Shown here piece after piece: positions 1-50,098 of a stretch of DNA of 50,098 bases. How positions within the stretch are numbered: position 1 is the first letter of the stretch; each line of letters starts with the position of its first letter. The notes under the pieces are model-generated. The model searched no databases. It saw nothing but the letters and a program-made list of their open reading frames with translations, and had not been told where the DNA came from. The stretch comes from Candidatus Scatosoma pullicola (GTDB lineage Bacteria; Bacillota; Clostridia; Christensenellales; Borkfalkiaceae): contig DVGN01000072.1 in the NCBI GenBank assembly GCA_018712725.1, positions 1 to 50,098 of the forward strand, written 5' to 3'. The translations under genes were made by a program, and so were the position numbers.

Positions 1-218
1 ATTGGAACATCGTGCAGATCCGCCTCATGGACGAGAACGGCAGGCCGGACGGCTACACCGAGATCGACACGGAGGCGATCGTTTGCATCGACACGGAATC
101 GGAGTACGAAAGGTATCTCGAAGCGCTTTCCTCCCTCGAAGGCGGGGAGCCGGACAAGGGCAGGAAGAAAAAGGACGGGGAAGGGGAAAACGTCATTTCT
201 TTTCCTTTCGGAAAGTAA
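1..218 (+). CDS. C-terminal end of an unidentified protein (5' partial)
   Basis: The reading frame is open from the first base and stops with TAA at 216-218, giving about 71 visible residues. I therefore treat it as the tail of a gene that starts upstream, although a GTG at 12 could be an internal start. The fragment is acidic, then changes near its end to a Lys/Gly/Glu-rich tract and finishes with the residues SFPFGK. There is no signal peptide, membrane segment or recognisable motif in the visible part. The next gene starts 20 bases downstream on the same strand, so the two are probably co-transcribed. Function unknown; the call rests on the open frame, the close spacing and the fact that no better overlapping frame exists. 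Confidence 0.55.
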   Translation, partial: WNIVQIRLMDENGRPDGYTEIDTEAIVCIDTESEYERYLEALSSLEGGEPDKGRKKKDGEGENVISFPFGK

Positions 219-238
219 ATCCGGACGGGAGGGAGAAG

Positions 239-1024
239 ATGAGAGATTTTATCGTGTGCTTTTTGCTGCAAAGCCTGCTTTTCGTCGGCGGCATCTTCCT
301 GTTCGGATACCTGATCGGGCTCTGCAACCGCCGCTTTTATGCGAATTTCGGGCGGCACGGCAGGGCGGTCTCCGTCCTCACGGGATTGATCGGCCCCCCC
401 GTCCACGAAGGGGCGCACGCCCTCGCCTGCCTGCTTTTCGGACATCGGATCGTGGAAGTCAGGCTATTCTCGCTCGATCCGGACGACGGCGTTCTGGGCT
501 ATGTGCGGCATTCCTATAACCCCAAGAGCTTTTATCAGCGCCTGGGGAATTTTTTCATCGGCACGGCGCCCATCGTCGTCATCTCTTTGCTTTTGGCGTT
601 CGTCGCATACCTGGTATTGCCGGAAATGTTTTTTGACGTGCGGGACGAGCTGTTTTCCGCCGATTTTTCGGACGGATTTTTCCCGGCGCTCGGCGCCTTT
701 GTCCGCGGATTCGGGGCGATATTCTCCTATGCCGGGGAAGGGCGGTGGTGGATATTGCTCGCCGTCGGCATGCTCTTTTGTCTGCATATGAGCCTCAGCC
801 GCCAGGACGTGAAGGGGGCGCTGGGCGGGCTGCTCTTTCTCCTTTTGCTGTTCGCGGCGGCGGACGCGGTTTTGCGGCTTCTCGGGCGGGAGCTGCTCTT
901 TGTTTTTACGGGATATTTTCTCGCGGCGGCGGGGTTTATGAATTACTTTCTCGCCATATCCCTCTTGCTCTCCCTCTGCTCCCTGCTCCTCTCCTTTCTC
1001 TTCCGCCCTCTCTGCCGCAGATAA
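239..1024 (+). CDS. Integral membrane protein with HExxH zinc-protease-like motif
   Basis: This is a 261-residue polytopic membrane protein. The start is the ATG at 239, preceded by GGGAGG about six bases upstream; a longer in-frame extension exists but lacks a ribosome binding site and overlaps the preceding gene. Residues 56-60 read HEGAH, a good HExxH zinc site, placed next to a hydrophobic stretch (ALACLLFGHRI). A second short motif, FIGTAPIVV, follows about 60 residues later and resembles the 'GxxP' segment seen in site-2-protease-like and DUF3267-like membrane zincins. The rest consists of several strongly hydrophobic helices separated by short loops. A third ligand (the Asp of the classical M50 motif) is not obvious, so activity is inferred, not shown. 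I see no rho-independent terminator directly after it. Confidence 0.6.
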   Translation: MRDFIVCFLLQSLLFVGGIFLFGYLIGLCNRRFYANFGRHGRAVSVLTGLIGPPVHEGAHALACLLFGHRIVEVRLFSLDPDDGVLGYVRHSYNPKSFYQRLGNFFIGTAPIVVISLLLAFVAYLVLPEMFFDVRDELFSADFSDGFFPALGAFVRGFGAIFSYAGEGRWWILLAVGMLFCLHMSLSRQDVKGALGGLLFLLLLFAAADAVLRLLGRELLFVFTGYFLAAAGFMNYFLAISLLLSLCSLLLSFLFRPLCRR

Positions 1025-1740
1025 TGCCCTCTTTTTTCTGCGCCGGAGGATTTTTTCTCTTTGTCCGGGCGAATAAAATATGTATAAATTATACAAATGG
1101 CGCATAAATGTGCGATTGTGCGAAAAATCGGCGAAAAGCATAAGGGCGACTTATGTATGTTATAAAAAATTATGATAAAAATTTTGCGTGTTATAACTCC
1201 GAACGCTTGCAAAATCCGTCGAATTGTTGTAAAATAGGAATACTTATATATCCATATAAGGAAAAATGAGCGGCGCAGAGAATTTTTACTTTTCCGCATC
1301 GCAGGCGGGAGAGGGTGCGCCGCGGCGCTTTGCTGCCGAAAAGCGGGAACGGATATTACACAGATGAAAAGTTCGGGCGGTCTGTCATCGATTTTGAAAA
1401 TTACAGGGTCGTTGCCGAATCGAATTAGGGAAATATCCGAATCCGCATTCGATGAATAAAATTCGGCGCCGGGCGGGATATGGGGGAAGGCGGTTTTCAA
1501 AGCGGGAGATTCCCGCGGAAAAGCCGCAGGAAAGACTTGGCGGGGGAAATTCCGGAAGGGGTTCCCGGTCAAGTCCGATTTTTCGTGTTCGGTCGAAGAT
1601 GAGCGATTGACAAAGTTCGGCACTCCCGTCGGGAGACGGAAACCGGATGCCGAAGGAAGCGGCTGCTCCGGATATGTCCGGCGAAAGGCGTTTTACTGTA
1701 TTTTTCATTACGGATTTTTTTCGATACCCAAGGAGACTTC
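1025..1740. other. Long non-coding leader region upstream of the protease/peptide-import operon
   Basis: There are 716 bases without a convincing gene between the membrane protein and the giant protease gene. The first third is AT-rich and carries a perfect 15-base palindrome at 1081-1095 (TGTATAAATTATACA), two direct copies of TGTTATAA at 1158-1165 and 1189-1196 (31 bases apart), and an inverted repeat CTTATAT/ATATAAG at 1243-1260. The remaining part is GC-rich with small hairpins, for example CTCCC/GGGAG at 1624-1636. If the promoter at 1207-1235 is used, the mRNA has a 5' leader of about 500 nt. I do not recognise a known riboswitch class. Open frames on either strand here look like chance. 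Confidence 0.5.
1207..1235 (+). promoter_or_regulatory. Candidate sigma-A promoter for the protease/Opp operon
   Basis: TTGCAA at 1207-1212, a 17-base spacer, and TAAAAT at 1230-1235 match the sigma-A consensus at optimal spacing in a locally AT-rich stretch. Two TGTTATAA direct repeats lie just upstream and an inverted repeat lies just downstream. It is the best promoter I can find before the giant protease gene, but it is about 500 bases away from it, so a nearer weak promoter is possible. Confidence 0.45.
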
Positions 1741-4700
1741 ATGAAAGGAGCAATCAAAAAAGGCTGGAAAAAACTGCTTGTGCTGGCGATGACCTGCGTG
1801 TTTTCCGCTTCGACGATGGGCGGGCTGTACCGCTCGTATTCGGAGGCGGCGGAGACTTTGCGCGGGAAGGACGGCAGCGCGTCCGCTTCGGCGTCGGCAG
1901 ACGGCGAACAGGTGGCCGTGCAGAAGATGACCAATATCTCGGACGTGTCCCTTTCGAGCGAGTACGCTCTCAACGCGGAAGGGGAGACGGCGGGGACCAT
2001 GTATGACGACAACGACATCGTCACCGTCATCGTCAAGCTCAAGGACGAATCCATGCTGTCCAAAGCGACCTACGACGCGGGCATGAACGTGGACGAGTAT
2101 GCCCTCACCGAAGAAGGAATACGCTATAATCTCGAATTGCAGAAGAGCAGGGACGGGTTCATCCGTTCCAATTCCGCCAAGCTGCTTTCGGTCGGATACG
2201 AGTATTCCACCATTTTCAACGGCTTTGCGGCGGATATTTACTACAAGAGCCTCAGCGCCCTGGAAAACGATCCCAACGTCGAGAGCGTCCTCATCAGCGA
2301 GAAGTACGACAAACCGCAGGTGGTGACGGAGAACGACGTCAACGTGTACGAGACGGGTATCTACGATTCGAGCGACATCGATTACGACGGCTCGGGCACG
2401 GTGGTCGCCGTTCTCGACACCGGTCTCGACTACACGCATACGGCGTTCCAAAATCAGCCGACGGGAAATCTCGCGCTGACGATGGACGACGTGAACGCCG
2501 TGTTCGACGATCTCGCGGCGAAGCAGCTGGATGCCGCCAACGAGGACAACGTGCGCGATCTGCGTGCGGAGGACCTTTATTACAGCGACAAGGTTCCCTT
2601 CATGTACGACTATGCGGACAGCGATTCCAACGTCTATCCCGTGAACGACCACGGCACGCATGTCGCCGGCGTCATCGCGGGCAAGGACGACGTGATCACG
2701 GGCGTCGCCACGCAGGCGCAGCTCGCCATTTTCAAGGTGTTCGGAAACGAGGACGAAGGGGCGCCCCAGGAAGCGATTCTCGCCGCGCTCAACGATGCCA
2801 TCCTCCTGGGCGTGGACGCAATCAACATGAGTCTCGGCTCCTCCTGCGGCTTCTCCCGCGCCACGGACGAAGACGCGACCAACGAAATTTACGACGCCAT
2901 CAAAGAATCGGGCATCTGCCTGATCGTCGCGGCGAGCAACTCCTACAGTTCCGCGCAGGGATCGACGAACGGCGACACCAACCTCGCCTCCAATCCCGAC
3001 TCGGCGACCATCGGCTCCCCGTCGACGTATGACGCGGCGATCTCCGTCGCCTCCATCAGCGGCGTCAAGAGCAAGTATTTCGTGGCTGACGGCACGGAAG
3101 AGATCTATTTCACCGAAGGTGCGCTGCTCAACGGCGACACCAAGGACTTTGTCGGCGAACTTCTGGGCGGGCAGACGGAGGCGACCTTCGAATACGTCGT
3201 CGTTCCCGGCATCGGCGGCGACAACAACTATACCGGCATCGACGTCGAAGGCAAGATCGCGGTGGTGCGCCGCGGCAGCAACACCTTCGAAGAAAAGATC
3301 GACGCGGCGGAGCGCAACGGCGCCGCGGGCGTCATTATATATAACAACGTCTCGGGCGTCATCAGCATGTCCGTGGGCGACGCGAAGATCCCCGCCTGCT
3401 CCATTCAGATGGACTATGGCAACTATCTCGCCGAACAGGGTTCTGGCACGATGCACTTCTCGACGGAGTACCTCGCTGGTCCCTTCATGTCCAACTTCTC
3501 CTCCTGGGGGCCCAAGGCGGAGCTGGAACTTTCCCCCGACATCACGGCGCACGGCGGCGAGATCTATTCCGCCGTCCGCGGCGGGTATGACACCTATTCG
3601 GGCACGTCCATGGCCAGCCCCAACATGGCGGGCGCGACCATTCTCGTGCGCGAATACGTCAAGCAGAACTATCCCGAACTTTCCAACTACGAGATCACCG
3701 AACTCACCTATCAGCTGATGATGAGCACGGCGACCATCGCCCGCAACGAAGTGGGCAATCCCTACTCCCCGAGAAAGCAGGGGGCGGGGCTTGCGGACAT
3801 CGCCAGCGCCATCGACACCAAGGCGTATCTCTACGTCCCCGGTCAGAACAAGACCAAACTGAGCCTCGGCGACGACGTGGATAAGACGGGCGTATATACC
3901 CTTACCTTCAACCTCAAAAACCTTTCGGGACAGGCGGTTTCCTACCGCATCGATCCCATCGTCATGACGGAGAGCATGTCTTCGGACGATATGACGGTCG
4001 CGGAAATGGCGTACCTCTTCGAAGACGCCTCTTACGAATATTCCGTCGAAAACGGCACCCTTTCGGGGGACGTCGTCTCGGTGGGCGGCTACGGCGAATG
4101 CGTCATCACCGTCAAAATCACCCTGTCCCAGGCGGACAAGGACTATCTCGACGAACATTTCGTCAACGGCATGTACGTCGAAGGCTATGTACGTCTCCTG
4201 TCCCTCAACGCGGACGGCATCGGGCTGAACATTCCCTATCTCGCCTTCTACGGCGACTGGACGCAGGCTCCCCTTCTCGACGTGACGGCGTATGAAGTGG
4301 GCGCCTCTCAGGAGGACGATTCCGTCCTCGAAGAGGACAAACTCGAGCCGGACGTGTACGCGACCGTGCCCATGGGCGGCTTCCGCTATGCGGTCAGCTC
4401 GGACGAATACGAAGAGACTTATTACTATCTCGGCGGCTTCGGCTACACGCTCGCCGACGGGTACGAGATGCCCGCGATCATAGAGGACAAGGCGGCGATC
4501 TCCAATAATATGGACGCGACCTATTCGCTGTACTGCATTTCGGCGGGGCTTTTGCGCAACGCAAAGTATGCCAAAATGCAGATCGTCGATTCGCTGACGG
4601 GCGAAGTGGTGTTCAGCAAGGTTTCGGAGAACAACCGCAAGTCCTATTCCAACGGCGGCTCGCAGGTGGGCGGCTATGTGGACGTCGGCTTCTACGTCAA

Positions 4701-7700
4701 CGAATACAATCTCGAAAACAACCGCAAGTACACCTATTCGATGGTCTGCTATCTCGACTATGACGAGCACGAGCAGCACAATCTGAAAAATACCTTCTCG
4801 TTCAGCTTCTATATCGACAACGAAGCGCCCACGATGGTGGAGGAGGATACCCGTATCCGGGTGAACACCAATTCCAACGGCGACATCACCTCCCGCTCGC
4901 TGAACATGTATGTGTACGACAATCACTACATACAGGGGTATTTCATCTATACCTATTCGAGCATTTCCGCCGACGGGACGGTCAACGATCAGGAAGCGCT
5001 GATCGACGGCTGCATCCCCGTGGACGGCGAGAGGAACACGACGACCGCCGTCTCTCTCAACATTACCAATATCTATAACGATATCCTGAAAAAGGGCGGC
5101 AAAGTGATGGTCGAATTTATCGACTATGCGAAAAACCGCTCGACGTACACGATCGATCTGAATACCCTCGCCAAGCCGGTCACCGACATCCAGCTGAGCA
5201 ACGAGAACAGAGATTCCTACACGCTGCGCATCAATCGTCAGATCAATCTCAATACCTTCATAGACGTGACGCCCGAAAACACCTATGTCGAAGATCTCAT
5301 CTGGACCTCTTCCGATCCGGAAGTCGCCGAGGTCAAAGACGGGCTCGTGACCGGTCTGAAAGCGGGTACGGCGGTCATCACCGTGACCAATGCGGCGGGC
5401 AACGCCAGCGTGCAGATCACGATCACCGTTTCGGAGACGGGGGGCAGCGATTCCGTCACCCTCTCCGCCCTGGAGCTGAACACCAACGCGGTCACGCTGG
5501 AAAGGGGAGAGAGCTACGAACTTACCGTGGGATTGAAGCCGTACAATTTCGTACCGCCCGACGACTTCCGCCTCAACTGGAACTCCACGAGTACCTACTT
5601 CCGCGTGGACGTCAGCGAAGACGGCATGTCGGCGACGATCACCGCGTTAGAGTCGGGCAGCGGCTCCATCATGGTCTCCGCGAGCGGTATCTCCGCGCGC
5701 TGCCAGGTGACCGTCGAGGAAGAATATGAAATGGAAGGGCATTATCTGCGCTCCTATACGGGCAGAGGGGACGAGAACGGGGTCGTGGAGATCCCCGACG
5801 ATCTCGGCATCACCTACATATACAGATACGCCTTCTACGGAAACGACTACATCACCAAGATCATTCTGCCCGAAGGGCTGGAAGTCATCGAAGAGGCGGC
5901 GATTTACGCCTGCGAAAATCTCGAAGAGGTGGTATTCCCCGATTCGGTCACGCAGATCGGCAGATTCGCCCTCGGCTGGAATCCGTCGCTGAAAACGGTC
6001 ACGGGCACCATCCCCACGATCGGCGACCTCGCGTTCTATAACTGTCCCAGCCTGGAGAACATCGACCTTTCGGGCACGATGTTCATCGGCGAAAGCGCCT
6101 TTGTCGGCGCCGAAGCGCTCACGAGCGTCGACCTCTCCAATACGGTGTACGTCGGCCCGTCCGCGTTCGCGCTCTGCACCGGGCTCACCGACGTCGTCAC
6201 GAGCGGGAATACGGTGATCGGCAGCTTTGCCTTCCAGCAGTGCACCGGGCTCACCGATCTGGAAATCAATTCCGCGAAGATCGGCACATATGCCTTCTAC
6301 GGCTGTACGTCGCTCGAAAGCGTGACCTTCAACAACGCCGTGGAGACGATCGACGACGCCGCGTTCTATAACTGCGTATATCTCAGGGAGGTCAACTTCC
6401 GTTCGAGCGTGCGCGTGATCGGCAGTCTGGCTTTTGTAAACTGCGTCTCCCTTCCCTCCGTCCGCATTCCGGACGGCCTGGAAAGTCTCGGCGACAGCGC
6501 TTTCGGAAACTGCGTCTCCCTCGCCGAAGTCATCGTCTCCAAGACCGCCAAGCTCTCTTCGCTCGGCAACGCGATTTTCGTCGGGGATTCGGGGTTGACT
6601 TCCTTCACGCTGGAAGGCGGCTCGGCTTACCTCGCCGTTGCGGACGGCATCCTCTACGATAAGGCGATGCGGGAACTCAAACTCGTTCCGGAAGGATATT
6701 CCGGGGCGGTGGATGTGCCCGACGGCGTCGTGAAGATCGGCGATTATGCCTTCTCGGCGCTGCAAAACGTGACTTCCGTCGACCTTTCGGGCGTGGAGGA
6801 GATCGGGACGGGCGCCTTCTGCGACTTCGCCTGCGAAGACATTCAGCTCGGCAGCGACGTCCGGCGGATCGGCGACGAAGCGTTTGCCGGTTCGGACATC
6901 GCGCTGCGCGCGCTGCCCGCAGGGGTGGAATACATCGGCGCGTCCGCCTTCGAAGGCTGCGCCAATCTCGCGGCGGGCACGCTCGTCCTGCCCGAATCCC
7001 TGACCTGGCTCGGGGAAAAGGCATTTAAGGACACCGCGGGCATTACGGGCGTACAGTTCAATTCCGTCCTTACGGAGATCCCCGCAGGGCTGTTTGACGG
7101 CAGCGCGGATCTCTCCGAAATCGATTTTGCGAACATAGCGGAGATCGGCGACGAAGCGTTTGCGAACTGCACGTCGCTGACGGCCGTCGTCCTGCCCGAC
7201 ACGGTGAAAGATCTGGGGCTGGGCGTGTTCCAGGGCAGCACGGCGCTCGTTTCGGCGACCCTGCCCGACGGCTTGTCCGCCCTGCCCGCGTTCACTTTCT
7301 TCGGCTGTACCTCTCTGCGCACGGTGACCTTGCCCGATTCCGTGACGGAGATCGGGGAGAGGGCGTTTTACGGCTGCGGCGCTCTGACGTCGTTCGACTT
7401 TGAAACCATCACGGCGGCGGGCATCGAGTCGTTCGTGGGCACCAACCTGACCGAACTCTCCGCGCCCGTTCTCAAAACGGTGGGCTCGGCGGCGTTTGCG
7501 GGCGTTTCTCTTACGAGCGTTTCTCTGCCCGAAGCGACCGAGATTTACAGCTATGCCTTCCGCGACAGCGTGACGCTGACCGATTTCAGCGCTCCCAAGC
7601 TGGAGACGCTGGGCGCCTATGCGCTCGCGGGGACGGGGATTTCCGCATTCTCGTCCGACACGCTGAAAACGGCGGGGGCGTATGCGTTTGCCGATAACGG

Positions 7701-8709
7701 CAATCTTACTTCCGTCTCCCTGCCCGCGCTGACGACGCTCGGCGACCGCGCCTTTTCCGGTACGCGGATCACTTCCTTTGAGGTGGGTGCGTCTCTGTTG
7801 CCCGAAGATCCCGATCTTCAGACGGAGAGCGGGCTTGTGTCCACGGCGTTTGTCGGGGCGAGCCGTCTCGGAGAGTTTACGGTCGCGGAGGGGAACGGCG
7901 TGTTCGAAGCGGTCGAGGGCGTTCTGTACAGACATCTGACGGTGGACGACGGGACGGTGGCGTTCGAATATCTCGAACTCATCTCCTATCCCGCCTATCG
8001 GGACGAAGGCGCCTACACCGTTGCGGACGACACCTTGCGGATCGCGCCGTATGCTTTCTATGGTGCGGCAAATCTCGACAAGGTGACGCTGCCCGCGACG
8101 CTGCAGTCCATCGGCGCGTCCGCCTTCGAAGGCTGCACCTATCTCTATAAAGTGACCTTCCTGTCGGCGCAGGCGCCCGCTCTCGAAGGGGAGTACGACG
8201 GAACGGACGGCACCGCTTACAAGAATTTCGTGGGAGGGATCGGCTCCGTGCCCGACCTGACGGCGGAGATCCCCTCCAACGCGACCGGTTACGACACCCG
8301 CGTCTGGACTTCCTATTTTGCGGAGTTCGTGCGTTCGGATACCGCGTCGCCCACGCAGAACACGATGTATCTCGTCGCCCTCATCGACACGATTCCCGAC
8401 GCGGTGACGGAATCCGACCGCGCGCTCGTCGAACAGTGCCGCACTCTGTATAATTCCTACGATTCGACCCAGCAGGGCTTTGTCACCAACATCGCCAGGC
8501 TGGAAGCGGCGGAGGACGCGCTCGGCATCGACGCAGACGATCCGGGCACGACGCCGGACGACAGCACCGACAGCACCGACAATCAGGGCGGCACTTCGTC
8601 GTCGGACGGCGGATCGGGCTGCGGAAGCGCTTTGGGCGTTTCGGTTCTTGTGCTGTTCGCGTTGGCGGCTTGCGGGACGGTTGTCCTGAAATCCAGGAGG
8701 GAGAAATAA
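1741..8709 (+). CDS. Giant surface subtilisin (S8) protease with PA, BIG2 and BspA-like LRR domains
   Basis: This 2322-residue protein is predicted to be exported and anchored at the cell surface. After an N-terminal signal segment, a peptidase S8 domain carries the full catalytic set: Asp226 in the VLDTG motif, His304 in HGTH, the oxyanion Asn400 in AASN, and Ser623 in GTSMASP. A PA-like insert sits between Asn and Ser (about 470-575, with VEGKIAVVRRG), as in lactocepin and C5a-peptidase type enzymes. After a linker region of beta-sandwich character come two BIG2-like domains (about 1146-1325). From about 1330 to 2200 there are dozens of LRR_5 (BspA/TpLRR) repeats of the form 'FxxCTSLxxVxLPDSVxxIG'. 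The C-terminus is a Thr/Ser/Asp/Gly linker, one hydrophobic helix (about 2295-2316) and a short basic tail; no LPxTG is present. AAGGAG precedes the ATG at 1741. The next gene begins one base after the stop. Confidence 0.93.
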   Translation: MKGAIKKGWKKLLVLAMTCVFSASTMGGLYRSYSEAAETLRGKDGSASASASADGEQVAVQKMTNISDVSLSSEYALNAEGETAGTMYDDNDIVTVIVKLKDESMLSKATYDAGMNVDEYALTEEGIRYNLELQKSRDGFIRSNSAKLLSVGYEYSTIFNGFAADIYYKSLSALENDPNVESVLISEKYDKPQVVTENDVNVYETGIYDSSDIDYDGSGTVVAVLDTGLDYTHTAFQNQPTGNLALTMDDVNAVFDDLAAKQLDAANEDNVRDLRAEDLYYSDKVPFMYDYADSDSNVYPVNDHGTHVAGVIAGKDDVITGVATQAQLAIFKVFGNEDEGAPQEAILAALNDAILLGVDAINMSLGSSCGFSRATDEDATNEIYDAIKESGICLIVAASNSYSSAQGSTNGDTNLASNPDSATIGSPSTYDAAISVASISGVKSKYFVADGTEEIYFTEGALLNGDTKDFVGELLGGQTEATFEYVVVPGIGGDNNYTGIDVEGKIAVVRRGSNTFEEKIDAAERNGAAGVIIYNNVSGVISMSVGDAKIPACSIQMDYGNYLAEQGSGTMHFSTEYLAGPFMSNFSSWGPKAELELSPDITAHGGEIYSAVRGGYDTYSGTSMASPNMAGATILVREYVKQNYPELSNYEITELTYQLMMSTATIARNEVGNPYSPRKQGAGLADIASAIDTKAYLYVPGQNKTKLSLGDDVDKTGVYTLTFNLKNLSGQAVSYRIDPIVMTESMSSDDMTVAEMAYLFEDASYEYSVENGTLSGDVVSVGGYGECVITVKITLSQADKDYLDEHFVNGMYVEGYVRLLSLNADGIGLNIPYLAFYGDWTQAPLLDVTAYEVGASQEDDSVLEEDKLEPDVYATVPMGGFRYAVSSDEYEETYYYLGGFGYTLADGYEMPAIIEDKAAISNNMDATYSLYCISAGLLRNAKYAKMQIVDSLTGEVVFSKVSENNRKSYSNGGSQVGGYVDVGFYVNEYNLENNRKYTYSMVCYLDYDEHEQHNLKNTFSFSFYIDNEAPTMVEEDTRIRVNTNSNGDITSRSLNMYVYDNHYIQGYFIYTYSSISADGTVNDQEALIDGCIPVDGERNTTTAVSLNITNIYNDILKKGGKVMVEFIDYAKNRSTYTIDLNTLAKPVTDIQLSNENRDSYTLRINRQINLNTFIDVTPENTYVEDLIWTSSDPEVAEVKDGLVTGLKAGTAVITVTNAAGNASVQITITVSETGGSDSVTLSALELNTNAVTLERGESYELTVGLKPYNFVPPDDFRLNWNSTSTYFRVDVSEDGMSATITALESGSGSIMVSASGISARCQVTVEEEYEMEGHYLRSYTGRGDENGVVEIPDDLGITYIYRYAFYGNDYITKIILPEGLEVIEEAAIYACENLEEVVFPDSVTQIGRFALGWNPSLKTVTGTIPTIGDLAFYNCPSLENIDLSGTMFIGESAFVGAEALTSVDLSNTVYVGPSAFALCTGLTDVVTSGNTVIGSFAFQQCTGLTDLEINSAKIGTYAFYGCTSLESVTFNNAVETIDDAAFYNCVYLREVNFRSSVRVIGSLAFVNCVSLPSVRIPDGLESLGDSAFGNCVSLAEVIVSKTAKLSSLGNAIFVGDSGLTSFTLEGGSAYLAVADGILYDKAMRELKLVPEGYSGAVDVPDGVVKIGDYAFSALQNVTSVDLSGVEEIGTGAFCDFACEDIQLGSDVRRIGDEAFAGSDIALRALPAGVEYIGASAFEGCANLAAGTLVLPESLTWLGEKAFKDTAGITGVQFNSVLTEIPAGLFDGSADLSEIDFANIAEIGDEAFANCTSLTAVVLPDTVKDLGLGVFQGSTALVSATLPDGLSALPAFTFFGCTSLRTVTLPDSVTEIGERAFYGCGALTSFDFETITAAGIESFVGTNLTELSAPVLKTVGSAAFAGVSLTSVSLPEATEIYSYAFRDSVTLTDFSAPKLETLGAYALAGTGISAFSSDTLKTAGAYAFADNGNLTSVSLPALTTLGDRAFSGTRITSFEVGASLLPEDPDLQTESGLVSTAFVGASRLGEFTVAEGNGVFEAVEGVLYRHLTVDDGTVAFEYLELISYPAYRDEGAYTVADDTLRIAPYAFYGAANLDKVTLPATLQSIGASAFEGCTYLYKVTFLSAQAPALEGEYDGTDGTAYKNFVGGIGSVPDLTAEIPSNATGYDTRVWTSYFAEFVRSDTASPTQNTMYLVALIDTIPDAVTESDRALVEQCRTLYNSYDSTQQGFVTNIARLEAAEDALGIDADDPGTTPDDSTDSTDNQGGTSSSDGGSGCGSALGVSVLVLFALAACGTVVLKSRREK

Positions 8710-8710
8710 T

Positions 8711-11700
8711 ATGAAAAAGGCGAAGACACTGCTGATTTTTCTGACTTGTCTGACGGCTTCGCTGGTTGCGCTTACCGGCTGCGGCGGGGGCGGCGGTTCG
8801 TCCTCCGGCGATCCATCTTCCGCCACCTCCTCCGGGGGACAGAGCGGCGGGGATGAGACGCTTTGCATCGTGACGTTCGAGACGAACGGCGGCACGGCGA
8901 TTTCTTCGCTCGCGCTCGAACGGGGGGAGACGATCGAAAAGCCCGCCGATCCGACCAAAGAGTATTTCACCTTCGGCGGCTGGTACGCGGACGCGGCCTG
9001 CACGCAGGAATATACCTTCGGCGGCGCGGCGAGCGGCAGCGTGACCGTCTATGCAAAATGGAATCCCGTTCATTCGGTGCGCATCTATTTCGAATCCAAC
9101 GGCGGCAGCGCCGTGGAAACGGGGATTTCCGTGATCGGCGGCAGCGTGAGCGAGCCTGCCGACCCCGTCCGTACCGGCTATGTGTTCGGCGGCTGGTACG
9201 CGGACGCGGCGCTGGAACAGGCGTTCGACTTTTCCTCTCCCGCGCCCGACGCGGACATCACGCTGTACGCGAAGTGGGATAAGGACGCCGATTACCGCTA
9301 TGTCACCTATGTGCTGAACGGAGAGACGGTTTCCGTGCAGCCGGTGGAAAACGGAAAGACGGCGACGGCGCAGGATATGCAGGGGTTGGTCTCGGACGGC
9401 TGGCACACGGACGAAACCCTTTCCTCGCCCTACGATTTCGACACCCCCGTCGGCGCGGACATCACGCTGTACGCGTCGGGATATACCGAAGGCCTGCAAT
9501 TTGCGGGCGGCGCGGTGACGGGCTATACGGGCGCATCGGAGACGGTGGTCATCCCCGCCGTGTACGGCGGCGAAGCGGTCACTTCGATCGCGGACGGCGC
9601 CTTCCGCGGCAACCATTCCATTCTGGAAGTGGTGCTGCCCGACACCGTGACGGAAGTGGGGGAATATGCCTTCTACGACTGTCAGTATCTCGTGAACATC
9701 GACCTCGGCCCGTCCGTCCGGTCGATCGGCAAATATGCCTTTTACAGAAACGAACGCCTGGAGAGCTTCGGCGATCTTTCGGGCGTAAGCGGTATCGAAG
9801 AGGGCACTTTCTTGGGCTGCGCGCAGATCACTTCCGTCTCCCTTTCCGACGGCGCGGAATACGTCGGCGACTACGCCTTTTCGGAATGCGCCGCGCTGGC
9901 GGAGATTTCGCTGCCCGATTCGGTGCAGACGATCGGCGATTACGCCTTTGCCGGCTGCGCCCTGATCGATTCCTTCTATATCCCCGCTTCTCTGACGTCG
10001 TTCGGCTCGGGCGCACTGCTCGACTGCCCGATCTCTTCGGTGGAAGTGGGAGAGGGGAATACCTCTTATACTCTGACGAACGGCAGCCTGTACGCGGACG
10101 GCGGACAGACGCTGGTGCTGTACCTGCCCGGCGAAGGGGAGACCTCCTATACGACGGGCACGGAGACGAAAATTCTCGCGGGCGCCTTTGCGGGCGGCGG
10201 CGCGCTCACTTCGATTTCGATCGGCAGTGCCGTGACGGAGATCGAGCGGGGGGCGCTGCGCGGCGCGGACAATGTCCAGACGCTGGCGCTGCCCTTCCTG
10301 GGCGACGGGGAGGACAATCTGTTTCTCGCCTATGCGTTCGGCGCGCCGAGCGCCTTCTCCAACGGCTCCAAAGGGGTCTATGTGCCCGCGTCCCTCCGCT
10401 CGGTGAGCATCGCTTCGCCGGTGGCGGCGCTGCCCGATTACGCCTTTTACGGCTGCACGGGCCTGGAAACGATTACGGGCATCGAAAGCGCGGCGTCCTA
10501 CGGCGATTATGCCTTTGCCTATACGGCATTGCAGAGCTTTTCCGTCCCCGCGGGGGTGACTTCGATCGGGGCGGACGCCTTTACGGGCTGCGCGGCGCTG
10601 ACGGAGATAACGGTGGACGCCGGCAATGCGGAATACGCCTCTTTCGACGGCTGCCTGTACGATAAATCGCTGACCTCTCTGAAAGCGGTGCCCATGGCAA
10701 AGACGGAAATTCAATTTGCCGAAGAGGTGGAGACGATCGAAGCCTATGCCTTCCGCGGCAGCGCGGTGGAGGAAGTCACCGTTCCCGATTCGGTGCAGAC
10801 GATCGGCAGCGCGGCGTTTATCGGATGCCGCTCCCTCTCGTACATGAGCGTGCCCTTCATCGGCGGCAGCCGCACGGAAAACACCTTCTTCCTGTACATT
10901 TTCGGCGGCAGCTATTCGGGTTTGGAATTCTCGGGTGTCGAAAACTATCCTTCCACGCTGACCGAAGTGGAATACAGGGGCGCGGCGGACATTCCCGATT
11001 TCGCCTTCACCTATTGCACGGCGCTGAATACGCTGACGTACGGCGAAGAGGTGAAGGGGGTGGGCAGATACGCCTTTGCGAATACGGCGTTCACGACCCT
11101 TCCCTTGGGGGACGGCGTGACCCGTCTGGGCGATCATGCGCTGTCCAATCTCTCCCTTCTGACGGAGGCGGTCATCCCCGGCAGGATCACGGAGATGGGG
11201 ACAAACGTCCTCTTTGCCGCGGTGGCGCTGGAAACCCTCACCTTCGAAGAGGGGATCACCTCTATCCCGGAAAGTTTTGCGGCGGGGTATTCGCAGAACG
11301 TCAACACGGGCACGACGGCGAACCCGGTCATCGAGACGCGGTACTATTCCTCTCTCCGGGAGATCAACATCCCCGCCAGCGTGACTTCGATCGGCGACTA
11401 TGCTTTCCGCTATGCGGGCTATAATTTCGATTCCTCTTCGGGCGAAAACGAGATGAACGAAGTGACGGTGCATTTCGCGGCGGGAAGCCGCCTTGCGGAA
11501 ATCGGCAACGGGGCGTTTGCGACGAGCGGCGTTGCCCGGCTGGATCTGCCCGCTTCCCTCCGGACGGTGGGACAGAGTTCCTTTGAAAACTGCCCCTTCC
11601 TCTCGGAAGTGAATTTCGGCAGCGCGGAAGAGGGCAGCGTTCTCGAAGAGATCGGCGGCATCGCGTTTGCCAGCTGCACGCAGCTCTCGTCTTTCAACAT

Positions 11701-11881
11701 CTATAAAGACGTGCAGAGCGCGGCGGACGTACCTTCCATAGAACTGTATTCGGAAGGCAATATCGCCCGCAACTGTTTCTACGGCTCGGCGATTCCCGCG
11801 ATCGGCGTTTACAATCCGACCCTTTACACCGCCCGCAGCTATTGGGCGGAATACGCGGACAGCATTTACGAATTGGAGTGA
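8711..11881 (+). CDS. Surface lipoprotein with InlB-type B-repeats and BspA-like leucine-rich repeats
   Basis: A 1056-residue lipoprotein: the signal peptide ends in a clear lipobox, ALTGC, followed by a Gly/Ser-rich tether. Three InlB B-repeat (Listeria-Bacteroides, PF09479-like) modules follow at about 52-118, 120-187 and 191-257, recognised by 'F..NGG', 'FGGWYADAA' and 'TLYAKW'. The rest, from about 258 to 1040, is a long series of LRR_5 repeats of the same type as in the upstream protease ('YAFYDCxxLxxIDLxxSVxxIG'). No catalytic motif is visible, so binding or adhesion is the likely role. The start codon lies one base past the stop of the protease gene and its SD (AGGAGG) is inside that gene's last codons, so the two are translationally coupled. 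The shared repeat type suggests a common target or a shared origin by domain exchange. Confidence 0.88.
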   Translation: MKKAKTLLIFLTCLTASLVALTGCGGGGGSSSGDPSSATSSGGQSGGDETLCIVTFETNGGTAISSLALERGETIEKPADPTKEYFTFGGWYADAACTQEYTFGGAASGSVTVYAKWNPVHSVRIYFESNGGSAVETGISVIGGSVSEPADPVRTGYVFGGWYADAALEQAFDFSSPAPDADITLYAKWDKDADYRYVTYVLNGETVSVQPVENGKTATAQDMQGLVSDGWHTDETLSSPYDFDTPVGADITLYASGYTEGLQFAGGAVTGYTGASETVVIPAVYGGEAVTSIADGAFRGNHSILEVVLPDTVTEVGEYAFYDCQYLVNIDLGPSVRSIGKYAFYRNERLESFGDLSGVSGIEEGTFLGCAQITSVSLSDGAEYVGDYAFSECAALAEISLPDSVQTIGDYAFAGCALIDSFYIPASLTSFGSGALLDCPISSVEVGEGNTSYTLTNGSLYADGGQTLVLYLPGEGETSYTTGTETKILAGAFAGGGALTSISIGSAVTEIERGALRGADNVQTLALPFLGDGEDNLFLAYAFGAPSAFSNGSKGVYVPASLRSVSIASPVAALPDYAFYGCTGLETITGIESAASYGDYAFAYTALQSFSVPAGVTSIGADAFTGCAALTEITVDAGNAEYASFDGCLYDKSLTSLKAVPMAKTEIQFAEEVETIEAYAFRGSAVEEVTVPDSVQTIGSAAFIGCRSLSYMSVPFIGGSRTENTFFLYIFGGSYSGLEFSGVENYPSTLTEVEYRGAADIPDFAFTYCTALNTLTYGEEVKGVGRYAFANTAFTTLPLGDGVTRLGDHALSNLSLLTEAVIPGRITEMGTNVLFAAVALETLTFEEGITSIPESFAAGYSQNVNTGTTANPVIETRYYSSLREINIPASVTSIGDYAFRYAGYNFDSSSGENEMNEVTVHFAAGSRLAEIGNGAFATSGVARLDLPASLRTVGQSSFENCPFLSEVNFGSAEEGSVLEEIGGIAFASCTQLSSFNIYKDVQSAADVPSIELYSEGNIARNCFYGSAIPAIGVYNPTLYTARSYWAEYADSIYELE

Positions 11882-11891
11882 CGGGACGGCA

Positions 11892-13118
11892 ATGAAGAAA
11901 TTTTTGTTGAAAATTCTGTGTCTCCTCTCTTTTGCGGCGCTGGCGTCGTCGGCGGCGGGGTGCGCCGATTCTTCCATCCCGCTCGACGATATCACGAACG
12001 AATACCCCATTCTCGTGACGATCGACTACAACGGCGCCACGGAGGCGAACGGCAGCGTAAACAAATTGCTGTACTGCAAGGAGAACAGCTATCTCGTCGA
12101 GCCGGGCACGGTGACGGACAATACCCAGTATTCCGTTCCCAGCCGGGTGGGGTACTACATCGAAGGCTACTATTTCGGTACGAAGGACGAAGAGGGCAAC
12201 GTCACCCTGGGGGAGAAATGGGATTTCTCTACCGACCGCGTCACCCGGGACATCACCCTGTATATCAATTGGGTGCAGTACGAGACCATCGACATCTGCT
12301 TTGACGGCGAGGTGATCAATTCCGTGGAACTCCGCCCGGACGAAGAGGGCTGGGACGTGTTCACGGCAGGGGAGATTTCCGATCCTTCCCTGAGCGGCTA
12401 CACCTTCCGCGGACTGTACTTCGACGAAGAACTCACGCAGCCCGTCACCTATCCCTTCTACTATCGGGATAAGATGCTGTATTCGGACGCGGACTGCACC
12501 CAGCCCATCGCCACGGCGGGGGACGGGACGCAGGCGCCCCGGCTGTACGCCGATTTCCTGGAAGGGAACTGGATCTTCGTCTATACGGCGGAAGATCTTC
12601 TGGGGATGCGTCCCAACTCCGACGTCTGGCTGATGGACGACATCGACATGACGGACGTCGAATACGAGCCTCTGCGCTCCTATTCGGGCGAATTCCGCGG
12701 CAACGGCCACACCATTTCCAATATCGCCGTGACGCGGGAGACCTCCCGTACGATCGCGACGGTGGGCGGCCTGTTCGATACCCTTTCGGCGACGGCGTAT
12801 ATCCACGACGTCACCTTTGAAAATATCCGCCTCACGGTGGATTTCGGCGCCGAATTTATCCACGCCGGCCTCACCGACCGCATCGGCCTTCTCGCCGGCG
12901 TCTGGGAAGAGGGCGTGCGCGTGGAGGACGTGTCGATCGGCGGCGCGGTGGTCTACGAAAACGTGTCCACGTCGCAGCGCACGATTTTGTGTCACGGCGC
13001 TTACGGCGGATACGGCAGCTATGCGGACGAAGAGGTCGAAGCCGCGTTTGCCGCAGCCTTCCCGACCCTGACGCAGAACATCGATTATCCCGCCCCGACC
13101 GGCTCGGAAGGGGAATAA
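11892..13118 (+). CDS. Surface lipoprotein with InlB-like and GLUG-like segments
   Basis: A 408-residue predicted lipoprotein. The signal peptide ends with SSAAGC, a good lipobox. Residues roughly 35-125 resemble an InlB-type B-repeat ('YNG', 'GYYIEGYYF', 'ITLYINW'), and a second, more divergent copy follows ('GYTFRGLYFDEEL'). Around residues 265-310 the motif 'FRGNGHTISNIAV' followed by 'VGGLFDTL' is typical of GLUG-like beta-helix segments in Gram-positive adhesins. No enzymatic motif is seen. It starts 10 bases after the LRR lipoprotein, keeping it in the same transcription unit, and 44 bases before the peptide-binding protein. A role in substrate capture or adhesion at the surface is inferred from domain type and position. 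Confidence 0.8.
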   Translation: MKKFLLKILCLLSFAALASSAAGCADSSIPLDDITNEYPILVTIDYNGATEANGSVNKLLYCKENSYLVEPGTVTDNTQYSVPSRVGYYIEGYYFGTKDEEGNVTLGEKWDFSTDRVTRDITLYINWVQYETIDICFDGEVINSVELRPDEEGWDVFTAGEISDPSLSGYTFRGLYFDEELTQPVTYPFYYRDKMLYSDADCTQPIATAGDGTQAPRLYADFLEGNWIFVYTAEDLLGMRPNSDVWLMDDIDMTDVEYEPLRSYSGEFRGNGHTISNIAVTRETSRTIATVGGLFDTLSATAYIHDVTFENIRLTVDFGAEFIHAGLTDRIGLLAGVWEEGVRVEDVSIGGAVVYENVSTSQRTILCHGAYGGYGSYADEEVEAAFAAAFPTLTQNIDYPAPTGSEGE

Positions 13119-13162
13119 TCGACCCAACGACATCAAAAATCATTCCGTAAAAAGGAGGAATT

Positions 13163-15775
13163 ATGAAGAAATCAGTTATTGTGACGAGTGCGATCTGTCT
13201 CGCCCTTGCAAGTTCGATGTTTCTGTCGTCTTGCAACCACAACCAGACGGTGAGCAACGAAGACACGGCATTCGTCGTCAGTTCGGAGGCGCTGGACGGC
13301 GTGTTCAACCCCTTCTTCTATACGACGGGGCCGGACGGCACCATCGTGGGGCAGACGCAGATCGGCATGCTTTCCACGGACAAGGAAGGCAAGATCGTCT
13401 ACGGCCAGGACGAACCGTGCGTCGTGGAAAATTATACGATGGAGACGACGGGCAGCAAGGAAGTAAACGGCGAAGATTACGACAACTACTACACCGAGTA
13501 TTGGTTTGCCATCAAAAACGGCATCAAATTCTCGGACGGGAGCGATCTGACCATAGAGGACGTCATTTTCAGCCTGTATGTCCTGCTCGATCCCACCTAT
13601 ACCGGGTCGTCCACGCTGTATTCCACCAACATCAAGGGGCTCGGCGCATACCGCGCGCAGTCCTACGACGAAAACATCCAGGACAACTTCGATTCGTATT
13701 ACGAAGGGTTTGCCGAACTCCGCCTGCAGCCCATTCTCGACTGGGCGCAGAGCGATACCGATAACCAGACGCGCGCGGAGGCGATCGCGGAATTGGAGGC
13801 GATGGACGTCTATCAGAACGTCACGCCCACGGAGGGCAACGGCTATCTCGGCGGCTTCTCTCTGTTCGACTACATTGACCGCGCCAAGGAACTCTTCCGC
13901 GAAGAACTCAATTCCGACTGGACGACGGCTTCCACGACGCTGGTCGGCAATTTTGAAACCGGTTCGGATTATGAAATCAAATATCATTTCACCGAACCCT
14001 GGCAGGTGTTCCTGGCGATGGAAGGGCTTCTTACCTTTGACGACGACAAGGAGTATCCCGACAACGTCGAATGGAACGGTTACGAAAATCCCGCCGACAC
14101 TTCGCAGGAGGCGATGGTCAAACTCGTCTACGATTACTATGTCGGCGACGCGCTGGGCGCGGCGGCGTACAAATCGGGCATTCTGCAGATCGTGGGCGGC
14201 GGCTGGCAGACCTCTTCCAACCTCCTCAACTACGTCAAGAGCGCCGTCATTCAGTCGGCGATCGGCGGAAATAAGATCGTCCGGTATATTGACGGCATCG
14301 CTATCGAAGAGAACGTCTCCTCCATCGGCAGGGCCAATCCCGTCGATCTCGGCGGGACTTACGACGTCCTGAAAATCACGATCGACGGCGTCGACCCCAA
14401 GGCGATTTACAACTTCTCCTTCACCGTCGCCCCCAGCGACTACTATTCCGCGCCCTATTATGAAGTGACCGGAAAGGAGCCGGAGCAGTTCGACTACGCT
14501 TCGGGCAAGGTGGGCGTTCCGTTTGCCGATTCCGATTTCTTCGATCAGCTCCGCCAGATCCAGGTGCCCGTCGGCGCGGGACCTTACAAGGCGACCAACC
14601 GCACGACGGACGTGGGGGACCGCATTCCCGACAAGAGCGAATTTTTCAGCGATAACGTCGTCTATTTCGAACGGAATACTTATTTCGAAACGGTGGGAAG
14701 CGGCCTTTCCAACGCGAGAATCCGGAAGCTCAACTACCAGGTGGTGCCCACCAACCAGCTCTTCGCATCGCTTACCAGCACCGAAACCGTCCATTTCGGT
14801 ACGCCCAACGCGACGGTCGAGAATCTGAATGATTTGTCGAAACTGAAAGACGATTACGGCTACGATCCCGTCACGACGCTCGGTTACGGTTACATCGGCA
14901 TCAACGCGGGGGACATCCCCGACATCCGCATTCGCCGCGCGATCATGTGCGCCTTCGATCCTTCCCTCACCCTCGACTACTACGGCGGCACGGGAACGCA
15001 GCTGGCATCCATCGTCAACCGACCCATGACCTCCAACAGCTGGGCTTATCCGCAGGGCATCGGCGCCTATACGGGCACGGGCAGCGACTATTCCGTCTCT
15101 TCCGATACCTATAACAAGGACATTTCCTATGACGAGACGGGTGCCAAGAGCGCGGAATACGCGAGACAGGCGGGTTATACCAAAAATGCAAACACCGGGC
15201 TTTTGACCAACACGAAGGGCGAAGTGCTGCGGTTTACCTTTACCATCGCGGGCGAGTCGAAGGATCATCCCGCCGCCGACCTCTTCTACAATGCGGAGAG
15301 AATTCTCGAAAGCATCGGTTTCGACATCACGGTGCAGACGGACGGCAGCGCGCTGAGAAAGCTCGCCACGGGCGACCTCACCGTCTGGGCGGCTGCGTGG
15401 AGCTCTACGATCGACCCCGATATGTATCAGGTCTATCACATGGATTCCAACGCCACCTCCACCAATAACTGGGGCTATCCCGAAATCTTCGACGAAGACA
15501 GCACCTACGATTATTGGCTGGAAAAAGAAATCGTGGAAGAACTCAGCGACCTTATCGATGAAGCGAGGGAAATGAACGATCGAGACGAACGTTCGGCTAT
15601 CTATCATCAGTGTCTCGATCTCGTCATGGAGCTCGCCGTCGAATTCCCGACCTATCAGAGAAGCGATCTGTACGTCTGGAACTCCAACTACATCGATTCT
15701 TCCACGCTTGCGGAGACTTCGGCTTACCAGTCGCCGCTGAGCAAAATCTGGGAGGTCAGTTTCGTCGGAAACTGA
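13163..15775 (+). CDS. oppA: Oligopeptide ABC transporter substrate-binding lipoprotein (family 5), oversized
   Basis: This is the extracellular ligand receptor of the importer encoded next to it. The signal peptide ends in a lipobox, FLSSC. Family 5 (SBP_bac_5) features are visible: 'NPFFY' near the N-terminus, 'SDGSDLTIEDVIFSL' (around residue 125-137), 'GAGPYKA' (around 471), and 'IRRAIMCAFDP' in the C-terminal half. At 870 residues it is much longer than the usual 500-600; the extra length lies mostly between the DVIFS and GAGPY motifs, which are about 340 residues apart instead of roughly 100. AGGAGG sits five bases before the ATG. A GC-rich hairpin follows the gene and could stabilise its transcript over the downstream permease genes. 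Ligand is inferred as peptide from the upstream protease and the Opp-type permeases; nickel or sugar ligands cannot be excluded from sequence. Confidence 0.88.
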   Translation: MKKSVIVTSAICLALASSMFLSSCNHNQTVSNEDTAFVVSSEALDGVFNPFFYTTGPDGTIVGQTQIGMLSTDKEGKIVYGQDEPCVVENYTMETTGSKEVNGEDYDNYYTEYWFAIKNGIKFSDGSDLTIEDVIFSLYVLLDPTYTGSSTLYSTNIKGLGAYRAQSYDENIQDNFDSYYEGFAELRLQPILDWAQSDTDNQTRAEAIAELEAMDVYQNVTPTEGNGYLGGFSLFDYIDRAKELFREELNSDWTTASTTLVGNFETGSDYEIKYHFTEPWQVFLAMEGLLTFDDDKEYPDNVEWNGYENPADTSQEAMVKLVYDYYVGDALGAAAYKSGILQIVGGGWQTSSNLLNYVKSAVIQSAIGGNKIVRYIDGIAIEENVSSIGRANPVDLGGTYDVLKITIDGVDPKAIYNFSFTVAPSDYYSAPYYEVTGKEPEQFDYASGKVGVPFADSDFFDQLRQIQVPVGAGPYKATNRTTDVGDRIPDKSEFFSDNVVYFERNTYFETVGSGLSNARIRKLNYQVVPTNQLFASLTSTETVHFGTPNATVENLNDLSKLKDDYGYDPVTTLGYGYIGINAGDIPDIRIRRAIMCAFDPSLTLDYYGGTGTQLASIVNRPMTSNSWAYPQGIGAYTGTGSDYSVSSDTYNKDISYDETGAKSAEYARQAGYTKNANTGLLTNTKGEVLRFTFTIAGESKDHPAADLFYNAERILESIGFDITVQTDGSALRKLATGDLTVWAAAWSSTIDPDMYQVYHMDSNATSTNNWGYPEIFDEDSTYDYWLEKEIVEELSDLIDEAREMNDRDERSAIYHQCLDLVMELAVEFPTYQRSDLYVWNSNYIDSSTLAETSAYQSPLSKIWEVSFVGN

Positions 15776-15808
15776 TAATTTACGGGGAGAGACCCGGCTT
15801 TCGCCGTT

Positions 15809-15830
15809 CCCCGCCCGGTACAGGGCGGGG
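15809..15830 (+). other. Intercistronic GC hairpin between binding protein and permease genes
   Basis: CCCCGCCC at 15809-15816 pairs perfectly with GGGCGGGG at 15823-15830 around a six-base loop. There is no T-run after it, so it is not a normal terminator. Such hairpins between binding-protein and permease genes often protect the upstream message from 3' decay, giving more binding protein than permease; that role is inferred here. Confidence 0.55.
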
Positions 15831-15853
15831 AGGGGCGGGCTTACGGAGATAAC

Positions 15854-16846
15854 ATGGTCAAATACATCATCAAGAGAATCCTTTACGCGATTCTGATTCT
15901 CTTTTTCGTATCTCTCTTAATCTATATCCTGGTGCGGCTGTTGCCCGCCGACTATATAGACAACAAGTTTGCCCCGCAGCTCGCGCAAGGGAGCATGACG
16001 CAGGCGGACATCGACGCCATCAAGGAAAAATACGGCCTTCTGGACAATTCTTTCTGGGGAATTATTTCGGGCTATTTCACCTGGCTTGGAAATCTGTTCC
16101 GGCTCGATTTGGGTATGTCTTTTAAATTCGAGCGTCCCGTGGCGGAAGTCATCGGCGACTATATGTGGATTTCCTTCGGCATCGCGTTGGTGGCGATGGT
16201 CCTGCAATTCCTCATCGCCATTCCTTTGGGAATTCTGTCCGCCACGCATCAATACAGCCCGCTCGATTACGGCGTTACGGTCTTTACGATGATCGGCATT
16301 TCCCTGCCCTCCTTCTTTTTGGCAACCCTTCTCATCAAGGTGTTCGTGTACGAGCTGGGGTGGATCCCCTCCATCGGCATGGTGGATCCCGGCGCCAGCT
16401 ATACCGGGCTCGCCTATATCGGCGACGTACTTTTGCACTGCATCCTGCCCGTCGCCACGCTCGTCATTATAAACGTCGGTTCCCTCATGCGCTATTCCCG
16501 CACCAATACGCTGGAAGTGCTGAACGCGGACTACGTCCGCACGGCGCGCGCCAAGGGACTTTCCGAACATACCGTCATCTATAAACACGTTTTCCGCAAT
16601 ACCATGATTCCCATCGTCACCATGCTGGCGGGCACTCTGCCCAACCTCTTCGGCGGCGCGATGATCACCGAGCAGGTGTTCGGTCTCGAAGGGATCGGTG
16701 CGAAGGCATATCAGGCGCTCAAAGAAGGGGATATTCCCTTCATCATGGCGTACAATATGTTCCTCGCCATTCTCACCGTCATCGGCACCCTTTTGTCTGA
16801 CCTCGCGTATGCGGTCGTCGATCCTCGCGTCAAGCTGACAAAGTAA
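15854..16846 (+). CDS. oppB: Oligopeptide ABC transporter permease OppB/DppB type
   Basis: A 330-residue inner-membrane permease of the binding-protein-dependent transport family. It has the N-terminal helix typical of OppB/DppB ('IIKRILYAILILFFVSLLIY'), a long extracytoplasmic segment with 'KYGLLDNSFWGIISGYFTWL', and then the conserved core of helices. The EAA loop that contacts the ATPases is visible as 'ADYVRTARAKGLSEHTVIYKH', followed by 'FRNTMIPIVT'. The end, 'LLSDLAYAVVDPRVKL', is a standard OppB C-terminus. Length is normal for the family. A weak GGAG precedes the ATG, and the gene is 12 bases from OppC. It should form the heterodimeric channel with OppC. Confidence 0.93.
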   Translation: MVKYIIKRILYAILILFFVSLLIYILVRLLPADYIDNKFAPQLAQGSMTQADIDAIKEKYGLLDNSFWGIISGYFTWLGNLFRLDLGMSFKFERPVAEVIGDYMWISFGIALVAMVLQFLIAIPLGILSATHQYSPLDYGVTVFTMIGISLPSFFLATLLIKVFVYELGWIPSIGMVDPGASYTGLAYIGDVLLHCILPVATLVIINVGSLMRYSRTNTLEVLNADYVRTARAKGLSEHTVIYKHVFRNTMIPIVTMLAGTLPNLFGGAMITEQVFGLEGIGAKAYQALKEGDIPFIMAYNMFLAILTVIGTLLSDLAYAVVDPRVKLTK

Positions 16847-16858
16847 CAGGAGGGAGTC

Positions 16859-18049
16859 ATGGATAACGAAAACAAAGAATTCAATCAGGATTTCGCAGAA
16901 CAGGCTCCCCGCGCCGAAGCGCTCAAAGAGGCGGAAGAGGCGGAAGAGGCGCGTGTCCGCGCCGCGGAAGAAAGGGGAGAGGGCGCCGAAGCCGCCGCCG
17001 AAATGGAGGCGGAGGAGTCGGTCATGCGGGATGTCCGCATCGTCTCGCCCACCGCGCTCGTATTGAAGCGGTTTTTCCGCTCCCGCCTTTCCCTCATCGG
17101 GCTTGCCATGTTCGTGGTGCTCTTCATCTTCGTCTTCGTCGGTCCCCTGTTCGTGGGCTGGGGAGAGACGGAAGTGGACTATTCGGGCGGCGAAGTCAAC
17201 ATTCAGCGCACGGACGTCACCTTTGTCGGTCCCGACGGCGAAGAGTATACCATCGTACAGGTCAACATGACCCAGACACAGATCAACCGTTTGGCGGACG
17301 CTTTCAGTTACGGCGTCAATTCGGAAGGGGAGACCGTTTTGCACATTCTCGGCACGGACAGCAACGGCATGGACGTGTTCGCGCGGCTCATGTACGGCGG
17401 CAGGGTGTCTTTGACCATCAGCTTTATGGCTGTTATCCTGAATACGCTCCTGGGCATCGTGATGGGCGGGCTGGCAGGCTATTTCGGCAAGTGGGTGGAT
17501 ATGCTCATCATGCGTATCGTCGACGTCATAAACTGCGTCCCCACCCTGCCCATCATGCTCATATTCAGCGCCATCTTGGACGAATACGCCAAGACGTACG
17601 CGTGGATGTATGAGTACCGATTATACATCATCATGGGTCTTTTGACCCTGATCAGCTGGACAGGCACCGCCCGGCTGGTGCGCGGGCAGATTCTCTTCCT
17701 CCGGGAACAGGAATACATGGTGGCGGCGGACGCCCTGGGCATGTCTTCGTCGAGAAAGATTTTCCGGCATCTCGTCATCAACGTCATGCCCCAGCTCATC
17801 GTCTCCATGACTCTTTCCCTCGGCAGTATGATCCTGTATGAGGCGACGCTCGGCTATCTCGGTCTCGGCGTTCCCATCCCGCGCGCGTCGTGGGGCAACA
17901 TGATCTCCACGGCGGAGGATCTCACCATTCTGCAATATCACGGCAACGTGTGGGTGCCCAGCGGTATCTGTATCATTGCGTCCGTTCTGGCGTTCAACTT
18001 TATCGGCGACGGTCTGAGAGACGCGCTCGATCCCAAGATGAAGAGGTAA
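16859..18049 (+). CDS. oppC: Oligopeptide ABC transporter permease OppC/DppC type with acidic N-terminal extension
   Basis: A 396-residue permease, longer than the usual 280-310. The first 55 or so residues are a Glu/Ala-rich, probably helical cytoplasmic extension. The OppC_N helix follows ('LSLIGLAMFVVLFIFVFVG'), then an extended extracytoplasmic segment of roughly 70 residues before 'HILGTDSNGMDVFARLMYG', the classical OppC signature. The EAA loop reads 'EYMVAADALGMSSSRKIFRH' and the protein ends 'NFIGDGLRDALDPKMKR', as expected. A good SD (AGGAGG) lies before the ATG. The core is an ordinary OppC; the N-terminal extension and the enlarged outer loop are the unusual parts and may contact the likewise enlarged binding protein and ATPases. 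Confidence 0.92.
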   Translation: MDNENKEFNQDFAEQAPRAEALKEAEEAEEARVRAAEERGEGAEAAAEMEAEESVMRDVRIVSPTALVLKRFFRSRLSLIGLAMFVVLFIFVFVGPLFVGWGETEVDYSGGEVNIQRTDVTFVGPDGEEYTIVQVNMTQTQINRLADAFSYGVNSEGETVLHILGTDSNGMDVFARLMYGGRVSLTISFMAVILNTLLGIVMGGLAGYFGKWVDMLIMRIVDVINCVPTLPIMLIFSAILDEYAKTYAWMYEYRLYIIMGLLTLISWTGTARLVRGQILFLREQEYMVAADALGMSSSRKIFRHLVINVMPQLIVSMTLSLGSMILYEATLGYLGLGVPIPRASWGNMISTAEDLTILQYHGNVWVPSGICIIASVLAFNFIGDGLRDALDPKMKR

Positions 18050-18053
18050 GCGT

Positions 18054-19490
18054 ATGGAAAAGGAAATGAACAAGCATTATCTCACCAATCGGGAATCGCG
18101 GGCGATCGAAAAGGAAAATCTTCGCCAGATGAAGATGTACGAAAAGAAGAAAAAGGCGAAGGTTCCCGAATCGGAGTACATCTCGCAGATGAAGCGGGAG
18201 GATACGATTATCGAAATCGAAGACCTGCACACCTATTTCTTCACGGACAGCGGCACGGTCAAGGCGGTGAACGGCGTGTCTTTCGACATTCCCGAAGGCT
18301 CCGTCGTCGGCGTCGTCGGGGAGTCGGGCTGCGGCAAGAGCGTCACCAGTCTCGCCATCATGCGGCTCGTTCAGGGTCCGCAGGGGCAGATCGTGTCGGG
18401 TTCCATCCGCTTCAAGTCCTCCGATTTCGTCTATGACGAAAAGGGACAGCCCGTGCCAGTGTACGAGCGTGACGAAAAGGGCGAGATCGTCTACGGCCCC
18501 GCCCCCGTCCGCGACAAAAAGGGGAACATCAAGACGGAGCCCAAGCAGAAAACGGATCTGAACGGGGAGCCGATCTTCGAAGAAAAGAACGGGAAGAGGG
18601 TACCCGTGTACGAGACGGATGAGAAGGGCGAGATCGTGCGCGTCCCCAAAGTCAAGCGGGACAAAGAGGGCAACCCCGTGTCCGAGCCCGTGCAGAAATG
18701 CGACGAACGCGGCTTCCCCGTGTTCGAGACGGAACCCAAGGTGTTCGACATCGCCAAGATGCCCATGAGCGAGATGCGCAAGCTCCGCGGCAAGGAGATC
18801 TCCATGATTTTCCAGGAGCCGATGACTTCGCTCAATCCCGTCTTTACCGTCGGGAATCAGCTGGATGAGGCGATTCTGATAAACAATCCGGGCGTCACGA
18901 ACGAGCAGGCGAAAAAACGCAGCATCGAGATGCTCGATCAGGTGGGCATCGCGATGCCCGATCAGGTGTATCTCAAATACCCGCACGAGCTGTCCGGCGG
19001 CATGCGCCAGCGCGTCATGATCGCCATGGCGCTCTCCTGCAATCCCCGCCTCATTATCGCGGACGAGCCGACGACGGCGCTCGACGTCACCATTCAGGCG
19101 CAGATCCTCGAACTGCTGAAAGAGCTGAAAAACAAGATCAACGGTTCGATCATGCTCATCACGCACGATCTGGGCGTCATCGCGGGCATGGCAGATTACG
19201 TCGTCGTCATGTATGCGGGGCGGGTGATCGAAAAGGGGACGGTGTACGACATCTTCGACAATCCCCTGCACCCCTACACCGTGGGTCTGCAAAAGTCCAA
19301 ACCCGTCGTCAACCGCGACGTGGAAAGGCTGTACAGCATCCCCGGCAACGTGCCCAATCCCATCAATATGCCTTCGCACTGCTACTTCAAGGACAGATGC
19401 AACCGTTGCTGCGAAAAATGCGGGGGAGAATATCCCGAACTCATTCAGGTTTCCGAAACGCACAGCGTAGCTTGCCATTTATATGAGTGA
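18054..19490 (+). CDS. oppD: Oligopeptide ABC transporter ATPase OppD with a repeat-rich insertion
   Basis: A 478-residue ATPase of the Opp/Dpp importer; relatives are usually 320-350 residues. A lysine-rich N-terminal extension of about 50 residues comes before the nucleotide-binding domain. Walker A is GESGCGKS with Lys95, the Q-loop Gln is at 254 ([12 protein letters not shown]), the ABC signature is LSGGM, Walker B is [12 protein letters not shown], and the H-loop region is ITHDLG. The distance from Walker A to the Q-loop is about 159 residues instead of about 50. The extra 110 residues (about 127-229) are charged and made of roughly seven short units with the pattern D-x-x-G-x-x-V, two of them nearly identical (DEKGEIV). 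The C-terminal peptide-transporter domain has clustered cysteines (CNRCCEKC, then ACH), matching the metal/Fe-S-binding tail of this family. The stop overlaps the start of OppF by eight bases. Confidence 0.93.
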
Positions 19491-20625
19491 ACAGATTATG
19501 AACAAATCAGATAACATTTCCGAAACGAATGAGGAGCTTGCAGAAGAGAGGGCGCCCGAAGCGTCGGTCGCGCCCGAAGGGGCAGACGTCGCGGAAGGGA
19601 CGCCCGACGGCGCGGCGGCGGCCGCTGCTCCGGACGGGGAGGTCGCTTTGGATTACGGGGAGAATATTTTGGAGGTCAGGCACCTGAAAAAATATTTCCC
19701 CGCGGAAAAGAATTTCTGGGGCAAGCCCGTTTCCTTCCTCAAAGCGGTGGACGACGTGAGTTTTGCCATCGAACGCGGTCAGACGCTCGGTATCGTGGGC
19801 GAGTCGGGCTGCGGCAAGACGACGCTCGGGAGGACCATTCTGCGGCTGAATTCCTCTTCGGGAGGGGAGATCATCTTCGAAGGCAGGGATATCGCCAATC
19901 TCAAGCCCTCCGAACTGCGCCCGCTGCGGACGCGGATGCAGATCATCTTCCAGGATCCCTATTCCAGCCTTCCGCCCCGCTATACCATCGGGGATACCAT
20001 TTCGGAAGCGGCGATGATCCATCACATTGTGCCCAAAAGCGAACTGCGCGATTATACGCTGCACATCATGCACCAGTGCGGTTTGCAGGACTATTATTAC
20101 GACCGCTATCCGCACGAATTTTCCGGCGGGCAGCGACAGCGTATCTGCATCGCGCGCGCGCTGGCGGTCAGACCCGAATTTATCGTCTGCGACGAGCCCG
20201 TCTCCGCGCTCGACGTGTCCATTCAGGCGCAGATCATCAATCTGCTCACCGATCTGCAGCGGAAAAACGGGCTGACGTATATGTTCATCTCGCACGATCT
20301 GTCGGTGGTGGAACACATTTCCGATCGGGTGGGGGTCATGTATCTCGGCAGTCTCGTGGAAATCGGGGATAAAAAGGATATTTTCGGAGACCCCGAGCAT
20401 CCGTATACGCAGGCGCTGCTCTCCGCGATCCCCGTGCCCGATCCCCATTACAAGCGCAACCGCATCATTCTGGAAGGGGATATCCCTTCGCCCGTCAATC
20501 CGCCTTCCGGCTGTAAATTCCATACCCGCTGTCCCAAGGCGACGGAACGGTGTTCGGAAGAGGTGCCCGAACTTCGGGATCTCGGCAACGGGCATCTGGC
20601 GGCGTGCCATTTCTGCGGCAGGTAA
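19483..20625 (+). CDS. oppF: Oligopeptide ABC transporter ATPase OppF
   Basis: The 380-residue partner ATPase of OppD. It begins with an acidic, Ala/Pro-rich extension of about 60 residues with low complexity, then the domain starts at 'ILEVRHLKKYFPA'. Walker A is GESGCGKT with Lys112, the Q-loop is 'IIFQDPYSSLPPR', the signature is FSGGQRQR, Walker B is 'FIVCDEPVSALDVSIQ', and the H-loop is FISHDLS. The C-terminal oligo_HPY tail contains four spaced cysteines (CKFHTRC, RC, AAC). The ATG at 19483 overlaps the OppD stop (ATGAGTGA), indicating translational coupling; an ATG at 19498 is a possible alternative start. The N-terminal extension is not needed for the known OppF fold and recalls the acidic tail on OppC. 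Confidence 0.93.
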   Translation: MSEQIMNKSDNISETNEELAEERAPEASVAPEGADVAEGTPDGAAAAAAPDGEVALDYGENILEVRHLKKYFPAEKNFWGKPVSFLKAVDDVSFAIERGQTLGIVGESGCGKTTLGRTILRLNSSSGGEIIFEGRDIANLKPSELRPLRTRMQIIFQDPYSSLPPRYTIGDTISEAAMIHHIVPKSELRDYTLHIMHQCGLQDYYYDRYPHEFSGGQRQRICIARALAVRPEFIVCDEPVSALDVSIQAQIINLLTDLQRKNGLTYMFISHDLSVVEHISDRVGVMYLGSLVEIGDKKDIFGDPEHPYTQALLSAIPVPDPHYKRNRIILEGDIPSPVNPPSGCKFHTRCPKATERCSEEVPELRDLGNGHLAACHFCGR

Positions 20626-20644
20626 AGCGGTACCCAGGTAAGCG

Positions 20645-20944
20645 ATGACGGATAAAAAGAAGCAAAAAGAGGAAAAGAAACGCCGCAAGGCGGAGAATAA
20701 GAAAAAACCGTTTGTCGACGACGGACATACCATCGTCGATATGAACGTGGAAGGTTTTCCCTGGTACGACGAAAACAGGTCGGCCGAAAAGGAAAAGAAA
20801 AATCGCGACAAGCCGACGAAAAAGGAGACTTTCGCGATGATTATGGGCGCCTATAAGGCATACCTGCCCATGTTCCTCATCTGCATCGGCGTGTTCACGA
20901 TCGTCTTTCTCATCCTTTGGCTTCTCCTCCGGATGCAGTATTGA
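20645..20944 (+). CDS. Small single-pass membrane protein at the end of the opp operon
   Basis: A 99-residue protein of unknown family. The first 65 residues are highly charged, with Lys/Glu-rich stretches at both ends of a short Trp/Tyr-containing segment ('EGFPWYDENR'), and are predicted to be cytoplasmic. One hydrophobic helix follows ('MFLICIGVFTIVFLILWLLL') near the C-terminus, so the topology is N-in with almost nothing outside. It starts 19 bases after OppF and ends 23 bases before a strong terminator, so it belongs to the opp transcription unit. A role as an accessory or assembly factor of the importer is an inference from position. The alternative is an unrelated passenger gene. Confidence 0.7.
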   Translation: MTDKKKQKEEKKRRKAENKKKPFVDDGHTIVDMNVEGFPWYDENRSAEKEKKNRDKPTKKETFAMIMGAYKAYLPMFLICIGVFTIVFLILWLLLRMQY

Positions 20945-20967
20945 ATATCTTCCGCAGATACGGCGGC

Positions 20968-20997
20968 AAAAAACCGGGATTTTCTCCCGGTTTTTTT
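20968..20997 (+). terminator. Rho-independent terminator of the protease/Opp operon
   Basis: A perfect 12-bp stem, 20968-20979 with 20985-20996 (core ACCGGGA/TCCCGGT), closes a five-base loop and runs into a T tract. It lies 23 bases after the last gene of the plus-strand run and is the first convincing terminator after 1741. Confidence 0.9.
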
Positions 20998-21126
20998 ATG
21001 TTCCGCGGCTGATTTTTCGCAACAGACAAATACATGGTACCCGGCTTTCGGCTCTTTTTGTTCCCTCTCCGGCTGTAAGACGAAAAATACATTTTTCGTT
21101 TTTACGGCGCGGGCAAAAGGAAAAAC

Positions 21127-21155
21127 GCCGCGAAAAACGACCGTTTTTTCGCGGC
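21127..21155 (-). terminator. Terminator for the minus-strand AraC gene (distal)
   Basis: GCCGCGAAAAA (21127-21137) pairs perfectly with TTTTTCGCGGC (21145-21155) around a seven-base loop. Read on the minus strand it is followed by a T-rich run, so it would stop transcription coming from the AraC gene. Confidence 0.65.
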
Positions 21156-21173
21156 GGCAGCCGGGGTGATAAA

Positions 21174-21204
21174 AGAGGCGGAGTTCTTGCGGGACTCCGC
21201 CTCT
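21174..21204. terminator. Bidirectional terminator between opp operon and AraC gene
   Basis: AGAGGCGGAGT (21174-21184) and ACTCCGCCTCT (21194-21204) form a perfect 11-bp stem with a nine-base loop. T-rich sequence follows on the plus strand (21205-21216), and a shorter T run follows on the minus strand, 60 bases beyond the AraC stop. Confidence 0.7.
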
Positions 21205-21264
21205 TCCTCTTTTTTCCGGATATGGAAGAAAAAGCAAAATCGGCGATATTGTTTCATCGTCCGG

Positions 21265-22158
21265 TCAGTTATACTTGGATTGACCGAGCGCGACTTTCCG
21301 GTACATGGTGGGGGATATTCCCATGGCTTTGGTAAACAGTTCCGTGAAATAGACGGGGTTGTCCACGCCGACGTCGGTGGCAATCTGCGTGATGGGACGG
21401 GTGGTGTTGGCGAGCAGGATTTTTGCCTGTTCCACGCGCACGAGCGTGAGATAGTGCATGGGACTGATGTTGAACATCTTTTTGAACTGATGGAGAAAAT
21501 AACTCTTGTTCATGAAAGACTGTTTGGTCAGATCGTCGAGAGTGATGTCCTCGGCGAAATGTTCTTCGATGTATTCTTTGACGTCGTTCAGAAGTTTGCG
21601 GTTGGTGAGATAGGCGTCGGAGACGTTTTCCGCTTCGTTGCACGGGGGAGGGGTAAATCTTAATACGTCCACTATAAGCATTCCGAACAGCGCATCCACT
21701 TTCGTCGCGTAGCCGTAGCGGCGTTCTTTCAGTTCGTCCAAAAGCTGAAGAATGCCGCGGTATACGGCATTTTTTTTGCTTTTGAAAGAGTGGATGAAGA
21801 ATCCTTCGTTCGATACGCTGTTGGCGCTTTTTCCCTTCATGCGCACGGAATCCACGGCAAAACAGTAATAGGTGAGAGGGACGTCCCGGCTGTCCGAGTA
21901 CTGCATGTGCAGCTGTTTCGCGTCGATGACGAGCAGGTCGTTGGCGCGGATGGGAAAGGTCTTGCCCTGAATGTCGAAAAATCCCGTTCCGCTCTCGAAA
22001 TAAAAGATTTCGAGATGGGTGTGCATGTGCGTCGGCGTTTCTCCCTTGGAGCCGTTCTGCACTTTGGAAAAGGTCAGCAGAATGGGGCGGGAACGCTGTA
22101 AATCGTCCGAGACCAGACTCAGATTTCCCAGGTGATAGTAGTCGTAAAAGTGCGCCAT
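21265..22158 (-). CDS. AraC-family transcriptional regulator (cupin + HTH)
   Basis: A 297-residue regulator. The N-terminal half is a cupin-type sugar-sensing domain: 'THMHTHLEIFYFESG' supplies the His/Glu pattern and 'RANDLLVIDAKQLHMQY' completes the barrel. The C-terminal 100 residues are an AraC double helix-turn-helix, with 'ITLDDLTKQSFMNKSYFLHQ' in the first half and 'ITQIATDVGVDNPVYFTELF' in the second. The start is the ATG complementary to 22156-22158, with GGAAGGA seven bases upstream; a longer in-frame extension has no SD. It is divergent from the sialidase-aldolase-ABC gene run, and both promoters plus a set of direct repeats lie in the gap. It most likely senses the imported sugar or a product and activates that run; this is inferred from position and family habit. 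Confidence 0.92.
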   Translation of the reverse strand: MAHFYDYYHLGNLSLVSDDLQRSRPILLTFSKVQNGSKGETPTHMHTHLEIFYFESGTGFFDIQGKTFPIRANDLLVIDAKQLHMQYSDSRDVPLTYYCFAVDSVRMKGKSANSVSNEGFFIHSFKSKKNAVYRGILQLLDELKERRYGYATKVDALFGMLIVDVLRFTPPPCNEAENVSDAYLTNRKLLNDVKEYIEEHFAEDITLDDLTKQSFMNKSYFLHQFKKMFNISPMHYLTLVRVEQAKILLANTTRPITQIATDVGVDNPVYFTELFTKAMGISPTMYRKVALGQSKYN

Positions 22159-22212
22159 TTTTTTGTCCTTCCGGCATTTTGTCTGTAAAAACATGCCGTT
22201 CCGTGTGCAATT

Positions 22213-22241
22213 ATTATGAAGTCGGCGACGGGATTTGTCAA
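22213..22241 (-). promoter_or_regulatory. Promoter of the AraC-family gene
   Basis: On the minus strand, TTGACA (complement of 22236-22241), a 17-base spacer and CATAAT (complement of 22213-22218) make a near-consensus sigma-A promoter. Its start point would be about 45 bases before the AraC start codon. Confidence 0.82.
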
Positions 22242-22291
22242 GCAATCTTGTAAAATAAAGCAATTTTGTTATACTTTTTGCACTTTCGTTA
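22242..22291. promoter_or_regulatory. Candidate AraC-type operator: three direct repeats
   Basis: Three copies of a 12-base sequence lie in the same orientation: GCAATCTTGTAA at 22242, GCAATTTTGTTA at 22260 and GCACTTTCGTTA at 22280. The second matches each of the others at 10 of 12 positions. Spacings are 18 and 20 bases, about two helical turns, typical for AraC-family half-sites. The array fills the gap between the two divergent -35 boxes and the last copy directly abuts the -35 of the sialidase-side promoter, the class II activator position. Binding is inferred. Confidence 0.65.
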
Positions 22292-22320
22292 TTGAAACGG
22301 GAATTTTTTTATTGTATCAT
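22292..22320 (+). promoter_or_regulatory. Promoter of the sialidase-aldolase-ABC operon
   Basis: TTGAAA at 22292-22297, a 17-base T-rich spacer, and TATCAT at 22315-22320 form a good sigma-A promoter about 55 bases upstream of the sialidase-like gene. It faces away from the AraC promoter and abuts the direct-repeat array. Confidence 0.8.
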
Positions 22321-22375
22321 AATGGCGCCGTCGGGGGGGAGGACAGTTCCCGCGGCAGGGGAAGGGTGAGCGCTT

Positions 22376-23443
22376 ATGAAAAGAGTCGGAAACGGAAAAG
22401 TTGTCGGCGGCATCGGCGGGAAGGGCTGTTTCTGGCCGAGTGTGGCGAGATTGGCGGACGGCAGGCTTGCCGTCGCTTATTCGGGGGGCAGGCTGAATCA
22501 TATCTGCCCCTTCGGAAGAGTGGAAATTTCTTATTCTTCGGACGAAGGGGAGCATTGGTCGCCGGGGGCGGTCGTCCTGGACACGCCGCTCGACGACCGC
22601 GATGCCGGGATTATCCGTTGGAAGGACAAAGCCGTTTTGACGACCTTCAACAATACCGCAGCCTTTCAGAGGGAATGTCTCGGAAAATGGCAGGGGGCGT
22701 GGACGGAAGGGGAAAGGGCGTTTCTGAATGCCTATCTGAACAGTCTGCCTGCGGACGCGGAGGAAAAATATCTCGGGTCGCTTATCGCCGTGTCCGACGA
22801 CGGGGAACATTTCGATTCGTTCGTGAAAGTTCCCGTCAGTGCGCCGCACGGACCCGTCGCCCTTGCGGACGGAAGTCTGCTCTATATCGGCAAGGCGTTT
22901 TCGGGCGGACAGACCTGGACGGATACGCCGCTCGGCGGCGGGCTGTACGCCATCCGTTCGGAGGACGGCAAAAACTGGACTGCCCCCTTGCCTTTGCCCG
23001 GGTACGATCTTCCCCTTTTTGAACCTTCGGCGGCGGAGATCGGAGAGGATCATGTTCTCGTAGCGGCAAGAGCGCACGGGAAAAACGGAGAACTGACCAT
23101 CGTCCTTTCCGATTCTTTTGACGGGGGGCGAACCTTTTCCCCCTTCCGACCGACGGGATTTTGCGGGGCGCCCCCGCATCTGCTTGCCCGGGGGAAGGAA
23201 GTCATTCTGACGTATGGCAGACGGGAGCCGCCTTTCGGCATCCGCGCCCGCGTCAGTCAGGACGGCGGGCAGAGCTGGAGCGAAGAATTGGCGCTCAGAG
23301 AGGACGGAACGGACTGGGATCTCGGCTATCCCTGTTCGGCGTTTCTCAAAGACGGAAGCATACTCACCGTTTATTACATGAAAGCGCCGGGGAAAAAACT
23401 GCCGGAGATACAATATACGGTATGGACGGCTGAGAAAGAATAA
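22376..23443 (+). CDS. Sialidase-like BNR/Asp-box glycosidase, apparently cytoplasmic
   Basis: A 355-residue protein of the sialidase beta-propeller superfamily. Asp-boxes (S-x-D-x-G-x-x-W/F) recur: 'SYSSDEGEHWS' near residue 55, 'RSEDGKNWT', 'SDSFDGGRTFS' and 'SQDGGQSWS'. The N-terminal 'FWPSVARLADGRLAVAYSGG' fits the first blade, but I do not see the classical RIP arginine motif at the expected place, so true sialidase activity is uncertain; related propellers act on other sugars. There is no signal peptide, which suggests it works inside the cell on imported glycans. It is first in the gene run under AraC control, 63 bases before an aldolase of the N-acetylneuraminate lyase family, which supports a joint role in cleaving and degrading an acidic sugar. 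Confidence 0.75.
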   Translation: MKRVGNGKVVGGIGGKGCFWPSVARLADGRLAVAYSGGRLNHICPFGRVEISYSSDEGEHWSPGAVVLDTPLDDRDAGIIRWKDKAVLTTFNNTAAFQRECLGKWQGAWTEGERAFLNAYLNSLPADAEEKYLGSLIAVSDDGEHFDSFVKVPVSAPHGPVALADGSLLYIGKAFSGGQTWTDTPLGGGLYAIRSEDGKNWTAPLPLPGYDLPLFEPSAAEIGEDHVLVAARAHGKNGELTIVLSDSFDGGRTFSPFRPTGFCGAPPHLLARGKEVILTYGRREPPFGIRARVSQDGGQSWSEELALREDGTDWDLGYPCSAFLKDGSILTVYYMKAPGKKLPEIQYTVWTAEKE

Positions 23444-23506
23444 AGATAAAAAGAATGCGGTGCGAAAACAGCGAAAATAGAGCGGACAGGAGGTTATGTC
23501 GTCTGT

Positions 23507-24370
23507 ATGAAAAAATTGATCGTGCCCGTCGTCACTCCGTTCAGGGAGGATGAGACGGTCGACTATGCGGAATTGAAGCGCATCGTCCGGGGATTGTTCG
23601 ACGAAGGTGCGGACGGGATCTTTGCGGGCGGTTCGAGCGCGGAGTGTTTTTTGCTCACCGACGAAGAGCGGAAAAAAGTGCTGGAAGCGACAGTGGAGGC
23701 GGCGGACGGCGGTTTTGTCATCGCTCATGTGGGCGCTGTCGGCGTGCGGCGGACGGAGGAATTTGCCCGTCATGCCAAACGGGTAGGCGCCGACGCCGTG
23801 GCAAGCGTTCCGCCCTTTTATTTCGGCTTCCGCTACGAAAATATCCGGGCGTATTATTGGGCGTTGGCGGACGCGGCGGAGCTGCCGACGATGATCTATT
23901 ATTTCCCCGCCAACACCGGCGCGTCTTTCGATGCGGATCAGATGGCGGAAATCCTGCTGGGGAGGGAAAACATCCGCGCAGTGAAATTTACGGACAGCGA
24001 CTATTATGTGATGCAACGGATCAAGGCGCTGACGGGCAGGGAGATCATCAGCGGTAAAGACGAATGTTTTCTTTCGGCTCTGGCGGCGGGTGCGGACGGT
24101 GCGATCGGGACGACCTTCAATTTCATGCTCGGGCATTATAAAAAGATCCTGGCACTGACGGAAGAAGGAAAATGGGAAGAAGCGCTGAAAATTCAGGCGC
24201 AGATCAACGACGTGATCGCCGCGATGAAGGGTGCGGACATCTTCCACGCCACCAAATATCTGATGGAGCGGCGGGGTTATCATACCGGTATAGCGCGCAG
24301 ACCTTTTCTGCCGCTTACGGAAGAACAAAAGCGCAGGCTTTCCGAAGCCTGTGAAAGAAACCACATATAA
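23507..24370 (+). CDS. DapA/N-acetylneuraminate lyase family aldolase
   Basis: A 287-residue class I aldolase of the dihydrodipicolinate synthase/N-acetylneuraminate lyase family, normal in length. The Schiff-base lysine is Lys160 in 'AVKFTDSD', which resembles the lyase motif 'KYTSND' more than the DHDPS 'KDSSGD'. The catalytic tyrosine is Tyr131 in 'YYFP' (equivalent of YNIP). The substrate-carboxylate loop, usually GS/T-T/S-GE, reads GGSSAEC here (Ser43-Ser44-Ala45-Glu46), with Ala replacing the conserved Gly. 'GTTFNFMLG' corresponds to the lyase segment GSTFN. The sialidase-like neighbour supports sialic acid or a related sugar acid as substrate, giving pyruvate plus an aldehyde sugar. 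AGGAGG lies 13 bases before the ATG, farther than usual. No nanE/nanK/nag genes are in the window, so the exact substrate is open. Confidence 0.8.
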   Translation: MKKLIVPVVTPFREDETVDYAELKRIVRGLFDEGADGIFAGGSSAECFLLTDEERKKVLEATVEAADGGFVIAHVGAVGVRRTEEFARHAKRVGADAVASVPPFYFGFRYENIRAYYWALADAAELPTMIYYFPANTGASFDADQMAEILLGRENIRAVKFTDSDYYVMQRIKALTGREIISGKDECFLSALAAGADGAIGTTFNFMLGHYKKILALTEEGKWEEALKIQAQINDVIAAMKGADIFHATKYLMERRGYHTGIARRPFLPLTEEQKRRLSEACERNHI

Positions 24371-24385
24371 AAGGAGGACACGTTT

Positions 24386-26101
24386 ATGAAAAAGAGACTG
24401 ACGGCAACGATTCTGAGCGTTGCGATGCTGGCAGGCGGTGCATCCGCCTTTGCGGGATGTGCAAAACCCGTGCCCGACGACAGACCGATCGATCCTACCA
24501 AGACGCAGTTGTATGTAGGCAATTACGACGGGGGGGTCGGCGGAAAATGGCTGGACAATGCCGCTGCCCGGTTCGAGGAAAAATATAAGGATGTCTGTTT
24601 TGAACCGGGAACGGACAAAAGGGGGGTGCAGATCAACATCGATCACGATAAAGAGGCTTATCACGGAAATAATCTCATCAACAATCTGAGCAGTCATGAC
24701 GAGCAGGTGATTTTCACGGAACGCGCCTTTTACGATCAATATATTTCGTCCGGGCTGATTCTGGAAATGACGGATGCCGTCACGGGCGATCTTGCGGAAT
24801 TCGGCGAAGAGGGCGTTTCCATCGAAGACAAGATCGGCGATACGCAAAGGGCGTATCTCGATCGGGGAGGAAAATATTACGCCGTACCTCATTACCGCCT
24901 GTTTTCGGGAATCCAATACAACGTCCGCCTTTGGGAGGACGAGGGCTATTATTTTGCCGCGGACGGGGAAACGTTTGTCTCTCCCGGTTCGACGGCGGAA
25001 GAAGAGCCCCGCAGTGCGGGACCGGACGGAGAATCGGGGACGGCGGACGACGGTCTGCCCGCCACATACGACGATTTCTTCGTGCTCTGCGACTATATCT
25101 GCGAAACGGGCAACATTCCCTTCGTGTGGACGGGCGAATATCTGGCGCAATATACGAGCTATATCTACTGGTCGCTGTATGCCGATTTCGAAGGCGCCGA
25201 AAAGTTTATGGACAATTTCGATTTTTCGGGGACGGCGGACGATATCGTGACGGGTTGGAACGAGGACGGCACGCCCGTTCTGAAAGAGGCGGCGGTCACG
25301 CCGGCGACGGGGTACGAACTCCGGCAGCAGCTCGGCCGCTATTACGCGCTGTCCTTCCTGGAAAGAATCATAGACGGCAATCCCGAACGAAAATATACCT
25401 ATTATTCCAATAAATCGACGGGCGGTACCTATTCACACCTCAATGCCCAGGAGGATTTCATCAAGAGCTATTACGAAGGACAGGCGATTGCGATGATTCC
25501 GGAGGGGACCTGGTGGGAGAACGAAGCGGACGCCGTGGGCGGCGCTTTCGATACCGCTGAACAGGCTTACGGTCAGGGGGCGTCCCGGGAGGGAAGCAAA
25601 TTCGGATTCATGCCCTTGCCCAAAGCCACGGAAGAGCAGGTGGGCGATCCGTTCACGGTGGTGGATACTTACGATTCATACATCATGTATAATGCCAACC
25701 TCGCGGGCAAAGACGACCTGATCGCTCTGGCGAATCTGTTCGTGCAGTTTGTCTGTTCGGACGCGGAGATGGTGGAATTCACCAAGGACACCGGTCTGCC
25801 CCGCGCGCTGAATTACAAAATGTCCGCCGACGATATTGCGGAACTGACCTATTACGAGCAGCAGGTATGGGAGGTCAATACCAACGGCATCGTCGTGCAA
25901 CCCTACGGCACGAATGCCCTCTACCGCAACAATACCAGTACTTTGTGCTATGCCTACGACTGGACCTCGACGGTAAACGGCAGGCCGTACGGCATTCCCG
26001 TCCGGGCGTTCAAAGACGACGGAATTTCGGCGCTGGAATATTTCGAGGGAATGGAGATGACGCAGGCGGCCTGGAACAACCTGTACTCGGATGATTTTTG
26101 A
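24386..26101 (+). CDS. Sugar ABC transporter substrate-binding lipoprotein (family 1)
   Basis: A 571-residue extracellular solute-binding protein. The signal peptide ends in the lipobox AFAGC. The body follows the family 1 (SBP_bac_1) plan: 'LYVGNYDGGVGGKWLDNAAARFEEKY' near the start, a central region with 'YAVPHYRLFSGIQYNV', and a C-terminal part with 'AIAMIPEGTWWENE' and 'FGFMPLPKATEE' typical of sugar receptors. It is longer than the usual 420-450 residues. AGGAGG sits eight bases before the ATG, and the gene lies 15 bases after the aldolase and 47 before the first permease. The sugar is not readable from sequence; an acidic or amino sugar is suggested by the enzymes upstream. Confidence 0.87.
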   Translation: MKKRLTATILSVAMLAGGASAFAGCAKPVPDDRPIDPTKTQLYVGNYDGGVGGKWLDNAAARFEEKYKDVCFEPGTDKRGVQINIDHDKEAYHGNNLINNLSSHDEQVIFTERAFYDQYISSGLILEMTDAVTGDLAEFGEEGVSIEDKIGDTQRAYLDRGGKYYAVPHYRLFSGIQYNVRLWEDEGYYFAADGETFVSPGSTAEEEPRSAGPDGESGTADDGLPATYDDFFVLCDYICETGNIPFVWTGEYLAQYTSYIYWSLYADFEGAEKFMDNFDFSGTADDIVTGWNEDGTPVLKEAAVTPATGYELRQQLGRYYALSFLERIIDGNPERKYTYYSNKSTGGTYSHLNAQEDFIKSYYEGQAIAMIPEGTWWENEADAVGGAFDTAEQAYGQGASREGSKFGFMPLPKATEEQVGDPFTVVDTYDSYIMYNANLAGKDDLIALANLFVQFVCSDAEMVEFTKDTGLPRALNYKMSADDIAELTYYEQQVWEVNTNGIVVQPYGTNALYRNNTSTLCYAYDWTSTVNGRPYGIPVRAFKDDGISALEYFEGMEMTQAAWNNLYSDDF

Positions 26102-26148
26102 GGCGGAAAATTTCTCCATTTTCGTGACAGGAGGTCGCGTTCGTAATC

Positions 26149-27066
26149 ATGCAAAAAGCGAACAAAAAAAGACGGTTCGGAAAGGAACAGAGGGAGTTTG
26201 TCTTTTATCTCTGCCTTGTCGCTCTGCCGTTGGCGCAGTTCTGCATCTTTTATATCGGGGTGAATTTCAATTCCATCCTGCTGACTTTCCGCAATTACAG
26301 TTTTGACGAGGGGTACAGTTTTGCCGGATTTGACAATATCGTTCGGGTGTTCAGATCCCTGACTTCCGAAGCGGTGCTGAAATATTCCGTCCGGAATTCC
26401 CTTATCACCTATGCGGTTACCTTGCTTGCGGGGACGACGCTGGCTCTGTTCTTTTCCTACTTCATTTATAAAAAAATGCCCCTTGCCAACGTCTATCGCG
26501 TCGTGCTGTTCCTGCCTTCCGTGATTTCGTCCATCGTCATGGTCATCCTCTTCAAGTACTTCTGCGAGAACGCCATTCCGGAGATATGGGAGGCGCTTAC
26601 GGGAGAACAGATCGGCGGACTTCTGAGCAGTACGAAAACATCTTTTCCCACCCTTCTCTTTTATCTCGTCTGGACGGGATTCGGGACGCAGGTCATCATG
26701 TACACGGGTGCGATGAACAACATTTCCGATTCGGTAGTGGAGTCCGCCCGGCTGGATGGCGCTTCGCAGCTGAGGGAATTTATCTCTATCACCCTGCCCA
26801 TGATATGGCCTACATTCGTCACGTTTATCGTCGTGGGAATCGCGGGAATTTTCACCAATCAGCTCAATCTGTACAGCTTTTACGGGACGGGCGCCGATCT
26901 GGCGGATTATACAATCGGCTACTATCTCTATCGGGAGACGACGCGCGCCACGCTTCCCGAATATCCCTATCTTTCCGCGATGGGCTTTGTGTTCACGCTG
27001 TTTGCGGTTCCGCTCACTTTTCTCGTAAAAAGCGCGCTTGAAAAGTTCGGACCCGGGACCGATTGA
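26149..27066 (+). CDS. Sugar ABC transporter permease, MalF/UgpA type
   Basis: A 305-residue membrane permease with six predicted helices and a basic N-terminus ('KKRRFGKEQREF'). The EAA loop is visible as 'ESARLDGASQLREFISITLP', the contact point for the ATPase. It pairs with the next gene as the two channel subunits of a carbohydrate uptake transporter. AGGAGG lies about 14 bases before the ATG, a long spacing like that of the aldolase gene. No ATPase gene is found in this locus, so the pair probably uses a shared MsmK/UgpC-like ATPase from elsewhere. Confidence 0.9.
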   Translation: MQKANKKRRFGKEQREFVFYLCLVALPLAQFCIFYIGVNFNSILLTFRNYSFDEGYSFAGFDNIVRVFRSLTSEAVLKYSVRNSLITYAVTLLAGTTLALFFSYFIYKKMPLANVYRVVLFLPSVISSIVMVILFKYFCENAIPEIWEALTGEQIGGLLSSTKTSFPTLLFYLVWTGFGTQVIMYTGAMNNISDSVVESARLDGASQLREFISITLPMIWPTFVTFIVVGIAGIFTNQLNLYSFYGTGADLADYTIGYYLYRETTRATLPEYPYLSAMGFVFTLFAVPLTFLVKSALEKFGPGTD

Positions 27067-27076
27067 GGAGGAGCAT

Positions 27077-27967
27077 ATGGCGAGTAAATTGAAAAAGGGA
27101 GAGGGCAGGTGTTTGAAGATCGCTCTGTCCGTAGTGCTGGCGGTCTATGCGTTTTCCCTGTTCATACCCATTCTCTGGGGGGTACTCACTTCCTTCAAAA
27201 GCCAGGAAGATTTCCGGCTCAACCTCTTCGGGCTGCCAAATCCCTTTACGCTGGAAAATTATCTCCGGGCGTTCGAACTGCTGTATCGCGACGTGGAAAA
27301 TGCGGGCGGAGTGGTCGTGCGCGTCTATTTCCCGTTGATGTTTCTCTATTCCTTTTTGTACGCGGGCGGCTGTGCGCTGATGTCTACTACGACGGCTTGT
27401 GTCGTCGCTTACGCGACCGTCAAATTTGAAAAATTCAAACTCAGCAAAGTCATTTATACCATCGTCGTCGTGACGATGATCCTGCCCGTCATCGGCAATC
27501 TGCCGTCGGAAATCCATATGTCCCGGTTGTTGGGGTTCTACAATACCTTCCCGGGAATATGGATCATGAAGATGACCTTTTTGGGCATGTATTTTCTCGT
27601 CTTTCACGCTACATTCCGCGGCGTGGCGAAAGATTACTACGAAGCGGCATATCTGGACGGGGCGTCCGAATGGATGGTGATGGTGAAAATTGCCTTTCCG
27701 CTCGTCACCTATACCTATCTCACCGTGCTGCTTCTCAATTTCATCACTTTCTGGAACGATTACCAGGTACCGCTCATCTATCTTCCCAGCTATCCCACGG
27801 CGGCGTACGGCGTATTTCTGTTCAGCCGCTCCAACGATACGCGGCTTTCCAGCGTTCCGGCAAGAATTACGGGGTGTATTTATATGCTCCTTCCCGTCCT
27901 GATACTGTTCATTGCCTTTCATAAACATCTGATGGGCAATCTGTCGATGGGCGGCATTAAAGAATGA
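27077..27967 (+). CDS. Sugar ABC transporter permease, MalG/UgpE type
   Basis: A 296-residue permease, partner of the preceding gene. The start chosen is the ATG at 27077, which has AGGAGG six bases upstream; an in-frame ATG at 27038 overlaps the previous gene and lacks an SD. The first helix ('VLAVYAFSLFIPILWGVLTS') and following 'FKSQEDF' are typical of the MalG group. The EAA loop reads 'YYEAAYLDGASEWMVMVKIA', followed by the conserved proline (FPLV). The C-terminus, 'HLMGNLSMGGIKE', is the usual MalG ending 'GLTxGAVKG' in slightly altered form. Gap to the previous gene is 10 bases. Confidence 0.92.
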   Translation: MASKLKKGEGRCLKIALSVVLAVYAFSLFIPILWGVLTSFKSQEDFRLNLFGLPNPFTLENYLRAFELLYRDVENAGGVVVRVYFPLMFLYSFLYAGGCALMSTTTACVVAYATVKFEKFKLSKVIYTIVVVTMILPVIGNLPSEIHMSRLLGFYNTFPGIWIMKMTFLGMYFLVFHATFRGVAKDYYEAAYLDGASEWMVMVKIAFPLVTYTYLTVLLLNFITFWNDYQVPLIYLPSYPTAAYGVFLFSRSNDTRLSSVPARITGCIYMLLPVLILFIAFHKHLMGNLSMGGIKE

Positions 27968-27985
27968 CCGATCAAGGAGGTAAAA

Positions 27986-30900
27986 ATGAAGAAGACCAAA
28001 CTGTGCGCCTTCCTTTCGGGCGCGGCGGCGCTTTCCCTGTTCGCGGCGGCGTTTTCGGCTCTGCCCGCCGCGGCAGACGATTCGCTTCCCGACGTGTCGG
28101 ATGCGGAGATCGCTCAAACGGTGTTTACCGGCGAGAGATTTGACGCGCCCGACGCATCCATAACTTACCGGGGAAAGACAGCCGAGGCGTCCGCCCGCCT
28201 CCTCTATCCTTCGGGTAAAGCGACGGCGGCGGAAAACTGCCTGCTCGACGAGGCGGGCATGTATACGGTGGAATATACCGCAGTGTTCGACGGCTTCCCC
28301 GTACAGGAGGAACGCACTTTCGTCGCCGTACAGCATCTGTTCGAATCGGACGGCGACACGGCACCCTATTATGGTGCGCCGGAGGATGTGCCGGACAGAC
28401 CCGGCATCGTCGTGACACTCGGAAAAGGGGAGACCTTCCGCTATAATCGCATGATAGATTTCCGGGAAATGACCGCGCAGGATATGCTCATCGAGATGTA
28501 CGTCCTGCCCGAGAAACTCGGGACAGCGGACGCCCGGCAGATCATTTATACTTTTACGGATACGGAGAATGAAAACAACGTTCTCACCATTACGCAGCAG
28601 GCGCATTACACGCAGGACGATTGGGCGATCCGGCAGACCTATCTGCGCGCGGGCGCCACCGGTCAGCCCGAGTCGGGCTGGGAATGGACGGGCGGGCCTC
28701 TGCACAGCGGAGACAAATGGGGGACCTGCGTGCAATTTTCCATGCATGGTCAGCCCGCTTCGGGATCTTATAAAACGCAGAATCTCAATTTTTCGATCGA
28801 TTACGAAAATCTGCGCATGATGACCAATTACGGCTCGCAGGAAATCATCGATCTGAACGATCCTGCCGTCTTCGACACCCTTTGGGAAGGGTTTGAAAAG
28901 GGCACGGCGTACCTGTCCGTTACCTGCGGACAGTTCAACAGTTCGGATACTACTTTTGTCCTCACGAATGTGGGGGGACAGCCGATTTCCGACGGGAACA
29001 CCGTCGCGATCAGGGACGATGAAGCGCCTGTTCTGACCGTGGAAAAGCCGGAACAGGAGACGCCGCAGGCAGTCGTCGGCAGCCCGTATAAACTTTACGG
29101 GGCGACGGCGGCGGACAATATGGATAAATCGCCGGATGTCACCTGTCGGGTATTCGTCAATTACGGAAGCAACATGCAGGCGGAATACGATGTCGCGGAC
29201 GGCGCGTTTACCCCCGATCGGGCGGGTATTTACACGGTAGAATACACCGCTGTGGACTATTTCGGAAACAAAGCCGTCAAGACGATACAGATAACGGCGG
29301 GGGAACGCCCGGAACCGCTGACGATCTCCGTTTCGGACGCCGGCGCCGAAGGGGTGGCGGGAGAGCTGTTCACGGTGGCGGATTACAGCGTGGACGGCAC
29401 GATCGGCAGCTGGGAAGTGGCGATAGAAGCCTCTGTGGAGGCGGACGGGGAAACGTACGTCTATGAAGTGACGGACGGGCAGTTCCGCCCCGAATACGCG
29501 GGGGAATATACCGTCCGCTATACCGTCAGCGATTATATCGGTTCCGCTTCCTGTGAATACAAGGTAAAAGTGGAGGCGGGCAGCGTCGTGAAAATGCTCG
29601 CCGAGGCGGACCTTCCCGACTATATGCTCGTGGGGGCGACCTATCGCCTTCCCGCGGTTGACGGCGTCGATTATTCGGGCGGCAAGCCCGCTCCGCTGCC
29701 TTCCGAGATCGAAGTGAGCGGCGCGCGGGCGGATTTCTCGGGAAATTCGCTTACGCCGGCGGAGGCGGGGCTGATCACGGTTTCCTATGTCGTCCGTTCG
29801 GGCGGCGCGGAGGACAGGCGGGAATACACCGTCCGCGCGGTGGATGCGGGATACGGCGGTTCCTATCGGATGCAGGACTATTTTTACGGAGACGGCGTAA
29901 CCATGTCTGCGGCGACCGGATATGTGGAAGCTGCAACTTCCGCGGACGCCCGGATCGATTTCATCAAGACGGTGGCAGCGGGATTCCAGCTTACGTTCTC
30001 CGTCGATCCCCTGCGGAAGGCGTTTGAGAGGCTGACGGTGACCGTTTGCGATTCGGTTGAACCGGACAGGAAAATAGAGCTTGTCTTTTACAGAAATCGG
30101 ACGGGGATGGCTTATGTTTCCGTCAACGGCGGACAAAACAGGCTGACGGAAGGGAGCTGGAACGGCGACGGCGTTTCGTGGGATGTTCTCTATGACGCTT
30201 CGCTCAATACGCTGAGCATCGGCTCTTACGTCAGGATGGAAATGCCGGACGACTTCTCCTTCCCCTCCGGGCTGGTGTATGTCTCCTTCGGCATGAAAGA
30301 GGTCTCCGGTCCCTCGGCGATTCGCTTCGAGCGAGTAAACAATCAGGCGCTGAACGACAGCGCGCGCGACGTGGTGCGCCCGCAGATTTCCGTGCTCGGC
30401 AGCGTGAATGCGGACTATACGATGGGCGAAAAGGTCGAGCTTCCCGCGGCGGCGGCAGCCGACGTGCTCGATCCTTCGGTCAACTTCTCTCTGACGGTGT
30501 CGGCGCCCGACGGTTCCGCGGTGTGGACGGATTCGGGTCGGGAACTCAGGAATGTCGATCCCATGCAGTCGTATGTCTTTACGGCGTCGCAATACGGACA
30601 GTATGTGGTCGAACTCACGGCAACGGACGGCGCCAACCGGCGGCAGGTGACCCGCTATACCGTCAACGTGACGGACAAGACGCTGCCCGAAATCGCATTG
30701 CACGGGAATCTTCCGACGGCGGGGAAGGCGGGCGAAGGCATTGCGCTGCCCGGGGCATCCGTCACCGACGATTCGGGGGCGGCGATGGCTTATTGCGTGT
30801 ATCTCGTGCGCCCGGACGGCGTACAGATATCCCTGTTCTCGTTCGTCAGGGACGACAGGGGGGAGATCGTTTATAATGAGGACGGAACGCCGCAGATCGA

Positions 30901-31012
30901 GTATTACGACGGCTTTGTGCCGGGTGCTGCGGGCAAGTGGATGGTGATATACTACGCGGCGGACGGCTCGGGAAATACCGCGATCCGCACGTTTGAAATC
31001 TCCGTCGAATGA
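27986..31012 (+). CDS. Large secreted protein with repeated Ig-like domains
   Basis: A 1008-residue exported protein. A classical signal peptide ends near 'ALPAAADD', with no lipobox. Several Ig-like (DUF5011/HYR-like) beta-sandwiches are recognisable by repeated endings such as 'AGIYTVEYTAVDYFGNKAVK', 'AGEYTVRYTVSDYIGS' and 'YGQYVVELTATDGANR', the last ones near the C-terminus. Between them lie longer segments without clear motif, for example around 95-330 and 640-790, which may be carbohydrate-binding or lectin-like sandwiches. There is no C-terminal helix, sortase motif or SLH domain, so how it stays at the cell surface is unclear. An SD (AGGAGG) precedes the ATG and the gene is 18 bases after the permease. 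A role in glycan binding is inferred from location. Confidence 0.75.
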   Translation: MKKTKLCAFLSGAAALSLFAAAFSALPAAADDSLPDVSDAEIAQTVFTGERFDAPDASITYRGKTAEASARLLYPSGKATAAENCLLDEAGMYTVEYTAVFDGFPVQEERTFVAVQHLFESDGDTAPYYGAPEDVPDRPGIVVTLGKGETFRYNRMIDFREMTAQDMLIEMYVLPEKLGTADARQIIYTFTDTENENNVLTITQQAHYTQDDWAIRQTYLRAGATGQPESGWEWTGGPLHSGDKWGTCVQFSMHGQPASGSYKTQNLNFSIDYENLRMMTNYGSQEIIDLNDPAVFDTLWEGFEKGTAYLSVTCGQFNSSDTTFVLTNVGGQPISDGNTVAIRDDEAPVLTVEKPEQETPQAVVGSPYKLYGATAADNMDKSPDVTCRVFVNYGSNMQAEYDVADGAFTPDRAGIYTVEYTAVDYFGNKAVKTIQITAGERPEPLTISVSDAGAEGVAGELFTVADYSVDGTIGSWEVAIEASVEADGETYVYEVTDGQFRPEYAGEYTVRYTVSDYIGSASCEYKVKVEAGSVVKMLAEADLPDYMLVGATYRLPAVDGVDYSGGKPAPLPSEIEVSGARADFSGNSLTPAEAGLITVSYVVRSGGAEDRREYTVRAVDAGYGGSYRMQDYFYGDGVTMSAATGYVEAATSADARIDFIKTVAAGFQLTFSVDPLRKAFERLTVTVCDSVEPDRKIELVFYRNRTGMAYVSVNGGQNRLTEGSWNGDGVSWDVLYDASLNTLSIGSYVRMEMPDDFSFPSGLVYVSFGMKEVSGPSAIRFERVNNQALNDSARDVVRPQISVLGSVNADYTMGEKVELPAAAAADVLDPSVNFSLTVSAPDGSAVWTDSGRELRNVDPMQSYVFTASQYGQYVVELTATDGANRRQVTRYTVNVTDKTLPEIALHGNLPTAGKAGEGIALPGASVTDDSGAAMAYCVYLVRPDGVQISLFSFVRDDRGEIVYNEDGTPQIEYYDGFVPGAAGKWMVIYYAADGSGNTAIRTFEISVE

Positions 31013-31020
31013 GGTGGAAC

Positions 31021-32982
31021 ATGAAAAAGACAGGAAATTATTTGAGCGTGTTTCTGGCAGCGCTTACTCTCCTTTCGGGGGCGGCGTGCGGCGGCGGAAA
31101 AGAGAGCGGCAGCGGCGCGGGTCCGGATGGCGGATATCCCGTCATCGATCTGCCCGCGGATACGGAGAGCAAAGGCGTTCACGAAGTCTCCGTTTCGGAC
31201 GGCGGCGTCGATTTCGCCGTCGGCGGCAAGGTGGAGCATGAAATCGTCATCCCCGCGGAGGCGGATACGACGCTGCAAAGCGCGGCGTCCGAACTGCGCG
31301 TGTTTGTCTTTGAATCGACGGGGACGGAAATGCCGGTCGTCACGGACGAGGAAGTTACCTGGTCTCCTGCCGCGAAGTACTTTGTGCTCGGTGCGGACAA
31401 TGCCTTGACGGAAGCGGCGGGCATTCAGATTCCCGAAGGATTGGACCGCAGGGGGGCCTATGTGGAGACGGAGGGGAATTCCGTATTTCTCGCGGGGGAA
31501 ACCTCCACGGGGACGCTCAACGCCGTCTATGAATGGCTGCATTACCAGCTCGATTGGGAAATCTATTCCACCGAGGTCATCGTGCAGCAGACGGACGTGA
31601 AGGATATGAAACTCAAAGAGATGCGGATCGTGGAAGTGCCCGACATCGAGGACATCAATTCCACTTACGGCTGGACGGACAACGATGCGATCACTTCGCA
31701 GCGGTTGCGTTATACGAACGAATATTGGATCCCCGTGGGCGGAAACAATCACCATAACAGTTTCGATTACGTCCCGCCTGCGGAATATAAGGACAAATAT
31801 CCCGAATGGTTCAGCGACGACGGTTTGCAGCTGTGTTATACGGCGCACGGAAAGGATACGCTCGACGAAATGATCGACGTGGCGGTCGAAAGCATGAAGG
31901 AAGCGCTGATCGCTTACCCCCATCTGGAAAATATTTCGCTCACCCATCAGGATACCACGACCTGGTGTTCCTGTTCCGCCTGTGCCGAACTGAACCGGCA
32001 GTACGGGACGGACGCAGTCAGCGTCATTCGTTTCTGCAATGCGGTCAACCGGAAGATACAGGCATGGTTCCAAACGCCGGAGGGCGCCCCTTACGCGCGT
32101 GACCTCAAAATCATGTTTTTTGCTTATCACGCCACGCAGGTCGCCCCCGTCACCTATGACGCCGCTTCGGATACCTATTCGCCCATCGACGATACGGTGA
32201 TCTGCGACGACAACGTGGGGGTGATCTACGCGCCCATCCGCGCGAGCTATCAGGTGCCGCTCGACGACGAGTACAACGAATTGTATTACGATACCGTCCG
32301 CGGCTGGACGGCGGTGTGTAAAAATCTCTGCATGTGGACATATTCGACCAATTTCCATTACTATCTCGTCCCCACCAACACCTACAATTCGATGCAGTTC
32401 AATTATCGTTTCCTGAGTGATAACAATACCATCTGGCTGCTCGATCAGGCGCAGTACGCCCGGATCGCTTCCGGTTTCTCGGCGCTCAAATGTTATCTCA
32501 ATACCAAAATGGCATGGAACGTGAACGCCGATTTCAACGGGTTGATCGACGCGTTTTTCGAAAATTATTTCGGACCGGCGGCGCCCTATATGCGCAAATA
32601 TTTCGATGAACTCCGTGCGCATTGGGCTTATCTCGAAGAGGCGATGGGCTATATCGGCGACTGCTATCTCGAACCGCTCGAACAGTCCTATTGGCCGAGC
32701 ACGCTGCTCGAACGCTGGATAGGTTATCTCGAAGAGGCGCAGGCGGAGGTGGAGACCCTTCGCGAGAGGGATCCGGCGGCGTATAAAATTTACGGCGAAA
32801 ACGTGCTTTTGGAGACGATTTCGCCCCGTTTCCTGCTCATCGATCTGTGGCCCGGTACGTTCGGGGCGTCGGAGCTCTACGAGACGAAAATTTCGTTCCG
32901 CGCCGACTGCATCGCGCTCGGCATCACCAATTATGCGGAAAAAGTAGACATTTCCGAACTTTGGTCAAATTGGGGAATCTGA
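31021..32982 (+). CDS. DUF4838 lipoprotein, putative glycoside hydrolase
   Basis: A 653-residue predicted lipoprotein; the signal peptide ends in LSGAAC. The N-terminal domain (about 70-190) resembles the GH20/GH67-type N-terminal fold ('LQSAASELRVFVFESTG' and 'GTLNAVYEWLHYQLDWEIYS'). The following DUF4838 domain is recognised by 'NNHHNSF', 'SLTHQDTTTWCSCSACAEL' with the CxCxxC cluster Cys316-Cys318-Cys321, and 'ARDLKIMFFAYHATQVAP'. The family is assumed to be glycosidase-like with a TIM barrel, but its reaction is not established. The ATG at 31021 has GAGGTGG upstream; an earlier in-frame ATG at 31009 overlaps the previous stop and would disturb the signal peptide. Its location in a sugar-import gene run suggests it trims the glycan outside the cell. 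Confidence 0.85.
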   Translation: MKKTGNYLSVFLAALTLLSGAACGGGKESGSGAGPDGGYPVIDLPADTESKGVHEVSVSDGGVDFAVGGKVEHEIVIPAEADTTLQSAASELRVFVFESTGTEMPVVTDEEVTWSPAAKYFVLGADNALTEAAGIQIPEGLDRRGAYVETEGNSVFLAGETSTGTLNAVYEWLHYQLDWEIYSTEVIVQQTDVKDMKLKEMRIVEVPDIEDINSTYGWTDNDAITSQRLRYTNEYWIPVGGNNHHNSFDYVPPAEYKDKYPEWFSDDGLQLCYTAHGKDTLDEMIDVAVESMKEALIAYPHLENISLTHQDTTTWCSCSACAELNRQYGTDAVSVIRFCNAVNRKIQAWFQTPEGAPYARDLKIMFFAYHATQVAPVTYDAASDTYSPIDDTVICDDNVGVIYAPIRASYQVPLDDEYNELYYDTVRGWTAVCKNLCMWTYSTNFHYYLVPTNTYNSMQFNYRFLSDNNTIWLLDQAQYARIASGFSALKCYLNTKMAWNVNADFNGLIDAFFENYFGPAAPYMRKYFDELRAHWAYLEEAMGYIGDCYLEPLEQSYWPSTLLERWIGYLEEAQAEVETLRERDPAAYKIYGENVLLETISPRFLLIDLWPGTFGASELYETKISFRADCIALGITNYAEKVDISELWSNWGI

Positions 32983-33028
32983 AAATCATGCGCGTTTGCG
33001 CGCACGAAAAAATATCGGGAGGAAAAAA

Positions 33029-36000
33029 ATGAAGAAGAAATTCAGACTTGCGTTTCTTGCGTTGCTGGCGCTTTGCGTTTCGGCGGGCGCCGCGTGCGGT
33101 TCGGTGGGGGACGGAGATTCGCAGAATTCCGGCTCTTCTTCCGGCAGCGCTGAGGAGACGAGCAGCGTTTCCCTCAATCGGGAGACGTTGGAGATCGACC
33201 GCTTCGGGGAAGGGACGCTCACGGCCGAGATCACGGGGAGCGGAACAGTGGAATGGTCCAGCTCGGATGAGAAGGTCGTGACCGTCGACGGGGGCAAGGT
33301 TGTGGCTACGGGCGTCGGAACGGCTGTCGTCACTGCGACCCTTGCGGGGACGAACATCTCCGATACTTGTACGGTGACCGTTACGGAGGCGACCGAATTG
33401 CCCGTTCTCACCCTCGACAAAACGTCCGTTTCCGTGTTGAAAGGGGGGACGCTCACCGTCACGCCGACCGTGCGCTACCGCGGCGAAGCGGTAGAAGGCG
33501 CCGTATATACATGGACGATCGACGACACCGGCGTGGCGACCGTGGCGGACGGCGTGGTGACGGGCGTCTCCACGGGCAGCGCCAAATTGTCCGTGCAAGC
33601 CGTCTGGAAAGGGGAGACGCTCGTCCGGACCATCGACGTTTTCGTCAATGCGGATGCGTCCGTGTCCGTGACGAGCGGCGGCGAGGCGGTGACTTCCGTC
33701 ACGCTGAGAACTTCTCTGCCCGAGGGCGTCGATCCCGCTTATATCACGGAAATCGTCCTTTCCGCCGCCGCATATGAAGGCGGAAAGCAAGTGGAGGATC
33801 CGACGATCGTCTGGACGCTGACGGGGGATGCCGTAACTTTGGAAAATGGCAAAGTGACCGCCTCCAAGGAAGGGAGCGCAACCGTGCGCGCAGCCTATAC
33901 CACGACGGAAGGGGACGAAGTGTATGCGGACGTGGAAATTACCGTCGTTCTGCCCGACATTGACAGCGATGTGCAGCTGGAAGCGGATAAGACGGCGCCT
34001 GGCGCGCCTCTCGATTTTTCGGCGATCACGTCGGAAGAGGTGGTCGGGCTGGAATATAATGGTACGGATATTCTCGTCGACGGCGCGATCAATGCCGATT
34101 GGCTGGCTTTGCAGTCGGACGGGACGCTCCCCGTTCAGGTGATTACCCAAACCGTCGTCTACAACGTGCAGCTCTCTGTCTTCACCCGTTATATTGCTCC
34201 CGATCTGGGCGACACCTCCGTCGTCAACATCGTGGAAAGCACGGGCAATCGGCCGCTCGGCGGCATGTGGAGCGCGGCGGGCGAGGCGGACGAACCGACC
34301 GTCGGAGATACGGACGGGGTGTTTAAGTACGAACTGACGGACGGGATCGGAGCGGGAGAGGCGTTCTCTTACCGCGTCGAACTCAGCGATTTGGCAAGCA
34401 GGTATGGTACCAATAATGGCTATATTCTGTTTGATCTGTTCGTACCCGAAGGACAGCCGGGCGCCGCAGGCTGGGGCAGCCGGGGCGGAGATCTTTGGAT
34501 CGACTGGCTGGTCGGCAGGCCGCTTTCCGCGGACAAAGGCTTCTATATCGGCGCCGACGGGATCAAGACCGACGTCCTCCGCGCCGGGGAATGGACGACC
34601 GTCGTCGTCCCTTCCGGAACACTCGGACTCAGCCGTTTTGCGATCATGTCGGCGGGCGGAAACGACGTGACTTATTATATCCGGGATATGCGTTTGTATG
34701 CCGCGGATAAATGGAATACGCCCTATCTCACGTCGGGGCTTTCCGAAATCGTCCTCGAAGAGGGAGAGACGTATGAATTTTCCGGCGACGAATTTGCGGG
34801 GCTGTATCTCGGCGCGAACGAAGCGGATGCGATTTCCGAAATTCTCCTTTCCGGCGGGGATGAAGAAGTCGTGACGACGGGCGGCGCGGTGATTACGGCG
34901 GTCGGCGGCGGATCTTCGGCGGTGCTTGTGACCGTCCGCATCGGCAATGTCAGCCTGACGACAAGCGTCAATGTGGTCGTCGCGCAGGAGGTTTCGCCCG
35001 TGGACATCGACCGTGCCGCGACGGGAACGCTCGCGAGCGCGGATATAAAGGGCACGATCGAGCGCGTCGAATACGAAGGCGAGATCGTTGCGGAAAGTGC
35101 AGACATTTCCGAATTCTTAAAAACGATAGAAGGATGCTCGCTCGGCGCGCCGGCGGAGAAGATCGTCACCGTCGTCACCGACGAGGGTGTATATTCCGTG
35201 ACCCTCCGCGTGGTTGATACCAAGGACTATGTCGATAAGACGGGATTCGAGGCGGTAAACAACGGCGGGGCGGCAAATCTTTGGTCGGTTGTGGATACCT
35301 ATGAGGGAAAACAGGACGTCCGGCACTATAATTCGGCGAAAGAGGACGGAACGGCAGACGGCATTACAATCTGGAACAGCCGTATCAATTTCAACAACAA
35401 CGCCGTGTATTCCCGTTACGATTATATGACGATGGACATTTTTGTGCCCGAAGGCTCTTCGTTCGGTCTGCTGTTAGGTCAGGGCGGGGCTACCATGTAT
35501 TCGCTGACGGACGGAACGGAGATCGGAACGGACGTCTATCCGTTTGCTTTCGACGCGAAGGGGACCCGTCTGGAAACCTTCCGCACGGGAGAATGGGTGA
35601 CGATTGCCGTGCCTACGGCTGTCCTGCTCGAACAGCGCTGTGCCTTCGGACAGGCGGATAATGCGGTGTACGAATATTATGTCGGAGAGATGAGGCTGTA
35701 CACGCGGGAAAATTTCGAAGGAGCTTTCGATATTCCGAAGCTGGAGCCGACGGTCACTCTCGATAAGTCAGATACGAACGTTTTCAAGGTGGTGGACAGC
35801 AATTCCATCCAGCCTTGGGAAGCGGCAGGGACTTACGAGGGAAAAGAAAACGTATGGCATTACAGCTCGGATAAGGGTGACGGAACGGCAGACGGCGTTA
35901 CGATCTGGAATGCGCGCGTCGATTTCCACAACAACGCACTGTATTCTCAATATGCCTATTTGGCAGTGGATTTCTTTGTCGCGGAAGGCTCTTCGATGGG

Positions 36001-36280
36001 CATGTTCCTCGGAGGTCCTGCCGGCTCGGTGCATTCTTTGACGGACGGCACGGCTCTCGGCACGCAGGCATATGCGTATGCCTTCGACGCGGAGGGGAAT
36101 CGGATGGAAACTTTCCGCACGGGCGAATGGGTGACGGTTCTTGTGCCTGCGTCTATGCTTACTGCCGGCAGATGCGCTTTTGGGGAAGCGGATAACGTAC
36201 TTTGCGACTACTATGTCGGCGATATGGTTTTATATACCCAGGCTGCTTTTGAAGAGACGTTTGACGTAACGGCGGAATAA
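33029..36280 (+). CDS. BIG2-domain surface lipoprotein with three repeated C-terminal modules
   Basis: A 1083-residue lipoprotein. The signal peptide ends in SAGAAC. Residues about 45-310 form three BIG2-like Ig domains ('VEWSSSDEKVVTVDGGKVVA' in the first). A module of about 165 residues then appears three times: a divergent copy around 400-566 and two close copies around 741-904 and 918-1083. The last two share 'YEGK(Q/E)(D/N)V', 'DGTADG(I/V)TIWN', 'FRTGEWVT' and 'YYVG(E/D)M'. The pattern (a beta-rich module ending in 'GEWVT...MRLYT') looks like a carbohydrate-binding sandwich, but I cannot name the family. The true start is the ATG at 33029 with GGGAGGA just upstream. It is the last gene of the run and is followed by two terminators. 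Confidence 0.82.
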   Translation: MKKKFRLAFLALLALCVSAGAACGSVGDGDSQNSGSSSGSAEETSSVSLNRETLEIDRFGEGTLTAEITGSGTVEWSSSDEKVVTVDGGKVVATGVGTAVVTATLAGTNISDTCTVTVTEATELPVLTLDKTSVSVLKGGTLTVTPTVRYRGEAVEGAVYTWTIDDTGVATVADGVVTGVSTGSAKLSVQAVWKGETLVRTIDVFVNADASVSVTSGGEAVTSVTLRTSLPEGVDPAYITEIVLSAAAYEGGKQVEDPTIVWTLTGDAVTLENGKVTASKEGSATVRAAYTTTEGDEVYADVEITVVLPDIDSDVQLEADKTAPGAPLDFSAITSEEVVGLEYNGTDILVDGAINADWLALQSDGTLPVQVITQTVVYNVQLSVFTRYIAPDLGDTSVVNIVESTGNRPLGGMWSAAGEADEPTVGDTDGVFKYELTDGIGAGEAFSYRVELSDLASRYGTNNGYILFDLFVPEGQPGAAGWGSRGGDLWIDWLVGRPLSADKGFYIGADGIKTDVLRAGEWTTVVVPSGTLGLSRFAIMSAGGNDVTYYIRDMRLYAADKWNTPYLTSGLSEIVLEEGETYEFSGDEFAGLYLGANEADAISEILLSGGDEEVVTTGGAVITAVGGGSSAVLVTVRIGNVSLTTSVNVVVAQEVSPVDIDRAATGTLASADIKGTIERVEYEGEIVAESADISEFLKTIEGCSLGAPAEKIVTVVTDEGVYSVTLRVVDTKDYVDKTGFEAVNNGGAANLWSVVDTYEGKQDVRHYNSAKEDGTADGITIWNSRINFNNNAVYSRYDYMTMDIFVPEGSSFGLLLGQGGATMYSLTDGTEIGTDVYPFAFDAKGTRLETFRTGEWVTIAVPTAVLLEQRCAFGQADNAVYEYYVGEMRLYTRENFEGAFDIPKLEPTVTLDKSDTNVFKVVDSNSIQPWEAAGTYEGKENVWHYSSDKGDGTADGVTIWNARVDFHNNALYSQYAYLAVDFFVAEGSSMGMFLGGPAGSVHSLTDGTALGTQAYAYAFDAEGNRMETFRTGEWVTVLVPASMLTAGRCAFGEADNVLCDYYVGDMVLYTQAAFEETFDVTAE

Positions 36281-36293
36281 GCGCCGTGAAAAA

Positions 36294-36323
36294 CCGAGAC
36301 CGGGCAGAAATGCCCGGTCTCGG
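36294..36323 (+). terminator. First hairpin after the glycan operon
   Basis: A 13-bp stem, 36294-36306 with 36311-36323 (core GAGACCGGGCA/TGCCCGGTCTC), closed by a GAAA tetraloop. The sequence after it is A-rich, not T-rich, so it may act as a 3' stabiliser ahead of the second hairpin. Confidence 0.65.
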
Positions 36324-36326
36324 GAT

Positions 36327-36361
36327 AAAAAATGCGGACTTTTCAAAAGTCCGCATTTTTT
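36327..36361 (+). terminator. Terminator of the glycan operon
   Basis: A 17-bp near-continuous stem, 36327-36343 with 36345-36361 (core ATGCGGACTTTT/AAAAGTCCGCAT), ending in a run of seven Ts. The A-tract on its 5' side makes it potentially bidirectional, stopping leftward transcription from the tRNA cluster too. Confidence 0.85.
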
Positions 36362-36754
36362 TGCCTTATATGGTCGACGGAAATGCGCCGATCGTTTTTT
36401 GTCGTATCGACTTATGGATTTTTTGTTTTACGTGGTTTTGGTCGCGCTCTTTCGCGCAAGAGTGTCGACCGCGCCCGTCTATGCGAAAATTACCAGCTTT
36501 TTCGATCGCGCTCCCTCGCACGCACCATCGTTAATGCGGCGGTTCGGCGAACACCTCTGCCCACGCAAAACGGCACCCCTTTGGGGTGCCGTCTGGTGGG
36601 AGGTGGAGACCTCGCAGGCTCGGGAGGTCGCAACGCCGCGAACGATTCGCTTCGTTTTGTCTTTCCGCTGCGGCTTGCTCGTACGACCCACCGAAACGGC
36701 AGTTCGGTGAACACCTCTGCCCACGCAAAACGGCACCCCCTTTGGGGTGCCGTC
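36362..36754. other. Non-coding region downstream of the tRNA cluster
   Basis: About 390 bases without a credible gene. It contains the two palindromic repeat copies described separately and a unique stretch of about 100 bases between them (36601-36700) rich in short CG-containing inverted repeats. The many overlapping open frames in this segment read through tRNA or repeat sequence and are not genes. Confidence 0.6.
36542..36600. repeat. Palindromic repeat, copy A
   Basis: This 59-base segment is almost identical to 36702-36761: one substitution and one missing C. It contains CACCTCTGCCCAC (36552-36564) and the hairpin CGGCACCCC/GGGGTGCCG (36571-36591), followed by GTGGG and AGGTG. The outer arms could pair as in copy B but three bases (CAG) are missing from the right arm. 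On the minus strand the inner hairpin is followed by GTTTTGC, so it can act as a second terminator behind the tRNA cluster. Confidence 0.75.
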
Positions 36755-36769
36755 TGGTGGGCAGAGGTG
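36702..36769. repeat. Palindromic repeat, copy B, overlapping the 3' end of tRNA-Tyr
   Basis: The outer arms CACCTCTGCCCAC (36712-36724) and GTGGGCAGAGGTG (36757-36769) are perfect 13-base complements; the right arm is the 3' acceptor/T-arm part of tRNA-Tyr. Nested inside is the hairpin CGGCACCCC/GGGGTGCCG (36731-36752), which with the following GTTTTGC on the minus strand forms the terminator directly behind the tRNA CCA end. The direct repeat with copy A has a period of about 160 bases. Confidence 0.75.
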
Positions 36770-36839
36770 GATTTGAACCACCGAAGTCTGTGACGTCAGA
36801 TTTACAGTCTGATCCATTTGGCCGCTCTGGAATCTGCCC
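36755..36839 (-). tRNA. tRNA-Tyr (GTA)
   Basis: Acceptor strands GGGCAGA and TCTGCCC pair, and the anticodon arm CAGACTGTAAATCTG carries GTA. A longer variable arm (class II) lies before the T arm GGTGGTTCAAATCCACC. The CCA end is encoded, and the terminator hairpin begins a few bases after it. Last gene of the minus-strand tRNA cluster. Confidence 0.93.
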
Positions 36840-36867
36840 GCATGGCGGTGCAGCGGCAAAGTCGCTG

Positions 36868-36943
36868 TGGAGCCGGTGATTGGACTCGAACCCACAACCT
36901 GCTGATTACAAATCAGCTGCTCTGCCAATTGAGCTACACCGGC
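36868..36943 (-). tRNA. tRNA-Thr (TGT)
   Basis: Acceptor GCCGGTG pairs with CACCGGC; the anticodon arm CTGATTTGTAATCAG carries TGT. D and T arms are normal (GTTCGAGTC in the T loop) and CCA is encoded after the discriminator T. It lies 28 bases upstream of tRNA-Tyr in the cluster. Confidence 0.95.
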
Positions 36944-36946
36944 GTG

Positions 36947-37022
36947 TGGTGCCTCAAGGTGGAATCGAACCGCCGACAGAGGGATTTTCAGTCCCTTGCT
37001 CTACCAACTGAGCTATCGAGGC
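36947..37022 (-). tRNA. tRNA-Phe (GAA)
   Basis: Acceptor GCCTCGA pairs with TTGAGGC (one G-T pair); the anticodon arm GGGACTGAAAATCCC carries GAA. Canonical D and T arms and an encoded CCA are present. Only three bases separate it from tRNA-Thr. Confidence 0.95.
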
Positions 37023-37075
37023 AACTCTCGTTTCTGCACCGCCGAAAGAGGACAGGGCAAAAACGAATAAAAAAA

Positions 37076-37152
37076 TGGCGACCCAAACGAGGCTCGAACT
37101 CGTGACCTCCAGCGTGACAGGCTGGCGCTCTAACCAACTGAGCTATTGGGCC
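37076..37152 (-). tRNA. tRNA-Asp (GTC)
   Basis: Acceptor GGCCCAA pairs with TTGGGTC (one G-T pair) followed by discriminator G and encoded CCA. The anticodon arm CCAGCCTGTCACGCTGG carries GTC. D and T arms are normal. Confidence 0.95.
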
Positions 37153-37172
37153 GTAAGGCAAGATGAATTTTT

Positions 37173-37248
37173 TGGTGGGCCTTCACGGATTCGAACCGCG
37201 GACCAATCGGTTATGAGCCGACAGCTCTGACCACTGAGCTAAAGGCCC
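37173..37248 (-). tRNA. tRNA with CAT anticodon (elongator Met or Ile2)
   Basis: Acceptor GGGCCTT pairs with AAGGCCC, with encoded CCA. The anticodon arm TCGGCTCATAACCGA carries CAT. The fully paired first acceptor position excludes initiator tRNA-fMet. Sequence alone does not separate elongator Met from a tRNA-Ile2 whose wobble C is converted to lysidine. It is the first gene of the cluster, about 40 bases behind the promoter. Confidence 0.9.
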
Positions 37249-37290
37249 ACACGCCCCACTTGGCGAGTATCCGTCGCACAATGCTTGTAT

Positions 37291-37319
37291 ATGATATACT
37301 ATTTTGCGCAAAATGTCAA
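37291..37319 (-). promoter_or_regulatory. Promoter of the tRNA cluster
   Basis: Minus-strand TTGACA (complement of 37314-37319), a 17-base spacer and TATCAT (complement of 37291-37296) give a near-consensus sigma-A promoter, directly upstream of the first tRNA and with no other gene in between. Confidence 0.88.
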
Positions 37320-37384
37320 GTATTTTTTCGGTAATTCCGAAAAATTTTTTCGACGGAAAACGGAAAAATCCGTCCGAAAATGGC

Positions 37385-37413
37385 AGGATCCGACTTCCCG
37401 TTTCCGATATAAT
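37385..37413 (+). promoter_or_regulatory. Candidate promoter of the spoIIA operon
   Basis: A TATAAT lies at 37408-37413, and AGGATCC at 37385-37391 loosely resembles the sigma-H -35 element (AGGAATT) found before spoIIA in Bacillus, with CCGATAT at about the right distance for its -10. Neither the sigma-A nor the sigma-H reading is complete, so the type is uncertain. Confidence 0.35.
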
Positions 37414-37535
37414 AAAAGCGCGCGAAAGCGGGAGGGCAGACGTCCGCCCGCTTTGCCCGAAAATCCCATTGGAAAGCGCGAAAGGACGTGGGGCAAAGCC
37501 GCCGCGCTCTATTTTACGGCAGGAGGTCGGCAGTT

Positions 37536-37844
37536 ATGAATCTCGCGGCACATACGGCAGGGGGCGTGTTATACATCGCCCTGAACGGCGAAATCGACGA
37601 GCATTCCGCCGCGGACGCAAGGCGGGCGGCAGACGGATTGCTCGACGAACACACGCGGGCGGAAAAGGTCGTTTTCGATTTGGGGCAGGTCTCCTTCATG
37701 GATTCCACCGCCATCGGGTTTCTCATCGGCAGATACAAAAAACTCATGCGGTACGGCATACCCATGTACATAACCAATCCCAATCCCGCCGCCGACAAAA
37801 TTTTGGCTTTGAGCGGCGTATATACTCTGATCCCCAGACTTTGA
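37536..37844 (+). CDS. spoIIAA: Anti-sigma F factor antagonist SpoIIAA
   Basis: A 102-residue STAS-domain protein, slightly shorter than the Bacillus homologue (117). In the sporulation switch, unphosphorylated SpoIIAA binds SpoIIAB and frees sigma F in the forespore. The phosphorylation site is Ser57 in 'VSFMDSTAIGFLIGRYK', matching Ser58 of Bacillus subtilis and its surrounding motif. 'EIDEHSA' near the N-terminus is also characteristic. The start is the ATG at 37536, nine bases behind AGGAGG; a longer in-frame extension has no SD. It is first in a three-gene operon with SpoIIAB (33-base gap) and sigma F, the standard order in spore formers. Confidence 0.95.
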   Translation: MNLAAHTAGGVLYIALNGEIDEHSAADARRAADGLLDEHTRAEKVVFDLGQVSFMDSTAIGFLIGRYKKLMRYGIPMYITNPNPAADKILALSGVYTLIPRL

Positions 37845-37877
37845 GGGACAGACCGGAAGAAAACAAGGAGCAAGAGC

Positions 37878-38327
37878 ATGGAAAATTTTATGAAACTTGA
37901 AATCGCGGCGGTCGGGGACAACGAGAGCTTTGCGCGGAGCGCGGTTGCGGCGTTTGCCCTGCCCCTCAATCCCTCCCTCTCCGAACTTTCCGACATCAAG
38001 ACGGCGGTGAGCGAAGCGGTCACCAACTGCATCGTGCACGCCTACGGAAAGGGAGAGGGGAAAATCCTCATCGAGTGCCGGATCGAAGGGGACGGCAATT
38101 CGGGCGCATTACATATTTCCGTCACCGATTACGGCTGCGGCATCGAAAACGTCGAACAGGCGGTTCAGCCCTTTTTCACCACGCAGGAGGGGGAGGAGCA
38201 TTCCGGCATGGGATTCACCATCATGCAGACCTTCATGTCCGACTTTTCCGTATCCAGCCGAAAGGGCGGGGGCACGACGGTGCGGATGAGCAAGAAATTC
38301 GACGTGAAGGACAGGGCAGATGCTTGA
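37878..38327 (+). CDS. spoIIAB: Anti-sigma F factor SpoIIAB (serine kinase)
   Basis: A 149-residue GHKL-type ATPase. It holds sigma F inactive and phosphorylates SpoIIAA. The ATP-binding N-box is 'SEAVTNCIVHAYG', the G1 box is 'TDYGCGIEN', and the G2 region is 'GEEHSGMGFTIMQTFM'. Length matches the family (about 146). An SD (AAGGAG) precedes the ATG. Its stop overlaps the start of sigma F by eight bases, so the anti-sigma and sigma factor are translationally coupled, which helps keep their ratio fixed. Confidence 0.96.
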   Translation: MENFMKLEIAAVGDNESFARSAVAAFALPLNPSLSELSDIKTAVSEAVTNCIVHAYGKGEGKILIECRIEGDGNSGALHISVTDYGCGIENVEQAVQPFFTTQEGEEHSGMGFTIMQTFMSDFSVSSRKGGGTTVRMSKKFDVKDRADA

Positions 38328-39042
38328 TGAAAAGGAGACAATCGAATATATTCGCCGCGCGAAGGCGGGGGATCGGGACGCCAAACAGGCGCTCGTCGAA
38401 GGGAACGTTTCGCTGATCAAATGTATCGTCCGGCGGTATCTCGGCAAGGGCGTAGAGTACGACGACCTCTTCCAGCTCGCCTGCATGGGCTTTCTCAAAG
38501 CGATCGCGGGGTTCGACGAGTCCTTCGGCGTGCGCTTTTCCACCTATGCCGTGCCCATGATCGCGGGGGAGATCAAGCGCTTTATGCGGGACGACGGCGC
38601 CGTGAAGGTCTCCCGCGCGATGAAGCAGACGGCGAAGGAAATGAACGAATTCGTCTCGGCTTACGTCGCCGAACGCGGCGTGCAGCCCTCCGTCCGGGAG
38701 ATCGCCGAAAAATTCGGGCTGGAAGAGAGCGAAGCGGTGTTTGTCCTGGGCTCTTCGCGCATGCCCCTTTCCCTGTGCGGCAGCACCGAGCGAAAGGACG
38801 GGGAAAGGGAACTCATCGAAACCCTGCCCGCCCGCGACGACCAGGACGAGCTCATCGACAAGCTGCTTTTGCGCTCGGCGATCGAATCCCTTTCCGAGCG
38901 GGACAGGAAGATCATCGTGCTCCGCTATTTCCGGGACATGACCCAGAGCGAAGTGGCGGAGAAGATCGGGGTGAGCCAGGTGCAGGTGTCGCGGATAGAG
39001 AGCCGGATCATCCGGGAGTTCCGGGAAAAGCTGACGGGCTGA
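38320..39042 (+). CDS. sigF: RNA polymerase sigma-F factor (SpoIIAC)
   Basis: A 240-residue sigma-70 family factor of the SigB/F/G group, the first forespore-specific sigma factor. Region 2 is clear ('LFQLACMGFLKAIAGFD' and 'VRFSTYAVPMIAGEIKRFMR'), region 3 follows ('KVSRAMKQ' to 'SVREIAEKFGLEE'), and region 4 contains 'LSERDRKIIVLRYFRDMTQ' and the helix-turn-helix 'SEVAEKIGVSQVQVSRIESR'. Bacillus sigma F has 255 residues. Assignment as F and not G rests on the gene order behind spoIIAA-spoIIAB. A terminator follows within a few bases of the stop. Confidence 0.95.
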   Translation: MLDEKETIEYIRRAKAGDRDAKQALVEGNVSLIKCIVRRYLGKGVEYDDLFQLACMGFLKAIAGFDESFGVRFSTYAVPMIAGEIKRFMRDDGAVKVSRAMKQTAKEMNEFVSAYVAERGVQPSVREIAEKFGLEESEAVFVLGSSRMPLSLCGSTERKDGERELIETLPARDDQDELIDKLLLRSAIESLSERDRKIIVLRYFRDMTQSEVAEKIGVSQVQVSRIESRIIREFREKLTG

Positions 39043-39043
39043 C

Positions 39044-39080
39044 GGCGGGAAAGAAAGTTTTTCTTCCCCGCCCTTTTTTT
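39044..39080 (+). terminator. Terminator of the spoIIA operon
   Basis: GGCGGG (39044-39049) and CCCGCC (39067-39072) plus AAGAAA/TTTCTT form a stem with one internal mismatch and a three-base loop, followed by seven Ts (39074-39080). It starts two bases after the sigF stop. Confidence 0.88.
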
Positions 39081-39082
39081 GT

Positions 39083-39110
39083 TTGCCTTCCGCGAAAAAT
39101 CTGTTATAAT
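39083..39110 (+). promoter_or_regulatory. Promoter immediately before the CPBP protease gene
   Basis: TTGCCT at 39083-39088, a 16-base spacer and a perfect TATAAT at 39105-39110. The start codon at 39117 is only six bases after the -10 box, so transcription is expected to begin at or very near the ATG. Confidence 0.75.
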
Positions 39111-39116
39111 ATAGAT

Positions 39117-40070
39117 ATGGAACGCAATACGGGATCGAATTTATTGGGCAGACTCACGCCGGAGAAAAAGTCCGGGCTGGTCTATTCGGGGGCGGCGGTC
39201 GCTTCCCTGCTCCTTTCCTTTGTCCTGGTCGTCGCGCTGTCCCTCGCGGGCGTCGACCCGGCGGAGGCGGCGCACGCCGACTGGTATCTGTACCTCAGCT
39301 TTCTTCTGGCGCCCGTCGCCTTTGCGATCGTCGCCGCCGTCTGGTTCGTCAGGACGAAGGATTCCCCCAAAGCCGTCGTGGGCAAATGCCGGGCGAAGTA
39401 TTTTCTGCTCGCCGTGCTGCTGCAGATCGGTCTCTTGTCTCTGTCCGAAGTCAATACGCAGTTCATCTCCTTTCTCGAACGGTTCGGCTACGTCCCTTCG
39501 GAGGTGGAGATCCCCTCTCTGGACGGGGGAAAGGTGATCGGCGTCCTGATCGCCGTGGCGCTTTTGCCCGCGATCGGGGAGGAACTCATCTTCCGCGGGC
39601 TTCTTCTGAAAGGGATGAAGAGTTTCGGACTGGTCGGGGCGGCGCTTCTGTGCGGCGCGCTGTTTTCCCTCTTTCATCAGAATCCCGTGCAGACCGTCTA
39701 CCAGTTCATCTGCGGCGCGGCGTTCGCCTTCGTCGCCCTGCTTTCGGGAAGCATCCTGCCCACGATTTTGTCCCATTTCATCAATAACGCCGCGATCATC
39801 CTGCTGGCGAAATTCGGCTATTCAGAAATTCCCGCCGCGGCGGCGGTCCCCGTGATGGTCGTGTCCGTCCTCTGCCTGATCGGCTCCGTCGTCTGGATCG
39901 TCCTCGAGGCGCTGAAACGGAAAAAAGCCCCGCCGACCGCGGACGGAACGGGCGGAACGGACGAAGGGGAAGCGCCGGACAGAAAGGGATTTTTCTTCGG
40001 GGCGGCGCTCGGCATCGCGCTCTTCGCCGTCGTGTGGCTGAGCGGGCTGTTCACGGGGTTCGGCGGCTGA
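39117..40070 (+). CDS. CPBP family intramembrane metalloprotease
   Basis: A 317-residue multi-pass membrane protein of the CAAX/CPBP (Rce1-like, PF02517) family. The three family motifs are present: EExxxR as Glu155-Glu156 and Arg160 in 'GEELIFRGLL', FxxxH in 'LFSLFHQNP', and HxxxN in 'SHFINNAAI'. Several hydrophobic helices surround them and a further helix closes the C-terminus after a charged linker of about 30 residues. The ATG at 39117 has no SD and lies directly behind a -10 box, pointing to leaderless translation; no better in-frame start is visible downstream. Substrate unknown: members act in prenyl-protein processing, bacteriocin self-immunity or anti-sigma factor cleavage. The rlmH gene begins one base after its stop. 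Confidence 0.9.
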   Translation: MERNTGSNLLGRLTPEKKSGLVYSGAAVASLLLSFVLVVALSLAGVDPAEAAHADWYLYLSFLLAPVAFAIVAAVWFVRTKDSPKAVVGKCRAKYFLLAVLLQIGLLSLSEVNTQFISFLERFGYVPSEVEIPSLDGGKVIGVLIAVALLPAIGEELIFRGLLLKGMKSFGLVGAALLCGALFSLFHQNPVQTVYQFICGAAFAFVALLSGSILPTILSHFINNAAIILLAKFGYSEIPAAAAVPVMVVSVLCLIGSVVWIVLEALKRKKAPPTADGTGGTDEGEAPDRKGFFFGAALGIALFAVVWLSGLFTGFGG

Positions 40071-40071
40071 C

Positions 40072-40509
40072 ATGCGCAAGATATATTTTGTCGTCGTGGG
40101 CAAACTCAAAGAGGACTTTTACCGGGCGGCGGTCGCGGAGTACGTCAAGCGGCTGTCCCGCTTTGCGAAGATCGAGATCCGCGAACTGCCCGAGCGGGCG
40201 GGACCGGAAGAGGAGGCGGACGAGATTTTGCGCGCCTGCCGCGGCTACATCGTCGCCCTCGCCGTGGAGGGGGAGAAGATGTCCAGCGAAAAATTCGCCT
40301 CTCTCGTCGCCAGAATAGGGGACGAAGGCAGGGAACTCACTTTCGTCATCGGCTCTTCCTGCGGGCTGTCCGAACGGGTCAAGCGGGCGGCGGACAGGCG
40401 GATTTCCTTTTCGGACATGACCTTTCCCCATCAGCTCATGCGGGTGATTCTCGCCGAACAGGTGTACCGCGCCTTTATGATTGCGGGCGGCGGGACGTAT
40501 CACAAGTAG
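40072..40509 (+). CDS. rlmH: 23S rRNA (pseudouridine1915-N3)-methyltransferase RlmH
   Basis: A 145-residue SPOUT methyltransferase that methylates pseudouridine 1915 in helix 69 of 23S rRNA in assembled 70S ribosomes, using S-adenosylmethionine. The family pattern is easy to see: 'KIYFVVVGKLKEDFYR' at the start, 'FVIGSSCGLSERVK' for the cofactor knot, 'ISFSDMTFPHQLMRVILAEQVYRAFMI' (split here by the standard helix break), and the terminal 'TYHK'. Length is slightly below the usual 156-160. It starts one base after the CPBP gene, sharing its transcript. Confidence 0.95.
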   Translation: MRKIYFVVVGKLKEDFYRAAVAEYVKRLSRFAKIEIRELPERAGPEEEADEILRACRGYIVALAVEGEKMSSEKFASLVARIGDEGRELTFVIGSSCGLSERVKRAADRRISFSDMTFPHQLMRVILAEQVYRAFMIAGGGTYHK

Positions 40510-40544
40510 AAACGCTTTTCCCCGCCCGCCGCATAGGATAGGAC

Positions 40545-41372
40545 ATGGATATTCCCGCGGAAGCAGAGCGTTTCTTTTGTCGTTTCGAAGGCGAGAAAAA
40601 AGTGATCGGAAAAAGCGTATTCGGCAGACCCGTGTATGCGATGAGAGTGGGATCGGGCTCGCCCGTCTGCCTCGCGCAGTACGCCGTGCACGCCCGCGAG
40701 CGCATCACGGCGCGGCTGGCGTTTGCCCACCTTTCGCTGGGGCTGAACGGAACGCTGTGGGCGGTGCCGCTGGTCAACCCCGACGGGGCGGCGCTGTGCG
40801 AGTACGGCGTCCCTTCCGCGCCCGAAGGGGAGCGGGAGGGGCTTTGCGCCCTGAACGGCGGGGCGGATTTTTCCCTGTGGAAGGCGAACGGGCGGGGGGT
40901 CGATCTCAACGTCAATTTTCCCGCCGATTGGGGCAGGGGAGCGTCGAACGTGTATTCCCCGGCGAGTGCGAACTACGTCGGCACCCGTCCCCTCTCCGAG
41001 CCGGAAAGCCGCGCGCTTGCGGCGTTCACGCGGGAGATCCGCCCCGATTTCACGGTGAGCTATCACACGAAGGGAGAGGAGATCTATTGGTATTACGGGC
41101 AGCCCCTTTCCGCGTGCGCGCGGGATAAGAGGCTGGCGCAGGCGCTGTCGCGGAGTACGGGGTATCCCCTGCGCCGGGCGGCGGGCAGCACGGGCGGGTA
41201 TAAGGATTGGTGCATCTCCGCCCTGCACATCCCCGCGTTTACCATCGAAGCGGGAAAGGATTCGTTTTCCCATCCGCTCGGAGACGGGGAGTACGCCGAC
41301 ATAGAGGCGCACAACCTCTTTGCGCTGCGCGCGCTCGCGGAAGAGTGGAAGAGGTGGGCAGGGGAGCGATGA
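40545..41372 (+). CDS. M14-family zinc carboxypeptidase
   Basis: A 275-residue metallocarboxypeptidase of the M14 fold. The zinc ligands are His49 and Glu52 in 'HARE' and His174 in 'SYHTKGE'; 'LVNPDG' and 'VDLNVNFP' are family landmarks, and the catalytic glutamate is Glu235 in 'FTIEAG'. It is closest in style to gamma-D-glutamyl-meso-diaminopimelate peptidases and MpaA-like murein peptide amidases of Firmicutes. No signal peptide is seen, so a role in recycling of cell-wall peptides inside the cell is plausible. An AGGATAGG sequence precedes the ATG. Its stop codon overlaps the start of tadA (ATGA). Confidence 0.85.
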   Translation: MDIPAEAERFFCRFEGEKKVIGKSVFGRPVYAMRVGSGSPVCLAQYAVHARERITARLAFAHLSLGLNGTLWAVPLVNPDGAALCEYGVPSAPEGEREGLCALNGGADFSLWKANGRGVDLNVNFPADWGRGASNVYSPASANYVGTRPLSEPESRALAAFTREIRPDFTVSYHTKGEEIYWYYGQPLSACARDKRLAQALSRSTGYPLRRAAGSTGGYKDWCISALHIPAFTIEAGKDSFSHPLGDGEYADIEAHNLFALRALAEEWKRWAGER

Positions 41373-41968
41373 CGGACGAAAAGCCGCCGAAAATCGGCAG
41401 ATCGCAGGGGCGCGGAGAGACGGAAAAGGATATGGAAAGACGGAAGAAGACGAGAGAGGAAAAATTTATGGGCGCGGCGATCCGCGCGGCGAAAAGCGGG
41501 CTGAAAAGGGGGGAAGTCCCCATCGGCGCCGTGATCGTCTATGAGGACAGAGTGGTGGCGCGGGGGTACAACCGCCGGGCGGAAAAGCAGCTCGCCTCCG
41601 CGCATGCCGAGATGATGGCGATCGACGCCGCCTGCCGGAAGTTCGGAAGCTGGCGGCTGCCCGAAGGATGCGAGCTGTACGTGACGCTGGAGCCCTGCCC
41701 CATGTGCATGGGCGCGGCGCTCAACGCCCGGGTGGACAGGCTGTATTTCGGCGCTTACGAGCAGAAAGGGCGGTCGATGACCAAAGCTTTGGCGGAGGCG
41801 AATCTCCTGAACCACCGCACGGAGGTGCAGGGCGGGGTGTCGGAAGAGGAGTGTTCCGCGCTGCTCACCGGCTTCTTTTCGGGACTGCGGGAGAGACAGA
41901 AGGCGGCGAAGGCGGCGGCAAAAAATTCCGGGAATAATTTGTCCGACGGCGCGCAAACGCTTGACTGA
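41369..41968 (+). CDS. tadA: tRNA-specific adenosine deaminase TadA
   Basis: A 199-residue zinc deaminase that converts adenosine-34 to inosine in tRNA-Arg(ACG). The zinc site is complete: 'HAEMMAI' (His-Ala-Glu) and 'EPCPMCMGA' (PCxxC). 'PIGAVIV' and '[13 protein letters not shown]' are also typical. The chosen start is the ATG at 41369, which overlaps the M14 stop and has AGGGGAG upstream. It adds about 33 charged residues before the normal TadA N-terminus; internal ATGs at 41432 and 41468 would give a standard-length enzyme. A promoter for the next gene overlaps its last codons. Confidence 0.93.
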
Positions 41969-41989
41969 AAAGGACAAAGAGGGTATTAT
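41961..41989 (+). promoter_or_regulatory. Promoter of prs
   Basis: TTGACT at 41961-41966, a 17-base spacer and TATTAT at 41984-41989 fit sigma-A. The -35 box overlaps the end of tadA. An alternative -10, TATAAT at 41989-41994, has too long a spacer. Confidence 0.7.
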
Positions 41990-42153
41990 ATAATTGTATT
42001 TGTAAAAAAAGGGTAAAAAACAGGGGAGACATACAGACAAACGCAAACTGCGAAAGAGGGATTCGGACGTACGTCAGAAAAAATATCCGGAAGGAGCGGG
42101 CCGCGCGGGAAAGCGCGTTCCGGCCGCCGGAAAAATATAAAGGAAGGTACATC
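41990..42153 (+). other. 5' leader of prs
   Basis: About 160 transcribed but untranslated bases precede prs. The second half is very GC-rich and can fold: for example GGCC-GCGC with GCGC-GGCC around 42099-42124. I do not recognise a known riboswitch. The leader ends in an SD (AAGGAAGG) 6-7 bases before the ATG. Confidence 0.4.
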
Positions 42154-43098
42154 ATGATAACTCACGGCAATGAAATCAAGTTGTTCTCCGGCAATTCCAA
42201 CCGTCCTTTGGCGGAGGCGATCGCCCGCAAGCTCAATACCGAGTTGGGCGGCATCGACGTTTCCACCTTCTCCGACGGAGAGATCAGCATCCACATCGAG
42301 GAGACCGTCCGGGGCAGGGATTTGTTCATCATCCAATCCACCTGCACCCCCGTCAACGACAACCTCATGGAGCTGCTCATCATGATCGACGCCGCCAAGC
42401 GCGCCAGCGCGGGGCGCATCACGGCGGTCATGCCCTATTTCGGCTATGCCCGTCAGGACAGGAAAGCCCGCTCGCGCGATCCCATCACAGCCAAGCTCGT
42501 CGCCAACCTCATCACCGCCGCGGGCGCGGACAGGGTTCTGACGATGGACCTGCACGCCGAGCAGATCCAGGGATTTTTCGACATCCCCGTGGACAATCTT
42601 CTGGGCGGCCCCACCCTGTGCGGATATTTCGCCAAAGAGGGGAACATCGACGTCATCGTCTCCCCCGACGTCGGCAGCGTCAAGCGGGCGCGCAAGGTCG
42701 CCGAAAAGTTCGGCGTGCCCATCGCCATCATCGACAAGCGCCGCCCCAAGGCGAACGTCATGGAAGTCATGAACATCATCGGCGACGTGAACGGCAAGAG
42801 ATGCCTTATGATCGACGACATGATCGACACCGCCGGCACCATCTGCCAGGGCGCGCAGGCGCTTAAAGACGCGGGCGCGACGGAAATTTACGCCGCCTGC
42901 ACACACGCGGTGCTCAGCGGTCCCGCCGTGGAGAGGCTGGAAAAATCGGCGATCACCAAGCTGGTGATGCTGGACACCATCCACCTGCCCGAAGAGAAGA
43001 TGCGGGACAAGTTCAGCATTCTTTCGACGGCGGACATCTTTGCCGCGGCGATCGAGAACGTCTATCTCGACAAGCCCATGTCCAAGCTGTACGACTGA
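42154..43098 (+). CDS. prs: Ribose-phosphate pyrophosphokinase
   Basis: A 314-residue PRPP synthetase, which makes 5-phosphoribosyl-1-pyrophosphate from ribose-5-phosphate and ATP for nucleotide, His and Trp synthesis. Typical motifs: '[15 protein letters not shown]' at the N-terminus, '[16 protein letters not shown]', '[18 protein letters not shown]' (ATP-binding flexible loop), '[19 protein letters not shown]', '[12 protein letters not shown]', and the PRPP-binding loop '[10 protein letters not shown]'. Length is standard for class I enzymes. It has its own promoter and long leader and is followed by a GC-rich hairpin. Confidence 0.98.
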
Positions 43099-43120
43099 AA
43101 AACAGACTGCGTATAAAAAG

Positions 43121-43147
43121 ACCGCCGCCGCGCTTTGCGGCGGCGGT
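43121..43147 (+). terminator. GC-rich hairpin after prs
   Basis: ACCGCCGCCGC (43121-43131) and GCGGCGGCGGT (43137-43147) form a perfect 11-bp stem with a five-base loop, 22 bases after the prs stop. Only three Ts follow, so termination may be partial and pth could be read from the prs transcript. Confidence 0.6.
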
Positions 43148-43185
43148 TTCGGCGGTTGATATCCGGAAAGGAGAAGAAAGAAAAT

Positions 43186-43752
43186 ATGTATCTGATCGTG
43201 GGGCTGGGCAACCCCGAAAAAAAATACGAAAAGACCTTTCACAACATGGGCTTTATCGCGGCGGGGGACGCCGCGGAAATCTTAGACGTGAAATTCAGAA
43301 AGAAGGAGTGCGAAGCGTCGGTCGCGGAGGCTTACGCGGGCGGGGAGAAGATCGTCATCGCCCGTCCTTTGACCTACATGAACAACTCCGGCAGGGCGGT
43401 CAGGCAGCTCATGGCGAAATACAAGGTGCCCGAAGAGCGCCTTCTCGTCATCTCGGACGATTACGACCTGCCCAAGGGGAAGGTGCGCATCCGTGCGGAG
43501 GGGGGCGCCGGCACCCACAACGGCATGCGCAGCGTCATCGGCGAGACGGGATTGAAGGGGTTCCCCCGCATCCGCATCGGCATCCGCGATCCGGAGGTGA
43601 ACATTCCCATCATCGATTACGTCCTTTCCGAAGTCCGCAAAGAGGATTACGAGCTGTTCGCCTCTGCCTGCCGTAAGGCGGGAGAAGCGGCGGCGGATTT
43701 TGCGCGCGGCATGCCCATCGATCTGGTGATGAACAAGTACAACCAGAAGTAA
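43186..43752 (+). CDS. pth: Peptidyl-tRNA hydrolase
   Basis: A 188-residue enzyme that frees tRNA from prematurely released peptidyl-tRNA. Family landmarks are 'YLIVGLGNPEKKYEKTFHNMGF', in two parts with the catalytic His in FHN (most homologues have RHN), then 'RPLTYMNNSGRAV' and 'DDYDLPKGKVRIR' with the conserved Asp, and 'GTHNGMRSVI'. The start is the ATG at 43186 with AAGGAG upstream; a longer in-frame frame lacks an SD and runs into the preceding hairpin. It is followed 36 bases later by mfd, a common gene pair in Firmicutes. Confidence 0.97.
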   Translation: MYLIVGLGNPEKKYEKTFHNMGFIAAGDAAEILDVKFRKKECEASVAEAYAGGEKIVIARPLTYMNNSGRAVRQLMAKYKVPEERLLVISDDYDLPKGKVRIRAEGGAGTHNGMRSVIGETGLKGFPRIRIGIRDPEVNIPIIDYVLSEVRKEDYELFASACRKAGEAAADFARGMPIDLVMNKYNQK

Positions 43753-43788
43753 ACTTTTTGTCCGGGAAAACGGACGAAACCATCCTTT

Positions 43789-46700
43789 ATGAAAGAGAAC
43801 TTTTTTTCGTTCGATGAAATCGGAGGGGACTATGCCCTTCTGAAAGAGGAACTCCGCCGGGGCACGCCCACGGCGGTTTTCGGCGTGTCCGATTCCCTCA
43901 AATGCTTTCTGGCGTCCCGGATCGACGCCCCCGTGGTCTATATAACGTCGGACGGCACGTCGGCGCGCAAAGCCGCGGAAAACGCCGCCGCCTTTTCGGG
44001 CAAACAAACCGCCGTGCTCGCCGCCAAGGACGAAGTGCTGCTGTACCGCAAGGCGCTTTCCAAGGATTCCCTCTTCCGCCGCCTGAACGGGATATACGCC
44101 CTTCAAAACGGCTGCCCCTTCGTGGCGGCGGAGATCGACGCGCTCGTGCAGCTCTTCCCCGCCCGCCTGCCCGTCCTCACCCTCGTCAAAGGGGAGGAGC
44201 GGGATTTTCTCTCCCTGCCCGGTCAGCTGGCGCGGATGGGGTATGTGCGCGGCTTCGAAGCGGAGGCGAAGGGGACGTTTGCCGTGCGCGGGGACATCCT
44301 CGACATCTTCCCCGTCAACGGGGAAAATCCCGTGCGGGTGGACTTTTTCGGAGATTCGGTGGAGCGCATCCGCCCCTACGACGCGGGGACGGGGGAGAGG
44401 CTGAAAGAGACGGACCGGCTGGTCATTCTCGCCGCCTCCGACGTCTTTGCGGAAGAGGGGGACAGAGAGCGCGTCGAAAAGGCGCTGAAAGGCGATCTGA
44501 AAAATTTCCGCACCACGGAGGCGTACACCCGCGCCGGCGCCATCGCGGACGAACTTCTGTCCGACCCGACGTTGTCCAATCCCTTCCTGATGCCCCTCCT
44601 GAAAAATTCCGTCGATTTTTTCTCCGTTTTGCCCGGGAACGCCGTGCTGGTGTTCGACGAAGGAAAGGCGCTCCGGGACAGATTCGACGCGCTCTATAAG
44701 GAGCACGAAGAGCGGTATCACCGCCTGCGGGAAGGGGGAGAGGCGTTTTCCTTCTCCTTAGGACAGTATGCGGACAAGGAGGACTTTCTCGGAAAAATAA
44801 GTTCTTTCCGCCGCGTCGCCCTGCAGACGTTTGCGGGCAGGAATTTCTTCTTCGAGCCGTTGAAGATCTTCAACCTGACCGCCACGCCCGTCTCCCGCTA
44901 TCTCAACGGCTTTCCCGCCCTGCTCACCGACGTGAAGAACTGGCTGAAAGGGGGATATCGGGTACTCATGTACTGCGGGGACGCCGCGCGGGCGGCGAAG
45001 ATGGAGGAGATGCTCGGCGACGAGTACGTCTCCACCGTCCGCCTGCCCGACCGCCTCTCCGACTTCCGCGGGGTGTGCGTCCTGCCCGAGACGGCGGACA
45101 GGGGCTTTGTCCTGCACGAATGCAAGCTCGCGGTCATCGGCACGGGGGACCTGTACACCAAGGCGCGCGAAACCAGGCGCATCCGCCGCAAGAGGGGGGA
45201 TATGTTCTCCGCCCCCGAAGTGGGGGATTACGCCGTACACGAGACGCACGGCATCGGCAAGGTCATCGGCACCAGGAAGATAGAGACCACGGACGGGACG
45301 AAGGAGTATATCGCGCTCGAATACAGGGACGGGGACGTCCTGTACGTGCCCGTGGAACACATGGACATCCTCTCCAAATACGTGGGGGATTCCGCGCCGG
45401 CGCTGAGCAAGATCGGCGGCGCCGACTTCGAACGGGTGAAGGCGCGGGTGCGCGCCTCCCTCAAAAAGCTCGCCTTCGACCTCAGAAAGCTGTACGCCGA
45501 GCGGGCGGAGGCGAAGGGATTCCGCTTTCCCGAAAACGAAGTGTTCATGCGGGAGTTCGAAGACGCCTTTCCCTACGAACTGACCCCCGATCAGGCGGAC
45601 AGCGTGGCGGAGATCAAAAAGGACATGTGTTCGGACAGGGTGATGGACCGGCTGCTGTGCGGGGACGTCGGGTTCGGAAAGACGGAAGTCGCCTTCCGCG
45701 CGGTGTACCTGTGCGTGCTGGCGGGCAAGCAGGCGGCGCTCATGTGTCCGAGCACGGTGCTGTGCAACCAGCACTTCAATACCGCCTGCCGCCGTTTCGC
45801 CGATTTCGGCGTGCGGATCGCGGCGCTCAACCGCTTCAATACGCCCAGGGAACAGGAAAAGATATTGAAGGGGCTCGCCGACGGGAGCGTCGATTTCGTC
45901 GTCGGCACCCACCGCCTGCTCTCTTCCGACGTGAAGTTCAAAAATCTGGGGCTGCTCGTTCTGGACGAGGAACAGCGCTTCGGCGTCGAACACAAGGAGA
46001 AGATCAAAAATCTGCGCAAGGACATCGACTGCCTGACGATGACGGCGACGCCCATTCCGCGCACGCTGCACATGTCCCTGTCGGGAATCCGGGACATCTC
46101 CACCATCCAGACCCCGCCGGGCGAACGGCTGCCCGTGCAGACGTACGTCGTCGAAGAGACGGAGACCCTCATCCGCGACGCCTGCATCCGGGAGCTCTCC
46201 CGCGGGGGGCAGGTATTTATCCTCTACAATCGGGTGGAGAGCATTTTCACGTTCGCGGCGAACATCCGCCGCATCCTGCCGGAGGCGGAGATCTCCGTCG
46301 CGCACGGCAGGATGGACAAGACGGCGCTCGAAAACAGCGTGTTCGACTTTTACAGCGGCAAGTCCGACGTTCTGATCACCACGACCATCATCGAAAACGG
46401 GATCGACCTGCCCAACGCCAACACCCTCGTCGTCATCGACGCCGACCGCCTGGGCATCGCCCAGCTGTATCAGCTTCGGGGCAGAGTGGGGCGGGGCACC
46501 CGGCTGGCGCACGCCTATTTCACCTTCAAGCCAGAACGGGTGATGACGCAGAACGCCTCCGAACGGCTGAAAGCGATCATGGAATTCACCGAACTCGGCT
46601 CGGGGTATAAACTCGCGATGCGCGATCTGGAGATCCGCGGCGCGGGGAACGTCCTGGGCGCGGAACAGCACGGGCACATGGACAAAGTGGGCTACGAGCT

Positions 46701-47196
46701 GTACGCCAAGCTCCTCAAAGAGGAACTGACGGGGGAGACGCAGACGGTGGCGGAGCTGGACATCCGCGCCGACGCCTATATTCCGGAGCGGTACATGGAA
46801 TCCCCCGCCGCCCGGATGGACGCCTACAAGCAGATCGCGGAGATCTCGTCCGCCGCCGATTACAAGCGGGTGTACACTTCGATGGAGGACGCCTACGGTC
46901 CCCTGCCCAAGGCCGTGGTCAACCTGCTGACGGTCGCCGTGTTGAAGAGCTATGCGGCAAAATTCAACATCCGGAAAATCTCTCTCGTCAAGGGGGTGGG
47001 GGCGCTGGAATTTCCCTCTCTCGAATCGCTCGGCGACAGGCGCATCCAGGCGGCGATGGACAAATACCGTTCGCACGTCCGCCTGAACATGACGGAAGCG
47101 CCCGTGGTGGAGTTCGTCGGGGGGAAGGATTCCGCCGATCTCATGGCGGGAATGACGAAATTTTTGAAATTTTCTCTGACTTTCACAAGTTTGTAA
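43789..47196 (+). CDS. mfd: Transcription-repair coupling factor Mfd
   Basis: An 1135-residue DNA translocase that removes RNA polymerase stalled at lesions and recruits UvrA. The N-terminal third is UvrB-like without ATPase motifs. The RNA-polymerase-interacting Tudor-like domain is around 475-545 ('VGDYAVHETHGIGKVIG', 'EYRDGDVLYVPVEHMDIL'). The helicase core has Walker A 'GDVGFGKTE' with Lys631, the DEEQ box at 726-729, 'MTATPIPRTLHMSL', and the RecG/Mfd-type 'QLRGRVGRG'. The C-terminal TRCF domain completes the protein. Length is normal. I see no strong SD before the ATG at 43789; coupling to pth or a later start is possible. Confidence 0.98.
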   Translation: MKENFFSFDEIGGDYALLKEELRRGTPTAVFGVSDSLKCFLASRIDAPVVYITSDGTSARKAAENAAAFSGKQTAVLAAKDEVLLYRKALSKDSLFRRLNGIYALQNGCPFVAAEIDALVQLFPARLPVLTLVKGEERDFLSLPGQLARMGYVRGFEAEAKGTFAVRGDILDIFPVNGENPVRVDFFGDSVERIRPYDAGTGERLKETDRLVILAASDVFAEEGDRERVEKALKGDLKNFRTTEAYTRAGAIADELLSDPTLSNPFLMPLLKNSVDFFSVLPGNAVLVFDEGKALRDRFDALYKEHEERYHRLREGGEAFSFSLGQYADKEDFLGKISSFRRVALQTFAGRNFFFEPLKIFNLTATPVSRYLNGFPALLTDVKNWLKGGYRVLMYCGDAARAAKMEEMLGDEYVSTVRLPDRLSDFRGVCVLPETADRGFVLHECKLAVIGTGDLYTKARETRRIRRKRGDMFSAPEVGDYAVHETHGIGKVIGTRKIETTDGTKEYIALEYRDGDVLYVPVEHMDILSKYVGDSAPALSKIGGADFERVKARVRASLKKLAFDLRKLYAERAEAKGFRFPENEVFMREFEDAFPYELTPDQADSVAEIKKDMCSDRVMDRLLCGDVGFGKTEVAFRAVYLCVLAGKQAALMCPSTVLCNQHFNTACRRFADFGVRIAALNRFNTPREQEKILKGLADGSVDFVVGTHRLLSSDVKFKNLGLLVLDEEQRFGVEHKEKIKNLRKDIDCLTMTATPIPRTLHMSLSGIRDISTIQTPPGERLPVQTYVVEETETLIRDACIRELSRGGQVFILYNRVESIFTFAANIRRILPEAEISVAHGRMDKTALENSVFDFYSGKSDVLITTTIIENGIDLPNANTLVVIDADRLGIAQLYQLRGRVGRGTRLAHAYFTFKPERVMTQNASERLKAIMEFTELGSGYKLAMRDLEIRGAGNVLGAEQHGHMDKVGYELYAKLLKEELTGETQTVAELDIRADAYIPERYMESPAARMDAYKQIAEISSAADYKRVYTSMEDAYGPLPKAVVNLLTVAVLKSYAAKFNIRKISLVKGVGALEFPSLESLGDRRIQAAMDKYRSHVRLNMTEAPVVEFVGGKDSADLMAGMTKFLKFSLTFTSL

Positions 47197-47206
47197 CTAA
47201 AATCGA

Positions 47207-47235
47207 TTGCACATTTGCGCGGAATCGGTTATAAT
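47207..47235 (+). promoter_or_regulatory. Promoter of the PpiC/SurA-like lipoprotein gene
   Basis: TTGCAC at 47207-47212, a 17-base spacer and a perfect TATAAT at 47230-47235 make a strong sigma-A promoter just after mfd. The roughly 70-base leader contains small GC-rich inverted repeats around 47269-47292. Confidence 0.85.
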
Positions 47236-47313
47236 AGATAAGTGCAGAGTGCCGCAGTGTTTCGGGTCGGCGCCTGCGCCGGCGATCGCCGGAGAAATAA
47301 TCGGAGCGGTTTT

Positions 47314-49527
47314 ATGAAGAACAGAAAAGCATTCAGAAGAACAGCGGTATCGGCTCTCTGCGTCGCGTTCGCCCTTTCGGCGGCGTCCTGCGGCGAAGGG
47401 ATGATCACGACCAACAGCGAAAAGGACATGGCGCAGGTCGTCGGTACCGTGAATATCGCCAATCACGAAGAATTTCAGGAGGGCGGGCAGTACGCGGCTT
47501 ATGCGAGCGCCATTTCCAGCGTCAATTCGGACATTTTGAAGCGGGATCTCGTGGCGTATTTCCTCAATACGGGATATACTTATGTCCAGAGTTACGGCTA
47601 TACCTACGAGCAGACGTTCAATCTGCTCATGGACAACCTGGTAAACCGCAAGATCATCGTGCAGTACGCCATGGCGTATTATTTCGAGCGGGGCGCGGAC
47701 GCGGGCGACGAAGAGTATGGCGGCGTTTATTCGGTCTCCGATTATACGCAGTACGTCGAAGAACAGACGGCGGCGCTCGACGACGCCCTCAAAGTGCATT
47801 ACGAAAACCATCCCGAACTGCTCACGCTGCAATATTTCCTCACCGAAGGGGGCAGGGACGGCACCGATTACGACCGGGCGGTCTATTCGCTGAAATCGAT
47901 GATCAATTCCACCCTCGATTCGGCGGAGACGGACTACATTTCCGATCAGGACGATACCTCTTCTTCGACGGGGGATACCCGTACGACGCCGACGGGCGTG
48001 GGCACCGAAGTGGAGGATTATTATCCCGTGGACGCCGAAGGCAATCTCGATTACGACGTGTATACGGGGCACAATACGCTGGACAGCTGCGGGCAGTACG
48101 AGGCGCAGGACGGGTCCACGCAGTCGACCCGCCGCAGAGCTTATAACGTGTTCCTTTCCAATCTTTCGGCGAATAATCTGCTCAACGAAGGCGAAGACAC
48201 CGGAAATCTCGAAGGCATCGATTATTATTACGTGGAACTCGCCAGCCAGCTCGAACAGGCGCTCATCAACAAATATGCGGACGATCTGAACGACGAAGCG
48301 AACGAAGAGCTCACGCAGGAGTACGTCGAGGAGAAATACAATTCCCTCCTCGCGACGCAGAAAAATTCCTACGACAGCGATCAGGACACCTTTGAGACGG
48401 CGATCGGGAGCGTTTCCGATACCTCTTTCGTCCTGTACAGTCCCCGCGAAGGGTTCGGCTTCGTCTACAACATCGTGCTGCCCTTCTCGGCGACGCAGAG
48501 CCAGATTCTGTCCACTTATACCAACGACACGGGGCTGAGGCAGGAGGAGATCTATCAGAAGCGCGCGGCGCTGCTTTCCAACATCCGCGCCACCGATCTG
48601 CGTACGCCCTGGTTCTCGGCGGATGAGGACAGCAATTACGCCTTCGAAGCGACGGCGGAGGATGCCTATTACAAAAATACCTTCACGCAGTCCAATGAGG
48701 CGGCGGGGAACAAGACCTATCTCTTCTTCGAGGACAACCTCAAAAAGAGCAGCGGCGACAACGCGCAGTACGAGAAACTCACGCAGTATTACGGGCGGTA
48801 TCCTTACAACGGCACGGCGACTTTCGACGAGACCGAAGAAGAGTGGAATTTCGTTCCCCAGCGTTTGTCCGTGGATACTTTCCTCGACGAGATGGAAGGG
48901 TATTACGCCTATGCGGGGCTGCGGGCGTCGGGTACGGAAAACGCCGGATATATGCAGGACATCTACGACGAGGCGGAAGACGAATTCGATTATTCCAAAT
49001 TCATCTATTATCAGGGCAAAGTGACGGGCTCGGACGGCGCGACTCTCGGCGGGACCGAGCATAAAGATTATTTCGTCGAAGGGACGGAGGCGTACACCGC
49101 CGTGTCCGTGTTCAACGAACTGATGTTTGCGTACAGTTCGGATACGGGCGGATTCAATACCTATATGGGGTACACCGTCTCTCCGTATAAGACGGACTAC
49201 GTCGCGGAATTCGAATATGCCGCGCAGGCCGCCATCCGCGAAGGGGTGGGCACCTATGTCGTGTGTCCTTCCGATTACGGCTGGCACATCATTTATGTAT
49301 CTTTCGTGTACGATCAGGCGGGCGAAGTGTACGGTTTCGATTGGAACGAACGGGAGACGGAGGGGACTTTCTCCTATCTCTTCTACGAATCTCTGAAGTC
49401 CGATTCCTCTTCTTCCTCCTCCTATTCGTCGATGGTGCAGAACAAGATCCTCGGCGAGTACAACACTTCCTCCTGCGTCGTCCGCTACGAGAACAGATAT
49501 AAAGATCTGCTTTCGATGGACGCGTGA
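47314..49527 (+). CDS. PpiC/SurA-like peptidyl-prolyl isomerase lipoprotein (PrsA-like)
   Basis: A 737-residue predicted lipoprotein; the lipobox is LSAASC. Its N-terminal part matches the SurA/PrsA chaperone helices, especially 'TFNLLMDNLVNRKIIVQYAM'. The C-terminal region has the rotamase-type ending 'GTYVVCPSDYGWHIIYVSFV', preceded by 'AAQAAIREG'. The middle is long and rich in Asp, Thr, Ser and Tyr, with no motif I can name. PrsA proteins are normally about 300 residues, so this one is more than twice the usual size. It is likely to sit outside the membrane and help fold exported proteins, which fits the load of very large secreted proteins in this window. The chosen ATG has GGAG eight bases upstream; a longer in-frame extension would break the signal peptide. 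Confidence 0.75.
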   Translation: MKNRKAFRRTAVSALCVAFALSAASCGEGMITTNSEKDMAQVVGTVNIANHEEFQEGGQYAAYASAISSVNSDILKRDLVAYFLNTGYTYVQSYGYTYEQTFNLLMDNLVNRKIIVQYAMAYYFERGADAGDEEYGGVYSVSDYTQYVEEQTAALDDALKVHYENHPELLTLQYFLTEGGRDGTDYDRAVYSLKSMINSTLDSAETDYISDQDDTSSSTGDTRTTPTGVGTEVEDYYPVDAEGNLDYDVYTGHNTLDSCGQYEAQDGSTQSTRRRAYNVFLSNLSANNLLNEGEDTGNLEGIDYYYVELASQLEQALINKYADDLNDEANEELTQEYVEEKYNSLLATQKNSYDSDQDTFETAIGSVSDTSFVLYSPREGFGFVYNIVLPFSATQSQILSTYTNDTGLRQEEIYQKRAALLSNIRATDLRTPWFSADEDSNYAFEATAEDAYYKNTFTQSNEAAGNKTYLFFEDNLKKSSGDNAQYEKLTQYYGRYPYNGTATFDETEEEWNFVPQRLSVDTFLDEMEGYYAYAGLRASGTENAGYMQDIYDEAEDEFDYSKFIYYQGKVTGSDGATLGGTEHKDYFVEGTEAYTAVSVFNELMFAYSSDTGGFNTYMGYTVSPYKTDYVAEFEYAAQAAIREGVGTYVVCPSDYGWHIIYVSFVYDQAGEVYGFDWNERETEGTFSYLFYESLKSDSSSSSSYSSMVQNKILGEYNTSSCVVRYENRYKDLLSMDA

Positions 49528-49756
49528 TTTCCGTGCGGGGGCGGAAGAGAGCAGTTTTCTCGCGCCGCGTCCGGGAGCGCGGAAGTGCGGACATAATCCG
49601 TGCCGGAAAGGTGCATACTGAGTAAGGCGGCTTTGCCGTCTGTATGCCGCCGGCGGGATCGGCTCAAACGGAAGAATCCTCCGTGCCGCGATCGGCGGCG
49701 CGGAGGTCTTTTTACAAAGATTTTTTCGCAGAGGGGGAAATTTTTCCGTTCTGCGT
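49528..49756. other. Non-coding gap with hairpins after the PpiC-like gene
   Basis: About 230 bases with no credible gene. GCATAC (49612-49617) can pair with GTATGC (49642-49647), with GGCGGC/GCCGTC nested inside. The terminator hairpin described separately lies downstream. Nothing else is recognised. Confidence 0.5.
49678..49713 (+). terminator. Terminator after the PpiC-like gene
   Basis: CCTCCG (49678-49683) pairs with CGGAGG (49701-49706), and GCCG/CGGC extend the stem inside. A T-rich run (TCTTTTT) follows. It is about 150 bases after the lipoprotein stop. Confidence 0.75.
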
Positions 49757-49785
49757 TTGACTTTCCGCGCCGATGCGGGTATAAT
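49757..49785 (+). promoter_or_regulatory. Promoter of the SGNH hydrolase gene
   Basis: TTGACT at 49757-49762, a 17-base spacer and TATAAT at 49780-49785, about 40 bases upstream of the start codon. Confidence 0.85.
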
Positions 49786-49826
49786 GATAGGGAAAGGAAA
49801 ACGAATGTGAAAAAAGGAGAAAAATC

Positions 49827-50098
49827 ATGCTGCTGAAAAACGGAGAGAAGATCGTCTTTGCGGGCGATTCGGTCACGGACGACGGCCGGGCGCGGCCGAT
49901 CGGGGAAGGGAACGCGCAGAAGCTCGGGAACGGATATGTGAGGCTCATCGACTGTTTCCTCAACGTCGATTGTCCCGAACAGCTCTTTCATCTCGTCAAC
50001 ATGGGAATTTCCGGCAATACCTCCCGCGATCTGCTCGCGCGGTGGGATACGGACGTCAACGCCCTTTCTCCCGATTGGGTGATCCTGTGCATCGGCTT
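49827..50098 (+). CDS. SGNH/GDSL-type hydrolase (3' partial)
   Basis: The first 90 residues of a serine esterase/lipase-like enzyme; the gene continues past the end of the window. The block I nucleophile motif is 'FAGDSVTDDGR' and the glycine of block II and the Asn of block III appear in 'NMGISGNTSRDLLARW', as in rhamnogalacturonan acetylesterase and similar carbohydrate esterases. The catalytic DxxH near the C-terminus lies outside the window. There is no signal peptide, so it probably works in the cytoplasm. AAGGAG lies eight bases before the ATG, and a consensus promoter lies upstream. Confidence 0.9.
   Translation, partial: MLLKNGEKIVFAGDSVTDDGRARPIGEGNAQKLGNGYVRLIDCFLNVDCPEQLFHLVNMGISGNTSRDLLARWDTDVNALSPDWVILCIG

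Follow-up and report, generated by a model that had tools for sequence, protein, structure and literature searches.

A D-x-x-G repeat insert in the OppD ATPase of a clostridial peptide importer, a candidate docking or tethering arm

The window analyzed here, a stretch of 50,098 nucleotides from Candidatus Scatosoma pullicola (assembly GCA_018712725.1, contig DVGN01000072.1), carries a peptide importer operon in the order oppA-oppB-oppC-oppD-oppF, followed by the gene for a 99-residue protein with one transmembrane (TM) segment, all on the plus strand (Table 1). OppA begins with a putatively lipoprotein-like sequence, as read by eye. The nearest NCBIfam families for OppA, OppB, and OppC were Opp4A, Opp4B, and Opp4C, though the scores of 60.4, 265.5, and 309.8 bits were under the respective cut-offs of 650, 450, and 350 bits. 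All five opp genes were present in 38 of the 42 stretches fetched for comparison, and the remaining four stretches were cut at contig ends. The OppD protein holds every motif of its class, namely Walker A, the Q-loop, the LSGG signature, DEPTTALD, and the switch histidine, and its oligo_HPY C-terminal domain scored 62.8 bits against a cut-off of 27.1. Its best NCBIfam match, OppD (PRK09473), reached 341.6 bits versus a curated cut-off of 575, with the alignment split around an insert; the name OppD is therefore based on motifs, operon, and fold, and not on membership of the PRK09473 subfamily. In addition, four C-terminal cysteines are spaced by 6, 7, and 18 residues, which is the spacing of the 4Fe-4S ligands of Escherichia coli DppD (Cys284/290/297/315) (PMC12136057).

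Table 1. Features of the opp locus, in positions of the window; A2 is an alignment of 30 OppD rows
Feature	Position	Strand	Remarks
oppA	13163..15775	+	870-aa peptide-binding protein; SBP_bac_5, E 3.9e-23
oppB, permease	15854..16846	+	BPD_transp_1, E 5.2e-35; best NCBIfam match Opp4B, under cut-off
oppC, permease with acidic N-terminal extension	16859..18049	+	BPD_transp_1, OppC_N; best NCBIfam match Opp4C
oppD, insert-bearing ATPase, 478 aa	18054..19490	+	ABC_tran in two stretches, oligo_HPY
Walker A GESGCGKS, residues 89-96	18318..18341	+	Invariant in A2
Insert, residues 126-228, ~103 extra aa	18429..18737	+	Seven D-x-x-G turns and one N-G turn
Duplicated module, first copy, residues 135-183	18456..18602	+	Offset 49; borders chosen by the analyst
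Duplicated module, second copy, residues 184-228	18603..18737	+	Offset 49; 28/54 identical
Q-loop FQEP, residues 253-256	18810..18821	+	Invariant in A2
Signature motif LSGGMRQR, residues 313-320	18990..19013	+	Invariant in A2
C-terminal cysteines 443, 449, 456, 474	19380..19475	+	Putative 4Fe-4S ligands; nearly invariant in A2
oppF, partner ATPase without insert	19483..20625	+	ABC_tran
99-aa basic one-TM protein	20645..20944	+	No Pfam or NCBIfam family at cut-off

Between the last residue of GESGCGKS and FQEP, the OppD of the window spans 156 residues, whereas the 12 insert-free rows have 52-54, except for one with 61; the original prediction had given the distance from Lys95 of Walker A to Gln254 of the Q-loop as 159 residues, which is exact. 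The extra segment falls within the region predicted for it (18420-18746) and is placed between strand S4 (GSIRF), which it follows immediately, and DIAKMP, so that the antiparallel beta subdomain, named beforehand as the insertion point, is indeed where it lies, and the intact catalytic motifs are in keeping with the suggestion that catalysis could be kept. About seven repeat units had been expected; strict D-x-x-G occurs at residues 128, 140, 154, 168, 189, 203, and 217, a count that none of 5,000 shuffles reached (mean, 0.6; maximum, 4). The insert is near neutral, with 20 K+R and 23 D+E. Aligned to itself at an offset of 49, it scored 132 against a shuffle maximum of 38 (2,000 shuffles), with 28 of 54 positions identical, and the second-best offset was 14, the length of the repeat unit. 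By this self-alignment, the insert is a tandem duplication with a 49-residue period, and two nearly identical 10-residue stretches that had been singled out earlier are one unit seen in both duplicated halves. An assembly or frame artefact was ruled out because three genomes share the 156 spacing and replacement substitutions run well under the synonymous level.

Against the same genome (89.77% complete), the insert alone at E values of up to 10 matched only its own OppD, and a 99-position model (A3) that covers the insert and its flanks, at E values of up to 5 matched its own OppD plus, through a flank, one protein on contig C90. A Pfam search of the insert gave no family near the cut-off, and no match was found among the sequences of solved chains. 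In the open-access PMC literature surveyed, as far as its texts were available to us, no account of such an OppD insert was found.

Among relatives, a search with the whole OppD matched all 61 genomes of the genus and order, at a threshold that passes any ABC ATPase, and the 30 loci returned fell into Walker A-FQEP spacing classes of 156, 113, 99-100, 88, 61, and 52-54. In the 30 rows compared, the insert, where present, always occupies the same site, and the motifs are undamaged. Model A3 matched 62 of 347 genomes in the order of the window (E 1e-12), the best match starting at or before position 42 in 56 of them and at or after position 55 in 6. It matched 9 of 391 genomes in the class, five belonging to the family of the window and four to other families, where the match starts at position 58-59 and the spacing is 52, and 1 of 398 in the phylum sample, the window's own. 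The order, class, and phylum sets are thinned draws from which rare outside members may be missing; as far as sampled, the D-x-x-G array appears peculiar to one order. A scan of genome contigs, among the matches listed (at least 80 loci), gave the insert only in L031 and L032, which are metagenome-assembled genomes of uncultured Clostridia bacterium (isolates Lapin-005 bin42 and Lapin-002 bin1), and the five loci from a scan of viral contigs all matched solely from position 61 onward. We also observed that, in the insert of L032 (L032:6191-7960), ~80 residues of acidic, low-complexity sequence separate two turn-rich modules.

We gathered 92 OppD-type rows, of which 80 carry an insert (spacing 88-390) and 12 do not (52-61), proportions that are not a natural frequency, as the rows came largely through the insert model and contain a duplicate entry (L143, a truncated copy of L175) and a contig-end fragment (L003). 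A spacing of exactly 113 was found in 27 rows from four families and one of 100 in 12 rows, all from one family. The insert-free rows include two (L023 and L026) from the window's own genus, so the transporter can exist without the insert. As 80 of the 92 rows carry an insert and model A3 matched 62 of the 347 genomes of the order, the notion that the insert is unique to the OppD of the window was rejected; orthologs with other numbers of units are common in this order. The original prediction had also raised the question of whether many ordinary OppD proteins of known role share the insertion: many OppD proteins do, and none with a tested role was found.

A quick tree of the OppD core with the insert excluded, which has no fixed root and drew a warning of long branches coming together near L026, required 10 changes among rows with no, short, or long inserts, versus a shuffle mean of 28. 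Nine of the 12 insert-free rows formed one group with a support of 99, and L023, L026, and L188 (long-branched) were placed elsewhere. Such a pattern fits an old gain of the insert, its later growth, and occasional loss. Within the 18 rows with a spacing of at least 143, the best self-offset was 49 in all three rows of the window's clade and 39-41 in 7 of the 15 others (L161, L164, L165, L167, L168, L170, and L172); an offset of 39-41 came second in five further rows, one of which (L160) was hardly above its shuffles. Judged by these offsets, long inserts are products of tandem duplication, with modules specific to lineages.

Substitution patterns in 17 pairs of related genes gave an insert dN/dS of 0.03-0.25 in the 13 pairs with finite dS, and the other 4 were saturated. 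Relative to the core, the insert value was higher by a factor of two or more in 10 of these 13 pairs, similar in 2, and smaller in 1 (L137-L138). No gap interrupted the insert in 16 of the 17 pairs, which is partly a matter of choice, as pairs of near-equal length were picked. Moreover, of 25 hydrophobic positions, 24 keep this character across the three proteins of the 156 type. At the level of codons, then, the insert is under purifying selection, mostly weaker than that on the core.

The fold was approached by AlphaFold2 (AF2) modeling. The whole OppD, modeled from 17 sequences (two besides the window's with an insert), had a mean pLDDT of 86, and the insert in this context showed a 14-residue strand-turn rhythm at block means of 80-92. 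Modeled in isolation from four rows, the insert kept the same rhythm, with a middle part at 83-87 and a mean of only 60. Foldseek of the isolated insert gave no match at an E value of 0.001, the best being 0.88; matches at this value or above (phage baseplate, adenovirus fibre shaft, and others) were too weak and were left unused. AF2 has been reported to over-predict beta-solenoids for perfect repeats (PMC11795689). Charge and hydropathy place 77 of 80 inserts on the disordered side, and the OppD core of the window on the folded side. The beta-hairpin stack originally proposed has in its favor the repeated, confidently predicted strands and turns of the model in context, with the isolated model, the Foldseek search, and the disorder-like composition on the other side. 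Because AF2 was confident in context alone and nearly all inserts are disorder-like, we grade the arm as beta-turn-rich and only possibly folded in context. The alternative foreseen at the outset, an insert both disordered and unconserved in close relatives, fails on conservation, given the low dN/dS and the recurrence of the 113 spacing in four families.

These results bear on a rival explanation, that of tolerated loop growth, in which the tip of the S4-S5 hairpin is permissive and gains, through duplication, turn-rich, mostly flexible sequence of little or no function that is purged only if folding is harmed. Purifying selection on the insert, the nearly gap-free pairs (with near-equal lengths chosen), and the same 113 spacing in four families argue against such growth, as does its one-sidedness, OppF showing no growth at the site (see below). 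The range of spacing over the 92 rows, from 52 to 390, would nevertheless follow naturally from it, as would the disorder-like composition, the faster evolution of the insert than of the core in most usable pairs, the dissimilar segments that OppD of a Mollicutes family carries there, and the inserts in other subunits of the same operons. We consider this explanation somewhat unlikely.

TM-like modules were found in the OppD of a few species. Four strongly hydrophobic segments, called by hydropathy only, lie within the OppD insert of genome G612 (L162:7248-9269), and the OppD of G1408 (L223; a 666-aa open reading frame [ORF]) carries at the same place a module that is 45% identical. A search with the G612 module in 61 genomes of its genus gave five matches, namely itself, G1408, and three weak ones (E 0.003-0.009) in non-OppD proteins (L224, L225, and L226). 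In two other genomes of one genus (L154:7217-9928 and L175:6292-8991), a polytopic domain of ~430 residues, again by hydropathy, is fused before the N-terminal helix of OppD. Such modules and fusions suggest that the arm side may be tied to the bilayer. The arm might then be mainly an anchor that runs toward the membrane and holds OppD there, with the TM-module species as its extreme form, for which the even number of TM-like segments in G612, the related module in G1408, and the polytopic fusions would speak. However, the TM-like cases are confined to four species (two with insert modules and two with N-terminal fusions) and come from hydropathy alone, and the OppD of the window has a near-neutral insert and no hydrophobic segment at the threshold used for G612. 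We hold a membrane-reaching anchor to be unlikely as the main role.

The insert is also one-sided. It was found in none of the 40 OppF-type (FQDP) ORFs of the same fetched stretches, mostly the OppF of these operons, in which the Walker A-FQDP spacing was 42 in 39 and 47 in 1. A placement on one side only, beside the ATP site, and a charged repeat surface would also suit a partner-specific regulatory domain, for instance one that senses the nucleotide or peptide state of the cytosol or docks a peptidase; with neither a Pfam family near the cut-off nor a solved-chain sequence match for the insert, this appears very unlikely.

Growth elsewhere in these operons was noted along the way. Compared with the OppB of the window, which has no insert, 11 of 13 OppB proteins, mostly chosen for length, bear 147-243 extra residues after about residue 62, in the loop behind the first TM helix (L032, L160, L163-L166, L169, L172, L174, L187, and L190), and these additions seem to track one clade more than the length of the OppD insert. 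OppC and OppF vary mainly at the N-terminus, which is in part an effect of stop-to-stop reading of frames; additions inside the protein were seen in the OppC of L189 and the OppF of L188. A homolog of the 99-aa protein follows oppF in 23 of the 42 fetched stretches, whether the OppD insert is present or absent. A tie between this protein and the insert was rejected by eye, as homologs also lie beside the insert-free OppDs of L185, L186, and L188, and the f3 loci that carry large inserts yielded no homolog, two of these stretches ending near oppF. The same genome encodes a second OppD-like ATPase on contig C90 (L205:9012-11282; a 757-aa frame), in which the distance from FQDP to the signature is 451, versus 60 in the OppD of the window, with ~390 extra, helical-looking residues after the Q-loop. 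This extra segment is thus at a different grafting site from the insert in the OppD of the window.

Taken together, we favor, at a probability of roughly 0.5, the reading that the insert is an expandable, non-catalytic docking or tethering arm on OppD. It is favored because of the fixed site, the recurrence of the 113 spacing, purifying selection, the kept hydrophobic positions, one-sidedness, duplication, the AF2 model in context, and the TM modules, and weakened because of the disorder-like composition, the poor isolated model, the lack of a Foldseek match, the faster-than-core change, the insert-free rows, and the small number of TM-like cases. Under the docking or tethering reading, OppD is the ATPase, its catalytic motifs kept, of an Opp4-like peptide importer, and one clostridial order has grafted a beta-turn-rich repeat arm onto it. 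The arm has grown by tandem duplication, in 49-residue modules in the clade of the window and in modules of 39-41 residues in several others, and may extend sideways from the ATPase, where it would offer a non-catalytic surface for docking or tethering. Such a surface could hold OppD in place at the membrane or the permease, or contact a partner, on one flank of the OppD-OppF pair, with normal ATP binding, hydrolysis, and coupling.

Peptide importers are usually treated as a compact five-part machine. In one clostridial order this core is retained, and one of its ATPases has between 0 and ~340 added residues at a single position next to the ATP site. Should the arm prove functional, it would offer a natural length series for how far a nucleotide-binding domain (NBD) can be loaded without loss of coupling, and would allow one to ask what OppD requires along its outer flank that OppF does not. 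The OppD arm is a suitable case for studying the evolution of large additions to ATP-driven pumps.

Comparison with known systems places the insert more precisely. OppD and DppD of the OppBCDF and DppBCDF transporters (E. coli 8z21 and 8z1v; Mycobacterium tuberculosis 8j5q) share the same NBD, the oligo_HPY tail, and the 4Fe-4S-like cysteine spacing, and the OppD of the window superposes on E. coli 8z21_C with a Foldseek TMt of 0.91. In the E. coli chains (327-336 residues), the best-aligned stretch that matches the window OppD from residue 232 starts at chain residue 74-89, so that an array would not fit there; in M. tuberculosis, the 612-residue chain with its two NBDs passes the insert site from residue 75 to 81.

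A large insert at the same place is found in the OppD family NF043079 (MMSYN1_0167, 561 positions) of the Mollicutes. In the five proteins read, Walker A and FQDP lie 266-327 residues apart, and the insert has GSIVY or GSITY on one side and KLRG or QLRG on the other; the Mollicutes label of these five was inferred from the family and from TGA read as Trp. Their inserts are rich in Lys, Leu, Ile, and Asn and look helical by eye, unlike the D-x-x-G array of the window. The OppD of the window scored 285 bits against this family (curated cut-off, 740), its parts aligning to positions 1-73 and 297-535, which flank the large insert, and the cut-off was exceeded in 20 of 247 genomes of the class of G1137. 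Moreover, an OppF-like, not OppD, protein from Acholeplasmatales (L209) has a Walker A-FQDP distance of 328, about 285 above the usual 42, with a charged insert that looks coiled-coil or helical by eye. Since unlike inserts occupy the same site in the Mollicutes OppD and in L209, the S4-S5 site is a shared grafting point, and the Mollicutes-family inserts make it a candidate general one. A tentative and rather doubtful extension is that the S4-S5 hairpin serves as a plug-in socket, at which the arm would lengthen by module duplication and capture domains, including the four-TM module, by which the ATPase would come to have a membrane anchor or a docking arm of its own, placed to one side of an asymmetric ABC importer; no description of an add-on of this kind was found in the open-access PMC literature, as far as its texts were available to us.

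We take the insert itself to resemble RHS/YD and other turn-rich repeats, in which a D-x-x-G turn and then a short strand occur in tandem. Pfam gave no match to the RHS repeat (PF05593) in the window OppD or its insert, and a single sub-threshold match among relatives (L160; 16.3 versus 22 bits). Finally, the regulatory insertion of CFTR, which uses a different loop and has no repeat array, is likewise an extra segment in the antiparallel beta subdomain, that of NBD1, and is carried by one NBD of an asymmetric pair.
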